54,793 bases of DNA from a virus, in the IMG/VR virus record IMGVR_UViG_3300046373_000093, positions 1 to 54,793 of that record; one strand, given 5' to 3'. Positions 1 through 54,793 of the stretch are shown in pieces; position 1 is the first letter of the stretch; each line of letters starts with the position of its first letter. The translations under genes and the position numbers were made by a program. The notes under the pieces were generated by a model. It searched no databases. It was not told the DNA's origin and saw nothing but the letters and a program-made list of their open reading frames with translations.

Positions 1-57
1 CTCGCCCGCGCACCGCTGCCCGCTCAAGGTGGGGATGAGAAAGGCGGTGCAGCATGA
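1..57 (+). CDS. 3' end of an early HTH gene that continues from the right end of the window
   Basis: Eighteen sense codons run from base 1 to a TGA at 55-57. The TGA overlaps the ATG at 54 as ATGA, the coupling used throughout this operon. The frame is exactly the one left open by the gene starting at 54602. Joined, they give an 82-residue protein. This is the main sequence evidence that the two window ends are adjacent in a circular genome. The tail itself (Leu-Ala-Arg-Ala-Pro and onwards) is low in information. Confidence 0.6.
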   Translation, partial: LARAPLPAQGGDEKGGAA

Positions 58-395
58 GCAAGCGCACCTACCCGCTGGAAATCGAGAATATCGGCGTAGA
101 CATCTACACGCTGATGTCGCGCGGCCACCACGATCCTGAAGCCTTCATGCGCCAGGTGCGCGCCGATGGATACGAATGGCCGCTGGGCATGCCGAAGCAT
201 ATCTGGCTGCGTTGCATCCCGCCGCCTGACGGCTACGTGACCTGGTACGTCGAGGCGATGGAGGGCGCACGCGGCGCGTTCCCGGCTACCCAGTGCTGGG
301 AGTCGCAAGGCAGCGACACCTACGAAGCCATCATGGCCGCAAGAGCAGCCGCCCAAGGGTCGGCAACTCAACCCGCCACCAAGGAGACACCATGA
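54..395 (+). CDS. Hypothetical early phage protein, 113 aa
   Basis: I do not recognise this protein. It is small, mixed alpha/beta in character, with several Trp and Tyr residues in the middle and an Ala/Thr-rich tail. The start overlaps the stop of the preceding frame (ATGA at 54-57), and its own stop overlaps the next ATG at 392 in the same way. It is therefore part of a tightly coupled early operon of small accessory proteins upstream of the integrase. No signal peptide or membrane segment is visible. Confidence 0.75.
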   Translation: MSKRTYPLEIENIGVDIYTLMSRGHHDPEAFMRQVRADGYEWPLGMPKHIWLRCIPPPDGYVTWYVEAMEGARGAFPATQCWESQGSDTYEAIMAARAAAQGSATQPATKETP

Positions 396-661
396 CCGCA
401 CTGTCACGCCAAGACCGCACGCAAGTGCTCGTTGATGCGTTCTACGCGGCTCACGGCCCATGCTGCGCCGGGTGCGACTGGTGGCGTTGGTACAACTCAC
501 TGGTTGGCGAGTGCATACGTACCGAGCCAACAGCAGGAGCGCAACGCTTCGCAATGCTCGGCGCCACCAGCTACAGCATCGCGCCAGGCGCCGGCCACAT
601 CATGACGCCGCGCGAGCATGTTTGCGGCGAGTTTCAAGATCAACCTAGGGAGACACCATGA
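392..661 (+). CDS. Small Cys-rich early phage protein, 89 aa
   Basis: The start at 392 is chosen because AAGGAG lies 5 bases upstream and the ATG overlaps the previous stop (ATGA). A longer frame from 293 exists but lacks this signal. The protein has a Cys-Cys-x2-Cys cluster near residue 20, another Cys about 20 residues later and a His-Val-Cys near the C terminus. That pattern could bind zinc or an Fe-S cluster. Function is unknown. It ends in an ATGA overlap with the next gene. Confidence 0.75.
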   Translation: MTALSRQDRTQVLVDAFYAAHGPCCAGCDWWRWYNSLVGECIRTEPTAGAQRFAMLGATSYSIAPGAGHIMTPREHVCGEFQDQPRETP

Positions 662-906
662 GAATCTTAACCCTCATCCCTCTGACGAAACGCGCCAAGC
701 AAATCGTCAAGCAGCATGGGGAACGCTGGGAGGTGGTGCGCAGGGAGCAGCGCGTTCTACTTAGTGTTGCACCTGGTCCGTGGCTGTACGTCCAGCCATT
801 GACCGAAGAGCGCGCCCCAGCAAATGACGTGCGATCCGCCGGGGTTGATTCAGGCGCGCGCTGGGTGCATGAATTTAACGACGAAAATTTCAAGGTGGCA
901 CCATGA
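658..906 (+). CDS. Hypothetical early phage protein, 82 aa
   Basis: It starts with ATG at 658, overlapping the previous stop and preceded by an AGGGAG ribosome site. The N-terminal third is basic and resembles a small nucleic-acid-contacting helix. The centre is a short hydrophobic beta-like stretch (Trp-Leu-Tyr-Val). I cannot assign a family. The ATGA overlap at 903 couples it to the Ea22-like gene. Confidence 0.7.
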   Translation: MRILTLIPLTKRAKQIVKQHGERWEVVRREQRVLLSVAPGPWLYVQPLTEERAPANDVRSAGVDSGARWVHEFNDENFKVAP

Positions 907-1382
907 CCGTAGACATCGAAAAGCTGAAGGCGCTGGCACTGGCAGCAACGCCGGGACCGTGGGAGTGGTGGACTAGCAATAGCGTACTGCGCTTGACTGG
1001 CGCAGACGGCAAGGATGGCGGCGTGCTGTGTGGCTACGTGCACTCGGGCGACGGTGATGTGTACTGCTCCGATGCGAACCGCGCCTTCATCGCCACCGCC
1101 AACCCCGCCGCCGTGGCGGAACTGATAGCCGAAGTCGAGCGCCTTCGCTCTGCTCCCGCAGCGCAAGCACGGCAGCCAGCTGCGCCGGCCGATGATGCGC
1201 AGGATGCTAGCCGGCTGGCAGACGGTTACGAAAGCGGATTTTTTGCGAGTTCACCGCAGGACGGCGACGGCCAATTCACGCTGCATTACAAGACGGCGGC
1301 GCAGGCCGAGGCCGCCTATATGCTTGTGACGGGCATTATCGACGCCGCTATGTCTACCAGCAAACGGGAGGGCGACAAGTGA
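903..1382 (+). CDS. Ead/Ea22-like phage protein
   Basis: The first 85 residues carry the Ead/Ea22-type signature: a helix of Leu/Ala ending in ATPGPWEWW, then a beta segment, then a D-A-N-R-A-F-I-A-T-A-N-P motif followed by an Ala/Val/Glu helix ending in VERLR. Such proteins are common, poorly understood accessory proteins of the early operons of lambdoid phages. Residues 85-159 are variable. The start overlaps the upstream stop, and the stop overlaps a GTG start at 1379. Confidence 0.75.
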   Translation: MTVDIEKLKALALAATPGPWEWWTSNSVLRLTGADGKDGGVLCGYVHSGDGDVYCSDANRAFIATANPAAVAELIAEVERLRSAPAAQARQPAAPADDAQDASRLADGYESGFFASSPQDGDGQFTLHYKTAAQAEAAYMLVTGIIDAAMSTSKREGDK

Positions 1383-1609
1383 GCATCATCATCGACAAAT
1401 ACGACGAGCATAACCCGCAGCTTCGCATCCGCTTCGGTGAGCGTGAGATGAGCTTCACCGTCAAAGATGTGGCTCCGGAGGCACGTGAATGGCTGGGTGA
1501 AGTGATTGAGAGTCAAGTCACGAAACTGATTGACCTGCGTGTATCGCAGGCTCTGGAGCAGCATAAAGCCGCGCTGCGCAGTCTCTTAGGAGTTTCAAAT
1601 GTCCGCTGA
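1379..1609 (+). CDS. Hypothetical early phage protein, 76 aa, GTG start
   Basis: The start is GTG inside a GTGA overlap with the preceding stop. The protein is an acidic beta hairpin region (Pro-Gln-Leu-Arg-Ile-Arg-Phe) followed by two amphipathic helices. It resembles small dimerising phage proteins, but I know no family for it. It overlaps the next gene by 11 bases; that gene has its own strong ribosome site inside this coding sequence. Confidence 0.65.
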   Translation: MSIIIDKYDEHNPQLRIRFGEREMSFTVKDVAPEAREWLGEVIESQVTKLIDLRVSQALEQHKAALRSLLGVSNVR

Positions 1610-2429
1610 ACTGAACATCGATGCTGAGCGCGCCGACCTCATCAACGACATCGAGGCGATCATTGATAGCACGATGATCTTCAGGCATAGCGCGGAAGGT
1701 AAAGCTGTTCTGTTGTTACTCGCCAAGTTGCGCGCCGCCCGCCGCACCCAGCCTGCCGTAGAAGGTGCGGAAGGACTGCCGCCGCTGCCGAAGCCTGAGT
1801 GCTTGCACGGCGATGGCGTGTATGGCTACACCGCCGCCCAGGTCGAGCAGATCAGGCGCGTCGCCATCGCAGCAGATCGCCAAGCGCGTGCTCAAGCGGG
1901 AACGGTGGAGAAGGATGCGTGGAGCCTGCTGCGTGAAGCTCTTGCGGCACTTGACACATGGAAGGATGTTGCCCCAGCGGTGAGTCTGCGAGCTGATATT
2001 CGGGCCGCTATCGAAGCGCACACCAAAGCCGGTAAGGTGCAGGAGGAGCAGTCAGCAGGGGCGCAGGGCGAATGCACACAGTCGATGCTGGAAGCTGCGA
2101 TGAGGGCGGCAGTGACCAGTGGGGTGCTTCCGAAACAGGCCGACGAGGAGCGCTACCTCCGCAACTGGAACGGTATGCGGGCATCGATCAATGCCGCGCT
2201 CGCCGCCGCCCCAGCTCCGGATAATGCCGCGCAGAAGGGCGAGGACACCAAGCACATCGAGAGTGAAGCCGTCAGCGCCATGCTGTGGCTGTATCGCCGC
2301 CTGCACCGCTGCTATGGCCGACCACCGAATGTCGAGAGGCCGATTGTCGCACTGGCCAAGCTCGCTGGATACGAGATGAAATTCATTTCGGAATCATTCG
2401 CTGAGCGCGGCGACAAGGAGGGTATATGA
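1599..2429 (+). CDS. Hypothetical phage protein of modular, Ala-rich helical type, 276 aa
   Basis: ATG at 1599 follows TTAGGAG by 6 bases. The protein is mostly helical with Ala-rich linkers and looks modular. One segment near residue 75 (GDGVYGYTAAQVEQIRR) resembles a short module seen in mosaic early proteins of Burkholderiales phages. The last 60 residues (from roughly KHIESEAVSAML) form a separate compact region. I cannot give a function. The stop at 2427-2429 overlaps the start of a 37-residue gene. Confidence 0.65.
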   Translation: MSAELNIDAERADLINDIEAIIDSTMIFRHSAEGKAVLLLLAKLRAARRTQPAVEGAEGLPPLPKPECLHGDGVYGYTAAQVEQIRRVAIAADRQARAQAGTVEKDAWSLLREALAALDTWKDVAPAVSLRADIRAAIEAHTKAGKVQEEQSAGAQGECTQSMLEAAMRAAVTSGVLPKQADEERYLRNWNGMRASINAALAAAPAPDNAAQKGEDTKHIESEAVSAMLWLYRRLHRCYGRPPNVERPIVALAKLAGYEMKFISESFAERGDKEGI

Positions 2430-2539
2430 CTCACCCGTACCTGAACCCCTACTTCGCCTGGCTGTTGATGGTCAGCTTCTGGATCGGCGCGCCGCAACCC
2501 GCCACACCGGCGCCATCGAAAGAAAAAGGCAACTCATGA
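2426..2539 (+). CDS. Tiny membrane-inserting protein, 37 aa
   Basis: It is an ATG frame with ATGA overlaps at both ends (2426-2429 and 2536-2539) and GGAGG six bases upstream. Residues 9-22 (YFAWLLMVSFWIGA) form one hydrophobic segment, followed by a Pro/Lys tail. The coupling on both sides makes it a credible gene despite its size. Possible roles include an inhibitor peptide or a membrane anchor; nothing in the sequence decides. Confidence 0.6.
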   Translation: MTHPYLNPYFAWLLMVSFWIGAPQPATPAPSKEKGNS

Positions 2540-2757
2540 GATTCCATCGCGCAGCGAAGTTTTCCGGCGCCCGGGGCGGTAAAGGCTGGTACGTGTCCTT
2601 CATCACGAGCAGCGGTTTTTTGCTGATCGCTTTCCGCCCGGGGTGCTGGCGTTTCGCCACCCTCAAGCTTCAGGCGCGACCCGGCGTCACCCGCCGCTAC
2701 CTTGGGCCGTTGGAAATCGAAACGCACAAGATTTTTATCCAGCAGGAGAGCGAATGA
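2536..2757 (+). CDS. Hypothetical early phage protein, 73 aa
   Basis: ATGA-coupled to the 37-residue membrane peptide upstream and to the next gene at 2754. It is a basic protein rich in Gly, Phe and Trp in the first 45 residues, suggesting a small beta-barrel or sheet, and it ends with an acidic helix. No family is recognised. Confidence 0.65.
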   Translation: MRFHRAAKFSGARGGKGWYVSFITSSGFLLIAFRPGCWRFATLKLQARPGVTRRYLGPLEIETHKIFIQQESE

Positions 2758-2951
2758 TCGAGCGAAAACAAGACCGCCGCCAGGCGCCCGCCCTGCCGAT
2801 GGCCGTCGAGCAGCGCCGCCCCTTTGACCGCCGCGGCCGGCACGAGCGCGCAGATGTCGTGCCCGCTTTACCGGGGACGGTCCGGCCAGGGTATGGAGAG
2901 GTCCCGCCGCCGCGCGAGCGCCGGCAGCGGCCGGAATCAGGAATGGAATAG
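2754..2951 (+). CDS. Arg/Pro-rich small protein, 65 aa
   Basis: Start at 2754 by ATGA overlap and the upstream CAGGAG; a longer frame from 2643 is not needed. The protein is strongly basic (many Arg) and Pro-rich, probably disordered, and may bind nucleic acid. It lies two genes before the integrase. Function unknown. Confidence 0.55.
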   Translation: MIERKQDRRQAPALPMAVEQRRPFDRRGRHERADVVPALPGTVRPGYGEVPPPRERRQRPESGME

Positions 2952-2960
2952 GAGAGTTTG

Positions 2961-3164
2961 ATGACGAGCACGTTTCTCGACCACAACGAAATCAAGGACC
3001 TGACCGGACGGCCGCAAAAATCGAGGCAGATCGCCGCGCTGCGTAAAATGTGCATACCCTTCTTCGTGAACGATGTCGGCAAGCCAGTTGTTGCCAGATC
3101 GGCCGTCGAGGGGAAGAAGGGGGCCGCGCCGCCGCGCGTGAAGAAGTGGGAGCCGAAGGATTGA
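2961..3164 (+). CDS. DUF4224-like protein, candidate excisionase
   Basis: The ATG at 2961 follows TAGGAG; the TTG three bases earlier is less likely. The first 45 residues match the DUF4224 pattern: F-L-x-x-x-E-I-x-x-L-T-G followed by K-x-R-Q-I-x-A-L and a short beta segment ending F-x-V-N-x-x-G-K-P-x-V. These small proteins lie directly upstream of phage integrases and are thought to act in excision or control of integration. The stop is 3 bases before the integrase ATG, so the two are co-transcribed. The excisionase role is inferred from position. Confidence 0.7.
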   Translation: MTSTFLDHNEIKDLTGRPQKSRQIAALRKMCIPFFVNDVGKPVVARSAVEGKKGAAPPRVKKWEPKD

Positions 3165-3167
3165 TCG

Positions 3168-4196
3168 ATGGGCCGGAAGCCAACGAAGCACGAAAATCTG
3201 CCGCCGCACATGCGCAAGCGCACGCGGAAATACGGGACGTATTACTATCTGGACACTGGCAAGACGCCCCGAAAGGAGATCCCGCTCGGGAGCGATTACA
3301 TCCTGGCCTTGAAAAAGTATGCCGAGCTCCACGAGATCGGACCAACCGCCGGCGCCACTTTCGGTGACCTCATCACCAAGTATGAGGCTGAGGCACTACC
3401 GAACCTGAAGCCGAACACGATCCGCGTCCAGAAGTCGGACATCAAGCACCTCCGCGAATATTTTAACGACGCGCCGCTGGATCAGATCGAGCCCGCATAC
3501 CTGGAGCGGTTCAAGCGCAAGCACAAGGACAAGCCCACCACGGCAAACCGGTGCCTGCGCTTGATCTCGACCATGTGGAACCTGGCGCGCAGCTGGGGCT
3601 ATACCAGCCTGCCAAATCCGCGCGCCGGCGTGAAGGGGCACAAGCTGCAGAGGCGCACCGTCTACATCACTGACGAGGTGTTCAATGCGGTCCATGGCCA
3701 GGGAAGCGCCCTACTGAAGGACGCTCTCGACCTGGCATACCTGACGGGTCAGCGGCCCGGGGACGCCTTGAGCATGAGCGAGCACGACATCATCGACGGG
3801 CATCTCGTCATCAAGGCCCAGGACAAGACTGGCAAGCCGCTCAGGATCCAGATCGTCGGTAAGCTCGCGGAAGTCATCGAGCGCATTCGCGCCCGGAAGA
3901 AGGGACTGAAGGTGGTGTCGACGGCACTGCTTGTGAATCTTCACGGCAAGAAACTGACGCCGGCCGTGCTGCGCAACCATTTCGAGGATGCGCGCGCCGC
4001 GGCTGCCAAGGCCAACCCGGAGCTTGCCGACCAGATCAAGGCAATGTGGTTCTACGACCTGCGCGCGAAGGCTGCCGACGACACCTCGGACGAGCGCGGC
4101 GACCAAGCGGCGAGCGACCTGCTGGGACACGAAACCGTTACTACGACGAAACGCCACTACCTGCGCCGTGGCAAAGTTGTCGCGCCGGTAAAGTGA
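3168..4196 (+). CDS. int: Tyrosine-type phage integrase
   Basis: A 342-residue site-specific recombinase that would join attP to a host tRNA-Arg gene. Residues 1-55 are basic and resemble an arm-type DNA-binding domain; 60-160 a core-binding SAM-like domain; 165-342 the catalytic domain. Visible catalytic positions are Arg196 (TGQRPGDA), Lys220, Arg299, His321 (LLGH) and the nucleophile Tyr331 (RHY). The usual His of the HxxR box is Tyr296 (FYDLR), an accepted variant. It is the last gene of the early operon, and its TGA touches the first arm-type repeat of attP. Confidence 0.95.
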   Translation: MGRKPTKHENLPPHMRKRTRKYGTYYYLDTGKTPRKEIPLGSDYILALKKYAELHEIGPTAGATFGDLITKYEAEALPNLKPNTIRVQKSDIKHLREYFNDAPLDQIEPAYLERFKRKHKDKPTTANRCLRLISTMWNLARSWGYTSLPNPRAGVKGHKLQRRTVYITDEVFNAVHGQGSALLKDALDLAYLTGQRPGDALSMSEHDIIDGHLVIKAQDKTGKPLRIQIVGKLAEVIERIRARKKGLKVVSTALLVNLHGKKLTPAVLRNHFEDARAAAAKANPELADQIKAMWFYDLRAKAADDTSDERGDQAASDLLGHETVTTTKRHYLRRGKVVAPVK

Positions 4197-4440
4197 ATTT
4201 TGCGGAACTACGCCCGAATTTGCGGAACTACGGCAGCTGTTGAGAACTACGCCAAGCGCTTGATTTTATTGGCCTGCCCAGCTGGGTTCGAACCAGCGAC
4301 CCTCAGCTTAGAAGGCTGATTAAAGAATGGCTTAACCATGCGGGTTTCAAGCCGTTTTTAGTTCCGCAAAAGTGACTTTATCCACAGTCCTTTTGCCCCG
4401 GAATGCAGGATTCTTAAAGCGTTTTGCGGAACTAAAAATG
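4196..4440. other. attP: attP: tRNA-Arg core flanked by five arm-type integrase sites
   Basis: Arm-type repeats with the core TTTGCGGAACTA lie at 4198-4210, 4219-4230 and (degenerate, only AGAACTACG kept) 4240-4251 on the integrase side, and at 4359-4371 (inverted) and 4422-4434 on the other. Between them is the 3' half of a tRNA-Arg at 4270-4320. The left repeats are about 20 bases apart, two helical turns. Arms on both sides are expected for an intact attP, not for attL or attR. The crossover is probably inside the anticodon-to-T-arm segment. Confidence 0.8.
4270..4320 (-). tRNA. 3' half of tRNA-Arg(UCU), attachment core, not a working gene
   Basis: Read on the minus strand this is an anticodon arm (TCAGC, loop CTTCTAA, GCTGA; anticodon TCT), a variable region, a T arm with GCTGG-TTCGAAC-CCAGC, an acceptor strand TGGGCAG, a G discriminator and CCA. 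No matching D arm or 5' acceptor (CTGCCCA) precedes it. Integration would use it to restore the 3' end of the host tRNA gene. Confidence 0.8.
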
Positions 4441-4743
4441 CCCGTCCGGCGGCCCGTATCCGATGATCTTTACCGACCACTCCTGCTCATACCCTACCCC
4501 GGCCTTGTCGCGCTCGATGCCCCGAAAGCGCATCATGTCGACGTGCATGGCGACGAGCTGGGCATACTCCAGCGCTGGGATGACCGGCCTCATGTGCTCG
4601 TCGTCCGGCTCGATCAGGATTGCGGTCGCGACGGTGCCGGCCATGGAAAAGCGCAGCTCACCCTCGAAGCCATCATCAGCGGCGATCTCTTGGGCCGTCC
4701 GCGGCGCGCCATTCTCGCGTAGGCATTTAACTATGCTGTACAT
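4432..4743 (-). CDS. SOS-controlled small protein, candidate anti-repressor
   Basis: A 103-residue protein of unknown family. The N terminus looks like a small helical domain (residues 1-25), and later there is an acidic Met-rich stretch around residues 46-72. No membrane segment is seen. Its ATG (4741-4743) lies inside a perfect LexA box (4736-4751). An extended -10 (TG-C-TATACT, hexamer 4755-4750) places the transcript start on or next to the A of the ATG, so the mRNA should be leaderless. SOS control of one isolated gene beside attP recalls Tum-type anti-repressors. That role is inferred from regulation and from the lack of a self-cleaving domain in the phage repressor. Confidence 0.7.
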   Translation of the reverse strand: MYSIVKCLRENGAPRTAQEIAADDGFEGELRFSMAGTVATAILIEPDDEHMRPVIPALEYAQLVAMHVDMMRFRGIERDKAGVGYEQEWSVKIIGYGPPDGHF

Positions 4744-4751
4744 TTATACAG
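4736..4751. promoter_or_regulatory. LexA (SOS) box over the start of the 4432-4743 gene
   Basis: The sequence is CTGT, eight bases, ACAG: an exact match to the gamma/betaproteobacterial LexA consensus, with TA-rich flanks. It covers the initiation codon and overlaps the -10 hexamer, so bound LexA would block polymerase. Confidence 0.85.
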
Positions 4752-4758
4752 TATAGCA
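4744..4758 (-). promoter_or_regulatory. Extended -10 promoter for the leaderless SOS gene
   Basis: On the minus strand AATGC precedes TATACT, giving a TGn extended -10. No good -35 is visible. Six bases separate the hexamer from the ATG, so initiation at +1 falls at or beside the A of the start codon. No Shine-Dalgarno sequence precedes the ATG. Confidence 0.6.
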
Positions 4759-4855
4759 TTTGCCCTTGCGCCTGCCCTTCGGCACCGTTGACGCCTGCCA
4801 AGTTTCAGTAAACACAACTCTGCGACGATCTTCCTATTGAACGATAGGAGAATCC

Positions 4856-5206
4856 ATGCAGCGACTTCTAGCCCTGCTCCTTGCCCTGCCGCTGGCGGCG
4901 ACCGCGGCGCCATACCCCTACACCATGAGCGGCGATCGGTTCGTCAAGATGATGAGCCCGCCTGACCCGACAGGCCAGGAATACCTCGACCGGGAAAAGG
5001 CCTACAGCTACCTCGACGGCGTGCGCGACAGCGCTGAGGGGCGCGTGTGGTGTGACGTCGACCAACTCAAGACGCCTGACCTGGCGTACGAGCTGGCGGA
5101 CGACATTGCCAAGCTGCCGGCGGTCGAGCGAAAGAAAAACGCATCCCTACTGCTGCTTGAGCAATTGAAGCGCCACTATCCGTGCCGGAATGGGAGCAAG
5201 AGATGA
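4856..5206 (+). CDS. Rap1a/Tai-like periplasmic immunity protein
   Basis: A 116-residue protein with a clean signal peptide (residues 1-17, MQRLLALLLALPLAATA), so it acts in the periplasm. The mature part has the fold signature of Rap1a/Tai immunity proteins: a helix with YLDGVRDSAEG, Cys66 followed by a polar helix, and a second Cys at 110 that could form a disulphide. These proteins neutralise peptidoglycan amidases delivered by type VI secretion. AGGAG precedes the ATG by 6 bases, and its stop overlaps the start of the Tae4-like gene. The pair runs against all neighbouring late genes and looks like lysogenic cargo. Confidence 0.75.
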   Translation: MQRLLALLLALPLAATAAPYPYTMSGDRFVKMMSPPDPTGQEYLDREKAYSYLDGVRDSAEGRVWCDVDQLKTPDLAYELADDIAKLPAVERKKNASLLLLEQLKRHYPCRNGSKR

Positions 5207-5664
5207 AGCCCTTCTTCGATATGGTCTGGCGAAATTATCCGCGCTCGGAGAAGCGTGAGCCGTTATTTGATGAGATCGGCTGGTCGGACATCAAGAACAA
5301 CGAGTCCTACAAAGACACCTGCGCAATCCGCATGAGCATAGCGTTGACGCGCGCCGGCGTGCCGCTGCCAGGCGCGAGCATGCGTGCGAAGGCTGGAACA
5401 ATCAGGGACGGTCGGATCGAGCCGCGCCAGCGTAAGCTATCGGACATCCTGAAGCAGATGTGGGGCAAGCCGGAGGTCTACGGCAGCGAGCGCGAAGCGC
5501 GCGACGGAATTGGCCACCGCAAGGGCGTGGTGTCGTTCTTCAGGATCGACGGCGGGCCTGGCGGGCACATCGATCTGGTGCACCCAGGCCCCAACGGATT
5601 TGTCGAGTGCGCGCGCAGTTGCTTCTTCTCGTCCGTGACGATCTGGTTCTGGCCGCTGGAATAA
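5203..5664 (+). CDS. Tae4-like peptidoglycan amidase (type VI effector family)
   Basis: A 153-residue protein whose start at 5203 overlaps the immunity gene stop (ATGA). A longer start at 5182 is less likely. It shows the Tae4 layout: Cys40 at the head of a helix (DTCAIRMSIALTRAG), a middle region with YGSEREA, and His122 in GGHIDLV, followed by a C-terminal Cys-x3-Cys pair. Tae4 enzymes cut the D-Glu to mDAP bond in peptidoglycan stems. The usual third catalytic acid is not obvious; Asp124 is a candidate. No export signal is present, so it would need T6SS or cell lysis to reach the wall. It could act as a toxin between lysogens and rivals or as an auxiliary lysis enzyme. Confidence 0.8.
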   Translation: MKPFFDMVWRNYPRSEKREPLFDEIGWSDIKNNESYKDTCAIRMSIALTRAGVPLPGASMRAKAGTIRDGRIEPRQRKLSDILKQMWGKPEVYGSEREARDGIGHRKGVVSFFRIDGGPGGHIDLVHPGPNGFVECARSCFFSSVTIWFWPLE

Positions 5665-5668
5665 CGCC

Positions 5669-5857
5669 ATGAAGCCGCGCACAGACCTCATCACAGCCAG
5701 CCGGGTCGACCTGACGCTGGCGCTACTCCCGCTGATCGGGTGGTGGGAGGCGTCATGGACGCTGGCGGCGAACGGCGTGCCGCTCGACGTCGCGGTGCGG
5801 GTGATGGTCGTGCCGGGCGCGCGGCGCACTATGTCGCTACCAGCATCTCCGGGGTGA
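5669..5857 (+). CDS. Doubtful small protein downstream of the amidase, 62 aa
   Basis: An ATG frame four bases after the Tae4-like stop, with only a weak ribosome site (GGAATAACGCC). Residues 15-27 and 38-50 are moderately hydrophobic. I recognise nothing. The remaining bases to 5897 hold a repeated GTGACGGT sequence and no other credible gene. It may be a remnant. Confidence 0.3.
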   Translation: MKPRTDLITASRVDLTLALLPLIGWWEASWTLAANGVPLDVAVRVMVVPGARRTMSLPASPG

Positions 5858-5897
5858 CGGTATTGCGGCAAGCTCGCTCGAAGCCGGCGTGACGGTG

Positions 5898-7202
5898 TTA
5901 CCCAGGCCTGCGTTCGCTCTCTGCGCGCTCATAGAACCGGCCGCCGACGATTGCATGCCCAAATGTCGTGTCGATATACTCAAACTGCGTATGCTTCTTG
6001 TGGGTGTCGACGTGGCACAGCAGGAAGCCCTGCGACCACTTCTCACCGGCGCAGTAGGATGCGCGCGGCATGTGGCCGCAGCCAAGCTGGTGCCATTCGA
6101 ACGAGCCAAAAACCGGGCTGTAGTCATTCCAGACGATGTGCTTGTGGTGATGCCCGTTCGCGCCAGGGTACCCAAAATTCCTGCCCTCGGGGAAGTGGTT
6201 GAACAGTATTGCATCCCACAGGATCACGTAGTTCTTGCTCAACTCCTTCTTGACGTCGGCTTCGTTGAACGCGGCGAGATCCATCCGGGCGACGTAGTTC
6301 AGTTCAAACTCATCCAGCCCGAGCAGGCTGGGGACCGTCATCCCATGCAAGTCAGCCAAGACCGTCATCAGCGCAGGTGTTGCCTCGGTCAGGTGGCGAA
6401 GCAGCCGGAATTCGTGATTCCCCTCTACGAAGATGATTTCCGCCTCGGGGCAGGCTTGGCGCAAATCGCGCAGTAGCGCATGCACCCACTTGATGCGCGC
6501 CACCGGGTTGAAGGTGCGCGGGTCGGTTGCGTACTTCCCGAACTCAGCCAGATCGAAAATATCACCGTTCAGCACGATCTTCTCGGGCTGCACGCGGTGC
6601 GCGGTGTCGATCAGTAGGCGTCGATAGAACGGATCGCAGGCCATGTCATGAATATCCGAGCACACGAGGGCGGACTGGAAGCGCTTGCTGGATGGGCGAA
6701 GGTAGGCGCCCTCCCATCCGCGCTTGGCTTCGTTCATGCTGCGCTGGCGATCCTTGCTGGCGTGGAGCGCGATGTTTTTCTCGAGTCGATGCGCGTGGCG
6801 CGACAGGATGATGCCGGCCTGCCGCTTGAACTCTTCGAATGTACCGAAATGCCGGTTCCAGGTCGATTCGCTGATGCGCGACTCGTTGCGGAAGTAGTTG
6901 CGGCTGATGACCTTGGTGGTGTCGATCTCTGCAATCCGCCGCAGCTCCGCAATGCACATCTCGGGCGTCCAGTCGGCGTGGAACTTTTCCGTGGACTCCG
7001 ACAGAGGAACGACTGCTGATTGTCTTGCGGCGGCCTGGCGCACGCGCTCCACGGTGCCCTGAACCGCATTCTTGCTCTTCAGTCCGAGCGCATCAGCTGC
7101 CTTGCGGTAGCTGCCGTGTTCGATGTAGGCGTTGACGTGCTGTCTTTGAACGTCCGTGGTCGCGAACTCGATCAGCTTCGGGTCGATGGTTGTTTTGCTC
7201 AT
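5898..7202 (-). CDS. Calcineurin-like metallophosphoesterase with N-terminal HTH
   Basis: A 434-residue protein. Residues 28-60 (RKAADALGLKSKNAVQGTVER) look like a helix-turn-helix, and 95-135 may form a second DNA-contacting region. From residue 178 the metallophosphoesterase motifs follow in order: D183-x-H185, G213-D214, G-N-H-E at 261-264, a later NHF, and GHHHKH near 350. Such enzymes hydrolyse phosphomonoesters or diesters with two metal ions and are frequent in phages of Burkholderiales. The ATG overlaps the Rz stop, making this the last gene of the late operon. The substrate is unknown; phage DNA ends or nucleotides are possible. Confidence 0.8.
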   Translation of the reverse strand: MSKTTIDPKLIEFATTDVQRQHVNAYIEHGSYRKAADALGLKSKNAVQGTVERVRQAAARQSAVVPLSESTEKFHADWTPEMCIAELRRIAEIDTTKVISRNYFRNESRISESTWNRHFGTFEEFKRQAGIILSRHAHRLEKNIALHASKDRQRSMNEAKRGWEGAYLRPSSKRFQSALVCSDIHDMACDPFYRRLLIDTAHRVQPEKIVLNGDIFDLAEFGKYATDPRTFNPVARIKWVHALLRDLRQACPEAEIIFVEGNHEFRLLRHLTEATPALMTVLADLHGMTVPSLLGLDEFELNYVARMDLAAFNEADVKKELSKNYVILWDAILFNHFPEGRNFGYPGANGHHHKHIVWNDYSPVFGSFEWHQLGCGHMPRASYCAGEKWSQGFLLCHVDTHKKHTQFEYIDTTFGHAIVGGRFYERAESERRPG

Positions 7203-7702
7203 TTACTCTCCGGCGGATTGCTCGGCCAGGCCTCGATCAGGGTTCGTTTTTCGCTGTTGAGGCGCTCAGCTTCTGCTGCCACTTCGTTGCGTCTTCCTGC
7301 GCACTCTGCAAGAAGCTGCCCGTAGGTACCGGTGAGCGCACGTAGGGCATCGGCGGAATAGTCGGGCACTGCGCGGTCAATCTTGGCGACGGCGTCGCGC
7401 AGGCCGCCAGCAGCAGCGGCAGAAGTAGTGGCAAGGCTGCGGATGGTCTCTTCACGTTTTGCTCCCTCGGTTACTGCGGTGTCGCGCGCACTTCGCCAGG
7501 CGTCGGTGATAGCTACAGCCGCTTCCTTGTCCTTTGCGATCTGGCGATCCCATTCGGCACGGACCTCAGCCCGGCCGGCCTCGCGCGCATGCTCGAGCAC
7601 CAGGTGCACGCCGTACGCGCCGGCACCCGCCAGCGCGCCGAATATTAGGATTTCGGCGACCAGCTTGTACCGCGCCAGCTTGGCGAGAATGGCGGCGATC
7701 AT
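7199..7702 (-). CDS. Rz: Rz-type i-spanin
   Basis: A 167-residue inner-membrane spanin subunit. Residues 10-36 form one N-terminal membrane segment; 37-110 are a charged coiled-coil periplasmic domain, as in DUF2514/Rz proteins. With Rz1 it would fuse inner and outer membranes at the end of lysis. The start at 7702 is set by the ATGA overlap with the upstream gene. A much longer frame upstream is only a shadow of that gene. An Rz1 gene is embedded in another frame. Confidence 0.85.
   Translation of the reverse strand: MIAAILAKLARYKLVAEILIFGALAGAGAYGVHLVLEHAREAGRAEVRAEWDRQIAKDKEAAVAITDAWRSARDTAVTEGAKREETIRSLATTSAAAAGGLRDAVAKIDRAVPDYSADALRALTGTYGQLLAECAGRRNEVAAEAERLNSEKRTLIEAWPSNPPESK
7237..7455 (-). 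CDS. Rz1: Rz1-type o-spanin lipoprotein, nested in Rz
   Basis: A 72-residue frame wholly inside Rz. It has a Lys/Arg start, a Leu-rich signal and a lipobox LAAC with Cys19 as the lipidation site. A Pro-rich mature part (PTIPPMPYVRSPVP) follows. Nested Rz1 genes of this design are typical of lambda-like lysis cassettes. It would sit in the inner leaflet of the outer membrane and pair with the Rz C terminus. Confidence 0.85.
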   Translation of the reverse strand: MKRPSAALPLLLPLLLAACATPSPRLTAQCPTIPPMPYVRSPVPTGSFLQSAQEDATKWQQKLSASTAKNEP

Positions 7703-8046
7703 GCCCCACCCCAATCTGGCAGGTCCACCGTCTGGCCTGCGAGCGCGTGCGAGCAATCGCCCAGGAACTGAATCCGGCCATCGGTCACAAACGAGTGGCA
7801 AGTGTGGTCGACCTGCTTTTGCTCCCAAGGCGCGCGACGCCACTCCGTCCAGTTGTCTGCGGTGACTGGCGGTACCCATTGCGGGGCTATTACCAAGATC
7901 GACGGCGAGAAGGTCGGACGCGCAGCATCGCCGTTGAATGACCACACAGGGCCCGGAATGTCGCTCGCGCGTACCGTGATAGCATGGTCCTCCCCGCACC
8001 CGGGGCAATGAAACATCACCATTTCGTCCAGGAGTCGGAGTTTCAT
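7699..8046 (-). CDS. DUF6527-like small Cys protein in the lysis cassette, 115 aa
   Basis: Residues 10-30 carry F-H-C-P-G-C-G-x-x-H, a zinc-ribbon half site; a later H-T-C-H-S-F and a G-D-C-S-H supply further metal ligands. The layout (cysteine knuckle, W-S-F-N-G-D, then R-P-T-F-S-P-S-I) matches DUF6527, widespread between endolysin and spanin genes in phages. Function is unknown. The start at 8046 is set by the ATGA overlap with the endolysin stop. Confidence 0.7.
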   Translation of the reverse strand: MKLRLLDEMVMFHCPGCGEDHAITVRASDIPGPVWSFNGDAARPTFSPSILVIAPQWVPPVTADNWTEWRRAPWEQKQVDHTCHSFVTDGRIQFLGDCSHALAGQTVDLPDWGGA

Positions 8047-8534
8047 CGCAGTCCTTTCATGCACAGCTCGCGCTCGCGCTGCCGGCGCTTCGTCAAGCCG
8101 GCCACCTCGCGACCGCCGGCCCGGTTCCACAGCAGCAGCGCATCGCACGCGCCGACCATGTCGCCGGCGTTGGCCCGGCGCGCCATGCTCGAGCTGCAGA
8201 ACGCCGACACGCCGATGTTGAAGGCTGCGTCGACGAACGCCGCGCGCTGGCCGTCCGTCAGCCGATCCATCGGCACACACTGGGCGATGCCGGCGGCGTG
8301 CCGCTCCAGGTCGCGGTCCAGCTGCGCGTCGCACTCAGCCGGCGTGTAGACCTTGCCGGACCGGGCGTTTTCGGTGGCGCCGTCGCAGTAGGTCAGGACA
8401 CCGCCGATGTCGCGGTAGGTCTTGAGGACTCGCCCCTCCTGCACCGGTGTGAACGCCAGCAGCGCGGCGGCCGCGGCGGCGCCAACGACGGCCAGCAAGC
8501 CGAGGCGCGATGGCTTCTTGCTTTGCTCAGCCAT
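8043..8534 (-). CDS. GH24 lysozyme with signal-anchor-release segment (endolysin)
   Basis: A 163-residue muramidase. Residues 11-29 are a weakly hydrophobic, Ala/Gly-rich segment of the signal-anchor-release type, so export should use Sec and release should follow membrane depolarisation. The catalytic triad has the exact GH24 spacing: Glu33, eight residues, Asp42, five residues, Thr48. It cleaves the MurNAc-GlcNAc bond. It overlaps the holin gene upstream and the DUF6527-like gene downstream. Confidence 0.92.
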   Translation of the reverse strand: MAEQSKKPSRLGLLAVVGAAAAAALLAFTPVQEGRVLKTYRDIGGVLTYCDGATENARSGKVYTPAECDAQLDRDLERHAAGIAQCVPMDRLTDGQRAAFVDAAFNIGVSAFCSSSMARRANAGDMVGACDALLLWNRAGGREVAGLTKRRQRERELCMKGLR

Positions 8535-8763
8535 TCGCGGCCTCCTTCGCTTTCGTCGTCGCGCGGCGCGATGCGTGCACGACGTTGTAGATCACGACGG
8601 CCAGACCCACCCACTTGTAGACGTTAGCCGGCAGGTACGGCGCCAGGGCCGGCAGGTTGTCGATGATCGCCTGGATGATCTGGTCGGTGAACGGGAATGC
8701 AGCCAACAACATGGCGTTGAACCAGACGCCGGCCGATGCCAGCCAGGCCTTGAGCCGGGCCAT
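8527..8763 (-). CDS. Putative holin, 78 aa
   Basis: Two hydrophobic stretches (about residues 14-34 and 47-66) and a basic C terminus (RRATTKAKEA) give the size and charge of a small phage holin. ATG at 8763 follows GAGGTG and overlaps the upstream stop as TGATG; the GTG one codon earlier is less likely. It is directly upstream of the endolysin. Which of this and the neighbouring membrane protein is the holin, and which an antiholin, cannot be told from sequence. Confidence 0.7.
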   Translation of the reverse strand: MARLKAWLASAGVWFNAMLLAAFPFTDQIIQAIIDNLPALAPYLPANVYKWVGLAVVIYNVVHASRRATTKAKEAANG

Positions 8764-8975
8764 CACGATTTCACCTCGAGCTTGGCCAGGGTGACCTCAA
8801 ACGCGCGCTGCTCGCGCATGTCGCGGCGGCGCATATAGAATGCGTTGAGGAAGAAGGTGGCCAGGGCGGTGAAGATGCCGACGAAGATGCCCCATTGCGT
8901 CAGGGTCATAGACGCGACGATCGCCACGACGGCCCCGGCGTAGCTTCCCGCTTCAGGTGCGCTTACTTGATTCAT
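8763..8975 (-). CDS. Second small membrane protein of the lysis cassette, 70 aa
   Basis: It has two predicted membrane segments (residues 12-26 and 31-48) and a charged C-terminal helix rich in Arg and Glu, resembling class II holins or their partners. The start at 8975 has GAAAGG upstream; the longer frame from 9044 would cross a terminator. The 7-kb late transcript passes that terminator just before this gene, so it opens the lysis cassette. Confidence 0.7.
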   Translation of the reverse strand: MNQVSAPEAGSYAGAVVAIVASMTLTQWGIFVGIFTALATFFLNAFYMRRRDMREQRAFEVTLAKLEVKS

Positions 8976-8995
8976 TTTTGCCTTTCGGTGGGCGT

Positions 8996-9019
8996 AAAAA
9001 AGCCCGCGTCTTGCGGGCT
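8996..9019 (-). terminator. Terminator before the lysis cassette
   Basis: On the minus strand AGCCCGC, a five-base loop and GCGGGCT are followed by six T. It separates the tail genes from the holin genes, so lysis expression needs read-through, antitermination or a separate promoter. Confidence 0.75.
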
Positions 9020-9043
9020 GGGTGGCTTGGAGGGTATGGCGCA

Positions 9044-9277
9044 TCAGCGGTATTCCGCCGGCAGTTGAGCGCGCAAGCGCTCGGAGTCGTACGCAGCCTT
9101 GCAGTGGCCCGGCTGCCAGAAAAAAAGCCCATCAATGATGGACCTCATAACGCCGTACGGGCGGGCCGCTCGCAGCCGCCAGCAGCGCGCGCTGATCGTC
9201 TCGTCGCTGTAGCCACCCAGGATCGCGTTCGCCAACTGATCGGCGGCGATCGCCACCTCACGCAGGCGGGATCTCAT
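9044..9277 (-). CDS. Small conserved-looking phage protein, 77 aa
   Basis: The start at 9277 overlaps the preceding stop (TGATG). The sequence (GGYSDETISARCWRLRAARPY and later LFFWQPGHCKAAYDSE) is of a type I remember between tail-fibre chaperones and lysis genes in many Burkholderiales and Pseudomonas prophages, without known function. The two Cys and Trp-rich centre suggest a small helical fold. Role unknown. Confidence 0.7.
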   Translation of the reverse strand: MRSRLREVAIAADQLANAILGGYSDETISARCWRLRAARPYGVMRSIIDGLFFWQPGHCKAAYDSERLRAQLPAEYR

Positions 9278-9759
9278 CACAGCCCCGCTGCGGTGGTGAA
9301 CAGCGCGTCAAGCGCCCCGTCATCGAGGTCGAGCGCGGTGCCGAGCATCGTCACCGTGGGCGAGTTGCGCTCCACGTCGCTCGCGTAGTCCCACTCGATG
9401 CGCGCCGCCTCCTTCTGGGGGCTGGGGAGCGAGTCGATTGCCGCGTCGACGCCGGCATACTTTCCGCTGGCGAGCAGGGCCAGCCGGGCCTGGCGCATCG
9501 TCACGGACTGCGGGACGGCTGGTGGTGCGGGCGCTGCCAGCGGCGCGAGCTCCAGGCCATCGCGCGCGCCATTGGTGCGGTAGTTGACCCAAGCCGCCCG
9601 GGTCTCCTCGTCGACCTCGATCATGCGGCCGGCGTGCTCCTCGGCGGGCACTTGAAAGTAGCTGCCATCGAGGGTTCCGTCGGCGGCGAAGGTGACGTAG
9701 CCGATTGGTTGAGGCACTGCCGGCTCGGCCGGCTCAATGATCGTATCGATAGTTTCCAT
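9277..9759 (-). CDS. Tail fibre assembly-like protein, 160 aa
   Basis: The N-terminal half has a short acidic region and a beta segment. The C-terminal 75 residues carry the pattern MRQARLALLASG, then a helix with IDSLPSPQKEAARIEWDYAS and an acidic end, as seen in XkdW-like and tail-fibre-assembly proteins. It is directly downstream of the fibre-like protein 9759-10721 and would help fold or attach it. Confidence 0.65.
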   Translation of the reverse strand: METIDTIIEPAEPAVPQPIGYVTFAADGTLDGSYFQVPAEEHAGRMIEVDEETRAAWVNYRTNGARDGLELAPLAAPAPPAVPQSVTMRQARLALLASGKYAGVDAAIDSLPSPQKEAARIEWDYASDVERNSPTVTMLGTALDLDDGALDALFTTAAGL

Positions 9760-10721
9760 TAGCTCAGCTTGGTGATTTTCATTTCGGAATAGACCTCGAT
9801 GACGCCGGCGCCGGAGCTAGGCACCGCGATACCATTTTGGCCGTAGTGGTCAAGGCGGATGTTCTTCGCCGAGGTAACGGTGACTCGCGCAAGCACGATG
9901 GACTGAGTAATCGAGCCGTAACTGGCGTCGGACTTCCCGTTGGTACCAACTTCGATCGTCACGTTACCAGTTGCGTCGTACAGCCTGGCCTTGTGCCCAT
10001 CGCAGCCACAGGCCGGCGCCACCGCCTCAATTTCGTAGGCGCCTGCCACAGTCAAGGTCACCATGTTCGAGGCAAGGCTCGCGCCTGGGATTGTGTTGAA
10101 CTTGACGGTGTTGAGTGCTCGTGTTGTCCACCCAGAACCCGGCCCGTCACCAACCGTGCCAGATGGCCTCTCGTAACGAACGTACATGGACGGGAGGACG
10201 TTCACTGGACCGGCATCTCCTTTATCGCCGGTGCGCTGGAAGAACATTAGGATATCGTCACCGTTCGTCAGGCCGCCAGAGCTTCCGGCGACCGCAATTC
10301 CCGCAATTCCGCCCACGACCCCGCCGCCATTTTGAGAATACGACGAGACTGTGTACACAGCCCATTTGCTGGGGTCCCCAACTTTACAGATGCGAATTTG
10401 TCCCTTTTGCGCGCTCGTCGCCCCAGAAAACATGCTCGCCAATAAATTACTGACATCGGCGCCCCTCGCATCCGTCGCATCGATATATGCCGATCCATTA
10501 CTCGGAAGTGTGAAATACCCACCCTTATCGATAGTCGCTGCACTGCCGCTCAATTTGTATGGAATCGCATACACTCCGCCGGCCGTAGCGGAATTGAAGT
10601 TGCCTACATCACGATTGAATTCGCTGACCAAAAGTGGAATGCGCGTGCCGAAAAATTCATCGACGTCGCTGCGGAATGTCGGGCTCGTCCGGTCCAGTGG
10701 AGGAATTGTTGAAAGTGTCAT
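9759..10721 (-). CDS. Tail fibre-like protein with short collagen-type linker, 320 aa
   Basis: Residues 1-170 are Ser/Gly/Ala-rich beta sequence, probably a trimeric shaft. A short collagen-like GDKGDAGP lies near residue 170. Residues 185-320 form a beta-rich head ending in VYSEMKITKL, of the C1q/TNF-like kind used by phage fibres to bind receptors. It follows the 302-residue tail protein and precedes the assembly chaperone, so it is the best receptor-binding candidate of the tail tip. Base composition is slightly more AT-rich in the middle, consistent with module exchange. Confidence 0.65.
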   Translation of the reverse strand: MTLSTIPPLDRTSPTFRSDVDEFFGTRIPLLVSEFNRDVGNFNSATAGGVYAIPYKLSGSAATIDKGGYFTLPSNGSAYIDATDARGADVSNLLASMFSGATSAQKGQIRICKVGDPSKWAVYTVSSYSQNGGGVVGGIAGIAVAGSSGGLTNGDDILMFFQRTGDKGDAGPVNVLPSMYVRYERPSGTVGDGPGSGWTTRALNTVKFNTIPGASLASNMVTLTVAGAYEIEAVAPACGCDGHKARLYDATGNVTIEVGTNGKSDASYGSITQSIVLARVTVTSAKNIRLDHYGQNGIAVPSSGAGVIEVYSEMKITKLS

Positions 10722-11630
10722 TTAAAGCCCTTCGATTTCAATGTTGAGCAGGTGGTAATCGTCGTAGGAGACGGTGATCCCGAAGTCTTTGTAAAAGCCG
10801 TAGCTGATCATCGGCTCATAGCCGACCTGGTCGGCGCCGATGTAGATGCAGGGCGTGGCGCGCAGCGAAGCCAGGCGGCGGTAGAGCTTGTTGAAGTCTG
10901 CTTTTGCAGTCAGGACTTGCAGCGTGCAGTGCTTGCTATAGTCGCGCTCCAGCACGTCCGAATTACCGAACTCGTCTCTACCCTTTTTGCTGAAATCGAT
11001 GATTCCGACCGAGGCGCCGCGCAACGTGCTCCCGACATCGATCACTTGGCCGACCTGCACCACGCCAACCGACACACCGGCGGTGCCGGTCAACCGCACC
11101 GTGAGCTCGCAGCTTGGGTATTGCTGCGGCAGGTCGGTCAGGACGAAGTCGGTGAGCTGCTCGTAGTCGGCGAAGAACCAGTCGTAGACGCTGGTGATGA
11201 GTGTGCCGTCAAGCTCGATCGTCCTGTCGTAGACCAGCGGCCCGCCGGGCGCCGTTTTCATCTGCACCTCGGCCTGGCGCCCGGTGAGCTCCAGCATCCC
11301 GATGCCGCCGGCGCCACCGGGGCGCAGGACATAGGTCATGTCTGTGTCGGCGGTAGTGGCGGTACCGACCTTCCGGTCGAAGCCGCCCCAGCGGTTCGTT
11401 GGACCGATGGCCTTCCAGTTGACCGAATCGCTCTCCGGCGGGCTGGCGGTCTGGCCCGCCGTAGTGCGCATGTAGGTGGTGTGCGTCGAGACCCGGATTA
11501 CTTCGTCGCCCACCTGGTAGGTGACGTTCGGGGCCCAAAGCACCTCACCCGCAGACGGCTCCGGCACGGTGCTGGAAGTCAGCATTGCGTCGGTGATCAC
11601 CGTCGGCTTGATGATCTTCATGCCGCTCAT
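10722..11630 (-). CDS. Tail protein after the tape measure, probable distal tail/baseplate component
   Basis: A 302-residue beta-rich protein. Residues 30-75 include W-x-x-x-x-Y-Q-V-G-D-E-V, a carbohydrate-binding-like repeat, and 85-302 a compact beta domain ending in DDYHLLNIEIEGL. The start overlaps the tape measure stop as TAATG. In siphophages the gene after the tape measure usually encodes the distal tail protein. No gpJ-like central fibre gene follows, so this and the next gene must make up most of the tip. Confidence 0.6.
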   Translation of the reverse strand: MSGMKIIKPTVITDAMLTSSTVPEPSAGEVLWAPNVTYQVGDEVIRVSTHTTYMRTTAGQTASPPESDSVNWKAIGPTNRWGGFDRKVGTATTADTDMTYVLRPGGAGGIGMLELTGRQAEVQMKTAPGGPLVYDRTIELDGTLITSVYDWFFADYEQLTDFVLTDLPQQYPSCELTVRLTGTAGVSVGVVQVGQVIDVGSTLRGASVGIIDFSKKGRDEFGNSDVLERDYSKHCTLQVLTAKADFNKLYRRLASLRATPCIYIGADQVGYEPMISYGFYKDFGITVSYDDYHLLNIEIEGL

Positions 11631-14600
11631 TAACCCTCCACCTTGACATTGATCGAGTCGTTCGTCACCCTGACATCGATCGGGTCGTTCGTCCGTACGT
11701 TGATCCCATCCTCGCTGGTCACGCGGTTGAGCACTCGCGAGGTTTTCTCGGTGTGACCGGCGATCGCCCGTGCTTCAGCGCGCAGGCCCTTGACCTCTTC
11801 CCGCAAGGCCTTGAGTTCAGCAGCCATAGCCGCACTACCACTATCGCCGCCAGCGCGCGCCAGGAGCGCCGCAGTCTGGTTGCTGCTCCAAATCCGCGCC
11901 GGCCCGGTTGCCTCCAGCTCAGGGCCGTCCTCACCGACGATGCGCAAGCCGCCGCCGAACATGCCGCCGGCCGCGAAGCCCGGGATGCCGTGCAGCTTCT
12001 TGTACTCGCCCGACTTCATGATTTCGGCCCGGATGGTGTCGATCGACTGACCGGTGCCGAGCCAGTACTGCAGCCCGGCCGCGTCAGCCGTGCGCCCGCC
12101 CAGCAGGTCCTTGTAGGCCGACTGGATCTGCGCCTCAGCCGAACCCGAGATCATCGACGTGATGTCCGAGATCGAGGTGCCTCCGGCAGCCACCTGCTGC
12201 CAGTACTCCAGGCCTGCGGCTTCCGGCGCCCGGCCCAGGTACTGTTGGTAGGCGTTGTTCACGCCCTGGGTCGCTGAGACGATCGGGTTGCTCTTCGCGC
12301 TCAGGATTGCGCCGCTCAGCGACTCCATTGCCTGGATCAGGGTCAGCCCGTTGGTGTTGATTCCCTTGAGGATGTCGATCTGATCCTGCGCGTTGCTGAC
12401 GACCTGGTCGAGCGCCGTGAGCTGGTCCTGCGCCGCTTTCAGCGCCTGCTGCTCGATCGACAGTGAATCGTCGGTCAGGCCGGCCAGTTGCCCGATGTCG
12501 TTCTGGGTCTGGTACAGGTCCCGCAGGTAGTCCGTGTACGAGCCAAACTGCGAGCTCGCATCCTGGGTCACTGCGCCCAAGGCTTTCTTGAGCGAGGCAA
12601 CCTGCGCATCCGACAGCGAGCCACCGGCTTTGGTGATCGCCAGGTCGGCACGAATTTCCGCCTGCGCGCGGGCACGGCTTGCCGCCGTCTGGTCAGCAGA
12701 CTTCATGCCGTCCAGGGTCGAGTGCAGCGTTTCCGACAGCGACTGCAGCTTTGCCACTGCCGCCGCGTGAGCGTCGACGGTCACCTGCACCGCTTTTTTC
12801 TCACGCTCGACGACCTTCTGCAGCACCGAGAACGCCGAATCGACGTCGCCGAGCATCGTGCCGGCAGCGTCCTTCACTGCCTGCAGCGCTGCGGCCTGAT
12901 CTTTCAGTGCCTGCTCCTGGTCCTTCAGAGCCTGTATCTGGTCGAACAGCGACTGGTTGCTTGCGTCGAGCGCGGCGCGCTGCTTGGCCAGCAACTGGGA
13001 TGACGTCATGGTCATCTCGTCGAGCTGGTCCTGAAGGCTCTTGCGCTCGCTCGCGATATCAGACTCCGACCGCGACAGCACCCCCGAGGCTGAATGCACC
13101 TGGGCGAATGCATCCGCCAACTGCATCATCGCCGTGAACTGCTTCGCGCCGGCGTCGGTCGTCAGGTCCAGCGAGTTGACCACCTGCTTGAACTGGTCGC
13201 GCGTGGTCACCGACGCCAGACCCAGGCTCGACATGGCTTCGTCGACCGCCTTCTTCACCGGCGCCAGCTTCTCCGCGTCGGTCAGGTAGTTCTGGGCGTA
13301 CGACGATGCCCACGACGTCAGGTTCGATGCGCTGCCAGCCAGGTCGACCAGGCGCTCGCGCGCTGCGGCCGACTCGATGCCGACGGTGCCGAATGCTTCC
13401 GCCGCGGTCTTGCCCAGCAGCTGGGCCATCTGCGTGGTTGCATCGAAGTCACCGGCCAGGCGCTCGAGCGTGCTCGCCGCCGTTTCACCGGTCTTGGAGA
13501 ACTGCACGATGTTCGGGATCAGCTGGGTTGCCAGTTCGTCGCCGACGCTGGTGAGCAGCTTGGTGATGCCGTCTTCGATCTTCCCGTCCTTGCCCAGGTC
13601 GATGTTGAAGGTCTTGCTGTAGTTGGCGATCGAAGCGGCGTCGATACCCACGCTTTTGGCGAAGGCCGAGGACACGCCCTTGATCTGGTTTAGGCCGTTG
13701 GTGATCGCGGCGATCTTGTCCACCGAAAACGGAGTGCTGTCAGTGCCGTCCCTGTCGGAGCGAAACCAACCTCCGTCCTGCTTCCACTTCGCGTAGCTGT
13801 CAGCCGTCGTGCCGGCACTGGACAGCGTGCCTTTGATGCCCGTCGTCCGGGTTTCCTTGTCGCCCATGCCGAAGGCGCGGTTGATCAGGCCACCGATGGC
13901 GCCACCAATGGCACCGCCGATCGGTCCGCCCACAATCGCGCCGACGATAGAGGCGACGTTAGTCACGGCCTGCCCGTGCGCCACGCTGTAGTCGCCGGCG
14001 ATGGTGTTGCCGATCGCATGCCCCGCATACAGGCCGGCGCCGTAGCTTGCTGCCGCGCCGGCCATACCAGCCAGCGGCGTGAGTGCCTGGCCGGACGCTG
14101 TCGCCAGACCGGAAGATGCCAGCGGCGTATAGCCCATGGACGTCATCGCCGACTGGACACTGCCAGCCACCGCATCGGACAGCCCGGTGAAGCCACCGCT
14201 GATAGCCTTGTAGATGCTCGACGCAGCGCTGGCAGCGCTAATCAACGGGTTGCCACCTGGCGCAGCACCGGCAGCCGAGCCAGCAGCATCGCCGAGCCCC
14301 GGGATTGCGGCGCCGGCCGAGGTGAAGGCTGCGCGAATATCCAGGTAGATCGGCTTCAGCGCCACCTGCCAGATCCATTCGTACAGCCCGTTCTTGAGCG
14401 CCTGCTTTGCCCGGTCGGCCGCCGACTTGGCGCCGTTCTCGATGCTCAGGAAGGTTTCGTGCGCAGCGGACTCGATGCCGTCCCACGTCTTCTTCTGCTC
14501 ATCCAGGAAAGGCTTCGCCGCCTGGTTTGCGTACCATTCGTTGAAGTTCTGCTGCAGGCGCATCTGGGCTAGCGTGCCGTCGCCAGCGTTCTTGATGCGC

Positions 14601-16924
14601 TCTTCCCATACCTCGGAGTCGATCGCCAACTGCGCTGCGGCGCGCGCCTTGTCGTCGGCCAGGTACTGCAGGCCAAACTTCTTGTTCTCGTCCTCCAGCT
14701 GAGCTGCATACTGAAGCGCCTTCGTTTGGCCGAGGGTTGCCTGCGCCACCTCAGCACGGACCTTCGCTTCAGCATCGAGCTGAGCAATGATCTGATCGGT
14801 AATCGGCTTCTTGTCCTCGCGGAGCTTGGCCAGCTCCTTTTCCTTCCAGGTTTCAGCCTCGACAGCGGCCATTGCGATGGCGCGGGCGTCGGCGGTTTTG
14901 CCGTACATTTCGTACTCGACAGCGAGCGCGGCCGACTGTTGCGCCCTCGCCAAAACGCTGTCGGTGATGTACTTCGCCACCTCGCGCTGAGCCTGGTCGG
15001 CTTTCAACAGCTTCTCGGATGCCGCCAAGTCGGCGAGCTTGGCCTGCACGATCGCCTTGTGGCTGTCGGACAGCTTCAGCTTTCCGGTGGTCAGCTCCTG
15101 GTCGATCTTGATCTGCAGCTTTTGTGATTCGGAGGCATCCTTCCCGATCGCGACTTCAAGCTTGTTTTCCTCGATCTTGGCCTGGATGGCTGCGGTGACG
15201 GTGGCGTAGGCTTCGGTCTCTTTTTTTAGAGCGGCAGCCGCAGCGGCGGCGCCGCCATCGCTATTCCCGTCGTAGTCGACCGCTTTTTTCGCCTTACCTG
15301 CCTCGACGCCAACTTTCTGAATTTCTCCGATGCGAGCACGAATCTTGGAGCCAAAAGTTTCATCGCTGAACGCACTCGATATATCACTGACAACCGACTT
15401 CCCAATGCTCGCAACGGCGACACCCGCAACACGTGCAGTCTCCCAGCTTTGCCTGAATTCCCCGTGGATAAATTGCATGGCGGCGCTGGCCAAACCGGTA
15501 AGGCCGGTGGTGGCAATCGCCAGACTCGCGCCCATCGTTTTGCCGACCGCATCGACAAGCCGGCCGACATACTGAAACCCATCAAGCAGGTAAGTCAGCG
15601 CCGTGACGCCAGCGCGCGTCCACCTCGTAATGCTCCCATCATCCGCCAGCCCCTTGACGATGTCCTTCAGTCCGCCTGCTTGAGTCGTGACGTCAAGGAA
15701 CGCCTGGCTGGCCTCATACAGGCCGGGCAACATGCCATACGAGATCGCCTTCTGCATGGTAGCGCTGCTCTGATGGATCAGCGTCAGGTTATCGCCGAAG
15801 TTGTCTGCCATTGCGGCCATTGCCGCCTTGGATGCGATCTCCTGAGCGGTCAGGCTCTTCGTCAGGCTGTCGCTCTCCGCAGCAATATCTCCCAAGAACG
15901 GCAGAAGCTTTGCCCCCTCCCTGCCATACAGCGTCATCGCAACAGCGGACTTACCGGCGCCGTCACTGAAGTTATCCATTGCCTGGGCCACAGCAATCAT
16001 TTGCTGCTCCGGCGACATTGCCTTCAGCTTGTCGAAGTCAATCCCGATTGCCTTAAGCGCCTGGCCGAGGCCCTTGCTCTCCTCGCTTGAAACGGCCATA
16101 CCCTTGGCGAGCTTGTTCATCGCGCCGCTGATCGTCTCGACCGAGGTGTCCGACGTTTCGCCGATCCGCTTGAATTCCATCAACGCAGCCACGGACGCGC
16201 CAGTCTGGATCGACAGGTCATGCATGCTGGCGGCAGCGTCGATATTTTCCTTGATAGTATGGCCAAGCATCGCGCCGCCAGCAGTCAGGGCGGCAAGCGC
16301 GGCCATCGCAATTCGAAGCGGCGTGAAAGCCGCCAGCATGCCCCCGGCACCCTTCTCGGCCTCGCGCATTTTCGCGATCATCGGCGCCGCCGATTCGCTC
16401 ACACCCAACTGGGCTGCGCGCATCTCGGCGAGTTCCGATGCCGTCTTGCCGATCCCCTCGGTGCGCGACTTAAGGCTCTCAAGGAATTTAGTTGACTCGT
16501 CGAGTTTGCGTTGCGCCTGGGCTGCGAGCTCCGTCTTTTTGGTGGCGGCATCCAGTTGATCCAGGTACGGGCGAAGCGCGGCAACGTTGAGCCCGCGCTG
16601 ATTCGCCAGGGCGGCATAGTACTGCGCCGACCCCTTCGCGCCGGAGTCCATGCTCGCGGTCGCGCGCGTGATCGAGTCGGCCATTGCCTTGGTGGCGCGA
16701 TCCATTTTGGCGGCTGCAGTGCTGGCGCCATCACCGACGCCGCTCAAACCCGGCCCGCTGCCGATATCCTCGATCGCCCTTCCGGTGGACTTGGCCGTGG
16801 CACCGAGGTTTTCGAGGCTCTTGCCAGTTTTCGCGACCGCGTCATCGATCGGGCGCAGGCCGGCTTCGACGCCGGAAGCATCAGCAACAACTTTAATTGT
16901 TGCGGTGTTGACAATATCGGTCAT
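11630..16924 (-). CDS. Tape measure protein, 1764 aa
   Basis: The longest gene in the genome. It is predominantly alpha-helical and coiled, with a hydrophobic Gly/Ala segment around residues 200-225 and another about residues 940-1050 (AIGGAIGGLINRAF type), as in siphophage tape measures. Near the C terminus are two DUF4214-like repeats (each with a YLGRxPxxAGLxYW-type core), then FAAGGMFGGG and VGEDGPELEATGPARI, a motif common to tape measure C termini. At roughly 0.15 nm per residue it would set a tail near 265 nm. A terminator sits just upstream of its start. Confidence 0.95.
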   Translation of the reverse strand: MTDIVNTATIKVVADASGVEAGLRPIDDAVAKTGKSLENLGATAKSTGRAIEDIGSGPGLSGVGDGASTAAAKMDRATKAMADSITRATASMDSGAKGSAQYYAALANQRGLNVAALRPYLDQLDAATKKTELAAQAQRKLDESTKFLESLKSRTEGIGKTASELAEMRAAQLGVSESAAPMIAKMREAEKGAGGMLAAFTPLRIAMAALAALTAGGAMLGHTIKENIDAAASMHDLSIQTGASVAALMEFKRIGETSDTSVETISGAMNKLAKGMAVSSEESKGLGQALKAIGIDFDKLKAMSPEQQMIAVAQAMDNFSDGAGKSAVAMTLYGREGAKLLPFLGDIAAESDSLTKSLTAQEIASKAAMAAMADNFGDNLTLIHQSSATMQKAISYGMLPGLYEASQAFLDVTTQAGGLKDIVKGLADDGSITRWTRAGVTALTYLLDGFQYVGRLVDAVGKTMGASLAIATTGLTGLASAAMQFIHGEFRQSWETARVAGVAVASIGKSVVSDISSAFSDETFGSKIRARIGEIQKVGVEAGKAKKAVDYDGNSDGGAAAAAAALKKETEAYATVTAAIQAKIEENKLEVAIGKDASESQKLQIKIDQELTTGKLKLSDSHKAIVQAKLADLAASEKLLKADQAQREVAKYITDSVLARAQQSAALAVEYEMYGKTADARAIAMAAVEAETWKEKELAKLREDKKPITDQIIAQLDAEAKVRAEVAQATLGQTKALQYAAQLEDENKKFGLQYLADDKARAAAQLAIDSEVWEERIKNAGDGTLAQMRLQQNFNEWYANQAAKPFLDEQKKTWDGIESAAHETFLSIENGAKSAADRAKQALKNGLYEWIWQVALKPIYLDIRAAFTSAGAAIPGLGDAAGSAAGAAPGGNPLISAASAASSIYKAISGGFTGLSDAVAGSVQSAMTSMGYTPLASSGLATASGQALTPLAGMAGAAASYGAGLYAGHAIGNTIAGDYSVAHGQAVTNVASIVGAIVGGPIGGAIGGAIGGLINRAFGMGDKETRTTGIKGTLSSAGTTADSYAKWKQDGGWFRSDRDGTDSTPFSVDKIAAITNGLNQIKGVSSAFAKSVGIDAASIANYSKTFNIDLGKDGKIEDGITKLLTSVGDELATQLIPNIVQFSKTGETAASTLERLAGDFDATTQMAQLLGKTAAEAFGTVGIESAAARERLVDLAGSASNLTSWASSYAQNYLTDAEKLAPVKKAVDEAMSSLGLASVTTRDQFKQVVNSLDLTTDAGAKQFTAMMQLADAFAQVHSASGVLSRSESDIASERKSLQDQLDEMTMTSSQLLAKQRAALDASNQSLFDQIQALKDQEQALKDQAAALQAVKDAAGTMLGDVDSAFSVLQKVVEREKKAVQVTVDAHAAAVAKLQSLSETLHSTLDGMKSADQTAASRARAQAEIRADLAITKAGGSLSDAQVASLKKALGAVTQDASSQFGSYTDYLRDLYQTQNDIGQLAGLTDDSLSIEQQALKAAQDQLTALDQVVSNAQDQIDILKGINTNGLTLIQAMESLSGAILSAKSNPIVSATQGVNNAYQQYLGRAPEAAGLEYWQQVAAGGTSISDITSMISGSAEAQIQSAYKDLLGGRTADAAGLQYWLGTGQSIDTIRAEIMKSGEYKKLHGIPGFAAGGMFGGGLRIVGEDGPELEATGPARIWSSNQTAALLARAGGDSGSAAMAAELKALREEVKGLRAEARAIAGHTEKTSRVLNRVTSEDGINVRTNDPIDVRVTNDSINVKVEG

Positions 16925-16935
16925 CGAGCGCCCAT

Positions 16936-16959
16936 AAAAAAAGCCACCTCAAGGGCGGC
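16936..16959 (-). terminator. Terminator upstream of the tape measure gene
   Basis: On the minus strand GCCGCC, a five-base loop and GGTGGC (one G-U pair) are followed by seven T, ending 11 bases before the tape measure ATG. It would limit transcription into the tape measure. Confidence 0.7.
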
Positions 16960-16980
16960 TTATGTTGGTGTTGCTTATTA

Positions 16981-17214
16981 CTACTTCGAGTTGATCTCCC
17001 CAAGCATCTGGCGACCCAGGGGTGTATCGATCGGAACAAGCTCGCGACTACCGCAAGCGCGGCATACCTGATGACGCCGAGAATGGCGCCATAAACTATA
17101 AATAATCCCTGGAATAAAAAAACATAGCCAGAGAATAATCTCGATAAGGATTGAGCCAGGCGTTTTCGATCCAGGCCTGCCCACCGTGCCGCACTGCTTG
17201 CATATTTTTTGCAT
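16981..17214 (-). CDS. Zinc-ribbon protein with a central membrane segment, 77 aa
   Basis: Cys-x2-Cys pairs at residues 5-8 (CKQC) and 51-54 (CRAC) flank a strongly hydrophobic segment (residues 20-41, SILIEIILWLCFFIPGIIYSLW). The whole resembles a small bacterial zinc-ribbon membrane family. It is followed by its own terminator and lies between the tail chaperone and the tape measure, where no virion function requires it. It is probably a late-inserted moron that acts in the host membrane. Confidence 0.7.
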   Translation of the reverse strand: MQKICKQCGTVGRPGSKTPGSILIEIILWLCFFIPGIIYSLWRHSRRHQVCRACGSRELVPIDTPLGRQMLGEINSK

Positions 17215-17262
17215 TTCCCCCTCCCTGTATTGGAAAAGAGATATTACACCAGCACAAATAGC

Positions 17263-17909
17263 CTACTTGCTCCGTGAAGCGCGCTCTTCCATCTGTTCGT
17301 GCATGACCTGCAGCGCAGATGCTTCCATGATCTGCAGGTCCTCATCAAGCTGGTCGTATTCGGCGGGCGACAGACCCATCCGGTCCATCCGCTGATATGC
17401 GATGGCGAACCGCAGCCCGAACGGACCATTCATCGCTACATACCACTGCGTGCGCATGCCCTGAAACAGCCTGTATGCCCGCTCGTTCTCGGGCCATACT
17501 TCGATCGACGTTGCGACATCCTCTGGCGTCAGGCCAGCGACCGCGAGTTCCTCTGCGGTCGGGTCTGACGTATAGAGGGCCGCCGCAACGTCGACTAGTT
17601 TTTTGCGCGCGCTGCCGTCAGCTCAGCCATATAGGTCTGCACCACTGCCTGACCTGCCCCCATGTAGTTGTCGACCAGTTGCTGCAGGCTCTTCTCGCCG
17701 AACGCGTCCTCGAGCTCCCAGCCACTGGCGATGTCGAGCAGGATCTCGACGTCCTTGCGGCCATCCATGCTTTCCACGAATTCCTTGAATTCGTCGCGGC
17801 TGCGATGCTTGAAAACGAATTCGACCTGGACGGATTTGCCGCCGGGGACTTGGATGGTGACGGCCGCCTTGAAGGTCGGGGCTGGGACGAGGGAGAATTT
17901 CTTTGCCAT
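17263..17909 (-). CDS. Tail assembly chaperone with programmed -1 frameshift (gpG/gpGT type)
   Basis: The zero frame (17909 to 17595, 104 aa) encodes a small acidic chaperone. Its last codons are GCA AAA AAC TAG, which contain the canonical slippery heptamer A-AAA-AAC at 17604-17598. A -1 slip continues without a stop through about 110 more codons to 17263 and adds a region with W-P-E-N-E-R-A and a helical DUF1799-like C terminus. The fusion is 215 aa. The two products would load the tape measure during tail assembly, as in lambda. An in-frame start at 17457 exists but has no ribosome site. Confidence 0.88.
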
Positions 17910-17934
17910 GATGTTTTCTTTCGGAGATGGGAAT

Positions 17935-17966
17935 AAAAAGACCGCGAGGAGCTACCCCGCGGCGGT
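17935..17966 (-). terminator. Terminator downstream of the major tail gene
   Basis: On the minus strand an 8-bp GC hairpin at 17996-17971 (GCCGGCGC type) is followed by a second hairpin at 17966-17941 and five T at 17939-17935. It lies between the major tail protein and the chaperone gene. Confidence 0.65.
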
Positions 17967-18014
17967 AAAGGCCGGCGCTGACAGTGCGGCGCCGGCTGGC
18001 AAAACGGCTGCGGA

Positions 18015-18650
18015 TCAGTTGTAGCGAACGACCTTGTTCAGCAGCGAGAAGGTGGCCTTCACGGACATCACGCTGCCCTTGGCCAGGGACGGGTTTTCGT
18101 TGAACGAGCAGTAGCCCGAGTACAGCAGCAGACCACCGCTCGGCAGGGTGCCGATCAGGGCGGCGACCTTCACGCCGTCCGAGATCGCTTTCAGCGCGGC
18201 GTGGTGCGGCTTGGAAGGCTCGTCGGCGATCGTCAGCGTGACGGTGGTTGCGTTGAAGCCATCCGGCAGCACGACGTCGACGGCGCTGTCGAGCAGCGAA
18301 ACGGTCTGGGTCTTGCCGTCGCCGCCCGAAATGTCCGCACCGGGAACCTGGACGATCGGTACGCGGGTGGTGATCTTGCGCACCGAGCCGACGCCGGCGC
18401 CGACCGGAAACAGCGAGGTATCCGAGGTGTCCAGGCCCTCGAACGTGAACCCCGTGCCCGACGGCGATTTGACACGGAACACGCGGTTGTTCGCCTGCCC
18501 CCAGCCGCCGGTGTATTCGACCAGGTCGCCGGCGACGAAGGTGTTGGTAGCGGTAGCCACCGCCTCGGTTGCGTTGGTCAGTGCAGTGATGTTGACGGCT
18601 GCGGCGTACGCCGTCGCCACGGCGAACGAGATGTTGTTGGGCAGTTGCAT
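18015..18650 (-). CDS. Major tail (tube) protein
   Basis: A 211-residue beta-rich protein with many Val, Thr and Gly residues, the size and composition of siphophage tube subunits. It sits between the tail terminator (DUF3168) and the tail chaperone, the canonical slot. Residues 35-75 look like an Ig-type beta region and 150-200 a conserved-looking C-terminal strand set (LYSGYCSFNEN). Terminators on both sides suggest separate dosage control. Confidence 0.85.
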   Translation of the reverse strand: MQLPNNISFAVATAYAAAVNITALTNATEAVATATNTFVAGDLVEYTGGWGQANNRVFRVKSPSGTGFTFEGLDTSDTSLFPVGAGVGSVRKITTRVPIVQVPGADISGGDGKTQTVSLLDSAVDVVLPDGFNATTVTLTIADEPSKPHHAALKAISDGVKVAALIGTLPSGGLLLYSGYCSFNENPSLAKGSVMSVKATFSLLNKVVRYN

Positions 18651-18667
18651 GAGGGCCTTTCAGATGG

Positions 18668-18688
18668 AAAAAAGCCCGGAAACCGGGC
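18668..18688 (-). terminator. First of two tandem terminators upstream of the major tail gene
   Basis: On the minus strand GCCCGG, TTT, CCGGGC followed by six T. It lies 18 bases before the major tail ATG. Confidence 0.75.
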
Positions 18689-18691
18689 ATG

Positions 18692-18720
18692 AAAAAGCCG
18701 CCCGGATCACTCGGGGCGGC
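18692..18720 (-). terminator. Second tandem terminator after the tail terminator gene
   Basis: On the minus strand a 7-bp GCCGCCC/GGGCGGC stem with a ten-base loop is followed by five T. With 18668-18688 it forms a double stop between 18742 and the major tail gene. Confidence 0.75.
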
Positions 18721-18741
18721 TCGGTTTTGAATTTGATACGG

Positions 18742-19092
18742 TCAGCAGAACAGGTAGAATTCCTGCCTGGTCCCGCGGTATTTCGTGGCTTCATCGAAGG
18801 TATCGATGGGAATCGTCAGCACTTCGGGTTGCAAATTGGTTGCGGCGCGCAGCGCGTCTTCCACTTGCTCCGCGATCTGGCCAGCCTCGATAGTCGACTT
18901 GGACCAGACGTTGACCTGCACGCGGCGCTGCCTCTTTTCCGGCTTCTCTCCGCTCAGGAACTCTTGCGGATCGCCGCCGACGACCTGGAAGACGACGTAC
19001 GGGGTTGCCGTGTTCTCGTCAGCCACCAGCGGGAAGACCCGGTCGCCAGCCAAGCCGCGCAGCGCCTCGCGCACTTCAACATGGACGGTCAT
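18742..19092 (-). CDS. Tail terminator / completion protein (DUF3168-like)
   Basis: A 116-residue protein with the pattern V-R-E-A-L-x-x-L-A-G-D-R-V-F-P, then PYVVFQVVGG and a W-S-x-S-x-x-E-A-G-Q-I-A segment, the layout of DUF3168 tail-completion proteins. It caps the tail tube and helps join it to the head. It overlaps the gp10-like gene by 4 bases. Confidence 0.82.
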   Translation of the reverse strand: MTVHVEVREALRGLAGDRVFPLVADENTATPYVVFQVVGGDPQEFLSGEKPEKRQRRVQVNVWSKSTIEAGQIAEQVEDALRAATNLQPEVLTIPIDTFDEATKYRGTRQEFYLFC

Positions 19093-19601
19093 CGGGTTGC
19101 ATTCCTTACCAGTTGCTCCTTCAGCCGCAATGTCATCGCGTTCATGGCATCGCCCTTTTTGCTTTCATAGGCCGGGCGCATGAACGGGTATGCCGGCACG
19201 CGGGCGTTACCGTACTCGAGCTCGGCTGCATGCCGGTGCGCGGCCCAGCCGATCTTCTTGCCGGTCTTCGCGCTGACCTTGGTGTTCTTGGGCACGAACT
19301 TGTGTCCGCGCTCGACGAACCGCCAGTAGAAGGCATCACCGCCGCCGTAGTCGCCTTTCCGGACCGTGACCAGGTACGCCTGCCGCACTGCGCCGTCGGA
19401 GTCCTCCGGTAGGTGCTTCATGATGATGTTCCGGTGGATCGTCCAGGTTTTCGCATGGGACGCCGCGTTGTGCTTGGCCTCCTCCCGAAAGACATCGGCG
19501 CCGGCGACGCCAGCCGCGCGCAACGTCTGCTCGTCCGGCGTCACCTGACCGACAGTTTCAGCCACCGCGCGCAACAAGTCTGAGGTATCAAACCCGATCA
19601 T
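19089..19601 (-). CDS. HK97 gp10-like head-tail joining protein
   Basis: A 170-residue protein. The N terminus (DTSDLLRAVAETV) precedes an Ala/Glu helix; the C-terminal half has Y-Y-W-R-F-V-E-R-G-like text (AFYWRFVERGHKFV) and VPAYPFMRPAYES, both hallmarks of HK97 gp10. It is coupled by 4-base overlaps to its neighbours in the usual connector order. Confidence 0.85.
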   Translation of the reverse strand: MIGFDTSDLLRAVAETVGQVTPDEQTLRAAGVAGADVFREEAKHNAASHAKTWTIHRNIIMKHLPEDSDGAVRQAYLVTVRKGDYGGGDAFYWRFVERGHKFVPKNTKVSAKTGKKIGWAAHRHAAELEYGNARVPAYPFMRPAYESKKGDAMNAMTLRLKEQLVRNATR

Positions 19602-19906
19602 TTGACGGCCTCGCAGACGAGGAACATCTTCCGGCGGTCTTTCGAGTCCGGCTGGACCGAGACGATGTTGTAGTCGACGCCCAAGTAGCGTGCGCGCCAG
19701 GACTCATCGACAGCCGGATCGAAGTTGGCGCGGATCGAGCAGCGCTTGATCGCCACGGCAGCATTCGCGCGCATCACTTCCGCGCCTGTCTGGAACAGCA
19801 CGTCGCCCCAGCGATCTGGAAGCGGGGTCCAGCCACCGATCGACTGGCCGGCTGCGTCGCGGTCGGCGGGCGGCTTCAGCGGCGTAAATCGATGGTTCAT
19901 CGTCAT
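19598..19906 (-). CDS. Head-tail adaptor (head closure) protein
   Basis: A 102-residue protein with the short beta-barrel layout of SPP1 gp16/HK97 gp9-like adaptors: W-T-P-L-P-D-R-W-G-D-V, an alanine-rich strand, and a C-terminal VDYNIVSVQPDSKDRRKMFLVCEA. It would close the portal pore after packaging. It overlaps both neighbours. Confidence 0.78.
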   Translation of the reverse strand: MTMNHRFTPLKPPADRDAAGQSIGGWTPLPDRWGDVLFQTGAEVMRANAAVAIKRCSIRANFDPAVDESWRARYLGVDYNIVSVQPDSKDRRKMFLVCEAVK

Positions 19907-20469
19907 GCGTAAAACACCTCGCCCCAGAGCAGGCCTTTGATATTTTGGTTAGTCGGCTGCCCGCCGGTCTGGAAGTGCTCTTGCACGCGCGCCAGGATGA
20001 AACCCGAGATGCCGTCTGGGACTGCAGCAGGGTCAGATCCATACCCGCAGCGGAAGCGGACCTCGACAGCATCGATCATCTGCGCCGTCGCCGGCCAGGT
20101 CCGGCCTGGCGCCAGGACGATGTATCCGGGGTCGGTCTTCCGATCAACCTGATAATCCTGTGGGTCCAGCGTCTGCTGCACTCCGTCGGTGTCGTAGAAC
20201 TTCACGTACTCAACTTCGATCAGCGGCGGCTTGTACAGCCGGATCGATCGCGAAGCCGGGAACGCGTCAAGCGTCAGCTCCCAGGTCTGCGCCATGATCA
20301 GGCGATTCGTTTCGATTTCCGCTTCCGCGGTGTAGGTGCGGATGGCGCGCACGATGTCCGGATCCAGCGCCGACTTTCCGTTTTCGTCGACATCAGCCCG
20401 GGCGTTCGATTGCGCTTCCGCCATAGACACCGCCAGAGCGGTCGGGCGAAGAACGATGTTGAAGCTCAT
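19903..20469 (-). CDS. Gp6-like head-tail connector protein
   Basis: A 188-residue protein. Residues 35-80 form helices with the AEIETNRLIMAQTWELTLDAFP motif, 80-145 a beta region (IRLYKPPLIEVEYVKFYD), and the end holds a helix with PDGISGFILARVQEHF. This is the usual plan of HK97 gp6-like connectors that stack on the portal. A 4-base overlap leads to the adaptor gene. Confidence 0.85.
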   Translation of the reverse strand: MSFNIVLRPTALAVSMAEAQSNARADVDENGKSALDPDIVRAIRTYTAEAEIETNRLIMAQTWELTLDAFPASRSIRLYKPPLIEVEYVKFYDTDGVQQTLDPQDYQVDRKTDPGYIVLAPGRTWPATAQMIDAVEVRFRCGYGSDPAAVPDGISGFILARVQEHFQTGGQPTNQNIKGLLWGEVFYA

Positions 20470-20660
20470 CGGTCATTCCTTTGCATTGCGGGTGGCCGCG
20501 CTCCGGCGGGCTGCGAACCAGATACCGCCGGCGCCCGGGCGTACTGCGGCACCGCTTCGGCCGTCGCCTTCGCGCGCTCCGCGTGTCGCTCCTTGAGTGC
20601 TGCGGCGTCGCGTTCCAGTTGGGCGCGCACGGCTGGGAGATCGGCTATGTTGAAGTTCAT
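20466..20660 (-). CDS. Small Ala/Arg-rich protein before the connector, 64 aa
   Basis: A helical N-terminal 35 residues (AVRAQLERDAAALKERHAERA) are followed by a Pro/Gly/Arg disordered tail. It overlaps the connector gene and the 20657 gene by 4 bases each. It could be a scaffold-like or linker protein, but no family is recognised. Confidence 0.6.
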   Translation of the reverse strand: MNFNIADLPAVRAQLERDAAALKERHAERAKATAEAVPQYARAPAVSGSQPAGARPPAMQRNDR

Positions 20661-21202
20661 GTGTCCACCCGATTGAAGTAGGTCGATTTATCGAATCGTT
20701 CGCCGTTTGCGCACGGCACACGCGCGATCCAGCCCCAGTCGGCCGGCACTGGTCCATCAACACCGCCAAGCCGCACGACCACGTAAGTCCGGCTAATACT
20801 GTCCTTTACCGCTGTTTGCAGAAACGGCCCCTCCAACAGTGCCACTCCCGACAGAATTGGAATGACCTGGGCAGCGCCCGAGGGCGTGGTAGCGCGGTCG
20901 GCCAGCTCCTGCGTGATATCGGTGCCGTACCAGCTGATCTCGTCAGGGTCGCGATCGGTGGTCATTTTGCCGTTGACCAGCGTGGGTAGTTTCATAGTCA
21001 TTCCGTTGATCTCCGTTCTGGCGCCAGTACCGCCGAAAACCGCGACCCTGCTGCCACTTCCGTCGAATACGGCGATGTGCGCCGGGGAAATTCTTGATAT
21101 GTCGATCATGCCGCCAGTTGGCGGCGGATTGGGCGTCACAGCCGGGGCAGCCTGCCCGCCCACCCCGACTGCGCTCATGCCTACCGCGACAAATCCAGTC
21201 AT
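20657..21202 (-). CDS. Hypothetical structural protein, 181 aa
   Basis: A Gly/Ala/Pro-rich N-terminal 30 residues lead to a beta-rich body with DGSGSRVAVFGGTGARTEING and a central DISWYG-like section. It ends with DWGWIARVPCANGERFDKSTYF. It belongs to the cassette between capsid and connectors; nothing in it is enzymatic. It may be a decoration or fibre-attachment protein. It ends the cassette and is coupled to the 64-residue gene. Confidence 0.55.
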   Translation of the reverse strand: MTGFVAVGMSAVGVGGQAAPAVTPNPPPTGGMIDISRISPAHIAVFDGSGSRVAVFGGTGARTEINGMTMKLPTLVNGKMTTDRDPDEISWYGTDITQELADRATTPSGAAQVIPILSGVALLEGPFLQTAVKDSISRTYVVVRLGGVDGPVPADWGWIARVPCANGERFDKSTYFNRVDT

Positions 21203-21211
21203 GCCTACTCC

Positions 21212-21907
21212 CTATCGTGCCGGCAGGCGCTTGAGCGCCGGCACGATGAAATTCGACATGAGGTACGCATACCCTGCGCCGCTAAGGTGGATATGATTTC
21301 CGACTTCGTTGGACGCCAGCAGGCCGTACGCGGATAGAGCTGCTTCGAACGTGGCGTTGTTGTAATCGGGTAGGTTGAAGTTCGAGCCAGACCTGCGCAC
21401 GTCGAACAGCGCCTTCATGCCCATCGAACGGCATTGCGCACGCAGCAGGTCATTGTAAGCATCGATCACTGCATTCTGCGATGTGGTCTGCGCTTGGCCG
21501 AGGTCGGTCTGACGCGGCAGCACTGTACCGCCCAGGATGATCCAGCCAGGATGCGCGGCACGACGGGCTGCGACGTAATCCGACATATCCTGAATCGCCT
21601 GCGCGGCGGCGCGCCCAGCATTGCAGATGCTATTCGTGCCCTCCCAGGCGACCAAGACATTAACCTTACCGTCCACCCAATACGCGTCGGCGCCATGACT
21701 CATCATTTGCTGGGTCGTGTGCCCGCTCACGGCAACGTTGCGAATGGTAGAGGTGGCGAACTCCGGGTACTGCTCTTGCAAGCCGCTCGGCCACGGATAG
21801 GCTGTGGAGTCGCCCGCGCCCGCCGTCAACGAATTTCCATCGCAAACAAGGTTGAGGTTCGCGCCGATCTTAATCCGCGAGATACCACCCAAAATTGGCC
21901 CGAGCAT
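21212..21907 (-). CDS. SGNH/GDSL-type esterase, probable fibre-borne deacetylase
   Basis: A 231-residue alpha/beta hydrolase of the SGNH type. Block I is D-G-N-S-L-T with Ser26 as nucleophile; block II Gly62 (SGHT); block III G-T-N with Asn92; block V H-I-H-L-S-G with His207. The block V Asp is replaced by Asn204. Such enzymes remove acetyl groups from surface sugars. There is no signal peptide, so action on the virion is likely. Its neighbours are an Ig-like protein and a glycoside hydrolase. Substrate is unknown. Confidence 0.75.
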   Translation of the reverse strand: MLGPILGGISRIKIGANLNLVCDGNSLTAGAGDSTAYPWPSGLQEQYPEFATSTIRNVAVSGHTTQQMMSHGADAYWVDGKVNVLVAWEGTNSICNAGRAAAQAIQDMSDYVAARRAAHPGWIILGGTVLPRQTDLGQAQTTSQNAVIDAYNDLLRAQCRSMGMKALFDVRRSGSNFNLPDYNNATFEAALSAYGLLASNEVGNHIHLSGAGYAYLMSNFIVPALKRLPAR

Positions 21908-23694
21908 CAGGTTGCCCCCGTTGCGGAAACAACGCTCAGGCTTGCGTTTGCGCCCGGAACAACGCGGTAATACTGCGGAAGTTTGCGCAGACCATTCGTG
22001 CCGGAGTCGTTCGCCACGATAGTGGTCCAGGTTGCACCGCCGTCTTTCGAGACCGCCCAGTCGTAATCCACCAGGTAATCGGCTTTGGTTGCGGTGTTCA
22101 TGATCCTGAATCGGATCAGGTCGCCGTTTGCTGCTGGCACTGAACTGGTGACGTCCTTATTGCCAAATGCGCGATAAGCCCCCCCTCCGTTCGACCACAA
22201 GCTTTGCGTGTCGCTTGCATCATACTTGACGGTTGCTGCCGAAGTGGATACGCCAACCATGAAGTCGCCGGATGTCGTATTAACTTTCCAGATAACTGTA
22301 CCGTCTCCCGAAATGCCTGCGGCAGATACCGCGCCGGTCGCGCCGGTTGCGCCACCAGTTGAGGTATAGGTCCACGGCGCAGAAGCAGATTCCGTGACGT
22401 CAGCAGACTTCGTGCCCGTGAGGCGTACGGTGGTTTGCGCAGACTGAATATTGTTGGTGACGCCCACCGGCCCGAAGCTAGCCGTGACGTTACCGGCAGC
22501 GTCCTGCAAGCGCGGGTTGCCGCTGGGCTGGGTGTAGGTGACGGTGATCGTGTCGCCGGCGACATAGGCGGCACTGCACGTGAGCGACACCACGGCGCCG
22601 CTGATGGCGAGCGACGAAACCGTCTTGCCACCGCTGACCGCAAATGCCGAAGAAGGTGGCGCGCTGGCTGCCAGGCTCTCGCTCATGGTGATCTGGATCA
22701 CGGTCGGTGAAGCGCTGGCCACCTGGGCGCTGCTCACGGTCGGCGGCGTAACGTCTGCCGGCTGCACGTTGTTGGCAATGGCGCGGCCGCTGAAGGACGC
22801 CATCAGGTTGCCCGCCTGATCACGCAGGCCAGCAGATCCCGGCTGGGTGTAGCTGACGGTGCGCGCGGCCTCGCCGTTTGCGAAGGCAGCCGAGACGGTC
22901 AGGTTGACCGCAGTGCCAGCCACAGCGACGCCGGTGATGGTGTGCCCGGTCACGGCGAATGCACTCGCCGCCGGCACGTTGTTCGGGTCCAGGGCCTCGG
23001 ACGCCGTCAGCGTGACGATGGTGGGCGTCGAGTTGGCGACGGCCGCGGCAGTGATGGTCGGAGCAATGGTATCGACCGGCACAGCGCCGACGGCCTGGCT
23101 CACCGCGTACCAGTAGTTGTATCCGTCATACGAGAATTCAAGCACGTTCAGGATGCCGGCGCGATTGTCGTAGTCGGCCGAGCCAACGGCCTGCTTGAAG
23201 CCAGGGAACGTCACTGCGCTCGCACCGTCGGCGATGATGCCGCCATAGGCAAACGCGCCCTTTACCGCGCCGGCGGCAGGCGTGAAGGCCAGTGCGCCGG
23301 TCACGCTGTACTGCGGCATATAGGCGGTGCCAGGGCGAGTCAGCGAGATCGACTGCGAGAACGCAACGTCAAAAACGCCAGCAAGAGCATTGACCTCCTC
23401 CGCGGCGATCACGCATTGAACCGTCTTTGCGCCGGCACCGAAGTTTGTCTTACCTCCCGGGCCGTTGATGCCGTTCAGCACCACATCGCGCGAGAAGGTG
23501 GTTGCACTCAGGATCGTGCAGAGCGACAGCTCCCAGTCCGTGCCCGATTCATCTTCGATGCGCAGCACAACCTGCTTACCGACCGGGATATCCGAAAGGG
23601 GCCGAGCGCGCGCTGCGGCAGTGCTCACCACGGTCGCATTGCCGGTACCGATCGCCGCAGCGGTGGTCGAGGTCTTGATGCAGTTGTAGGTCAT
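21907..23694 (-). CDS. Ig-like (SwmB-type) repeat protein, virion fibre or decoration, 595 aa
   Basis: Residues 1-205 are a beta-rich virion-attachment region. Two bacterial Ig-like repeats follow (about 210-315 and 318-420), each with P-T-I-V/I-x-x-x-x-S-E-x-L, an S-A-F-A-V-x-G segment and the closing V-x-Y-T-Q-P...L-x-D-x-A-G-N. A short collagen-like GATGATGA linker and a beta-sandwich head (about 450-595) end the protein. The design is a stalk with a binding head. It lies between capsid and connector genes, so it may decorate heads rather than tails. Confidence 0.7.
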   Translation of the reverse strand: MTYNCIKTSTTAAAIGTGNATVVSTAAARARPLSDIPVGKQVVLRIEDESGTDWELSLCTILSATTFSRDVVLNGINGPGGKTNFGAGAKTVQCVIAAEEVNALAGVFDVAFSQSISLTRPGTAYMPQYSVTGALAFTPAAGAVKGAFAYGGIIADGASAVTFPGFKQAVGSADYDNRAGILNVLEFSYDGYNYWYAVSQAVGAVPVDTIAPTITAAAVANSTPTIVTLTASEALDPNNVPAASAFAVTGHTITGVAVAGTAVNLTVSAAFANGEAARTVSYTQPGSAGLRDQAGNLMASFSGRAIANNVQPADVTPPTVSSAQVASASPTVIQITMSESLAASAPPSSAFAVSGGKTVSSLAISGAVVSLTCSAAYVAGDTITVTYTQPSGNPRLQDAAGNVTASFGPVGVTNNIQSAQTTVRLTGTKSADVTESASAPWTYTSTGGATGATGAVSAAGISGDGTVIWKVNTTSGDFMVGVSTSAATVKYDASDTQSLWSNGGGAYRAFGNKDVTSSVPAANGDLIRFRIMNTATKADYLVDYDWAVSKDGGATWTTIVANDSGTNGLRKLPQYYRVVPGANASLSVVSATGAT

Positions 23695-23981
23695 GCGGGT
23701 CCGCTTTCAGGGATTTCACTGCACTGCTGCAGCTGGATGGTTTTCATCTTCCCGCGCCGCTCGAGCATCACGGTGGTAACGCCGCGCTCTCGCAGCATGT
23801 CGAAGGCCTGGATCAACGCACGCCGGTTGATCTTGCCAACTGCACCGCACAGGTACACGGTCGTGTCGGTCAAGCACTTCACCCTGACGATGGCCAGGTA
23901 CGGCAGGCGCTTCGCGTAGCCGTCTGGCTGGTCGTAGAGGCGGATCGACCATTCTTCAGGAGTCATCGTCAGGTGGGTCAT
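23691..23981 (-). CDS. Small protein between two fibre-type genes, 96 aa
   Basis: The ATG at 23981 follows TTGGAG; a TTG start four codons earlier overlaps that signal and is less likely. The C-terminal half (GKINRRALIQAFDMLRERGVTTVMLERRGK) is an alpha/beta unit reminiscent of small GNAT-like phage proteins that accompany fibres, but no acetyl-CoA motif is clear. It overlaps the Ig-like gene by 4 bases. It may be a fibre chaperone. Confidence 0.55.
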   Translation of the reverse strand: MTHLTMTPEEWSIRLYDQPDGYAKRLPYLAIVRVKCLTDTTVYLCGAVGKINRRALIQAFDMLRERGVTTVMLERRGKMKTIQLQQCSEIPESGPA

Positions 23982-24002
23982 GTGGATCTCCAAGCGGAGG
24001 TG

Positions 24003-26297
24003 TTACTGCTCCGTCCACGCTTCCCCGGACATCGCAGGAATTGTCACGGTTAGGGTGATGCCCGATTGCGAGCCGACGGCAGCACCGGCGCTCAGGTAGT
24101 CGTACCTCTTCCCCGAGAATGTCTTGATTGCAGTCATCGGCACAGACAGCGTCACAGGGCTGCTTGTTCGATTGACTAACAGACAGATCAGCTTGCCGCT
24201 GTTGGTAAATGCGGCGAATCCAACACCACCAGGTAAAGCCGGTATTCCGCCTACACGCACGGAGCCGATCGGCACGTTATCGGACACAAACAGGAACGAG
24301 TTGTAATTTTCCAGAACTGGCGCGAACTCACCGTGACCGATCGATGGGTCGCTATCTCCCGCTGTCGTGGGCGCTTGGCTGAAAGGTGCTGGCAAACGAG
24401 TTTTCATCAGACCAAAACCGGCAGTGCTTGATGTTGAACCCGACTGCCCGAGTTGCTTCACCATGTGAATGATCGGCATCAGCACCGGCGCATTGCCATA
24501 CACAAGGTTGTGGCAGTCACGCAGCATGTTGTTTGCGCACTGGAACTGCGGCCCGGCACCCGTGTCGAAATATTCACACTCGTTAATCCACCAGTTTGGT
24601 CGCGCGCCTCTTTGCTGTGTTGTGACCACCTTCACGCAATCAGCATCTTTGTAGATCGGTACGATGCTGTGGTAGGTATAGCCAAAAATACGGGTTGGAT
24701 TCGCATTTGAAAATGCAGCGCCGTACAGGCCGTCCGCACTCCCAACATTCAGCAGCGGGGTATTTGCCGCGCCACCGTAGGTAGCCAAGACTGGGCTCGC
24801 GCGCACCTTCGGCTCCAGTATGGTCAGCACATCGCTGTACAGCGTGTCGGAATAACCGCAGGACCCGTAAGCGGCATTGCTGACGTTCGGCTCGTTCTGA
24901 AGGGAGTACATTCGCACCGGGCCGACATTGGTGTGCAAATACTCAAGATCGTTGAGTACCGCATCGGTAAATGCCGCAATTTGTGCGTTGTACTGCGTCG
25001 CATCGCTCGCCCTGATGCTGTCGAGCGTCACTGTTCTGGCATACGAGCCGCCGGCCCACAGCGTATTCAGGTTCGTATTACTGCCGGCATAGGAACTATT
25101 TACCATCCAGTACGGCGCTGGGCACCAGTATTCGGGTTGCAACCCGCCGCCTGCTGGGATGACATTCGTAATCAGAGCTGAAACCGCCACGCTTTGCCCC
25201 GCAAACCGTTCGCCGATATTTTTAGCAAGTCCAGTGGTACTGTCAATATTTCGGTATCCACGATACGCAAAGCCGAGAGGGAAACGCAGATACATGATTC
25301 CCTTGCCGCCACCGGGCATTACCATGCCCCGTAGGCGCGTTTGCTCCGGTGACGTAAGGCTGTACGGGAAGCCCCAAAGGTCTGTTGTGCTGTCCGTGGC
25401 CGGAGTGGTACTACCGCCGTTGAAGCTGTCTGGTTGCAGCTCGATATAGCCGCCTTTATAGGTCTGCGCGACTACGGAAAAGTCCGCTTGTATTGGGTAT
25501 ACCCTCAGAGCGCTACGGTAGGCTTCAATGGCTGCATTCAATTGGGCGTGCTGCGCCGCTGTCAAGCTTGCACCAACAGCCCCGAACTGGACGGTGCTGC
25601 CACCCACTCCGAAGTGAGTGCTGCCTAGTTTTCCAAACCCGAACGTACCATTCACGAGCGCGGTAGATGTCGGCGTTGCAGAATTAAACAGGGCCCCTTT
25701 AATGTATGCCTGCACGTTAGCAGAGTCAGAGCGGTTGACCGCGTACAGACCTGCCCCGCCCGCTTGTGAAATGGCCGTTGTTGGAACGGTTGCAGCAGCT
25801 TGGTTAATCCGGTATTGCATCTTGTCGCTTGAATTGCGGGGAACAATCTGCGTTCCATTTGTGCCGTTGTAAAGTCCGGCGACGTTCCCTCCATACCCGC
25901 TGGATTCAAGTATATAAGCAGCCATCATTGCGCTGTTTTGCTGGAATTTGGCACCTAGCGACGGGTTTAGTCCGGTGTCGGCCCATTGCGAAATGCTGTC
26001 GAACTTATAGCCCACATCCGCCCCGAAAACGGGTTGCCCGTTTGGTGCCAGGGTGTACGCCGCCGATACCCAATTCAGCCTGCCGGCCTGCTCGGTATGT
26101 GCTGCCATGACGTACAGCGCGTCGAGCAGCGACCAGATACCGGCCGTCTTCAGGCTCAAAATCAAGGCATCGATCGCATTCGCCCTCGCTGTGCTCGGCG
26201 GAACCGTCATCCTGGCGATCAAGGCCGCGGTTTCAGGTTGATACGACGGCTGCACGTACCTATGCCGAGCGCCTATGATGATGTTCCGAGGCGTCAT
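24003..26297 (-). CDS. Virion glycoside hydrolase, GH-A clan (GH30-like), 764 aa
   Basis: Residues 1-265 are a phage adaptor region with LLDALYVMAAHTEQAGRLNW and a LamG-like part. From 270 to about 690 is a TIM barrel: L-Q-N-E-P carries the acid/base Glu469 and WWINECEYFDTG the nucleophile Glu573, 104 residues later, the spacing of GH30/GH5. A small beta sandwich closes the protein (690-764), as in GH30. It would depolymerise a capsular or cell-surface polysaccharide. The start at 26297 is set by an ATGA overlap. GC is lower than in the head genes, suggesting recent acquisition. Confidence 0.78.
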   Translation of the reverse strand: MTPRNIIIGARHRYVQPSYQPETAALIARMTVPPSTARANAIDALILSLKTAGIWSLLDALYVMAAHTEQAGRLNWVSAAYTLAPNGQPVFGADVGYKFDSISQWADTGLNPSLGAKFQQNSAMMAAYILESSGYGGNVAGLYNGTNGTQIVPRNSSDKMQYRINQAAATVPTTAISQAGGAGLYAVNRSDSANVQAYIKGALFNSATPTSTALVNGTFGFGKLGSTHFGVGGSTVQFGAVGASLTAAQHAQLNAAIEAYRSALRVYPIQADFSVVAQTYKGGYIELQPDSFNGGSTTPATDSTTDLWGFPYSLTSPEQTRLRGMVMPGGGKGIMYLRFPLGFAYRGYRNIDSTTGLAKNIGERFAGQSVAVSALITNVIPAGGGLQPEYWCPAPYWMVNSSYAGSNTNLNTLWAGGSYARTVTLDSIRASDATQYNAQIAAFTDAVLNDLEYLHTNVGPVRMYSLQNEPNVSNAAYGSCGYSDTLYSDVLTILEPKVRASPVLATYGGAANTPLLNVGSADGLYGAAFSNANPTRIFGYTYHSIVPIYKDADCVKVVTTQQRGARPNWWINECEYFDTGAGPQFQCANNMLRDCHNLVYGNAPVLMPIIHMVKQLGQSGSTSSTAGFGLMKTRLPAPFSQAPTTAGDSDPSIGHGEFAPVLENYNSFLFVSDNVPIGSVRVGGIPALPGGVGFAAFTNSGKLICLLVNRTSSPVTLSVPMTAIKTFSGKRYDYLSAGAAVGSQSGITLTVTIPAMSGEAWTEQ

Positions 26298-26716
26298 GCC
26301 AGCACCCATTCATTTGCATTGATGCGCAGCGCCGTGATGATGCCGTATTGAGTAGCGCCCGCGATACCCGAGGGCGTGCGAATGGTAACGTCAGGACCGG
26401 CCGCAAAACTGACACCTCCTGTGCTCATCTGGTACAAGGAGATGGTTGCCTGATTGGGCCACGCCACAGTCGCGTCATTCGGGATGGTATAAACCAGCGC
26501 TCCAGTCGAATTGCCGCGGATCAGGCCGTTGTTATCCGTCAGGGCAAGGGTTTCTGATGTGGTGGACGTGCGCGGCGCTGCTGGTGTGCTGCTGCCGCCC
26601 AGCGCAATCGCTTTCCCATCCGGCCCTACCAGCCCAGTCGTATTGCCTGACGAATCCTTCTTTACTCTCGGCACGCCGAGGATGGCTAAGCCCTTGATGA
26701 ATTCGCCCAGGTTCAT
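26294..26716 (-). CDS. Short fibre-like protein, 140 aa
   Basis: The start is set at 26716 by an ATGA overlap with the previous stop. Residues 1-25 form a helix (NLGEFIKGLAILG) likely to attach to the virion. Residues 45-140 are a beta-rich Ser/Thr domain ending in ALRINANEWVL, resembling C-terminal domains of head fibres and small tail spikes. It overlaps the glycoside hydrolase gene and could recruit it. Confidence 0.6.
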   Translation of the reverse strand: MNLGEFIKGLAILGVPRVKKDSSGNTTGLVGPDGKAIALGGSSTPAAPRTSTTSETLALTDNNGLIRGNSTGALVYTIPNDATVAWPNQATISLYQMSTGGVSFAAGPDVTIRTPSGIAGATQYGIITALRINANEWVLA

Positions 26717-27009
26717 TGCTTCACCCATCCCGACTCGGTAGTGATCCGCCCCTGGGCGTCATAGCCATAGGTCATCTTGAAGCTGTTGCCGTCCCGATCC
26801 GGGCCGCGCGTCTCGCTCGTAAGGTTGCCGGTGGTTGCGTCGTACTGGCGAGCCGATACCGGCAGAGACTCCAGGTTGAAAAAATAGGCGCGGGTCGTGT
26901 CATGCGTAAGCAGGACGGTGGCCACGATTTCGGCGTGCGTGCCGTTACCCATATCCCGAAGCATCTTCTGCTGGCCGGTGCCGACCGCGTATTTAACGTC
27001 TTGACCCAT
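26713..27009 (-). CDS. Hypothetical protein with YD-repeat-like end, 98 aa
   Basis: The ATG at 27009 follows AAGGAG by 5 bases, so the earlier ATG at 27027 is rejected. The N-terminal half is amphipathic. The C-terminal 35 residues (ATTGNLTSETRGPDRDG, then YGYDAQGRIT) look like one RHS/YD repeat. It opens the fibre cassette, downstream of a strong stem-loop. Structural role is inferred from position. Confidence 0.6.
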   Translation of the reverse strand: MGQDVKYAVGTGQQKMLRDMGNGTHAEIVATVLLTHDTTRAYFFNLESLPVSARQYDATTGNLTSETRGPDRDGNSFKMTYGYDAQGRITTESGWVKQ

Positions 27010-27068
27010 CGGGACTCCTTGTGACATCCGTGTTTAACTCGGCCAGATGGCCGCAAATCTTGACAATG

Positions 27069-27116
27069 GAAGCCCGAAACCCCAGGCCGGCGAGCTAGGC
27101 GGCGGTTTCGGGCTTC
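27069..27116 (-). other. Perfect 13-bp stem-loop between capsid region and fibre cassette
   Basis: GAAGCCCGAAACC at 27069-27081 pairs with GGTTTCGGGCTTC at 27104-27116, with a 22-base loop that can pair further. No T run follows on the minus strand, so it is more likely an RNA stabiliser or processing site than a terminator. Confidence 0.6.
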
Positions 27117-27121
27117 ATGGA

Positions 27122-27349
27122 TTACTTTGCACGCGCGCTGCGTCCGACCTTCGATTCGGCCGCGTCACCTGCGACCGGCTTGGCTTCGGCCGGCGCTTCG
27201 ATTGCGGCGACCTCGATCACCAGCCCGTTTGCAGCGAGATCCGCAAAACGCGCACGCGACACCGGGAATGGTGCGCTCGCCGGGTTCTTCGGACCTTCTT
27301 CGCCATAGAAGGTCTTGACGGCCTGTGCCATCATTTGGCTTTCGTTCAT
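27122..27349 (-). CDS. Small protein following the capsid gene, 75 aa
   Basis: A helical N-terminal part (SQMMAQAVKTFYGEEG) precedes a beta segment and an Ala/Lys-rich tail. It occupies the slot right after the capsid gene, where decoration or head-assembly proteins often lie. The family is unknown to me. It has its own stem-loop downstream. Confidence 0.6.
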   Translation of the reverse strand: MNESQMMAQAVKTFYGEEGPKNPASAPFPVSRARFADLAANGLVIEVAAIEAPAEAKPVAGDAAESKVGRSARAK

Positions 27350-27361
27350 CTACCACTCCGA

Positions 27362-27390
27362 GAAAAGCGGGGCCGCAGGGCGACCCCTCG
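27362..27390 (-). terminator. Terminator-like hairpin after the capsid gene
   Basis: Minus-strand GAGGGG and CCCCGC segments pair around a GC-rich loop and are followed by TTTTC. It lies directly after the capsid stop codon. Confidence 0.5.
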
Positions 27391-27394
27391 GCGA

Positions 27395-28588
27395 TTAGGC
27401 GGCGGCCAGCGAGCCGGTGACGAAGGCTTCCGGGCGATACACAGCCAGGCCCGCGCGCTCTTCGGCGCGGATGGTGCACATACCTTTTTCGAAGTCGTCC
27501 ACGTTCTCGGTCGACAGCAACACTTCGATTTCCTGGCGGTCGAAGATCTGCGCACCCAGGTTGAAGGCGCCGGTCAGGAAGGTGCCGGCAGCGATGGCCT
27601 GGGTTTCAGCCACTGGCAGACCCCACAGGCGCGGGGTGCCGCCATTGATCGGTGATCCGATGATGTAGTTGCCCTGGCTGTTCTTGGTCAACTCGATGCC
27701 GGTCCAGTCGATCGGGTTCAGCACGAAGCCCGAAGCGGCGTATTCGGCCAGGATCGCCTGCAGCATCGCCAGGCGCAGCTTGTCGATGCCGGTAGCGGCG
27801 GCGATGGTAATCGCGGGAGCGTACGCACTTGCCTGCGGCAGGATGCCCAGGACGTTGGTGCCAGTACCGTCGCCCGACAGGAACTGCAACTCTTCGCGGA
27901 AGGTCAGGCCATAGCGCGCACGGCCGTCGATGTAGCTCGCCAGGCCCTTGGCGTCATCCAGCAATTGGCGGGATGCCTTGAACATGTGCGAGATCGTGCG
28001 GATCGGCGCGGTTTTCAGGTCGAACTTCAGATCCGACTTCGCCGTGACGGCGCCCTCTGCGCGGGTGGCCGCGTTGTTGGTGAAGCCGGTCTCGCGCACG
28101 TACTCGATCGAGTTGGTGTCGGTCTGGCCGGGCATCAGCAAATCGCGGAGGACCATCTTGCGCTGCGGCGGGGCAATGATGCCCGGCTGACGGTCGCCGA
28201 CGACCAGCGAGTTCGACGAACTGGCGCCCGCGCCGACGGTTGCGGCGACGTTCAGCAGGTCCTTGCGCTCCATCTGGATGCGCATCGATTTTTGCGCAGA
28301 GCTGGACATGCCCTTGAATGCCTCGCTTTCCACGACGAGTTGGCCAGCGGTCTTGATTTCGGCAGCGGCGCCTTCGCCCGCGCGGCGGACAGCCTTCTGT
28401 TCCAGCTCAGCCATGCGCGCCGACAGCTCGCCGTGCTTGATCAGCAATTCGTCGACTTTTTCTTTCGACTCTTTGGCCATGTCGCCGGATTTCTTGGCTT
28501 CGTCCAGCGCTTTTTCGCCGGCCTCCTTCACCTGGTCTTTGATCTTGTCCAGGGCCTGCTTGACTTCGATTTCGGTTTGATCAGCCAT
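27395..28588 (-). CDS. HK97-fold major capsid protein
   Basis: A 397-residue protein. Residues 1-70 are a charged coiled coil, the delta domain that acts as an internal scaffold and is removed by the protease. From about 95 the HK97 fold follows: an N arm, the spine helix (with SRQLLDDAKGLASYIDGRARYGLTFREELQFLSG split in two helices), an A domain with ILPQASAY and VLNPIDW, and a C-terminal strand with RAEERAGLAVYRPEAFV. Terminator hairpins on both sides suggest tuned expression. Confidence 0.95.
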   Translation of the reverse strand: MADQTEIEVKQALDKIKDQVKEAGEKALDEAKKSGDMAKESKEKVDELLIKHGELSARMAELEQKAVRRAGEGAAAEIKTAGQLVVESEAFKGMSSSAQKSMRIQMERKDLLNVAATVGAGASSSNSLVVGDRQPGIIAPPQRKMVLRDLLMPGQTDTNSIEYVRETGFTNNAATRAEGAVTAKSDLKFDLKTAPIRTISHMFKASRQLLDDAKGLASYIDGRARYGLTFREELQFLSGDGTGTNVLGILPQASAYAPAITIAAATGIDKLRLAMLQAILAEYAASGFVLNPIDWTGIELTKNSQGNYIIGSPINGGTPRLWGLPVAETQAIAAGTFLTGAFNLGAQIFDRQEIEVLLSTENVDDFEKGMCTIRAEERAGLAVYRPEAFVTGSLAAA

Positions 28589-28605
28589 TTACTGCTCCAT
28601 AAAAT

Positions 28606-28627
28606 GAAAAACCCGCCATGTGGCGGG
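28606..28627 (-). terminator. Terminator between protease and capsid
   Basis: Minus-strand CCCGCC, ACAT, GGCGGG followed by five T, 17 bases before the capsid ATG. Confidence 0.75.
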
Positions 28628-28652
28628 CCGGTGTAGGTCGAATGACGGGGTG

Positions 28653-29336
28653 TTACTGCAGGCTGAAGTCGCTCAGGATCTTCAGCGTATCGCTGGTTTC
28701 GCCATCGGCCTCGCGCCGATCAAGCAGTTTGCGCAGGCCGTTACCAGCGATGGCCTTGGCCTGCGTGTTGGAGAACCCTGCCTCACACAGGAAGCTCTCG
28801 AATTCGGGAAGTGTCGGCAGCGCCCCCGACTTCAGGGTGCGCCCCATCGACTTGACGCTGTCGACGGTGGCCTCTTCGTTCATTGGAAACGTAACCGGGC
28901 TGATTTCGACCAGTTCGAGCTCGATGAGCGTGCGCACGCCGGTTTTCTCGTTCCAGCTGTCCTTGAGGACGTAGTAGCCAATCGAGAGGCCCTTGACGAC
29001 GCGGCGCTTCATCAGCGCATAAATCTCGGATGCGCGCGCCACCTCGTCCTTCAGAAGGAACCCCTCGCATTTCAGTCCATGGTCATCCTCCTCGAGTACA
29101 TCGAAGCCGCCAATGGGATCGCGCGAGCTATGGGACCACAGGGCCGGCAGCGGGTCGCCGGATTCCTTGATCCGCTTGATGCTGGCTGCAAACGCCCCCT
29201 TCTGCACTACGTCGCCACCCCCGTCGACATTGCCGAACACGGAGCCGTAGCCAGCGAAACGACCATCTTCGGTCACATCGCCAGCCTTGAAGGCAAACTC
29301 TTTGCGCTCCAGTACCGCGCCACTTTTATGCTTCAT
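28653..29336 (-). CDS. HK97-type prohead protease
   Basis: A 227-residue serine protease of the herpesvirus-assemblin fold. The N-terminal motif G-Y-G-S-V-F-G-N-V-D precedes the catalytic His69 (LWSHS) and Ser118 (KGLSIGY). It cleaves the capsid delta domain during maturation. Its first 11 bases overlap the portal gene end. Confidence 0.92.
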   Translation of the reverse strand: MKHKSGAVLERKEFAFKAGDVTEDGRFAGYGSVFGNVDGGGDVVQKGAFAASIKRIKESGDPLPALWSHSSRDPIGGFDVLEEDDHGLKCEGFLLKDEVARASEIYALMKRRVVKGLSIGYYVLKDSWNEKTGVRTLIELELVEISPVTFPMNEEATVDSVKSMGRTLKSGALPTLPEFESFLCEAGFSNTQAKAIAGNGLRKLLDRREADGETSDTLKILSDFSLQ

Positions 29337-30636
29337 TCTTGCTTTCTCCGTCTTGTTTCAGGCCGAGCCAGTCGAGCACCGCGTTTTTCGCGGCCGTCGC
29401 GGTCGATGTGATCTTGCCCAGCATGGACAAGGGGATCATGTTGCTCTGCACCGTCAACTCGTCACCACCATCCATACGCGGCATGTTTTCGAGTTGCCGG
29501 ACCTCATTGCGCGTATAGATGCCGTTCTGCGTCATAGTTGCGTAGAACTGGGCGCGCGCAGCGCTGTCGGCACGCAGTAGCCCCTCGACACCGAACTGAG
29601 CGGAAAATCGCGTTTTCTCACCAGGCGCGATGATCGACTTGCGGATCGCGTGCTCGACCTTGGAGATAATCGGGCGCAGCGCAAAAGTCAGGAAGCCGAT
29701 CATCTGCTGCTCAATGCCGGTACCCCAGTTCGACACGGCACCGCCGTGGCCAACCATCGAGGGGGGCGTGCTAAACCAGCGGCAGATTTCCTCGACTGCA
29801 AATTGCCGACTCTCCAGCATCTGCGAATCGGATGGGTTCATGGACAACTGCGTGTAGTCCGTTCCGTTCTCTAGGACCATCGCAGTCCCGGCATCCGGTC
29901 CGCCGGCGGTGAACGCCTTGAGTCGGCCGCGGAGCGTTTCGCGCTGCTCCGAATTGAGCGTACCCTGCACCTTCAAGAAGCCGGCGGCGCGCATTCCGGT
30001 CGAATAGACTTTCGAGCTAGCATCGTTGGACGCGTGCGCATCGCCGAAGACTTTTGCGCCATACGCCATTGGCGTAAGGCCGTTGACGCCATCCAGGCTG
30101 AAGGCCGGGATGTTGACCATGTCATCTTCTGCGATCGGGCGGAGCGTGCCGTCCAGGTCGCGGTATTTGTACTCCATCGAGCCATCGGTCAAGCGCCGCT
30201 TCTGCATGCGCTGCGGCAGCAGGAAATTCAGCGCCACAACCCGCTTTCCGATACGCGCTTTCTCGATGTAAGCGTTCCCCCAGAGGAGCATGGAGGCGAT
30301 CACTGCTTCCCAGAACTGCGCCGCGGTCATGTCCGCGTTCGGCTGGTTGTGCAACAGCTCGTACAGCGGGTGGTCGGTCGCGGCGCGGCGCGAACCATCA
30401 GGCATTTTCTCGTAAAAGCCGAGCGGCAGCGTGGAGATGGTCTGCGAAATCAACCGCACACAGGCCCATACCGTGCTCAACTGGAGCGCCGAATCGACGG
30501 TCATCGCCTTGCCGCCGACACCAGCGCCGTTCCATGCAGCCCAAAAATCGCCATCCGTGAGCGAAATTGGCGCGCCGAGCCACTTCAGCACGGCAGATTT
30601 AACCCTGCCGGGGCGTTTTGTCTTGGTTTCGCTCAT
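29326..30636 (-). CDS. Portal protein (HK97 gp3 family)
   Basis: A 436-residue protein with the family landmarks: ALQLSTVWACVRLISQTIS near residue 47, PLYELLHNQPN, WGNAYIEKAR, an FSLDGVNGLTPM-like wing segment, and MVGHGG with an N-W-G-T-G-I-E-Q-Q stem helix. It forms the dodecameric channel at one capsid vertex. It is between terminase and protease, the canonical order. Confidence 0.94.
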   Translation of the reverse strand: MSETKTKRPGRVKSAVLKWLGAPISLTDGDFWAAWNGAGVGGKAMTVDSALQLSTVWACVRLISQTISTLPLGFYEKMPDGSRRAATDHPLYELLHNQPNADMTAAQFWEAVIASMLLWGNAYIEKARIGKRVVALNFLLPQRMQKRRLTDGSMEYKYRDLDGTLRPIAEDDMVNIPAFSLDGVNGLTPMAYGAKVFGDAHASNDASSKVYSTGMRAAGFLKVQGTLNSEQRETLRGRLKAFTAGGPDAGTAMVLENGTDYTQLSMNPSDSQMLESRQFAVEEICRWFSTPPSMVGHGGAVSNWGTGIEQQMIGFLTFALRPIISKVEHAIRKSIIAPGEKTRFSAQFGVEGLLRADSAARAQFYATMTQNGIYTRNEVRQLENMPRMDGGDELTVQSNMIPLSMLGKITSTATAAKNAVLDWLGLKQDGESKNEA

Positions 30637-30646
30637 TGATATCCTG

Positions 30647-32320
30647 TTATCCGACGACCATGTCGTCGATCCAGTCGTTGCTTCCCGGGGCAGCCGGATT
30701 CGTCGACATCAACTCGACAGCGTTGAACATCGCCATCAAGGGGTCGATCTTGGCCGAGCCAGAAATCTGCTTGGTGATGATCACGCCGTTACCGCGCGGC
30801 TCGACCTTGGCGTTGCCGACACACCAAGCCATGAGCGGCTGGTTGCTGTGGACGAAGACGCCCTCGGCCAGCTTTCGCTCGGCCGTCTTGATGGGACTCG
30901 TCAGTTGCCAGCCCTGCTTGATGCCGATGATTCTGTCCTCTGGGATGCCGGCCTGCAGCATCGCGTCGAGCATGCCACCGATGCCGCTTGGGTCGAGCCC
31001 CACCTTGAAGAGCAGGCCGGCTTCGTAGACCTTGGCGACGCTCTCGGCAAATTGGTCGACGTCGTCACCAATCCGCTCGACCAGAGTCAGATGTCCGTCT
31101 CTGGCGAAATCCAGGAGCCGCGGTGCGATTTCCTTGCGGCGCTCCAGTACTGATGGGTGCGCCCAAGCATGACCCCAGCCAAGCCAGCGGCGCGTTTCCT
31201 TGCATCGTCCGATTGCGTACTGCCCGAGCAAGTCGTCCAGTCCGCCGCCGTCGCCACCCATCGTGACAACTTCGGATCGCTCGATGAGTTCGTCTAGCGT
31301 GAACGTGAGCTCGAAAACGCCCTGCTGCTCCCAGAAATCCGCGCCGGCCCAGCGATCTGATCGCAGGTTCAGGCCGATTTCGACGTTCAGGTGCTTGGCC
31401 AGGAATTCCTTGAACTCCTTCTCGCCCGCCTCCTTCGCCTGACTGTGCAGCTGCGTGATGCGCTCGATGTCCACCGAGGCGCCCCAGTTCGGGTTGGTCA
31501 CGTAGGCATTATTCAGGTCCTCGTGCGCTTTCTCGTCGAGCATGGCGCGTGGGAACTCGTAAATCACCGGCAGGAACTTGCGGTCAGCCACCCTGCCGTC
31601 GCGCACCTTGCGTGCGTAGTCGAGCTTCGCCTTGAAGACGCCGGCCGGCGGCTCCGCAGACTGCGTTGTGGCGTAGATCACGAAGCCCTCGGGCCGCGAG
31701 GTCAGGCCGCCAGTCGCCTCCAACAGCATGTTGGAAGCCTTCGCCTGCTTGCCGAATTCGTGGAGCTCGTCGACGAAGACGAAGGACGCCTTCTTACCGG
31801 ACACGGTATCGCTGTCGGCAGCCACCACTTTTAGCGTGGCGCCGGTTGAGAGGTGGGTAATCGTGCGGAAGTAGTCCTGGACCTTGAGGATTTTCTTCAA
31901 CCCCGGATCCGCTGCGATCATGTCGCGAATCGGCTTGTAGCTGTTGTCCGCGATTTCCTTGGTCGGGCTGAGAATCAGCAACTCCGCCGACGGCCGCCAG
32001 TTCAAGATGAGCGCCGTCAGCATGATGCCGGCGGCGACCGTGCTCTTCGCATTCTTCTTGCTGACCATCAGGAAGAATTCGTTGATGTGGCGGCGGCCGT
32101 CCGGATCCTCGGCACCGAATACTGCTTCCACGAATTCGCGCAGCCAGGGCAGGGATGCATCGCGCACCAACGGCTGGCCGGCGACGTCCACCAGGCACAG
32201 TCCGCCGCAGATGTCCCAGGCCTCGGCCGCCATCTCCGGGTAAAGCGGCGGCAGTGCAATCAGCGACTGACGCGCCACAATCCGGCGCTCCCAATCTGGA
32301 CACGCCGTGGTGTGGCTCAT
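30647..32320 (-). CDS. terL: Terminase large subunit
   Basis: A 557-residue packaging motor. The ATPase half has the Walker A-like loop VSKKNAKST (residues 86-94) and Walker B VFVDE (181-185); the C-terminal half is the nuclease domain, with Asp-rich GGDGGGLDD and a final DPLMAMFNAVELM segment. The ATG at 32320 has AAGGA 8 bases upstream; the GTG one codon earlier is less likely. Closest in style to HK97-like, cos-type terminases. Confidence 0.94.
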   Translation of the reverse strand: MSHTTACPDWERRIVARQSLIALPPLYPEMAAEAWDICGGLCLVDVAGQPLVRDASLPWLREFVEAVFGAEDPDGRRHINEFFLMVSKKNAKSTVAAGIMLTALILNWRPSAELLILSPTKEIADNSYKPIRDMIAADPGLKKILKVQDYFRTITHLSTGATLKVVAADSDTVSGKKASFVFVDELHEFGKQAKASNMLLEATGGLTSRPEGFVIYATTQSAEPPAGVFKAKLDYARKVRDGRVADRKFLPVIYEFPRAMLDEKAHEDLNNAYVTNPNWGASVDIERITQLHSQAKEAGEKEFKEFLAKHLNVEIGLNLRSDRWAGADFWEQQGVFELTFTLDELIERSEVVTMGGDGGGLDDLLGQYAIGRCKETRRWLGWGHAWAHPSVLERRKEIAPRLLDFARDGHLTLVERIGDDVDQFAESVAKVYEAGLLFKVGLDPSGIGGMLDAMLQAGIPEDRIIGIKQGWQLTSPIKTAERKLAEGVFVHSNQPLMAWCVGNAKVEPRGNGVIITKQISGSAKIDPLMAMFNAVELMSTNPAAPGSNDWIDDMVVG

Positions 32321-32330
32321 CACTCAATCC

Positions 32331-32789
32331 TTAATGCTTGGTCGCGCCGCGCGGGCCCTTCCTTGTCGCATACCTGCCGCTGCCGGCCGCCTCAGCCGCC
32401 TCTTCCTCGACCTCTTGCTTTTTCGAGGTCTCACCAAGTCGCTTGTGCGTAAAGGGCAGCATGGCTGTCGCCGCCTTGACCTGGGTGATGTTGGCATCGA
32501 TCTCGCCGCTCATTACCCTCCGAAGGAACGCGAGCGGATCGGTGATGCCGTTGACCGCCACAGGCGGAGCCTCTGCCTTGGCTGATGCCTTACTGACCTT
32601 TGGCGCTGGCGCAGCCGCCGCAGCACGCTTTTTTTCGAGGTACGCGACAACGTCCGGGTCTTTAACAAGTCGCGACCCGGCCGGGCCGGCACTTGCCTCG
32701 CTGTATCCCGCTCGAATTGCCGCTTCTCTATTCGAGAAACCGGCTAAAACGGCATCGGCGAACTTCTGCTTTTTGCCTGTTAAAGCCAT
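32331..32789 (-). CDS. terS: Terminase small subunit
   Basis: A 152-residue DNA-recognition subunit. Residues 1-60 contain the usual helix-turn-helix text (KKQKFADAVLAGFSNREAAIRAGYSEASA), followed by an Ala/Lys linker and an oligomerisation helix with DPLAFLRRVMSGEID. The start at 32789 is chosen for the GGAG upstream; the frame extends 5 codons further. It is the first of the packaging pair after the HNH gene. Confidence 0.88.
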   Translation of the reverse strand: MALTGKKQKFADAVLAGFSNREAAIRAGYSEASAGPAGSRLVKDPDVVAYLEKKRAAAAAPAPKVSKASAKAEAPPVAVNGITDPLAFLRRVMSGEIDANITQVKAATAMLPFTHKRLGETSKKQEVEEEAAEAAGSGRYATRKGPRGATKH

Positions 32790-32945
32790 TAACAAAATCT
32801 CCAAAAGGGGGAATTTTTTGCGCGTGAGAGAACATGCGGTGTCGGTCGGGAAAAGTTGCTAGACTTCAACTACCCCTACCCAATGCCTAAAGGAAATGTT
32901 GCTTCGATTCAACCATCCGGCGCCAACCGATGCCTGACGGCAACC
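32790..32945. other. Gap between HNH and terS, candidate cos region
   Basis: A 156-base non-coding stretch with a homopurine tract (AAAAGGGGGAATTTTTTG) and short imperfect repeats. In HK97-like phages with an HNH gene beside the terminase, the cos site lies near here. No definite dyad is visible, so the assignment rests on gene order. Confidence 0.35.
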
Positions 32946-33269
32946 CTATCCGCCGCGCGCCCGCTCTGCTGCCTCGCGGGCCGACTTCGCGTCGTGACAC
33001 GTGGTGCACAGGGTTTCTTTGTTGGAGTCGGCATCGCTGCCACCCTTCCAGAGCGGGATGATGTGGTCAACCGGGTAGCCGATGGTGACGCGGCCATCGC
33101 GCAAGCACTGCTGGCACAGGCCGTTGTCGCGTGCACGGATGCGCTGGCGGTCCTGCACACCAGCCCAGCCTCGCTTGCGCTGCACCGTGTCCGGGCGCAC
33201 TGGCGTAAGCGTGGCGAGCCGGTTGCCGGCCGCCTGCAGCCGTGGCTTGAGGGTTTGCAGCTTAGCCAT
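32946..33269 (-). CDS. HNH endonuclease associated with the terminase
   Basis: A 107-residue protein. It has a Cys-x2-Cys pair (CQQC), the VDHIIPLWKGG active-site strand, an Asn in D-S-N-K-E-T-L, and a second CTTC pair followed by H: the zinc-bound HNH fold. Small HNH proteins next to terS stimulate terminase cleavage at cos in HK97-type phages. It suggests cohesive-ended packaging. Confidence 0.88.
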   Translation of the reverse strand: MAKLQTLKPRLQAAGNRLATLTPVRPDTVQRKRGWAGVQDRQRIRARDNGLCQQCLRDGRVTIGYPVDHIIPLWKGGSDADSNKETLCTTCHDAKSAREAAERARGG

Positions 33270-33272
33270 CTG

Positions 33273-33638
33273 TCAGTCCAACTGCACGTTCATGTAGCGG
33301 TAGATCTCTTCTGTCGTGACGTCGCACGGCAGGCGCCGCCGGATCCGTGCCATGTACTCGCGGTGCGCACGCTCAGTGCGCTCTCGCATCCAGGTGTCGA
33401 AGTGGATCGGCTCAGCCTCGGTCTCGGCCGCTGGCAGCGCGTCAGCTGTGACGATGTGCGTCAGGCGCATGCTGCGGTCCAGAATCATCACCTTCACCGA
33501 GTCGGGCAGCGATGCCACGCACAGCCGGTGGATCCACTCCCGTTGATCGGCTGTCAGGAAGTTCGCTTCGATGTGCACGACGATCGTATCGCCAGCCTTC
33601 GGGCGCAGCACTTCGACGTGAGATTGAATCTCGCTCAT
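33273..33638 (-). CDS. Hypothetical phage protein, 121 aa
   Basis: The start at 33638 is chosen over a long upstream extension that only shadows the zinc-knuckle gene. The first 45 residues form a beta-alpha-beta unit (DTIVVHIEANFLTADQREW). The last 55 are a basic helical region with repeated Arg. Unknown family; it lies at the head of the packaging module. Confidence 0.65.
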   Translation of the reverse strand: MSEIQSHVEVLRPKAGDTIVVHIEANFLTADQREWIHRLCVASLPDSVKVMILDRSMRLTHIVTADALPAAETEAEPIHFDTWMRERTERAHREYMARIRRRLPCDVTTEEIYRYMNVQLD

Positions 33639-33640
33639 GA

Positions 33641-33841
33641 TCAATCCAGGAATTCGCCGTTCGGGTTGGTGCGGCGAGCAGCCGCGCCGCCTGCCGTCTT
33701 GAGACAGTAGGTCGCACTGTGCTTGCTGCTGCCGCAGTAGGAGCAGCGCAGGTTCACGCGTGCGGAGCTGCCGCCCCACGTGCGCGGACATAGCGAGCGC
33801 GGATGGTCCTTGCCGCAGTAGGTGCAGTATTGATAACTCAT
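33641..33841 (-). CDS. Tandem CCHC zinc-knuckle protein, 66 aa
   Basis: Two zinc knuckles: CTYCGKDHPRSLC (one residue short of consensus) and CSYCGSSKHSATYC, an exact C-x2-C-x4-H-x4-C. Such knuckles bind single-stranded nucleic acid. It overlaps the 49-residue membrane gene and precedes the HNH/terminase genes, so a role in packaging or RNA control is conceivable. The C-terminal tail is disordered. Confidence 0.7.
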   Translation of the reverse strand: MSYQYCTYCGKDHPRSLCPRTWGGSSARVNLRCSYCGSSKHSATYCLKTAGGAAARRTNPNGEFLD

Positions 33842-33987
33842 GATCGACGCATCAGATGCAAGCGCCGCACATCACGGCGACGCTGGTGTTGCGATAGCAC
33901 CCAGGCCAGGGCGAAAGTGGCGGGCAGCACCGCTAGGTGCAGCGCGAGCAGCGGCCAGAAGGTCGCGATGAATGCTTCGAACTTCAT
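33838..33987 (-). CDS. Small membrane protein, 49 aa
   Basis: An ATG frame with 4-base overlaps on both sides (with 33841 and 33984). Residues 5-31 are one long hydrophobic segment (AFIATFWPLLALHLAVL and onwards), followed by an Arg-rich cytoplasmic end. The overlaps argue for a real gene. It may be a lysis or exclusion accessory. Confidence 0.6.
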   Translation of the reverse strand: MKFEAFIATFWPLLALHLAVLPATFALAWVLSQHQRRRDVRRLHLMRRS

Positions 33988-34226
33988 GGCTCAACGCTCA
34001 GCGATACGGGCGGCATCGTGTGGCCGATTACCATCAGGGAGACGGCGGCGCCGGCATTCAGCGCAGCCAGTTCTTCAGTAGTCGGTCGCCAATACGAGAC
34101 AACGACCTGCATGCCCTCGCACTCGGTGCGCGTGATCGGCAACGCGCCGCAAGGCAGTTCCTTCTGATCCCAGCCTGCCGGCGCGCCGAGCACGCCGTTG
34201 TTGGATGGGTGCTGCATGCGGTTCAT
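33984..34226 (-). CDS. Conserved-looking phage protein, 80 aa
   Basis: The text GWDQKELPCGALPITRTECEG and VVVSYWRPTTEELAALNAGA is of a kind I remember from many prophages of Burkholderiales, with no known function. The C-terminal half ends in a beta strand set (VSLMVIGHTMPPV). Coupled by 4-base overlaps on both sides. Confidence 0.7.
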   Translation of the reverse strand: MNRMQHPSNNGVLGAPAGWDQKELPCGALPITRTECEGMQVVVSYWRPTTEELAALNAGAAVSLMVIGHTMPPVSLSVEP

Positions 34227-34546
34227 CGCCCACTCCAGACGTCATGCACTTCGCTCAGGTCGGGGTAGCTGTCTGCCATCTGCGGCACGGGCTTCGGGGC
34301 GGGCTTGCTGAACAGGCGACGCAACCGACCGTAGGCGTTGCCCGGCACGGTCGCCACCATCTCGGTGAACGACATGCCGCTACAGCCATAACCCAGTGCC
34401 CGGATGGCCTCTTGCACCGACTCGCTGTCAGCCAGGCGCTCGGCGATCTGGCGCAGGCGGGCTGGGTTATCGACCTTCAGTTCGCTGTAGCGCGGGCCCA
34501 GGACGGCGCGTAGGATCTCGGCGCGGTAGATGTCGGCGGTGCTCAT
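34223..34546 (-). CDS. Hypothetical phage protein, 107 aa
   Basis: An all-helical protein (RAEILRAVLGPRY, RLRQIAERLADSESVQEAIRALG) with a Pro/Lys linker near residue 82 and an acidic end. Coupled to both neighbours by ATGA. No family is recognised. Confidence 0.65.
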   Translation of the reverse strand: MSTADIYRAEILRAVLGPRYSELKVDNPARLRQIAERLADSESVQEAIRALGYGCSGMSFTEMVATVPGNAYGRLRRLFSKPAPKPVPQMADSYPDLSEVHDVWSGR

Positions 34547-34641
34547 GCTGCCCGCCGCATGCGGTCGATAACGCCGTCTTCCAACAGCACCTGCATCATG
34601 AAGCGCAGCCAGGTCAATTCCGATTCAACGCTCATGTGCAT
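34543..34641 (-). CDS. Microprotein, 32 aa
   Basis: ATG at 34641 lies 5 bases after GAGAGGT, and the stop overlaps the next gene as ATGA. It is a single amphipathic helix (SELTWLRFMMQVLLEDGVIDRM). The signals are good for so short a frame. Confidence 0.5.
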   Translation of the reverse strand: MHMSVESELTWLRFMMQVLLEDGVIDRMRRAA

Positions 34642-34666
34642 CGCGCACCTCTCAAATGATTGAAGA

Positions 34667-34873
34667 TCAGTCGACGGCAACGTTGCCGGCGCCAGGGTGC
34701 TCAAGCGTCCGCATCAGTTCGAACTGCAACTGACCAATGGCCCAGAGCATCCCAAGCGCAGCGACATCGCGGCACGAGCCACCGGCAGCATGGAAGCCCT
34801 CGACAGTGACCCAGCCCGCTTCAATGGTGACCTTGCCGAATTTGGTGAGAGCGGCTGGCTTTGCGTCGAGCAT
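34667..34873 (-). CDS. Hypothetical phage protein, 68 aa
   Basis: It has TGAGG upstream of the ATG and begins 7 bases after the preceding stop. The centre (VTVEGFHAAGGSCRDVAALGML) alternates strand and helix, and the end is acidic. No function can be assigned. Confidence 0.55.
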   Translation of the reverse strand: MLDAKPAALTKFGKVTIEAGWVTVEGFHAAGGSCRDVAALGMLWAIGQLQFELMRTLEHPGAGNVAVD

Positions 34874-34880
34874 GTGCGCC

Positions 34881-35075
34881 TCAGGCCGGCGAGAGCTTCG
34901 TGATACCGAACAGCGCAGCGTGCAGCCAGTCCAGCGGCTTCGCCCACAGTGGGCAGTGCAGCTCCATGGCGCCGCCGATACCTTCGGCCGTGATCTCGGC
35001 CTTGACTGGGCGGGCGCGCATCCACCACTTCGATAGCAGCGGATGGACGCCTTGGGCGGTGTGCATTTCTTGCAT
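34881..35075 (-). CDS. First gene of the late operon, hypothetical, 64 aa
   Basis: Start at 35075 with TTGAGG upstream. The sequence has an N-terminal polar part, then KWWMRARPVKAEITAEG and a Trp-containing C terminus (WAKPLDWLHAALFG). A terminator lies directly before it, so a late promoter or read-through must supply its transcript. Family unknown. Confidence 0.6.
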   Translation of the reverse strand: MQEMHTAQGVHPLLSKWWMRARPVKAEITAEGIGGAMELHCPLWAKPLDWLHAALFGITKLSPA

Positions 35076-35089
35076 GGCGAACCTCAAAT

Positions 35090-35125
35090 AAAAAAGCCGC
35101 CGGCGCAGGGGATGCGGCAGGCGGC
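35090..35125 (-). terminator. Terminator at the head of the late operon
   Basis: Minus-strand GCCGCC/GGCGGC stem with an 18-base GC-rich loop followed by six T. It would end transcripts arriving from the early operon unless they are antiterminated. Confidence 0.65.
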
Positions 35126-35500
35126 GAAGCTCCCGGATTTGCCGGAGAGCGGAGACAGGTTGTGGCGGCCGGTGCTGATCTCCGGCTTTGGGGAAGCAAT
35201 ATCAGGACGGGTAAAAGACTAAAGGCACCCTAATACCACAAGGTCATCAGCCTGACCATTCACCACACGACTGCTGACTGAGGCCGTTCCCAGCACTTTC
35301 GTAGCAGCCCGATTCAAACATCGGGACAATCAGCATCCGTGTGGTTTGTAGTGGGAGCGCCCAGGACTTAGACAAGGCAGACCCTGGGCCGCATATGTGC
35401 TCCCACCACACAAAGCCGCACTACCTCTCAAGTCCTATGCGGGTCCAGCGAAGCAGTCGCGGCTCTGTGTGGTCACCGGTTTGCCGGTGAGGCGGCAAAA
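35126..35500. ncRNA. Highly structured non-coding stretch, candidate regulatory RNA
   Basis: No credible frame exists here. GTGGGAGC (35351-35358) pairs with GCTCCCAC (35399-35406) around an inner GCCCAGG/CCTGGGC stem (35359-35365, 35383-35389), extended by GTGTGG/CCACAC. The same CCACACA-AGCCGC block (35406-35419) can instead pair with GCGGCT-TGTGTGG (35459-35472). The two folds exclude each other. A CACCGG/CCGGTG hairpin follows at 35474-35489. Position between early and late genes suggests an antitermination or switch element. Strand is not decided. Confidence 0.6.
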
Positions 35501-35620
35501 TCAGAGGCGCCCGAAGATGTTACGCTTGTAGAAGCGGCGGACGGCTTTCGCGACGTCAGTTTTGCCAGCGGCGGTACGCTTGGCCTGGATGCGATCAGCT
35601 TGCTTTTTGGTCGTTACCAT
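35501..35620 (-). CDS. Small basic protein, 39 aa
   Basis: Start at 35620 with CCGGAG upstream; a longer frame to 35710 crosses a terminator. The protein is Lys/Arg-rich (TTKKQADRIQAKRTAAG, VRRFYKRNIF) and would bind nucleic acid. It sits directly upstream of the structured region, between terminators. Confidence 0.55.
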   Translation of the reverse strand: MVTTKKQADRIQAKRTAAGKTDVAKAVRRFYKRNIFGRL

Positions 35621-35637
35621 GCGATCTCCGGAAATAG

Positions 35638-35666
35638 AAAAGCCCGCTGACCTTTCGGGGCGGGCT
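35638..35666 (-). terminator. Terminator upstream of the 39-aa gene
   Basis: Minus-strand AGCCCGC/GCGGGCT stem, twelve-base loop, then TTTT. Confidence 0.65.
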
Positions 35667-35708
35667 CGGTGTGCTCCATGGCTATCTGCCAAGTGAGCCG
35701 TAAAACGC

Positions 35709-35744
35709 AAAAGCCCGAACGTTTGAGGGTTCGGGCTTTTTTTT
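35709..35744. terminator. Bidirectional terminator at the end of the early leftward operon
   Basis: GCCCGAAC/GTTCGGGC with a seven-to-eight-base loop, eight T on the plus strand and four T on the minus strand. It lies 30 bases after the last early gene. Confidence 0.8.
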
Positions 35745-35774
35745 GGACGAGCGAAATCGCCCAGTGACTAAATT

Positions 35775-36203
35775 CTACTCGAAATAAATCTTCGTTGCAA
35801 CGTTATTTTTCAGCTTCAACTCAAGCCCGGCGCGCGCCGCCTCTAGTACGTCAACGTAGTTTGCATTTTGGAACCGCCAAGCTGTGGAGATTCCCTGGCT
35901 TCGATAGATAGCCCATCGATGCTGCATGGTTAGGCTATCAACCATAGCATTGACTGCTGCACCCATTTTCAGGTCAGCCGCACGCTGCTGCTCGTACACG
36001 TCAAGCTCATCAATTACCTCGCCGTTCAGCCTCATTCGACCGGCGCCGAGATCGCGATCATCGGTATTCATGTAGTCGACCCAGCACGCCATGAGGATGG
36101 CGTATGGGTCGGGCTTATCGAAAGCCGGCTGTGCGGCCTCCGCCTTGCGGACACGGCGTAGGGTCGGGGCAGTGGGCAATCCAGTCAGGGCAAAGGCGGG
36201 CAT
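35775..36203 (-). CDS. Candidate late-gene regulator (Q-like position), 142 aa
   Basis: Start at 36203 with CGGAGAC upstream. The C-terminal half (residues 70-142) has a helix set with VNAMVDSLTMQHRWAIYRSQG, then TAWRFQNANYVDVLEAARAGLE, resembling a sigma-region-4-like HTH. It is the last early gene, just before terminators, a structured RNA and the late operon, the position of Q antiterminators in lambdoid phages. Function is inferred from position and fold likeness. Confidence 0.5.
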   Translation of the reverse strand: MPAFALTGLPTAPTLRRVRKAEAAQPAFDKPDPYAILMACWVDYMNTDDRDLGAGRMRLNGEVIDELDVYEQQRAADLKMGAAVNAMVDSLTMQHRWAIYRSQGISTAWRFQNANYVDVLEAARAGLELKLKNNVATKIYFE

Positions 36204-36279
36204 GGCGGTCTCCGGTAAGTACGCGCGCAACTCTAGCATGCGCCTCGGAAATTATTGCCGTGCCCGAACTTTAATGAAA

Positions 36280-36293
36280 AGCAACATGTTGCT
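36280..36293. promoter_or_regulatory. Perfect 14-bp palindrome upstream of the late-regulator candidate
   Basis: AGCAACATGTTGCT is its own reverse complement. It lies in a 160-base gap, 77 bases before the ATG at 36203, and could be an operator. It does not resemble the CAC-N4-GTG operators of the switch. Confidence 0.4.
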
Positions 36294-36363
36294 CGGCGGC
36301 GACGTTTCGTTACCTCTTCTATATAGTGCCGCGCAGGTCGGTGCGCGGCTTGCCGCCTGCCAG

Positions 36364-36765
36364 TTAGACCGTGTGCGTACCCTCGACACCCCGGCGCATC
36401 CGCTCAATGGTGCGCTGCTGGAGCCAGTGCTGCGCCTCTTCGATGTGCGTTAGGGCGCAGGCGTTGGCCTTGCAGGCGTAGGGGCCTTTCTGGAAGCTGC
36501 GCAGGCGGTCTGCGACGATGGCGAGTAGCACCTCGTGCGTGACGCCATTGACGCCACTTTCCGGGATCGGCCCGTTCTGGAACAGGATCGCGAGCGGGCC
36601 GTCGTAGCCGGCATCGGGTGCGCCGCCGCTCGATGGGTTCGTGCTCGCGTCAAAGCCAGTGATTTCGTAACGGTGATTCGCGCCACCAGCACCCTGCTCG
36701 TCGGTTACCGCGATGGTGATCGTGTCGTTCGCGGGATTGATTTTGTGATCTTCTATATAACGCAT
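36364..36765 (-). CDS. Candidate Acb2/Tad1-type cyclic-nucleotide sponge (anti-Thoeris/CBASS)
   Basis: A 133-residue protein. Residues 1-60 are beta strands (DTITIAVTDEQ, HRYEITGFD). From about 62 comes a block with F-Q-N-G-P-I, G-V-N-G-V-T-H-E, DRLRSFQKG, then a long helical hairpin ending RTIERMRRGVEGT. This matches my memory of Tad1-like proteins with the Acb2/Tad1 hairpin domain, which bind signalling nucleotides and blind host defence. AAGGG precedes the ATG. The assignment is from memory of the motif and not confirmed. Confidence 0.55.
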   Translation of the reverse strand: MRYIEDHKINPANDTITIAVTDEQGAGGANHRYEITGFDASTNPSSGGAPDAGYDGPLAILFQNGPIPESGVNGVTHEVLLAIVADRLRSFQKGPYACKANACALTHIEEAQHWLQQRTIERMRRGVEGTHTV

Positions 36766-36814
36766 ATTGCCCTTTCAATGTGCCGCGCAACTCGGGGCGC
36801 GACTACCCGTCGGC

Positions 36815-37294
36815 TTACGCCGCTTTCCTCACCGACCCGGCCGCCATCGCAGTGATCGCCACACCCAGTGCCGGCCACGCGTGGGTCGAGATACCGTAGA
36901 GCGGTCCTGGCTTGCCCTTCGTGCCGACCTGGGGCGTGGCGCCGCCACCGGTGCGCGGGAACAGGTCGAGTAGCGCCTGGCGCACGTTCGCGTCCTTGGC
37001 CTTGTTGGTGCCGCACAGGTGCAGCTTCACGTCCTTACGGTAGACCAGCTCAACGTCCTCTGGGCTGCGCCAGGCCTGCTGGAAGCGGCCGATCCACACG
37101 CAGGTCTCGAACACCTCGCGCCCTACGGCCATGCCGTAGCTGGCGATCATCTCGATGGCGAGTCGGCCGTTGCCTGTGCCATGCACCACTTCCAGCATTT
37201 CATCATTCGGCAGCACACCGCAGGCCAGCACGCACACACCGTCATAGAAGCAGTAGCCCGTCTGGGTCGGGCCGGGGTCGAGGGCTAGGATCAT
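36815..37294 (-). CDS. RuvC-like Holliday junction resolvase / RNase H-fold nuclease
   Basis: A 159-residue protein. The first strand carries LALDPGPTQTG, the metal-binding Asp6 motif of RuvC-type nucleases; a second acidic residue appears in LAIEMIASYG (Glu48) and late Asp/His residues follow. Phage RuvC-like enzymes resolve replication or recombination junctions before packaging. The start is set by ATGA overlap at 37291-37294; the longer frame upstream is a shadow. Confidence 0.78.
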   Translation of the reverse strand: MILALDPGPTQTGYCFYDGVCVLACGVLPNDEMLEVVHGTGNGRLAIEMIASYGMAVGREVFETCVWIGRFQQAWRSPEDVELVYRKDVKLHLCGTNKAKDANVRQALLDLFPRTGGGATPQVGTKGKPGPLYGISTHAWPALGVAITAMAAGSVRKAA

Positions 37295-37638
37295 CGGCCC
37301 GCCTCCAGGTGCGCAATCACAGCCGCCACGATCCCGTGCCGAAGTGCCGTATCGAGATCCTCGCCTTCGGCCCGGTCCCGCACCACGTCGTGCTCTGCTG
37401 GACCTCCAGGCGTGACGCCGACCAGCGCGCGGTGTGGCCACAGCCTCAGCCGGCGGACGTGCTGGGCCTGTAGCGGGCCGCAATCGCGCCAGTCGCCAGC
37501 CCAGTCCGGGACCCTCGCCTGATCGCGCGACTTCTGCGATCCGCCCGGCGGCCGGCCGAGCCAGGCGCCGCCGACGTTGACGATCTCCGTCCAGCCGAGC
37601 AGCTCGGCCAGGCGACGGTTTGCGTCGAGTGCAGTCAT
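37291..37638 (-). CDS. Hypothetical phage protein, 115 aa
   Basis: An N-terminal helix (ALDANRRLAELLGW) precedes a region with WLGRPPGG and PDWAGDWRDCGPL, recalling small NinX/DUF2591-like phage proteins. The C-terminal part is DLDTALRHGIVAAVIAHLE. ATGA overlaps on both ends. Function unknown. Confidence 0.6.
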   Translation of the reverse strand: MTALDANRRLAELLGWTEIVNVGGAWLGRPPGGSQKSRDQARVPDWAGDWRDCGPLQAQHVRRLRLWPHRALVGVTPGGPAEHDVVRDRAEGEDLDTALRHGIVAAVIAHLEAGR

Positions 37639-37879
37639 GCTTCGGCTCCATCGAGGTTCAGCCGGACCCACGCCTTGCCATTGAACCGGAGCATGCCCTT
37701 CTTGCGCAGTGCCTGCAGGCGGCGGTCAATGACCCTGAAAACCGGCGTTGATGAGCCTTGGTGCGGCGCCGCCAGCGTGCGCAAGCTCTCGTTGTACTCG
37801 AGCTTCATTGCGGTATTTCCCCCCCCCTGATCAGACTCAGCAGCTCAGCGTCAAATGCGGTGTAGTCGGGTTTGCTCAT
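37635..37879 (-). CDS. Small winged-helix-like protein split by a G9 tract
   Basis: Two frames meet here. The first (37879-37805, SD AAGGA) runs MSKPDYTAFDAELLSLIR and stops 6 codons later; the second (37808-37635, 57 aa) has PVFRVIDRRLQALRKKG, a winged-helix end. A run of nine G on the minus strand (37827-37819) lies between. With ten G they would form one 81-residue protein reading IRGGGNTAMKLEYNESL across the join. Slippage, phase variation or an error in the homopolymer would all explain it. Together they are one gene, probably DNA binding. Confidence 0.6.
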
Positions 37880-37880
37880 G

Positions 37881-38147
37881 TCATCCTTTCGTTTGGGTTT
37901 GGACTGCATTGTTGTTTTGCTCTTGCGCGCGCTGCTGCGCTACCCACGCCTCACGCGCTGCCCTATTCGATGGTCGGGCGTACCGCACGCACGCCTTCGT
38001 CTTCCACGGCAGGAACGGATTGTTCAGCGGCGCCATGGTGCCTTCGTACCCCATGCAGCGGCCCAGGCCGATCTCGGCGTGCTTCGGGTATTCCTTCATC
38101 TTGAAGTGCTTGCACAGGGCGCAGATGTTGTCGGCCTGGGTGGTCAT
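37881..38147 (-). CDS. Small Cys-containing phage protein, 88 aa
   Basis: Start at 38147 overlaps the previous stop. It carries Cys-x2-Cys (ICALCKHF), then GLGRCMGYEG and KACVRYARP: four Cys that can hold a zinc or Fe-S cluster, a pattern common to short phage proteins of unknown use. The C-terminal third is polar and Gln-rich. A longer upstream frame is a shadow. Confidence 0.7.
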   Translation of the reverse strand: MTTQADNICALCKHFKMKEYPKHAEIGLGRCMGYEGTMAPLNNPFLPWKTKACVRYARPSNRAAREAWVAQQRAQEQNNNAVQTQTKG

Positions 38148-38773
38148 GCGGCGCTCCCTGGCAACTGCGGCGGGCGGCTGGCGGCGATCTTCGGCGGCAC
38201 GGCCGCCTGCCCTCCCTCGATCACCTGGCGTGCGAGTGCGGCATTGCCCACCAGTCGTACGCACGGGCCGCCCAACTGCTTCGCCTGGTTGTGCGTGGTG
38301 GCAGCGCCCAGCAAGTACCGCGGGTAATCCGGCACCGCACCGGCGATCTTGAAGCCGCGGTAGCGCGTGATGAACTCCTTGGCGACGAACGGCCAGTTCT
38401 GATCCTCGTGGGAGCAGACCCGCACCCATCCACCCATGTCGGCCAGCACGCGGTGAATCACCGGGTCGTCGAAGGCGACGTCGGCCCATGGCCCGATCTG
38501 CCGCACGGCACCCTCGGCCTTCGACCACGCCAGCTGCGCCTGGTCTTCCGTGCGGCCCTGCAGCACCTTCGTGACGTCGGCGATCTTCGGCATGAACTGT
38601 CCGCTGTCCGGGTTCTGGACGTGCTGCCACAGCGCTCGCTCGATCGCCTTGTAGTCGTACTGCCTCAGGCCTTCCCAGTACAGGCCGATGGACGTCATGG
38701 ACAATTCGAAGCGGTAGTAATCCGCAATCCCTGTGATGAGCGTCACAAATTTTTCTTCATCTTCAAGCTGCAT
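38144..38773 (-). CDS. DUF6475-like replication-associated protein, 209 aa
   Basis: Residues 1-60 match the pattern F-V-T-L-I-T-G-I-A-D-Y-Y, then YWEGLRQYDYKAIERALWQHVQNPDSGQFMPK, characteristic of DUF6475 proteins that lie beside phage replication initiators. The rest is a helical region and a Pro-rich end. It is coupled to the O-like gene (11-base overlap), so both probably act at the phage origin. Confidence 0.78.
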   Translation of the reverse strand: MQLEDEEKFVTLITGIADYYRFELSMTSIGLYWEGLRQYDYKAIERALWQHVQNPDSGQFMPKIADVTKVLQGRTEDQAQLAWSKAEGAVRQIGPWADVAFDDPVIHRVLADMGGWVRVCSHEDQNWPFVAKEFITRYRGFKIAGAVPDYPRYLLGAATTHNQAKQLGGPCVRLVGNAALARQVIEGGQAAVPPKIAASRPPQLPGSAA

Positions 38774-39272
38774 TGCGACGTCCCTCCAACCAGCGCATGG
38801 CGTTCTGCGCCGTTGCTTGCCCTTGTTTCCCGAGCTGCTTCGGCTCGGCCTGCTGGCTCGACAGTTCGGCGCGGCGCCGCTGCATCACCAGCGTGTCCCA
38901 TTGCTTGCGCAGCTTGACCGGCGACTGGATGTTCGCGCACCAAAATGAGTCCTGCTGCGCCCATCGGAACAGGCCGCCGATCTCCTTTCGCGTACGGCCG
39001 TCGCACTCGCGCATGAGGCGAACATCGCGCGCCCAAGTCGTGAAGTTCGGGCCCTTGGCGGTCGGATTCACGGCACGCAGAACGTCGAACATCCAGCGGG
39101 CGCACTCCTCGTCCTCTTTGTCGCCCGGCTTCTGCTCACGCTTCTCCTTTGTTGGCACGAGCTGCACTGGGATGCTTTCGGCGGCATCCAGCAACGCCAG
39201 CAGCGTGGCCGAGTCGACGGTTACGGCCGGCAGCGACTGCGCGGCCTGGCGGAGGGCTTCGCGGCTAAGCAT
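38763..39272 (-). CDS. Phage replication protein (O/primosome-like), 169 aa
   Basis: An N-terminal helix region (1-55) is followed by EECARWMFDVLRAVNPTAKGPNFTTWARDVRLMRECDG in two segments, then RKEIGGLFRWAQQDSFWCANIQSP and KLRKQWD. This text is typical of replication initiators or helicase loaders of Burkholderiales phages. No own helicase or polymerase is present, so host DnaB and Pol III are presumably recruited. Confidence 0.75.
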   Translation of the reverse strand: MLSREALRQAAQSLPAVTVDSATLLALLDAAESIPVQLVPTKEKREQKPGDKEDEECARWMFDVLRAVNPTAKGPNFTTWARDVRLMRECDGRTRKEIGGLFRWAQQDSFWCANIQSPVKLRKQWDTLVMQRRRAELSSQQAEPKQLGKQGQATAQNAMRWLEGRRNAA

Positions 39273-39990
39273 GGGCGGCCTCCTCGCGCTGCTTCAGCTG
39301 CCACTTCGCCAACTCGCCGGCGACCCACTCCACGCCCTTGGAAGTGAACTTGGCCGTGCTGTAGGCGTGACCGCTGATCTGCGCGGTGCCAGCCCGCACC
39401 TCGAACCGGCCGGCCTCGATGTGCTGAGCATGCGCCGTCCATTCGCCGTTCAGGACGTACATGATCTTGGTGGCTCGCAGGAACTCGCGGAACTCCGGCT
39501 CCTTGACTTTTAGGAGCTTCGCCACCTGACGGAAGGTCATCAGACCAGTGGATTCCACGTAGCGGCCGACGAACTCGACGGCCGGTGCCGCGGCGGCGAG
39601 TTGCTCGGCCTGCGCCGTGATCACATCCTGCTGGTCAGCGGCCAAGCGCAGCGCCTCGGCGAAGGTGCGCGGCAGGGCCGGCACCGGCACCGGCGGCGCA
39701 CCGCGCTCCAGCTCTTGCCAGCGGTCGATGATCCGCGCACGCAGGTCGGCGTTATATCCCGAGACGACCACCAGCGTGTCGCGGAACGACAGCAGGAACT
39801 CGCTGTAGGTCTGGCCGTTCTGCGGGTGGTGGTAAGGGGTCTCGTTTCCAGCAATGACACCCTCAGCGATGAGGCGCCGTATGGTTTTCAGAACATTGTC
39901 GTGCGAGCTCCTGGTCAACTCAGCAATCTCGCGGCTCGACATCGTGACGTCGGCGCCGACGGTGGTTTGCAATGCAAGAATGCTTCCCAT
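39265..39990 (-). CDS. Rha/KilAC-type antirepressor, 241 aa
   Basis: Residues 12-90 are a pRha domain (MSSREIAELTRSSHDNVLKTIRRL, then FLLSFRDTLVVVSGYNADLRARIIDRWQELE), and 135-225 a KilA-C/ANT-type DNA-binding region (FRQVAKLLKVKEPEFREFL, STAKFTSKG). Such proteins regulate phage development, often by opposing repressors. The ATG at 39990 has AAAGGA upstream. In this genome it lies at the head of the replication genes. Confidence 0.85.
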   Translation of the reverse strand: MGSILALQTTVGADVTMSSREIAELTRSSHDNVLKTIRRLIAEGVIAGNETPYHHPQNGQTYSEFLLSFRDTLVVVSGYNADLRARIIDRWQELERGAPPVPVPALPRTFAEALRLAADQQDVITAQAEQLAAAAPAVEFVGRYVESTGLMTFRQVAKLLKVKEPEFREFLRATKIMYVLNGEWTAHAQHIEAGRFEVRAGTAQISGHAYSTAKFTSKGVEWVAGELAKWQLKQREEAAHA

Positions 39991-40004
39991 GTCATTCCTT
40001 TCAA

Positions 40005-40685
40005 TCACAGCCCGAGGGCCGCAAAGATTCCTTGTTTCTTCTTCGTCACTTTTTGCAGGACGTACCGCGTGCGGCGCTTGATGTTGCGGTCCTCTCGGTA
40101 TGCCGGACTCTTCTGCAGTCGCGCGTGGCGGGCTGCCTTGCCCTCGACCGGCTTGCGCTTGTCCTTCTTCACGCCCACCGCGTAGACCGGCGTCCAGTCG
40201 CCGCCAGAGGTACCGCCGTGTACCTCCGAAGGGTGGCGCCAGTCGATGATGTACAGCTGGCGGTTGTCGGGCCGGCGCAGTTCGGTCACATACCGGCCGG
40301 CGGCATGGGTCACCATGTGCATGCATTTCGCCAGCTCGTGCCGAGTGCGCGGCCTCTCGGTAAGCAGCTTCAGGACTTGCTGCCGGCGCGCTACCGCGCT
40401 GACCTTCGGCGCCGGGCACGAGAGTGGAACGTATTCGACGTCTGGCTTGTCGCCCGCAGCAAAGATCGGAGCCGGCCGGCCGTGCCGCTGCTCGTGGCCG
40501 CAGATGAACACCTGGCGCGGCGCGGTGCGCAGCCGGTCCAGGTATCTCCTGGCGTTCTTCTGCCCCATGCCGAGGGCGGCGCACAGCTGGGTGATGGTCT
40601 TCGGTGCGGCGGTCAGGCTTTCGATGATCAGCGTTCTCTGCTGGATGCCGCGCTCGCGCAGGACGTTGGGGCTACGTTGTTTCAT
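40005..40685 (-). CDS. Double winged-helix DNA-binding protein, 226 aa
   Basis: Two similar halves: residues 12-60 (RTLIIESLTAAPKTITQLCAALGMGQKNARRYLDRL) and 105-150 (QQVLKLLTERPRTRHELAKCMHMVTHAAGRYVTEL) each look like a winged helix, with beta wings following. The last 60 residues are very basic. It would bind DNA as a pseudo-dimer. GAGGAGAG precedes the ATG. A role at the phage origin or as regulator is inferred from its neighbours. Confidence 0.7.
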   Translation of the reverse strand: MKQRSPNVLRERGIQQRTLIIESLTAAPKTITQLCAALGMGQKNARRYLDRLRTAPRQVFICGHEQRHGRPAPIFAAGDKPDVEYVPLSCPAPKVSAVARRQQVLKLLTERPRTRHELAKCMHMVTHAAGRYVTELRRPDNRQLYIIDWRHPSEVHGGTSGGDWTPVYAVGVKKDKRKPVEGKAARHARLQKSPAYREDRNIKRRTRYVLQKVTKKKQGIFAALGL

Positions 40686-40701
40686 GCTGCCTCTCCTCGC
40701 T

Positions 40702-40881
40702 TTAGATAAACGCAGCCCAGATGGGATGGCCGGCAACGACGCGCCCGACCAGCAAACAGCCAAATGCAAGTAGGGCCTCGTCCAGGTGAAACTCCACCTT
40801 CCGCCCGCGCGCCTTTATCACCTTGCGGACCAGGTAGACAGTGGCGCCCAGCATCATCAACTCACCAATCGTCACGTGCAT
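40702..40881 (-). CDS. Small membrane protein, 59 aa
   Basis: Two short hydrophobic stretches (residues 5-18 and 35-58, the latter LLAFGCLLVGRVVAGHPIWAAF) flank a basic loop. The ATG lies inside the end of the Ref-like gene, a 10-base overlap. Unknown function. Confidence 0.55.
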   Translation of the reverse strand: MHVTIGELMMLGATVYLVRKVIKARGRKVEFHLDEALLAFGCLLVGRVVAGHPIWAAFI

Positions 40882-41411
40882 TTTTCGATTTCCTCGTTAA
40901 TATTTGCGGCGCAGTCAATCATGGCCATGCACTCGGCCAGCAACTCCCGCTCGGTGCCGTACCGCGCCTGGAAGGGTTTCTTCCGCCCGTGCAGGCTGAT
41001 CCGGCGGCGTGGGTCGGTGTCGTCCTGCAAATGGTGCGGGCCGCACAGCGGCAAGACCAAGAAGTGCGCGCCCGGCTTGGTTCGGCCGTCGACGTGGTGA
41101 AGGCTGATCGCACGGTTCGTCCAGCCGTCCTTGAGGCAGGCAATACACGGCAGCTTGCCCATGCGGTCCATGAAGCGGCTTTCCTCGGCGGTCGGTGGGC
41201 GACCCTTCATCCCGCGCGACTTCATCGGCTTGATCTGCTTCGCCGGCTTAGCTTCACGATCGCGCGTGACCTTGGCCTGAACCGCGGCGACGCGCAGCAT
41301 GCCGGCGCCGGCGGCCGGGGTCTTGCTGCTGGCGTGCGAGAATCCGGTCTGGCGCATTGGGGTCTTGCGCTGCAGGGGCTTGCCGGGCTTGAGGGTTGAG
41401 GTGCGCATCAT
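40872..41411 (-). CDS. Ref-like HNH nuclease (RecA-dependent family), 179 aa
   Basis: A long basic N-terminal tail (residues 1-75) is followed by LPCIACLKDGW, ISLHHVDGRTKPGAHFLVLPLCGPHH, and ISLHGRKKPFQARYGTERELL. This is the P1 Ref/DUF968-like layout, a nuclease that cuts RecA-coated DNA. It may help recombination-dependent replication. The ribosome site is weak; ATG at 41408 is an alternative start. Confidence 0.78.
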   Translation of the reverse strand: MMRTSTLKPGKPLQRKTPMRQTGFSHASSKTPAAGAGMLRVAAVQAKVTRDREAKPAKQIKPMKSRGMKGRPPTAEESRFMDRMGKLPCIACLKDGWTNRAISLHHVDGRTKPGAHFLVLPLCGPHHLQDDTDPRRRISLHGRKKPFQARYGTERELLAECMAMIDCAANINEEIEKCT

Positions 41412-41443
41412 GCTACGATTACCTTTTCAATAAGGAGATCGAC

Positions 41444-41692
41444 ATGGCGAAACAGCGCTTGAGCGAAGATGCCTACATCGCGGAACTGAATCGGCAACTG
41501 CAGCTGCACCCCGACTACGCTCCAGGGATGATGTTCCTGCCCTACCCCGACGGCGCGCGCGGCGGCAACATCACTGGTGTCGCGATCGCCGGCTTCGGCT
41601 ACAACCGCGCGTACATGGACACCAACAATGCTGTGCAAAATGAATTTGACGTCGAGCCGACGTACACCGGCTTCCAGCGGGAAGTGCGATAA
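41444..41692 (+). CDS. Lone rightward gene within the leftward early operon, 82 aa
   Basis: ATG at 41444 follows AAGGAG by 7 bases. The protein has a helical N terminus (SEDAYIAELNRQLQLHPDY), a GMMFLPYPDGARGG turn and a polar C terminus. I remember similar short proteins from beta-proteobacterial prophages, with no function. Its opposite direction, own ribosome site and upstream TTGAGG/TACGAT promoter-like pair suggest an independently transcribed moron. Confidence 0.65.
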   Translation: MAKQRLSEDAYIAELNRQLQLHPDYAPGMMFLPYPDGARGGNITGVAIAGFGYNRAYMDTNNAVQNEFDVEPTYTGFQREVR

Positions 41693-41697
41693 AGCAA

Positions 41698-42315
41698 TCA
41701 TGGCATCACCCGCTTGAACTCGATCACCCACACCCAGGGGTTGGCGTCCCAGCTGCCGGCGCCGTTGATGCGCTCCCACAAGTTGCGGTAATGGTCTCGG
41801 AAGCCGAGCGCCGACATGTTGCATTTCACGCCTTCGCACTCCGCATCGTTATGGCTGATGTCCTGCAGCCGCTCGACGCGCACCGACACGATCTCCAGCA
41901 GGATGCGGCTGGCCCAGCGTGGCATGTGGATGCTCGGGCGGCTGCGCCACTGGCGGTCTGGAAACTGGTGGTCCGGGCGCTTTGCGTCTGCTGCATAGAC
42001 AATTTCTCGCGATCCGCTCCAGTAGTAATCCTCATACTCGGCCTCCGGCCATCCCGGCGCGCACCACATTCCGCGCTGATGCCAGCTCTCGCGCACCCAT
42101 AAGCGGTGACCAGGCTCGCCATACGGGCAGAGCCCGGCCACCAATGGCGAGTGGATTGATGTTGTGGCTTTCTTCGTGGCGATCACCATGCCATCGCCGA
42201 TGAACTGGCGATCGTAGGTCGGCTGGACTTTGCAAACACTCCGCGTCTGTATCTTGCTGCCGTCGAGCAGCGCGCGCACCATCGGGCCGTTGAACAGGAT
42301 TGGGCGCTCTTTCAT
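41698..42315 (-). CDS. ASCH-like phage protein, 205 aa
   Basis: Start at 42315 by ATGA overlap. The text KERPILFNGPMVRALLDGSKIQTR opens like ASCH/YqfB RNA-binding-type proteins; RLWVRESWHQRG and MPRWASRILLEIVSVRVERLQDIS follow, then FRDHYRNLWERINGAGSW. Proteins of this kind are common in phages beside Gp37/Gp68 genes. They may bind RNA; the exact role is unknown. Confidence 0.75.
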   Translation of the reverse strand: MKERPILFNGPMVRALLDGSKIQTRSVCKVQPTYDRQFIGDGMVIATKKATTSIHSPLVAGLCPYGEPGHRLWVRESWHQRGMWCAPGWPEAEYEDYYWSGSREIVYAADAKRPDHQFPDRQWRSRPSIHMPRWASRILLEIVSVRVERLQDISHNDAECEGVKCNMSALGFRDHYRNLWERINGAGSWDANPWVWVIEFKRVMP

Positions 42316-43256
42316 GCGACCTCCGGGAAGCCATCGTGCTGCACGCCGTCGAGCAGGCGGCCGGCGGCCTTCTTGCCGGCCAGGCCCACCACCCACCCGT
42401 CAGCGGTGGTCGTCTTCTCGCGCACCGGCACGCCCTCAGCCTGGCCCAGCATGGGTAGCCACTCGCCCCATTGCTTGAACAAGAACGGCACGCCAGCCGC
42501 CGCGCACTGGTCGCGCAGGCTCCGGGCCCAGTCCGGACTCATCGGACGCGCACCAGGGCCGCTCTCGCCGCCGACGATGACCCAGTCCAGCGCCGGCAGG
42601 TCCGGGGACGGATTGCCATCGTCGTCCTCGCAGCCAGTGGAACCCGTCAGCGGGTAGATCTCGCGGTATCCATCGATGTCGATGCGCGTTAAGTCGACCG
42701 GACCCAGAAGTGGCTCCATGCTGAGGAACCGGCGGCGTGCCGGTATGGCCAGCAGCTTTGGGATGTCGCGGTCGGCCTCGGCCTGGTTGACGATCGTGGC
42801 TCCCAGCCAGACGTTGGGCGGCGGCGGCTTATGGATGCAGCCGATCATGCCCATTGCCGCCTGCGACATCGCGCGCGCATTACCGATGCGTTTGGTCAGC
42901 AGCAGCCAGTCGAGATTCGGCGTGGCATCGATCAATCGGAACAGGTCCACGCGCCACTGTGGATCGACCGCGTTATCGAACACATCGGCCAGGCTGGCGC
43001 AGAACACGCGCTGCCGGCGGCCGTGCTTGGCGAAGAACTCAGCGTGCGCGGAGTTCCAGGCCAGCGGCTTGCGCCAGTTCGCGGCGCTCGTGCGGCGCCG
43101 CAGCGCTCCCGGGCCCCAGTTCACGGCCTGGCCACCACCGAAGCGCGCGTTGCGGGTTTCGGCATAGCAGTGGTCGCAGCCCGGGCCAACCTTCTGACAG
43201 CCCTCCCACGGATTGAACGTATGGTCGGTCCACTCGATTTTGCTGTTCTCGCTCAT
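42312..43256 (-). CDS. Gp37/Gp68 family (DUF5131) protein
   Basis: A 314-residue protein with a Cys cluster NPWEGCQKVGPGCDHCYAE (C-x6-C-x2-C) near residue 17, a TIM-barrel-like core with WLLLTKRIGNA and FLSMEPLLGPVDL, and VIVGGESGPGARPM. This is the phage Gp37/Gp68 (DUF5131) layout, related to radical-SAM barrels. The reaction is not established. The start at 43256 overlaps the previous gene. Confidence 0.88.
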   Translation of the reverse strand: MSENSKIEWTDHTFNPWEGCQKVGPGCDHCYAETRNARFGGGQAVNWGPGALRRRTSAANWRKPLAWNSAHAEFFAKHGRRQRVFCASLADVFDNAVDPQWRVDLFRLIDATPNLDWLLLTKRIGNARAMSQAAMGMIGCIHKPPPPNVWLGATIVNQAEADRDIPKLLAIPARRRFLSMEPLLGPVDLTRIDIDGYREIYPLTGSTGCEDDDGNPSPDLPALDWVIVGGESGPGARPMSPDWARSLRDQCAAAGVPFLFKQWGEWLPMLGQAEGVPVREKTTTADGWVVGLAGKKAAGRLLDGVQHDGFPEVA

Positions 43257-43636
43257 ACGACCTCCACCGGCCACACGCCAGGCTTGACGCGCACACCCAT
43301 CTTCATCAGCGCTTGCGCGGTGTCGTACTGCGCCTGCCAGGCGGTTACAGGCTGGCGGCGCTCGACTGGCGGCGCATTGAAAAGAGCCATGATTGCGTCC
43401 TCGCCGGTGGTGGGCGGGCGCTTGCGGCGCAGGAAGAACGGGCGCTGAGCGGTTACATCACCATCCGCCCATTGAACCAAATAGGATTCAAGTAAGCGCA
43501 CTTTGCCGGATGTCGAATTGATCGACTGGCGTAGCTTGAGCGCACCAACGATTTTGCACTCCATCCCGTTTCTGTATTGGGCGTTGATGAAGTTTTGTCC
43601 GACACAGATTTCGCCAACTTTGAATTGCTCACCCAT
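43253..43636 (-). CDS. Hypothetical phage protein, 127 aa
   Basis: The first half is a beta domain (FKVGEICVGQNF, ECKIVGALKLR, YLVQWADGD) that looks like an SH3-type barrel. The second half is helical with a Pro-rich start and ends VRVKPGVWPVEVV. Start at 43636 is chosen because longer frames shadow the gene upstream. No family recognised. Confidence 0.65.
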   Translation of the reverse strand: MGEQFKVGEICVGQNFINAQYRNGMECKIVGALKLRQSINSTSGKVRLLESYLVQWADGDVTAQRPFFLRRKRPPTTGEDAIMALFNAPPVERRQPVTAWQAQYDTAQALMKMGVRVKPGVWPVEVV

Positions 43637-43638
43637 GA

Positions 43639-44028
43639 TCAGCCCCTGTGAAAAGTAGGATTCGCGCCATAGATGGCCGGCGCATCTGCGCGCGGGCCGC
43701 GGCGGTTCGGGATGTACTTCGGGCTCAAGCCCGGGCTCTTGAAGATGTCGCCGCGGTAGGCTGGCAGCGTCGGCGTACCCTCCTCCTCTTTCGGGCGGCG
43801 CCGCTCGAAATATCGCTTCGTGAACTCGGTGATGTCGATCCAGCCGGCGGCCGTCTTGCGCAGCCAGTCCACTTCGTAGGCGCGGTCGAGCTTCTTCTGG
43901 CGCGATTCCTCCGACCCAAGCTGAACCTCCTTGCACAGCGTTTCCAGTGGTTGCGGACCTTCTTTATCGATGAGCAGCGCCGCGCGGTAGATCGCGCTGG
44001 ACGGGCTCGGGATGGCTCCGTTGGTCAT
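43639..44028 (-). CDS. Winged-helix-like phage protein, 129 aa
   Basis: Residues 10-70 look like a winged helix (SAIYRAALLIDKEGPQPLETLCKEVQLG, then VDWLRKTAAGWIDITEFTKRYF). A Lys/Glu hinge and a Pro-rich tail follow. GAGGGTCG precedes the ATG. Similar genes recur in this operon and may regulate early transcription. Confidence 0.65.
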   Translation of the reverse strand: MTNGAIPSPSSAIYRAALLIDKEGPQPLETLCKEVQLGSEESRQKKLDRAYEVDWLRKTAAGWIDITEFTKRYFERRRPKEEEGTPTLPAYRGDIFKSPGLSPKYIPNRRGPRADAPAIYGANPTFHRG

Positions 44029-44141
44029 TGGTCGACCCTCCGAATGGTAAATTTTGCAAACTTGCAGCCGGCAGCATGCGGCTGACCTTGAAGTGCGCCG
44101 CGGTCGATGCAACGCGGCTCGGATTGGCGGATGTAGGTCAT
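44025..44141 (-). CDS. Microprotein, 38 aa
   Basis: ATG at 44141 with CAGGGGG upstream; ATGA overlaps with both neighbours. It is basic with two Cys (PRCIDRG, AGCKFAKF) and ends in a beta strand. Tight coupling supports expression. Confidence 0.5.
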   Translation of the reverse strand: MTYIRQSEPRCIDRGALQGQPHAAGCKFAKFTIRRVDQ

Positions 44142-44335
44142 GCGGCCCCCTGAGTGTGCCGATATGTCCAGCCTCCGCTTGGGAAGCTGTACCCACTGAA
44201 GTCAGCAGAAGATCCCGCCTCGGCATCCCAGCGCCGCTCGACAGACTCCAGCCAAATCCAGTCGCCACCGACCTCTACCGGATGCCACGCAAACCAACGA
44301 TTCCATTCGTTACAGTTGTAGGCGGGCCACCTCAT
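44138..44335 (-). CDS. Trp-rich small protein, 65 aa
   Basis: Start at 44335 overlaps the stop of the PAPS-reductase-like gene. It has seven Trp within the first 50 residues (EWNRWFAWHPVEVGGDWIW), giving a compact beta fold. Function unknown. Confidence 0.6.
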   Translation of the reverse strand: MRWPAYNCNEWNRWFAWHPVEVGGDWIWLESVERRWDAEAGSSADFSGYSFPSGGWTYRHTQGAA

Positions 44336-45105
44336 CCAAGCATCTCCTTCTCGGCCAATTCGCAGAAAATCCCGCATTCGACTTCGCTCTCAGTCGGGTA
44401 ATCGCCAGCATCAGGTGGCAACTCATCCAGGAAAATTCGTTTTCCCTGAAACTTCACGAGACGAACCCCAAGGGCGCGAGACTGGCGTACACGCTCCTGG
44501 AACACGCGCGGGAAATCGACACGAATCTTGTTGAAGTAGCCCGCGCCGCCCTTCCAGCAACCCTTGCAGTTGTTGTTGCGGTAGCCCATGGCGTACATGC
44601 GTGGAATAGGGATGCCGGCGCGCTGCAGCATCGCTTTGCAGTCGGACTTCATCAGCCCCTTGTCGACTAGGATCGGCCATAGGTTGACGTAGTTGTTGGC
44701 GTCGATGAAGTCGTCGACTCGACCTTGCTCTTCGGCGGTGTAGCCGAAAACTTGGACATCGCCAGGCTTCTCGAATCGGTAGCGAACCTCCTTCTTCAGA
44801 ACGCGAGTGCACGCCGCGCCGTGCGGCCCCGACATGTAACGCTCGATGCGGGCCACTTCGTCCAACGTCGCCACTCCACCCTCGCCGCGGTACTTCTCGG
44901 CAGTCAGGATCATGATCGGCACACCAAACCAGGCTTCACACTCTCGGCCGAACCGGTTGTTGTCCTCATCCTCATCAGCAATTGCAATCCGCACAACGAC
45001 TAGCGGCAATGGGGTCGCACTACGCGCGTTCTCTTCAATTGCTAGCTTGGTAGCGACGGCCGACGCGGCGCCGCACGAAAACCAGCAGACGATTCGAGCG
45101 CTCAT
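44332..45105 (-). CDS. PAPS reductase / DndC-like ATP pyrophosphatase
   Basis: A 257-residue protein. The N-terminal strand leads to FSCGAASA, the PP-loop of adenine nucleotide alpha hydrolases; RIAIADEDEDNNRF and a middle GPHGAACTRVLKK follow, and Cys pairs occur near residue 182 (NCKGCWKGG). The family includes PAPS reductases and DndC. Phage members may modify nucleotides or supply sulphur chemistry. Coupled to both neighbours by ATGA. Confidence 0.85.
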   Translation of the reverse strand: MSARIVCWFSCGAASAVATKLAIEENARSATPLPLVVVRIAIADEDEDNNRFGRECEAWFGVPIMILTAEKYRGEGGVATLDEVARIERYMSGPHGAACTRVLKKEVRYRFEKPGDVQVFGYTAEEQGRVDDFIDANNYVNLWPILVDKGLMKSDCKAMLQRAGIPIPRMYAMGYRNNNCKGCWKGGAGYFNKIRVDFPRVFQERVRQSRALGVRLVKFQGKRIFLDELPPDAGDYPTESEVECGIFCELAEKEMLG

Positions 45106-45557
45106 GCTCGCGACTCCATAGCAACCGCGCCGGCGCCGAAGAATGCGGCAACCAGCGGATCCCTGGCGGGCTTAGCCCGGCTGACGCGGATCGCGTAGTG
45201 CTCGTCGTCCTCCAGGATGTGGAAGTGGCGGCGCGGGTCGCGAGCAGCGATCGCTTGCGGGGTGCGTGAAGCGGTCACCGGCCGGGCCGGCGCCTGGGTG
45301 GCGAGTTCAGCGAGGTATGCATCGACCTGGTCGACGCTCATGGCGAGGCGGATCATCGTCTCGGCGCCGGCCGGCACCTGCTTGACGCGGGATGCCAGGT
45401 CGGCGAGGTACTTGCGCACGCCCGACGGACCCATCTCGAGCAGGTCGCCGATCTCGTCGCGCGACATCGGGCCGGCCTGCAGCGCGGTGATCAGGGTGCG
45501 GATCTTCTCCAGGCGCTCGGCTGTGCGGGCGTGGGGGGCGTTGGTGACGCAGGTCAT
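45102..45557 (-). CDS. Winged-helix DNA-binding phage protein, 151 aa
   Basis: Residues 13-75 (AERLEKIRTLITALQAGPMSRDEIGDLLEMGPSGVRKYLADL) are a clear winged helix of the kind used to sense promoter DNA. The C-terminal half has a short beta part (HFHILEDDEHYAIRVSR). It may regulate early genes. Start at 45557 by overlap. Confidence 0.7.
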   Translation of the reverse strand: MTCVTNAPHARTAERLEKIRTLITALQAGPMSRDEIGDLLEMGPSGVRKYLADLASRVKQVPAGAETMIRLAMSVDQVDAYLAELATQAPARPVTASRTPQAIAARDPRRHFHILEDDEHYAIRVSRAKPARDPLVAAFFGAGAVAMESRA

Positions 45558-45886
45558 GCTGACACTCCGCCGGTGCGACGCACCCATACCCAGGCCGGCC
45601 CATCTTCGGTATCCGTGATCATCAGCGTGAACCAGCCATCGCCGGCAGGCGGTGCGGGATTCCACAGCGCGCAGCTGGCCGACTCCTCGTCGAAGTAGGC
45701 GATGTAGGCCGGATGGTCGATGGCCTCCCATTCGAGGTAGTCTTGGGTGACCTCCAGGCCCTGAGCTTCTAGCCATGCCTTCCATTCGGCATCCTGCCCC
45801 TCGTCGAGTTCCGGCATGCCGGGGTGATACCAGTGTCCATCCTTGTCGCGCTGCACCTGCAGCGGCTGAATCAGTGCGGCGTTCAT
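45554..45886 (-). CDS. Hypothetical acidic phage protein, 110 aa
   Basis: Acidic and Trp-rich (GHWYHPGMPELDEGQDAEW, ASCALWNPAPPAGDGWFTL). Predicted mixed alpha/beta. Coupled by 4-base overlaps on both sides. It could mimic DNA, but nothing firm can be said. Confidence 0.65.
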   Translation of the reverse strand: MNAALIQPLQVQRDKDGHWYHPGMPELDEGQDAEWKAWLEAQGLEVTQDYLEWEAIDHPAYIAYFDEESASCALWNPAPPAGDGWFTLMITDTEDGPAWVWVRRTGGVSA

Positions 45887-46413
45887 TGTTCACCGCCGAT
45901 CATGGCGCGCGCAGCCGCACCCAGGTCGAGATCCGTGACGCTGTGGCGGCGGATGTTCTGGACGCCCAGGAAGTCCGGCGGGCACGCAAGCGCGATAAAT
46001 CCCCACACTGCTGCGCTGAGCAGGTCTTTCTGCTTGGGTGTGATGTTTGGGTAACCATCGGCCGCGTCACCGGCGAGCGCAGTGGCGCGCTGGCTCATGA
46101 GGACCAGGATGTCGTCGGCGCTGATCAGGTCGCTCAGCTTGATCGCCTTCTTCTCGCCGACGTAGACGATGTCGCCGGCGCGCAGCCAGTCGTTCGCGAT
46201 GATCAGGTTCGACAGGGTCTCAGCCTCGAAGCCCTCGTTCACGGTCGACCAGCACTGCACCGGCGCGGCCGAGGCGGTTGCTGCGGCCGCGTCGGTGCCG
46301 AGGCCGGTCCGCACGTAGCCCCAGTGTGCGGAGCGCGCTGCGAACCCGCCAGCCGTGGACGAAGACTGCTCTTCACCGGCGTGCGACGTCGGCGTGATTT
46401 TTTCTGCTAACAT
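45883..46413 (-). CDS. Hypothetical phage protein, 176 aa
   Basis: ATG at 46413 follows AGAGG by 5 bases. The centre (EAETLSNLIIANDWLRAGDIVYVGEKKAIKLSDLISADD) alternates helices and strands, and the end is helical with a Cys-Pro. No family recognised. A hairpin lies just upstream. Confidence 0.6.
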   Translation of the reverse strand: MLAEKITPTSHAGEEQSSSTAGGFAARSAHWGYVRTGLGTDAAAATASAAPVQCWSTVNEGFEAETLSNLIIANDWLRAGDIVYVGEKKAIKLSDLISADDILVLMSQRATALAGDAADGYPNITPKQKDLLSAAVWGFIALACPPDFLGVQNIRRHSVTDLDLGAAARAMIGGEQ

Positions 46414-46488
46414 GCGAACCTCTCTTGTAGTTGTTTCACCGAAGCCCGGTTGCCGCCGGGCTTTTCTATTTCTGCTTCTGCTGCTCGG

Positions 46489-46665
46489 TCATGGATGCAC
46501 CTGGCTAAAAAATCCACCCCAGTACAGAAGGCTGATTGCAATCCACGTCGACAGCACCGCACTCCAGAGCGAGCACTTCCCGGTGCGCGGCTGACCGTCC
46601 TTCGCGGCCACTACTCCCAGCCCGATGAATGACAGGGCTAGATAGATCAGGGCTGGAGTGCTCAT
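46489..46665 (-). CDS. Small membrane protein with two segments, 58 aa
   Basis: Residues 3-21 (TPALIYLALSFIGLGVVAA) and 34-53 (WSAVLSTWIAISLLYWGGFF) are membrane segments with a basic loop between them, so a hairpin in the inner membrane. The ATG overlaps the upstream stop (ATGA). It could serve in exclusion or lysis control. Confidence 0.6.
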   Translation of the reverse strand: MSTPALIYLALSFIGLGVVAAKDGQPRTGKCSLWSAVLSTWIAISLLYWGGFFSQVHP

Positions 46666-46898
46666 GCGCCGTCAGCCTTCAGCGACCATTTGCCCTTTTC
46701 GCCCACCGCGCCAATGCGGCGGCAGACGGGCGTGATCGCGGCGCTGATTCCGTAATTGCAGTAGCAGCACCAGGACTCGCCTATCTGCCGACCGATCTCG
46801 GTCGGCCCCATCGGCCCTAGCGCGGCCAGCAGCACCTTGCGCACCTTCTCGTTGCACTCCTCTGCCGACGGCCCTGCCAGCTTCTTCATTTGATTCAT
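46662..46898 (-). CDS. Winged-helix-like small protein, 78 aa
   Basis: Residues 15-70 (VRKVLLAALGPMGPTEIGRQIG, then ISAAITPVCRRIGAVGEKGKWSL) resemble a winged helix. Three Cys lie in ESWCCYCNYG. Start at 46898 with AAGGAG upstream. It is in the part of the operon nearest the switch. Confidence 0.62.
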   Translation of the reverse strand: MNQMKKLAGPSAEECNEKVRKVLLAALGPMGPTEIGRQIGESWCCYCNYGISAAITPVCRRIGAVGEKGKWSLKADGA

Positions 46899-46971
46899 CT
46901 GCTCTCCTTCTATGAGGTGGCGCAGATCCGAAGACCTGGGCCGGGTTATCGTGGTATTGGTGAGGAGCGGT

Positions 46972-47274
46972 CTACGCTTCCCCGACGTCGGAAATGGACG
47001 CGGTGCGGAAGTGCTTGCGCCGGTCACCCATCAGAGCGCGCAGCTCCTTGATCTCCATGCCGGTCTCTTCGTGCATACGGATCAGCAGCGATGCGCCGAC
47101 CGGCAAGCGATGGTGACGAATCTTGCTGATCACCGGCGGCGCGACCCGCAGTGCGCCGGCCAGGGCCGAGTCACTCCTCAAGCCCAGCCGCGCGCGCAGG
47201 TGATCGAGCAGCGGGATTGCATTCATCACTTCGGTTGCATCGGTTTTTTCGGTTGCTGCAGCTGCTGCTGTCAT
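46972..47274 (-). CDS. HTH (Cro/C1-type) regulator, 100 aa
   Basis: Residues 18-70 (LLDHLRARLGLRSDSALAGALRVAPPVISKIRHHRLP) are an XRE-like HTH. GGGAG lies 6 bases before the ATG at 47274, so it is preferred to the ATG at 47280. The third gene of the leftward operon, after the Cro-like and YdaT-like genes; a regulator of early transcription is likely. Confidence 0.75.
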   Translation of the reverse strand: MTAAAAATEKTDATEVMNAIPLLDHLRARLGLRSDSALAGALRVAPPVISKIRHHRLPVGASLLIRMHEETGMEIKELRALMGDRRKHFRTASISDVGEA

Positions 47275-47326
47275 CGCCATCTCCCTGTGATGTTGGTGGC
47301 GGCATGCCCTGCCGCCTGGGTGCTGC

Positions 47327-47914
47327 CTACTTCGAAGCGGATTCGGATACCCGGGCCAGCGTCTGGCGGGCGACCACCTTGGCCATTGCGTCCCGGGCCG
47401 CGTTGTCGCAGGCCTGGGCTGCCTCGGTCAGCTCCTTGTGCGCGTCCAGTAGGTCGGCATCAGAAGCGCTCGGCCCCAGGTTGACCAGCGCCATTTGCGC
47501 CTCGCCGGCCTCCTTCATCACGCCGCGGAGGTGACGGGAGACATCCAGGTCGGCCTCGACGGCGCAGTCGGCAGCGCGCGCGGAGACGCCAAGTGGGCAG
47601 AGCATCTGGTTGAGGATGTGCAGGCGCGCGTCGATCGGCAGAGCAAAGAGAATGCTCGACACCACCCCGGCCGGGAGCGTGCCGCCGTCGTCCAGCCAGC
47701 GAAACAGCTTCTGCGCCGCCTTCTTGGCCTGGGTGTAGGTGTCACCCACGAAGCTGAAGTCGACACCGGTTGCCGACTCCCCGCCCAGCGCCTGGTGCGC
47801 CTCCATCACCGAAGCGGCAAGGCCCTCGCGGCTGATGTTTCCGGCGCGGCGCCAGGCTTCAATTTCGGCGCGGAGAATGCTTGCGATGCCTTGGACATGA
47901 GGATGCATATTCAT
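47327..47914 (-). CDS. YdaT/CII-like regulator, 195 aa
   Basis: Residues 1-90 show IASILRAEIEAWRRAGNISREGLAASVMEAHQ and QKLFRWLDD, the YdaT_toxin/CII-like pattern that follows a Cro-type gene in Rac-like prophages. CII-like proteins activate lysogenic promoters; overexpressed YdaT can block division. The C-terminal half is helical. Position right after the Cro-like gene supports this role. Confidence 0.7.
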   Translation of the reverse strand: MNMHPHVQGIASILRAEIEAWRRAGNISREGLAASVMEAHQALGGESATGVDFSFVGDTYTQAKKAAQKLFRWLDDGGTLPAGVVSSILFALPIDARLHILNQMLCPLGVSARAADCAVEADLDVSRHLRGVMKEAGEAQMALVNLGPSASDADLLDAHKELTEAAQACDNAARDAMAKVVARQTLARVSESASK

Positions 47915-48128
47915 GACTTTTTCACTTTAGAAAGTTAATCTGGCAACACTGAATTTCGACAACACCGAGGCCTAAAAAATGCCGACCAACACCTTCGCAC
48001 TGATGAACATCGACCTGGCCGCGACGCCACTGCCTCGAGATGTAGCGCAAGGCGCTGCGCAAAATGCTCTGTACGCTGACTTCTTCGCGACCTGCTTAGC
48101 TCATGGCGCCGCTAAACGGCGGGAGCGG

Positions 48129-48341
48129 CTAAGCGCGGCCGATGTCCGAAGTGCTACAGCGCCTGACCAGTTCCGCGTGGACGGCCGCAATACGATTCCC
48201 AAGGTCGAAGGACGGGCGCTTTCCTCGCTTCCCGTTCTTGAAAGCGCTGATCGTGGCCTGGCTACATTCGAGCCGCTCCGCCAGCGCCTCCTGCGTGATC
48301 CCTGTGTCTAGGATCTCGGTGATTTCGGTTTGGATGTCCAT
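48129..48341 (-). CDS. Cro-like HTH repressor, leaderless
   Basis: A 70-residue protein with residues 3-50 (ITEILDTGITQEALAERLECSQATISAFKNG) as an XRE helix-turn-helix. The start at 48341 is set because its promoter (-35 TTGACC, 17-base spacer, -10 GATACT) puts the transcript start on or beside the ATG, which has no ribosome site; a frame from 48404 would lie upstream of transcription. It is divergent from the CI-like gene, as in lambdoid switches. Confidence 0.85.
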   Translation of the reverse strand: MDIQTEITEILDTGITQEALAERLECSQATISAFKNGKRGKRPSFDLGNRIAAVHAELVRRCSTSDIGRA

Positions 48342-48348
48342 GTAAGCC

Positions 48349-48377
48349 AGTATCACATACGTGTTTAAACAGGTCAA
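48349..48377 (-). promoter_or_regulatory. Leftward early promoter with overlapping operator
   Basis: -35 TTGACC at 48377-48372, 17-base spacer, -10 GATACT at 48354-48349. Operator CAC-N4-GTG at 48354-48363 covers the spacer and -10. Transcription is leftward into the Cro-like gene. Confidence 0.82.
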
Positions 48378-48388
48378 CCACTTTCTAA

Positions 48389-48398
48389 CACCAACGTG
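48389..48398. promoter_or_regulatory. Second operator in the divergent switch region
   Basis: CACCAACGTG fits the CAC-N4-GTG rule, and its flank (GTGTTTC) matches the other operators. It lies 35 bases from the first site, upstream of the CI -10 (TATACC, 48411-48416), so it could control repressor synthesis. Confidence 0.65.
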
Positions 48399-48425
48399 TT
48401 TCACCTTTCCTATACCATTCTTCGA

Positions 48426-49016
48426 ATGAAAGAATCGACAAACCTGGTCGACCTGGCCGCTCGGCTAATTTGGTCCCGGGAACAAAAGGGATGGACTCAA
48501 GAGCAATTGGCGAATGCAGCCGATGTGTCGCAGTCGACTATCGGCAACCTTGAGTCGCGCATACGCCGCACTGCGCGCAAGCTAGCTGTGATTGCCAACG
48601 TGTTGGATGTGAACGCTTATTGGCTTGCGACGGGTGAGGGGTCGCCGCGCGATCAGCCGGACGATCCCCTTCTCGCGCAGGTTGCTGAACTTAGCCCGGC
48701 GGGGCGCAGTGTTGTCGCCACAGTCGTGGCGGGCCTGCGAGGCGTATCGGTGGGCGCACTACCAACTGCCAGCACAACTGCAGCCGAGCTCAGTGCGTAC
48801 GAAAAACGCATATTGGAGTTGATTCAGAAGCTGAACGACCGATCCAGAGAGACGGCCGAAGATCAGCTAAAGGAGATCCTGAGGGAGCAGCGGCAACACG
48901 CCTACCGAGAATCGGAATCGCCCGCCGAGCGAGAGCGTCTCGAGCGGACGGTAGCAAGCAAGACCCACCCTCTTGGCGTAATCGAAACACCTCCGAAGCG
49001 GCAGCGAAAGTCCTAG
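48426..49016 (+). CDS. CI-like phage repressor without an autoprotease domain, 196 aa
   Basis: Residues 5-75 are an XRE HTH (LIWSREQKGWTQEQLANAADVSQSTIGNLE), then ANVLDVNAYWLATGEG, typical of CI-type repressors. The rest (about 85-196) is a helix and coiled coil rich in Glu/Arg. There is no S24/LexA-like serine-lysine domain or Ala-Gly cleavage site. It would hold lysogeny by binding the CAC-N4-GTG operators. The -10 TATACC at 48411 leaves only a few bases before the ATG at 48426, so the mRNA is nearly leaderless. Relief of repression must use another protein. Confidence 0.82.
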   Translation: MKESTNLVDLAARLIWSREQKGWTQEQLANAADVSQSTIGNLESRIRRTARKLAVIANVLDVNAYWLATGEGSPRDQPDDPLLAQVAELSPAGRSVVATVVAGLRGVSVGALPTASTTAAELSAYEKRILELIQKLNDRSRETAEDQLKEILREQRQHAYRESESPAERERLERTVASKTHPLGVIETPPKRQRKS

Positions 49017-49079
49017 CGCGCCAGGTTTAGCTGGTTCAGGTATATCATGGTGCATGTTCAATAACAGCGGAGATTCGCC

Positions 49080-49376
49080 ATGTCCTCGCACGAGCAAGAT
49101 AGCCCGAAAGCCAGTGCCGAAATCATCGACTTCACCGCGTACAAAAACAAACCGTTGATCGACGTCCTTGAGTCCGCGCTCGCCGACGCAAAGGCGGGGC
49201 GGATCGGCGGCGCGATTCTGGTGGTTGAGCGAGAAGGCCACCACCATGGAGTCGTCGTGGTTGGATCGTACGAAGACAATGCGCGGCAGGTCTGCGGCAT
49301 CGCTGGCGAGATATTCGTCGAGTTCCTACCGAAGACCCTGGACCGGCCTCAAATCATCGGGAAGCCACCCGCTTGA
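49080..49376 (+). CDS. Small protein downstream of the repressor, 98 aa
   Basis: CGGAGA lies 6 bases before the ATG. Residues 15-90 form an alpha/beta unit (DVLESALADAKAGRIGGAILVVEREGHHHGVVVVG). It is about 60 bases after the repressor gene and may share its transcript or use a TATATC promoter-like site at 49050. Comparable genes follow repressors in other Burkholderiales prophages. Function unknown. Confidence 0.65.
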   Translation: MSSHEQDSPKASAEIIDFTAYKNKPLIDVLESALADAKAGRIGGAILVVEREGHHHGVVVVGSYEDNARQVCGIAGEIFVEFLPKTLDRPQIIGKPPA

Positions 49377-49542
49377 ACGGCACCACTTTCGAGGGCGGCT
49401 GAGCCTCCGCCACGTCACTCCGCGGGTACTTGCGCGCTGAATTTTCACATTGTCTGGTGTGCAGGACCAGGGCGCGCTCATCCATCATGTTTAATGCTGC
49501 AAGTGCTCTCCGAATGTATTCTTGGCGCTCCATGGTAACCAT
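49354..49542 (-). CDS. Second LexA-controlled small gene, 62 aa
   Basis: A 62-residue protein with a helical N-terminal half (ERQEYIRRALAALNMMDERALVLHTRQ) and a basic polar tail. It is transcribed toward the repressor genes. A perfect LexA box lies 22 bases upstream, over the -35 region, with -10 TAATAT at 49554-49549; the expected start is at the A of the ATG at 49542, so it is also leaderless. An ATG at 49533 is an alternative. With 4432-4743 it forms a pair of SOS genes that could control induction. Confidence 0.65.
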   Translation of the reverse strand: MVTMERQEYIRRALAALNMMDERALVLHTRQCENSARKYPRSDVAEAQPPSKVVPFKRVASR

Positions 49543-49563
49543 TCTTATATTAAGTTTATGGAA

Positions 49564-49579
49564 CTGTATGGATGTACAG
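49564..49579. promoter_or_regulatory. Second LexA (SOS) box
   Basis: CTGT, eight bases, ACAG, an exact consensus match with AA and TA flanks. It overlaps the -35 of the leftward promoter that serves 49354-49542. Confidence 0.82.
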
Positions 49580-50017
49580 TAGTCATATTCCTACGCACTT
49601 AGGATACATCTGACCTGGCAACGTGGCAATGTAACAGTTGGTTTTGTTTAATAGCCTATTTCTCTCGAAATCACCCATAACACCACATGGGAGCTATCAT
49701 TTTATTGTTGAACTAAAGATTAAATTACTATCTTTTAGAGATCATTTACGCGAACTTAGTTGATTACTTGTGTGTTATATATCATTGTGTCATGAATTTT
49801 CTTTTTTGACATAGCGGCTTTTCACAATCGTTACTTTACGTGATTTTCGGTATTCCTGTGCGTTGTTGTTCAATTTCAATATTGCAATTACGTTTCCACT
49901 GTGCCAAGCTACCAAAAGTGTCCAATATGTAACCACGCTTACAATTTTCTCGCGGGAAAGCCTTCAGAGTGAAGGCAAAAACGACAGTCTACATGTCTTT
50001 TGCTCAACAATGTGGGA
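49580..50017. other. AT-rich non-coding stretch, about 440 bp
   Basis: Conspicuously AT-rich compared with the rest of the genome and free of credible frames. It has long T and A runs and several promoter-like hexamers (TTGACA, TATATC). It is the kind of sequence bound by H-NS-like silencers and marks the left edge of a cargo block. Confidence 0.6.
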
Positions 50018-50251
50018 ATGAAGAAACATGGTGAAACCAAGGATTCCGAAAGCGACATTGTAAAAACATCGCTCAGGCTGCCGCGCGGAGTTCGTGATGA
50101 GCTTATCCAGGCCGGCGAGCCTCACGGCCGAGGAATGAACGACGAGATTTTGCTCCGAATTACCAATAAACCGATACATGAGAGGCTCGATAAAATGGAG
50201 TCGGATATTGCCCTCATGAAATCCATCCTAATCGAGCTGCGTGACAGGTAA
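50018..50251 (+). CDS. Arc-like ribbon-helix-helix repressor, 77 aa
   Basis: Residues 15-50 (VKTSLRLPRGVRDELIQAGEPHGRGMNDEILLRI) follow the Arc-family pattern: a beta strand, helix A, then S/G-M-N-x-E-I and helix B. A helical C-terminal end follows. The ATG at 50018 has GTGGG upstream; TTG 50000 and GTG 50012 are alternatives. Arc controls antirepressor genes in P22; here it may control the cargo or the SOS gene next to it. Confidence 0.75.
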   Translation: MKKHGETKDSESDIVKTSLRLPRGVRDELIQAGEPHGRGMNDEILLRITNKPIHERLDKMESDIALMKSILIELRDR

Positions 50252-50287
50252 GGCGAACGGCACGCCTAGATGCCGCGCAGGAGCGAT

Positions 50288-50854
50288 ATGAGAGCACCTC
50301 CCCTCCTCCTCGTCAGTCTGCTGCTGTGCGCAGCTGGGGCGTCATGCGCGGCCGAGCCGATGATCGTCCTGGGCCTGCCACTGGGCGGAAAACTAAAGCA
50401 GCCGATCCCGCAGTGCCGCGGCAATAAGGCTGACACTCCAACCATCTGCCAGAGCGGCCCGCCGATGCTTACGACGGGTCTGGCGCGCGAAGTAACGCTC
50501 TATGTCCCAGGCGCAGACCAGCGACCGAAGTGGGCCGCCGATGTCGGCTTCAACACCTGGATCGGGAAGGATGGGTCACTGCGATCGTTCGAGGTCCGCA
50601 CATACCGTGACGACGCCTTCGTCGAGATCCTGAACTCGATCACCGGGCGGTTCGGCCAGTCGCAGAAAGAGTCGCGACCTGGCGCCACTATCCAAACGGC
50701 CGAGTGGGGCCGGAGCGACATCTATATCCGCCTGCTGTGCGCACCGCGCACAGGCTGCAATACCACTTTCATATCCCCCGCCCAATACGCGAGCGACCAA
50801 AGGGATTTAGCGGCGCGAAGGGCGAAGGATGCGATGCGCTCGCCGGCGCCGTGA
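50288..50854 (+). CDS. Exported protein of unknown function, possible exclusion factor, 188 aa
   Basis: ATG at 50288 lies after CAGGAG. A signal sequence (MRAPPLLLVSLLLCAAGASC, residues 1-20) ends in GASC, so it may be a lipoprotein or a cleaved periplasmic protein. The mature part has four Cys (PQCRGNK, TICQSG, LLCAPRTGC) likely in disulphides, and beta strands. Expression from the lysogen-proximal region and export suggest superinfection exclusion or surface conversion. Confidence 0.7.
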   Translation: MRAPPLLLVSLLLCAAGASCAAEPMIVLGLPLGGKLKQPIPQCRGNKADTPTICQSGPPMLTTGLAREVTLYVPGADQRPKWAADVGFNTWIGKDGSLRSFEVRTYRDDAFVEILNSITGRFGQSQKESRPGATIQTAEWGRSDIYIRLLCAPRTGCNTTFISPAQYASDQRDLAARRAKDAMRSPAP

Positions 50855-51239
50855 TAATTGGAGAGTCTTTTGCCAATTTGGCAGCGCCATGCTGAGACAC
50901 CGCAACGATTCGCTTGGCTTGCGCCGCGAATCTGTTAACCCAGACCTTACGCAGTTGCAAAGTCGACTATTCACGGAATAACAGCGTTGCTACATAGTTG
51001 CAGGAATTTTGCAACTAGTAGTAATGTCATGCTGTATTAATTTTTCAGCAATGTACGATTGAATATGGCGGCATGCCGTGATGACTAGATGTACAAACTA
51101 GTTTACCATTTGCAACAAATGTGTAGCGCGCTGACGACCATTATAAAAGTGAAACAGTTATAATAGCCGGCTGTCTACGTAGCCAAGATCAAACTTGATG
51201 CAGCGTAACGTGTGCGGCACATCTCACAAGCAAAATAAA
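50855..51239. other. AT-rich intergenic region with a strong promoter
   Basis: 385 bases without a credible gene. Short dyads occur (GTTGCA...TGCAAC, CTAG...CTAG). A good -10, TATAAT, lies at about 51160 in a TA-rich context and would serve the Ntn-hydrolase-like gene. Confidence 0.5.
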
Positions 51240-51989
51240 ATGACAACAAACGTCCTTGATTGTGTGAATGGTGTGCTGTCTACTGACTCGCGCTGGTCGT
51301 CCGATAACGGAGACTGGCTCGCATATGTAGATGATACCCAGTACGACAAAATCGCATTTACCGGAAGGGCTGGCTTCCTGTTCGCAGGCGACATGCCCCC
51401 TATCGATGAGTGGAAGCAGTACGTCGCTGGGGGCATGAAGAAAAATGCGCGGCCCGTCCGCCGCGCTTGGGTGCCCGGTTCCAGGATCTCAATTATTCAG
51501 GTTGAGCTCGCTACGGGTCGGATCGTGTTTAAGTCGCATAATTTTCCGACTACATCGTTCGGCGCGTCTGTCCGAGCCCTGTTTGCAGGAACAGGCGCTC
51601 TTCATGCGAAGACTTGCTGGGACGAAAAGAAATGCGCAAAGACCGCGATTAAAAGTGCAGCCGAGGAAGATATGCGCAGTGGCGGGAGCGTCATCTACCT
51701 TGACCGTAAAACGCGAGAAAACAACGCTGCAAATACAGCGACAGCTGAATCTGTTCGAGAACAGTTAAAAGACAGGGGGTTCATCATGAATGTTGCAGAT
51801 AAGAACACAAAAGTATCGCTCAAAGATGCAGCGAATGACGTTTCGAACCCAGCAGCGCAGGCTTTTGCAAAAGCGGTAATGTCGGGCGCGGCGCCGCTCA
51901 ATGCTCCGTTTCCTGGCATGGACGAGCCATGGGCAGAAGAGAAATATGCTGAGCTGGATGTCGCCCTATCCGAATTTGAAGAAGACTGA
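51240..51989 (+). CDS. Proteasome-like Ntn-hydrolase candidate, 249 aa
   Basis: If translation starts at ATG 51240 the protein begins Met-Thr-Thr; Met removal would expose Thr1, as in HslV and the proteasome beta subunit. Counting from Thr1, Asp15 (STDSRW) and Lys36 (YDKIAF) take the places of the catalytic Asp17 and Lys33, and GFLFAGD (Gly49) that of Gly47. A later GASVRALFAGTGALHAKTCW recalls the second proteasome sheet. Earlier starts (51195, 51198) would hide the Thr. It lies in the cargo region beside the repressor, so defence or exclusion is likely. A rightward terminator follows. Confidence 0.65.
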   Translation: MTTNVLDCVNGVLSTDSRWSSDNGDWLAYVDDTQYDKIAFTGRAGFLFAGDMPPIDEWKQYVAGGMKKNARPVRRAWVPGSRISIIQVELATGRIVFKSHNFPTTSFGASVRALFAGTGALHAKTCWDEKKCAKTAIKSAAEEDMRSGGSVIYLDRKTRENNAANTATAESVREQLKDRGFIMNVADKNTKVSLKDAANDVSNPAAQAFAKAVMSGAAPLNAPFPGMDEPWAEEKYAELDVALSEFEED

Positions 51990-52008
51990 TTCTGTCCTGT
52001 TGAGAGGA

Positions 52009-52032
52009 AGCCCGCCCCGAGCGGGCTTTTTT
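52009..52032 (+). terminator. Rightward terminator after the Ntn-hydrolase-like gene
   Basis: AGCCCGC, five bases, GCGGGCT followed by six T on the plus strand. Confidence 0.85.
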
Positions 52033-52384
52033 ACGCCCAGGGCGCTTGCTTGCGGTACCGGCGCGCCTGGCGCAGCACGAATCCGGCGACAGGGGACACT
52101 CTCGCGGCCGGCGCGTCTTCCTGCCGTTGCGCTGAGGCCGACGCCCTCCTTTCCAGCCCCTCCAAGCCGCGGCGCGCCTTGCTCGCAGTCGACTCCTTGG
52201 CGGTGGCTATCCGGGCCTTCAGGTCCTCGATCATGGCAGCCGTGATTTCCGTGGCGCCGTACTTTGCTGGCCAACCAGGCTGAAGCGGATACGGCACGCC
52301 AAACGCGAGCGCTTCTATGTGTGTCAGCGCCTTTACCTCTCCCCTGCCCTTCAGGTAGCGCGTCAGCGTGATTTTTTCCGACAT
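52031..52384 (-). CDS. Hypothetical phage protein, 117 aa
   Basis: Residues 1-60 (ITLTRYLKGRGEVKALTHIEALAFGVPYPLQPGWPAKYGATEI) are of a type I remember in Burkholderiales prophages near the early operon. The rest is a charged helix with many Arg/Ala. It runs leftward, opposite to its neighbours, and converges on the terminator at 52009. Function unknown. Confidence 0.65.
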   Translation of the reverse strand: MSEKITLTRYLKGRGEVKALTHIEALAFGVPYPLQPGWPAKYGATEITAAMIEDLKARIATAKESTASKARRGLEGLERRASASAQRQEDAPAARVSPVAGFVLRQARRYRKQAPWA

Positions 52385-52429
52385 TTTCGGGCCTTTTTTC
52401 TGCGCACCTTGTATAGGTACTGTTGACGT

Positions 52430-52745
52430 ATTGTTCTTAGCTGTTCTGAGAAGGTATTTCTACGCTACTGGTTCTAAAGGTATCCCAGCAGAGCCGAGGT
52501 CCAGAGCGGCACCCTCCCTAAAGGCCAGTCAAAAAGACTCGCTTTCGTGGAGAGCGCCTGCATCCCATGCTTTCGCGTTCGGACACTTTCGCTGTTTCGC
52601 AGACTTTCCAGGTGCTTCCACCTGTTCCCCCGGCGCGCTCTACGAACTACCACCCACGCGTTGCCCTTCCGGCTTCCTTGGCTCCTTGGGTCTGGACGTC
52701 GGCGGTTTCCCCTCCCTGCTCCAGGCTTGCAATCAACCAAATTCG
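52430..52745. ncRNA. Structured conserved-looking non-coding element upstream of the early promoter
   Basis: Long frames exist on both strands (52368-52856, 52474-52740), but their sequences are unlike proteins. Hairpins stand out: CAGGTG-CTTC-CACCTG (52609-52624), AGTC-AAAAA-GACT near 52530, and GC-rich stem halves near 52490 and 52680. On the minus strand several GAAA tetraloop-like segments occur. I have an uncertain memory of similar spurious ORFs in other prophages. An RNA or origin-like element is likely. Confidence 0.45.
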
Positions 52746-52774
52746 GCTGACGAAAAGAATTTTACCTCATTCAT

Positions 52775-52813
52775 CACATTCGTGTTGATTTCTTCAAACA
52801 CGTATGTGATACT
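52775..52813 (+). promoter_or_regulatory. Rightward early promoter with two operators
   Basis: -35 TTGATT at 52785-52790, 17-base spacer, -10 GATACT at 52808-52813. Operators CACATTCGTG (52775-52784) and CACGTATGTG (52799-52808) flank or overlap it. A 23-base segment at 52796-52818 is an exact inverted copy of 48344-48366. A 10-codon ATG frame starts 11 bases after the -10 and its stop overlaps the next gene. Confidence 0.82.
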
Positions 52814-52852
52814 GGCTTCACTGATGCAGCGAACTCAACCCAGGAGCCAGCG

Positions 52853-53008
52853 ATGACGCAGACCAGCAAGCCCGACCGTGAAGTGGTGCGCACCTGGATG
52901 CAGCAGCGCCAGGCATCTGGATCACCGCCACCGTCGCCAGAGCAGGTCCGGATTGAACTGGGGTGGAAGCTGGTTGAGGCAGAGCGCGAGGCGAAGCGGC
53001 CTCGGTAA
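52853..53008 (+). CDS. First gene of the rightward early operon, 51 aa
   Basis: ATG at 52853 follows CAGGAG by 7 bases and overlaps the stop of a 10-codon leader frame. It is a short charged protein (REVVRTWMQQRQASG, QVRIELGWKLVEAEREAKR) with two helices split by a Pro-rich turn. Promoter-proximal position suggests an early role; the family is not known. Confidence 0.6.
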   Translation: MTQTSKPDREVVRTWMQQRQASGSPPPSPEQVRIELGWKLVEAEREAKRPR

Positions 53009-53055
53009 CGAAACGAAGCGGCGCACTGAGCGTTGCGAGAACCTGGAGAACAAAG

Positions 53056-53637
53056 ATGGGATGCGACATTCACCTTTACAAAGAAAAACTCGTCGATGGC
53101 AAATGGGTCACAGCTGACGAGTGGAGGTCCTACGACTACGGCGATGACGACAAGGGCATCGAAGTGCCGTACGAGAAGCGCTTTACCGTCCGGAACTATC
53201 AACTCTTCGGCTTGCTTTCCAAGGGCGTGCGTTCCGAGCATCCGTTTTCCTTCGAGCCTCGCGGCCTGCCCTTCAATCCCTGCGCCGAAATCGCGCAGGA
53301 ATCTGAGGGCTGGGGCGTCGACGGGCACGGTCACAGCTATCTGTATCTGCACGAACTGAAGGACATGGCTGTGCGCCTGGAAACTGCGACCATCCGCGTC
53401 AGCGGAATGAAGGACAAAGCCAGCCTCGAAGCGCTTCGCGCATCCATCGCTACCGGCGCCCCGGATTGGGACCTGTTGTTCCCGTATTGCGGGTCTACCA
53501 ATAATTCAAGCTATGTCGATTTTGAGCAGGACGTTCCGGCCTCGTTCTACATCGGCGCTGGACTCAAGGAAATTATCGAAGGCTTCAACGGCGTGGATGG
53601 CGACAACCACCGCATCGTTTTTTTCTTCGACAACTAA
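53056..53637 (+). CDS. Conserved-looking MGCDIH-type phage protein, 193 aa
   Basis: It opens MGCDIHLYKEKLVDGKW and later has VRNYQLFGLLSKGVR, RGLPFNP and WGVDGHGHSYLYLHEL. This pattern is of a phage protein family I remember but whose function is not known. His/Cys/Asp residues cluster near both ends and could bind a metal. It has TGGAGAACAAAG before the ATG. Confidence 0.75.
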   Translation: MGCDIHLYKEKLVDGKWVTADEWRSYDYGDDDKGIEVPYEKRFTVRNYQLFGLLSKGVRSEHPFSFEPRGLPFNPCAEIAQESEGWGVDGHGHSYLYLHELKDMAVRLETATIRVSGMKDKASLEALRASIATGAPDWDLLFPYCGSTNNSSYVDFEQDVPASFYIGAGLKEIIEGFNGVDGDNHRIVFFFDN

Positions 53638-53675
53638 ACGCCGCGCCTACCACGGTGGGCGCCCTGGAGCAAACG

Positions 53676-53885
53676 ATGAGTACCACAACCAACAACCCAC
53701 TGGCCCGCCTGCTGATCGAGGCGCAGCAGATCCTGGTGCCGGCCACCCAGCCGCGGGCGAACAAGGCGATCGCCATCGAGCGCCTGGCGGCCCTGCTGTG
53801 CACGCCGGCGGCTCACCTCGATCTGCTGAACGCCGGCGCCTTCGATGGCCTGCAGCGCGGTGCGGCGGCCCCTTCGGAATCTTGA
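53676..53885 (+). CDS. Small helical early protein, 69 aa
   Basis: The start at 53676 is preferred for the CTGGAGC upstream; the frame opens at 53655. The sequence is a series of Leu/Ala helices (LARLLIEAQQILVPATQPRANKAIAIERLAALL). No family is known. Confidence 0.6.
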   Translation: MSTTTNNPLARLLIEAQQILVPATQPRANKAIAIERLAALLCTPAAHLDLLNAGAFDGLQRGAAAPSES

Positions 53886-53895
53886 GGAGCGAGCG

Positions 53896-54162
53896 ATGAA
53901 CAAGAAGTATCTGCGCGATGCAGTCGCGATGGCAATTGGGATGGCCAACCATGAGGACGCGAAGGTTGATCGCGTACGCGGAGACCTCGATTACAAGATC
54001 ACAGATCGTCGTATGCGCGCCTTCCTCTCTTATCTCGCCGGCGGCCTCGTATCCGAATGCCCCGAGGCAAACGATCTGATCATGAATTTTCTCGATCAGG
54101 TCAACTGGGACAAAAACCCGCTGCTCGACGCAGCAGACAGCAACAAGGATAAGCCGCAATGA
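53896..54162 (+). CDS. Hypothetical early phage protein, 88 aa
   Basis: GAGGAGCGAGCG precedes the ATG at 53896. The protein is mostly helical (KKYLRDAVAMAIGMANHEDAK, RRMRAFLSYLAGGLV). It ends in an ATGA overlap with the next gene. No assignment. Confidence 0.65.
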   Translation: MNKKYLRDAVAMAIGMANHEDAKVDRVRGDLDYKITDRRMRAFLSYLAGGLVSECPEANDLIMNFLDQVNWDKNPLLDAADSNKDKPQ

Positions 54163-54599
54163 GCACCCAGACCGAATGGCCCGAGCAGTACCTACGCGAG
54201 TGCGTCGCCGACGAGATCACCCTCGCCTTCCTGCACCCGCAGTTCCGCCGCCGGTTCGGCGCGCCGGCCGCACTGTCGCAGTCGGCCCCGATCGTGCCAG
54301 TAGCCCGCCGCGGTACCGCCATGATCAGCGCGGGCATGGCTCGGCTGAACTTCTCGACGTCGCAGTCGGAAAGCCCTCCGTGCTGGCGGCGCAACTGGGA
54401 AGCCGCTGGCGACCTGAGCCTCGAGCTTGGCCTGGCCGTCATCCATGACCCGGAAGAAGGCACCGTGTCAGCCGGCACCGGCAACCGCCGGCGCAACGTC
54501 ACCGAACGCTACGGGGATCACCCGAGCAAGGCTGCGGCTACCTGGGCTGCGATCGTGCGCTCTGCGATCCAAGAGCTCGAAGCGCGGGCGGGGCAGTAA
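54159..54599 (+). CDS. Hypothetical early phage protein, 146 aa
   Basis: ATGA-coupled to the gene before. It has an Arg-rich section near residue 30 (HPQFRRRFGA), a Cys-Trp-Arg-Arg turn and a C-terminal helix (AAATWAAIVRSAIQELEAR). Nothing familiar. Confidence 0.6.
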   Translation: MSTQTEWPEQYLRECVADEITLAFLHPQFRRRFGAPAALSQSAPIVPVARRGTAMISAGMARLNFSTSQSESPPCWRRNWEAAGDLSLELGLAVIHDPEEGTVSAGTGNRRRNVTERYGDHPSKAAATWAAIVRSAIQELEARAGQ

Positions 54600-54601
54600 T
54601 C

Positions 54602-54793
54602 ATGACCGCCAAGCACCTCCTCGAAGGCGTAATGCAAACGATTAAGGCTCGGAGCCACTACCGCCTCTCGATCCTCCTGGGCCTTAATGCCGCCACGATC
54701 TCACGCCTGGGCGCCGGCAAGGTCACCGGGATGCGCATCGAGACGCTCGACCACATTCAGCGCAAGACGGACATTCCAATCGAGACGCTTTTC
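54602..54793 (+). CDS. HTH early regulator, runs off the right end (continues at base 1)
   Basis: The visible 64 residues hold an HTH of the XRE kind (MQTIKARSHYRLSILLGLNAATISRLGAGKVTGMRIETLDHI), with the turn at ALLGLN-like LLGLNAATIS. The frame is open at the last base. If the ends of the window are joined it reads on for 18 codons and stops at 57, giving 82 residues. Its start is 2 bases after the preceding stop. Confidence 0.7.
   Translation, partial: MTAKHLLEGVMQTIKARSHYRLSILLGLNAATISRLGAGKVTGMRIETLDHIQRKTDIPIETLF

Follow-up and report, generated by a model that had tools for sequence, protein, structure and literature searches.

The window examined in this report, the full 54,793-nucleotide stretch of viral DNA, carries on its minus strand a small ORF that lies tail to tail with a tyrosine integrase gene and has a LexA-type box over its start codon. 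We refer to this ORF as the SOS gene. On the basis of comparative sequence analysis, its layout, conservation, coding status, and neighborhood are established, and the features that bear on its function are as follows.

3168 to 4196, plus strand: tyrosine integrase gene (int), tail to tail with the SOS gene (PF00589, 1.2e-11).
4270 to 4318, minus strand: attP core, a 3′ portion of the gene for tRNA-Arg(TCT), common to relatives L136, L144, and L157.
4432 to 4743, minus strand: SOS gene, 103 amino acids, ATG start (ORF, relatives, dN/dS, and AF2 model).
4734 to 4753, no strand assigned: putative LexA operator over the start codon (sequence, PWM score, kept in most relatives).
4750 to 4758, minus strand: extended −10 element TGC-TATACT (sequence, column conservation in 40 relatives).
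48426 to 49016, plus strand: repressor gene with a helix-turn-helix (HTH) domain and without an S24 domain (HTH_3, 2.6e-10).
49354 to 49533, minus strand: 59-amino-acid ORF behind the second box and near the repressor gene (homologue and box in G016).
49562 to 49581, no strand assigned: second strong predicted LexA box, in the immunity region (20-mer search, PWM score 21.0).

On the minus strand, the start region reads TGC-TATACT-GTATAA-ATGTACAGCATAG, in which an extended −10 element (TATACT at 4750–4755, preceded by TGC at 4756–4758) is followed by a 6-base spacer and then the ATG. This TGCTATACTGTATAA-ATG arrangement places the extended −10 immediately 5′ of the start codon. Because the −10 ends 6 nt 5′ of the ATG, transcription is predicted to begin at the first base of the start codon. 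In addition, a perfect CTGT-N8-ACAG match at 4736–4751 spans the ATG at 4741–4743. An earlier note on this DNA had proposed a LexA box over the ATG and a −10 element that sets the transcript start there; the first is borne out by the perfect match and by the highest matrix score in the window, and the second agrees with the predicted promoter geometry.

Perfect 16-mers of this type occur three times in the window, and sites with one mismatch number 17 against 14.9 expected, so a perfect 16-mer by itself says little. A search for the longer pattern TACTGT-N8-ACAGTA with at most two mismatches returned only two sites in the window, the SOS-gene box and a second box at 49562–49581, and the reversed control pattern returned none. 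With a LexA position weight matrix (PWM) built from Escherichia coli boxes, whose scores serve as a guide only, the SOS-gene box scores 22.9 and the second box 21.0, followed by a next-best site at 8.3; the best score in 20 shuffles was 14.2. The third perfect 16-mer (51579, within an ORF) scores 3.9 and was set aside as a chance occurrence.

Scans of IMG/VR yielded 6 close relatives and then approximately 37 others, the most distant at about 40% identity, all from uncultured phages. Homologues were absent from scans of genome contigs, and tblastn searches of cultured phages and plasmids gave none, apart from chance matches antisense to structural genes. We aligned 40 nonredundant members at the ATG, excluding the divergent L022, L025, L041, and L068, which had been found with a DNA pattern containing most of the box. 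Some loci were fetched by peptide patterns including MYSIVK, and thus the N terminus is over-represented by selection, while the upstream bases are unaffected.

Among the 40 members the extended −10 and the ATG are conserved, and sequence farther 5′ is variable. The exact CTGT half-site is present in 27 and the exact ACAG half-site in 35, and CTG[TG]-N8-ACAG is centered on the ATG in 32, leaving 8 without it. Judged from the six closest relatives alone, the left half-site had seemed unconserved, an impression overturned by the wider family. Matrix scores of at least 15, values also seen among E. coli boxes, are reached by 31 of the 40. No member has a Shine–Dalgarno core (0/40), and in 14 a stop codon immediately precedes the ATG. 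Given this retained layout, the proposal in the earlier note that the gene is leaderless and LexA-controlled is well supported on sequence grounds, and we regard SOS control together with leaderless expression of the family as highly probable. The same predicted leaderless start, TATACTG-N5-ATGTACAG, was also observed at an ORF for a UmuD-like S24 peptidase in L086 (1667–2110). Elsewhere in the window, the ORF at 51240–51986 matches the HslV peptidase family in PHROG (phrog_1040, 1e-9) and has zero Pfam matches.

The box might instead be incidental, in that TATACT and the codons for M-Y-S compose a LexA-like palindrome over a gene that is expressed constitutively. With the −10 element and M-Y-S fixed, the GT that follows TATACT is all that can still vary, and some members keep the gene without the box. 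However, G occupies position −6 in 35 of 40 members and T position −5 in 27 of 40 amid variable neighboring bases, and the matrix scores resemble those of real E. coli sites. Moreover, members whose second codon specifies His (CAC) rather than Tyr still keep the ACAG half-site intact. On the tree, the box is found in 36 of 44 members and is missing from L004, L008, L142, and a five-member clade carrying TACACTC, a distribution that requires at least three or four changes; in this clade both halves are gone, lost together. We therefore judge an incidental box to be unlikely. All of the box-less members retain the leaderless layout, which indicates that SOS control is not essential for every member.

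The product is clearly under purifying selection among sequences near the window: Nei–Gojobori dN/dS values against the window gene are 0.09 to 0.31 for eight relatives, and other frames give higher values. The 103-residue protein has zero matches in Pfam, NCBIfam, and PDB sequence searches. Of the 44 members, 35 match a PHROG profile without an assigned function (phrog_5560; best E 8e-7), with a nearly full-length match in L138, and the window gene matches it only at E 0.075 and only in its second half. The statement in the earlier note that the protein belongs to no recognized family holds, this profile being a remote match. AF2 modeling with 44 sequences predicts a small β-barrel (pLDDT 91.8) with strands at residues 2–7, 26–35, 38–44, 58–67, 70–78, and 84–95 and a short helix at 17–22; modeling with 7 sequences gave a poor model. 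No DNA-binding domain is seen in the family searches or in the AF2 model. The best Foldseek match is a PH/RanBP-like barrel (PDB 2y8f; TM approximately 0.5), which at E 0.011 and 13% identity is below significance and is not evidence of kinship. Nothing significant was found among viral models.

The earlier note had singled out the SOS gene as a prime candidate for a new anti-repressor, a protein made during SOS that binds the non-cleavable repressor encoded at 48426–49016 and induces the prophage; GfoA/GftA and Tum would be parallels. Part of the premise stands: the repressor carries an HTH_3 domain, and an S24 domain is absent both from it and from the whole record, consistent with a repressor that cannot cleave itself. 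The predicted LexA control of the SOS gene also fits this role, and known LexA-controlled anti-repressors are likewise small proteins (PMC3121763). However, nearly identical SOS genes accompany repressors that are unrelated or alike only in the HTH region. Specifically, G008 and G009 have SOS genes that are 94% identical and repressors that are 28% identical (an HTH-level match), and the SOS gene of the window shares 87% identity with that of G001 although their repressors do not match, with the caveat that in some records the principal repressor may be a protein other than the HTH protein compared. The gene also accompanies repressors of the other kind, since S24 is encoded in 15 of 46 carrier records and shares a frame with HTH in at least 12, whose HTH-S24 repressors should, from their domain content, self-cleave. 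Furthermore, in 34 records of at least 35 kb, which may be fragments, the box occurs about as often among those that encode S24 (11 of 14) as among those that lack it (17 of 20; Fisher p 0.67). Thus, the box is independent of S24, and we found neither an association of the SOS gene with non-cleavable repressors nor co-evolution with a cognate repressor. The gene also adjoins int rather than the repressor gene. Taken together, these observations make an anti-repressor role improbable for the SOS gene.

A better-placed ORF with predicted LexA control also exists in the window. In a search of 34 records, many carried two LexA boxes, the SOS-gene box plus another within the immunity region, and the reversed control pattern was almost absent. 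The 59-residue ORF behind the second box is 49% identical to an ORF in G016 that has a box at matching spacing, a resemblance that involves these two phages only. The G016 homologue of the 103-residue gene has lost its box, and the repressors of the two phages match in their C-terminal parts (36% over residues 123–195). On sequence grounds, this ORF is a better candidate for an anti-repressor than the 103-residue gene, and the search for such a factor shifts to this specific ORF beside the repressor gene. The window also encodes a Rha-ANT (KilAC) regulatory protein at 39265–39990 on the minus strand. ANT is a known anti-repressor domain, and either this protein or the 59-residue ORF would be a more natural candidate than the SOS gene. 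Separately, a LexA-type box lies 71 bp 5′ of an HTH-S24 repressor-like gene in L198, L200, L201, and L205.

The genes that flank the SOS gene bear on a possible role in integration. A 3′ fragment of tRNA-Arg (anticodon TCT) at 4270–4318 sits between the SOS gene and int in the window and likewise in L136, L144, and L157, which agrees with the placement of the gene next to attP in the earlier note. At most of the loci with an identified int, this gene is the convergent neighbor of the SOS gene, at distances ranging from a 4-base overlap of the ORF ends (L135, L137, L148, and L152) to less than 2 kb. Because of this tight tail-to-tail linkage, the role of the SOS gene may be tied to integration. 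One such role would be that of a recombination directionality factor (Xis) made during SOS, given that the gene lies near attP and that induction requires excision. However, the neighboring integrases form three similarity clusters, and SOS genes that are 94 to 95% identical adjoin integrases without significant similarity (L134/L135 and L136/L137), so the gene is not tied to one integrase type. Xis proteins have a winged-helix fold, which the predicted barrel does not resemble. We therefore consider an excisionase very unlikely. It is highly improbable that the transcript rather than the protein matters, with SOS transcription running antisense into the convergent and sometimes overlapping int gene to interfere with it, because selection acts strongly at the protein level and because attP intervenes in the tRNA-type phages, so that int would not be downstream in the prophage.

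Upstream of the SOS gene are lysis genes and a metallophosphoesterase gene; the window has, in between and divergent from the SOS gene, a Rap1a-Tae4 pair along with a 62-residue ORF. The pair (4856–5664) encodes a Rap1a immunity protein (Pfam, 1e-9) and a Tae4 type VI secretion amidase (3.5e-14) and constitutes phage cargo; L005 has an Hcp gene at the matching place. The 62-residue ORF (5669–5857) belongs to a family of 53 to 85 residues that occurs in 17 other loci and whose members all lie on the opposite strand from the SOS gene, with the motif RTD..TA..VD...GVP.EVAARVL..P..RR and zero matches in Pfam or PHROG.

Because the accompanying repressors and integrases are so varied, the product is probably an accessory protein of a general kind, triggered by DNA damage, rather than a dedicated anti-repressor. 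We favor, with a probability of roughly 0.6, the interpretation that the SOS gene is a LexA-repressed, leaderless accessory gene of temperate phages whose product acts on the host or on a general target. In a lysogen, LexA would cover the DNA from the −10 element through codon 3 and silence the gene. Upon DNA damage, RecA would trigger LexA cleavage, and polymerase would begin transcription at the first base of the ATG. The leaderless mRNA would then yield the predicted β-barrel protein of 96 to 103 residues at once, without dependence on the phage repressor. Most likely, this product would have a host or general target while SOS is under way and the prophage exits, making the gene an SOS-inducible moron, and we propose that this target is not the repressor or integrase of the phage itself.

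A more specific version of this model, which we offer only tentatively, is that many otherwise different temperate phages share an SOS effector that is independent of repressor and integrase and that acts on one conserved host process at prophage exit. Because the operator is written into the first codons, the first three residues (M-Y/H-S) of such an effector would be dictated by the operator rather than by the protein.

Phage genes under the direct control of LexA are already known. No paper describing a leaderless family whose operator straddles the start codon was found in the literature searched, and this family of more than 40 leaderless genes, which has its operator over the start codon whatever the type of repressor or integrase it accompanies, seems not to have been reported before. 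Such a family suggests that uncultured phages have a general function in the SOS phase, and it would allow leaderless translation under SOS control to be tested cleanly.

The Gifsy proteins GfoA/GftA, Tum of phage 186, and AntC of N15 are LexA-controlled anti-repressors, and published examples, GfoA/GftA and Tum among them, target the cognate repressor (PMC3121763). Like these systems, the SOS gene encodes a small phage protein with predicted direct LexA control, and the window repressor is non-cleavable. In a comparison made by description rather than by sequence, those proteins bind their cognate repressor, whereas the SOS gene is conserved among phages with unrelated repressors and adjoins int. 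A second precedent is provided by SOS-controlled accessory genes of prophages and hosts, such as prophage dinI and umuD. The predicted features shared with this type are a LexA box over the promoter and expression that is independent of the phage repressor. The SOS gene differs in that it encodes another protein family and in that its operator enters a leaderless coding sequence.
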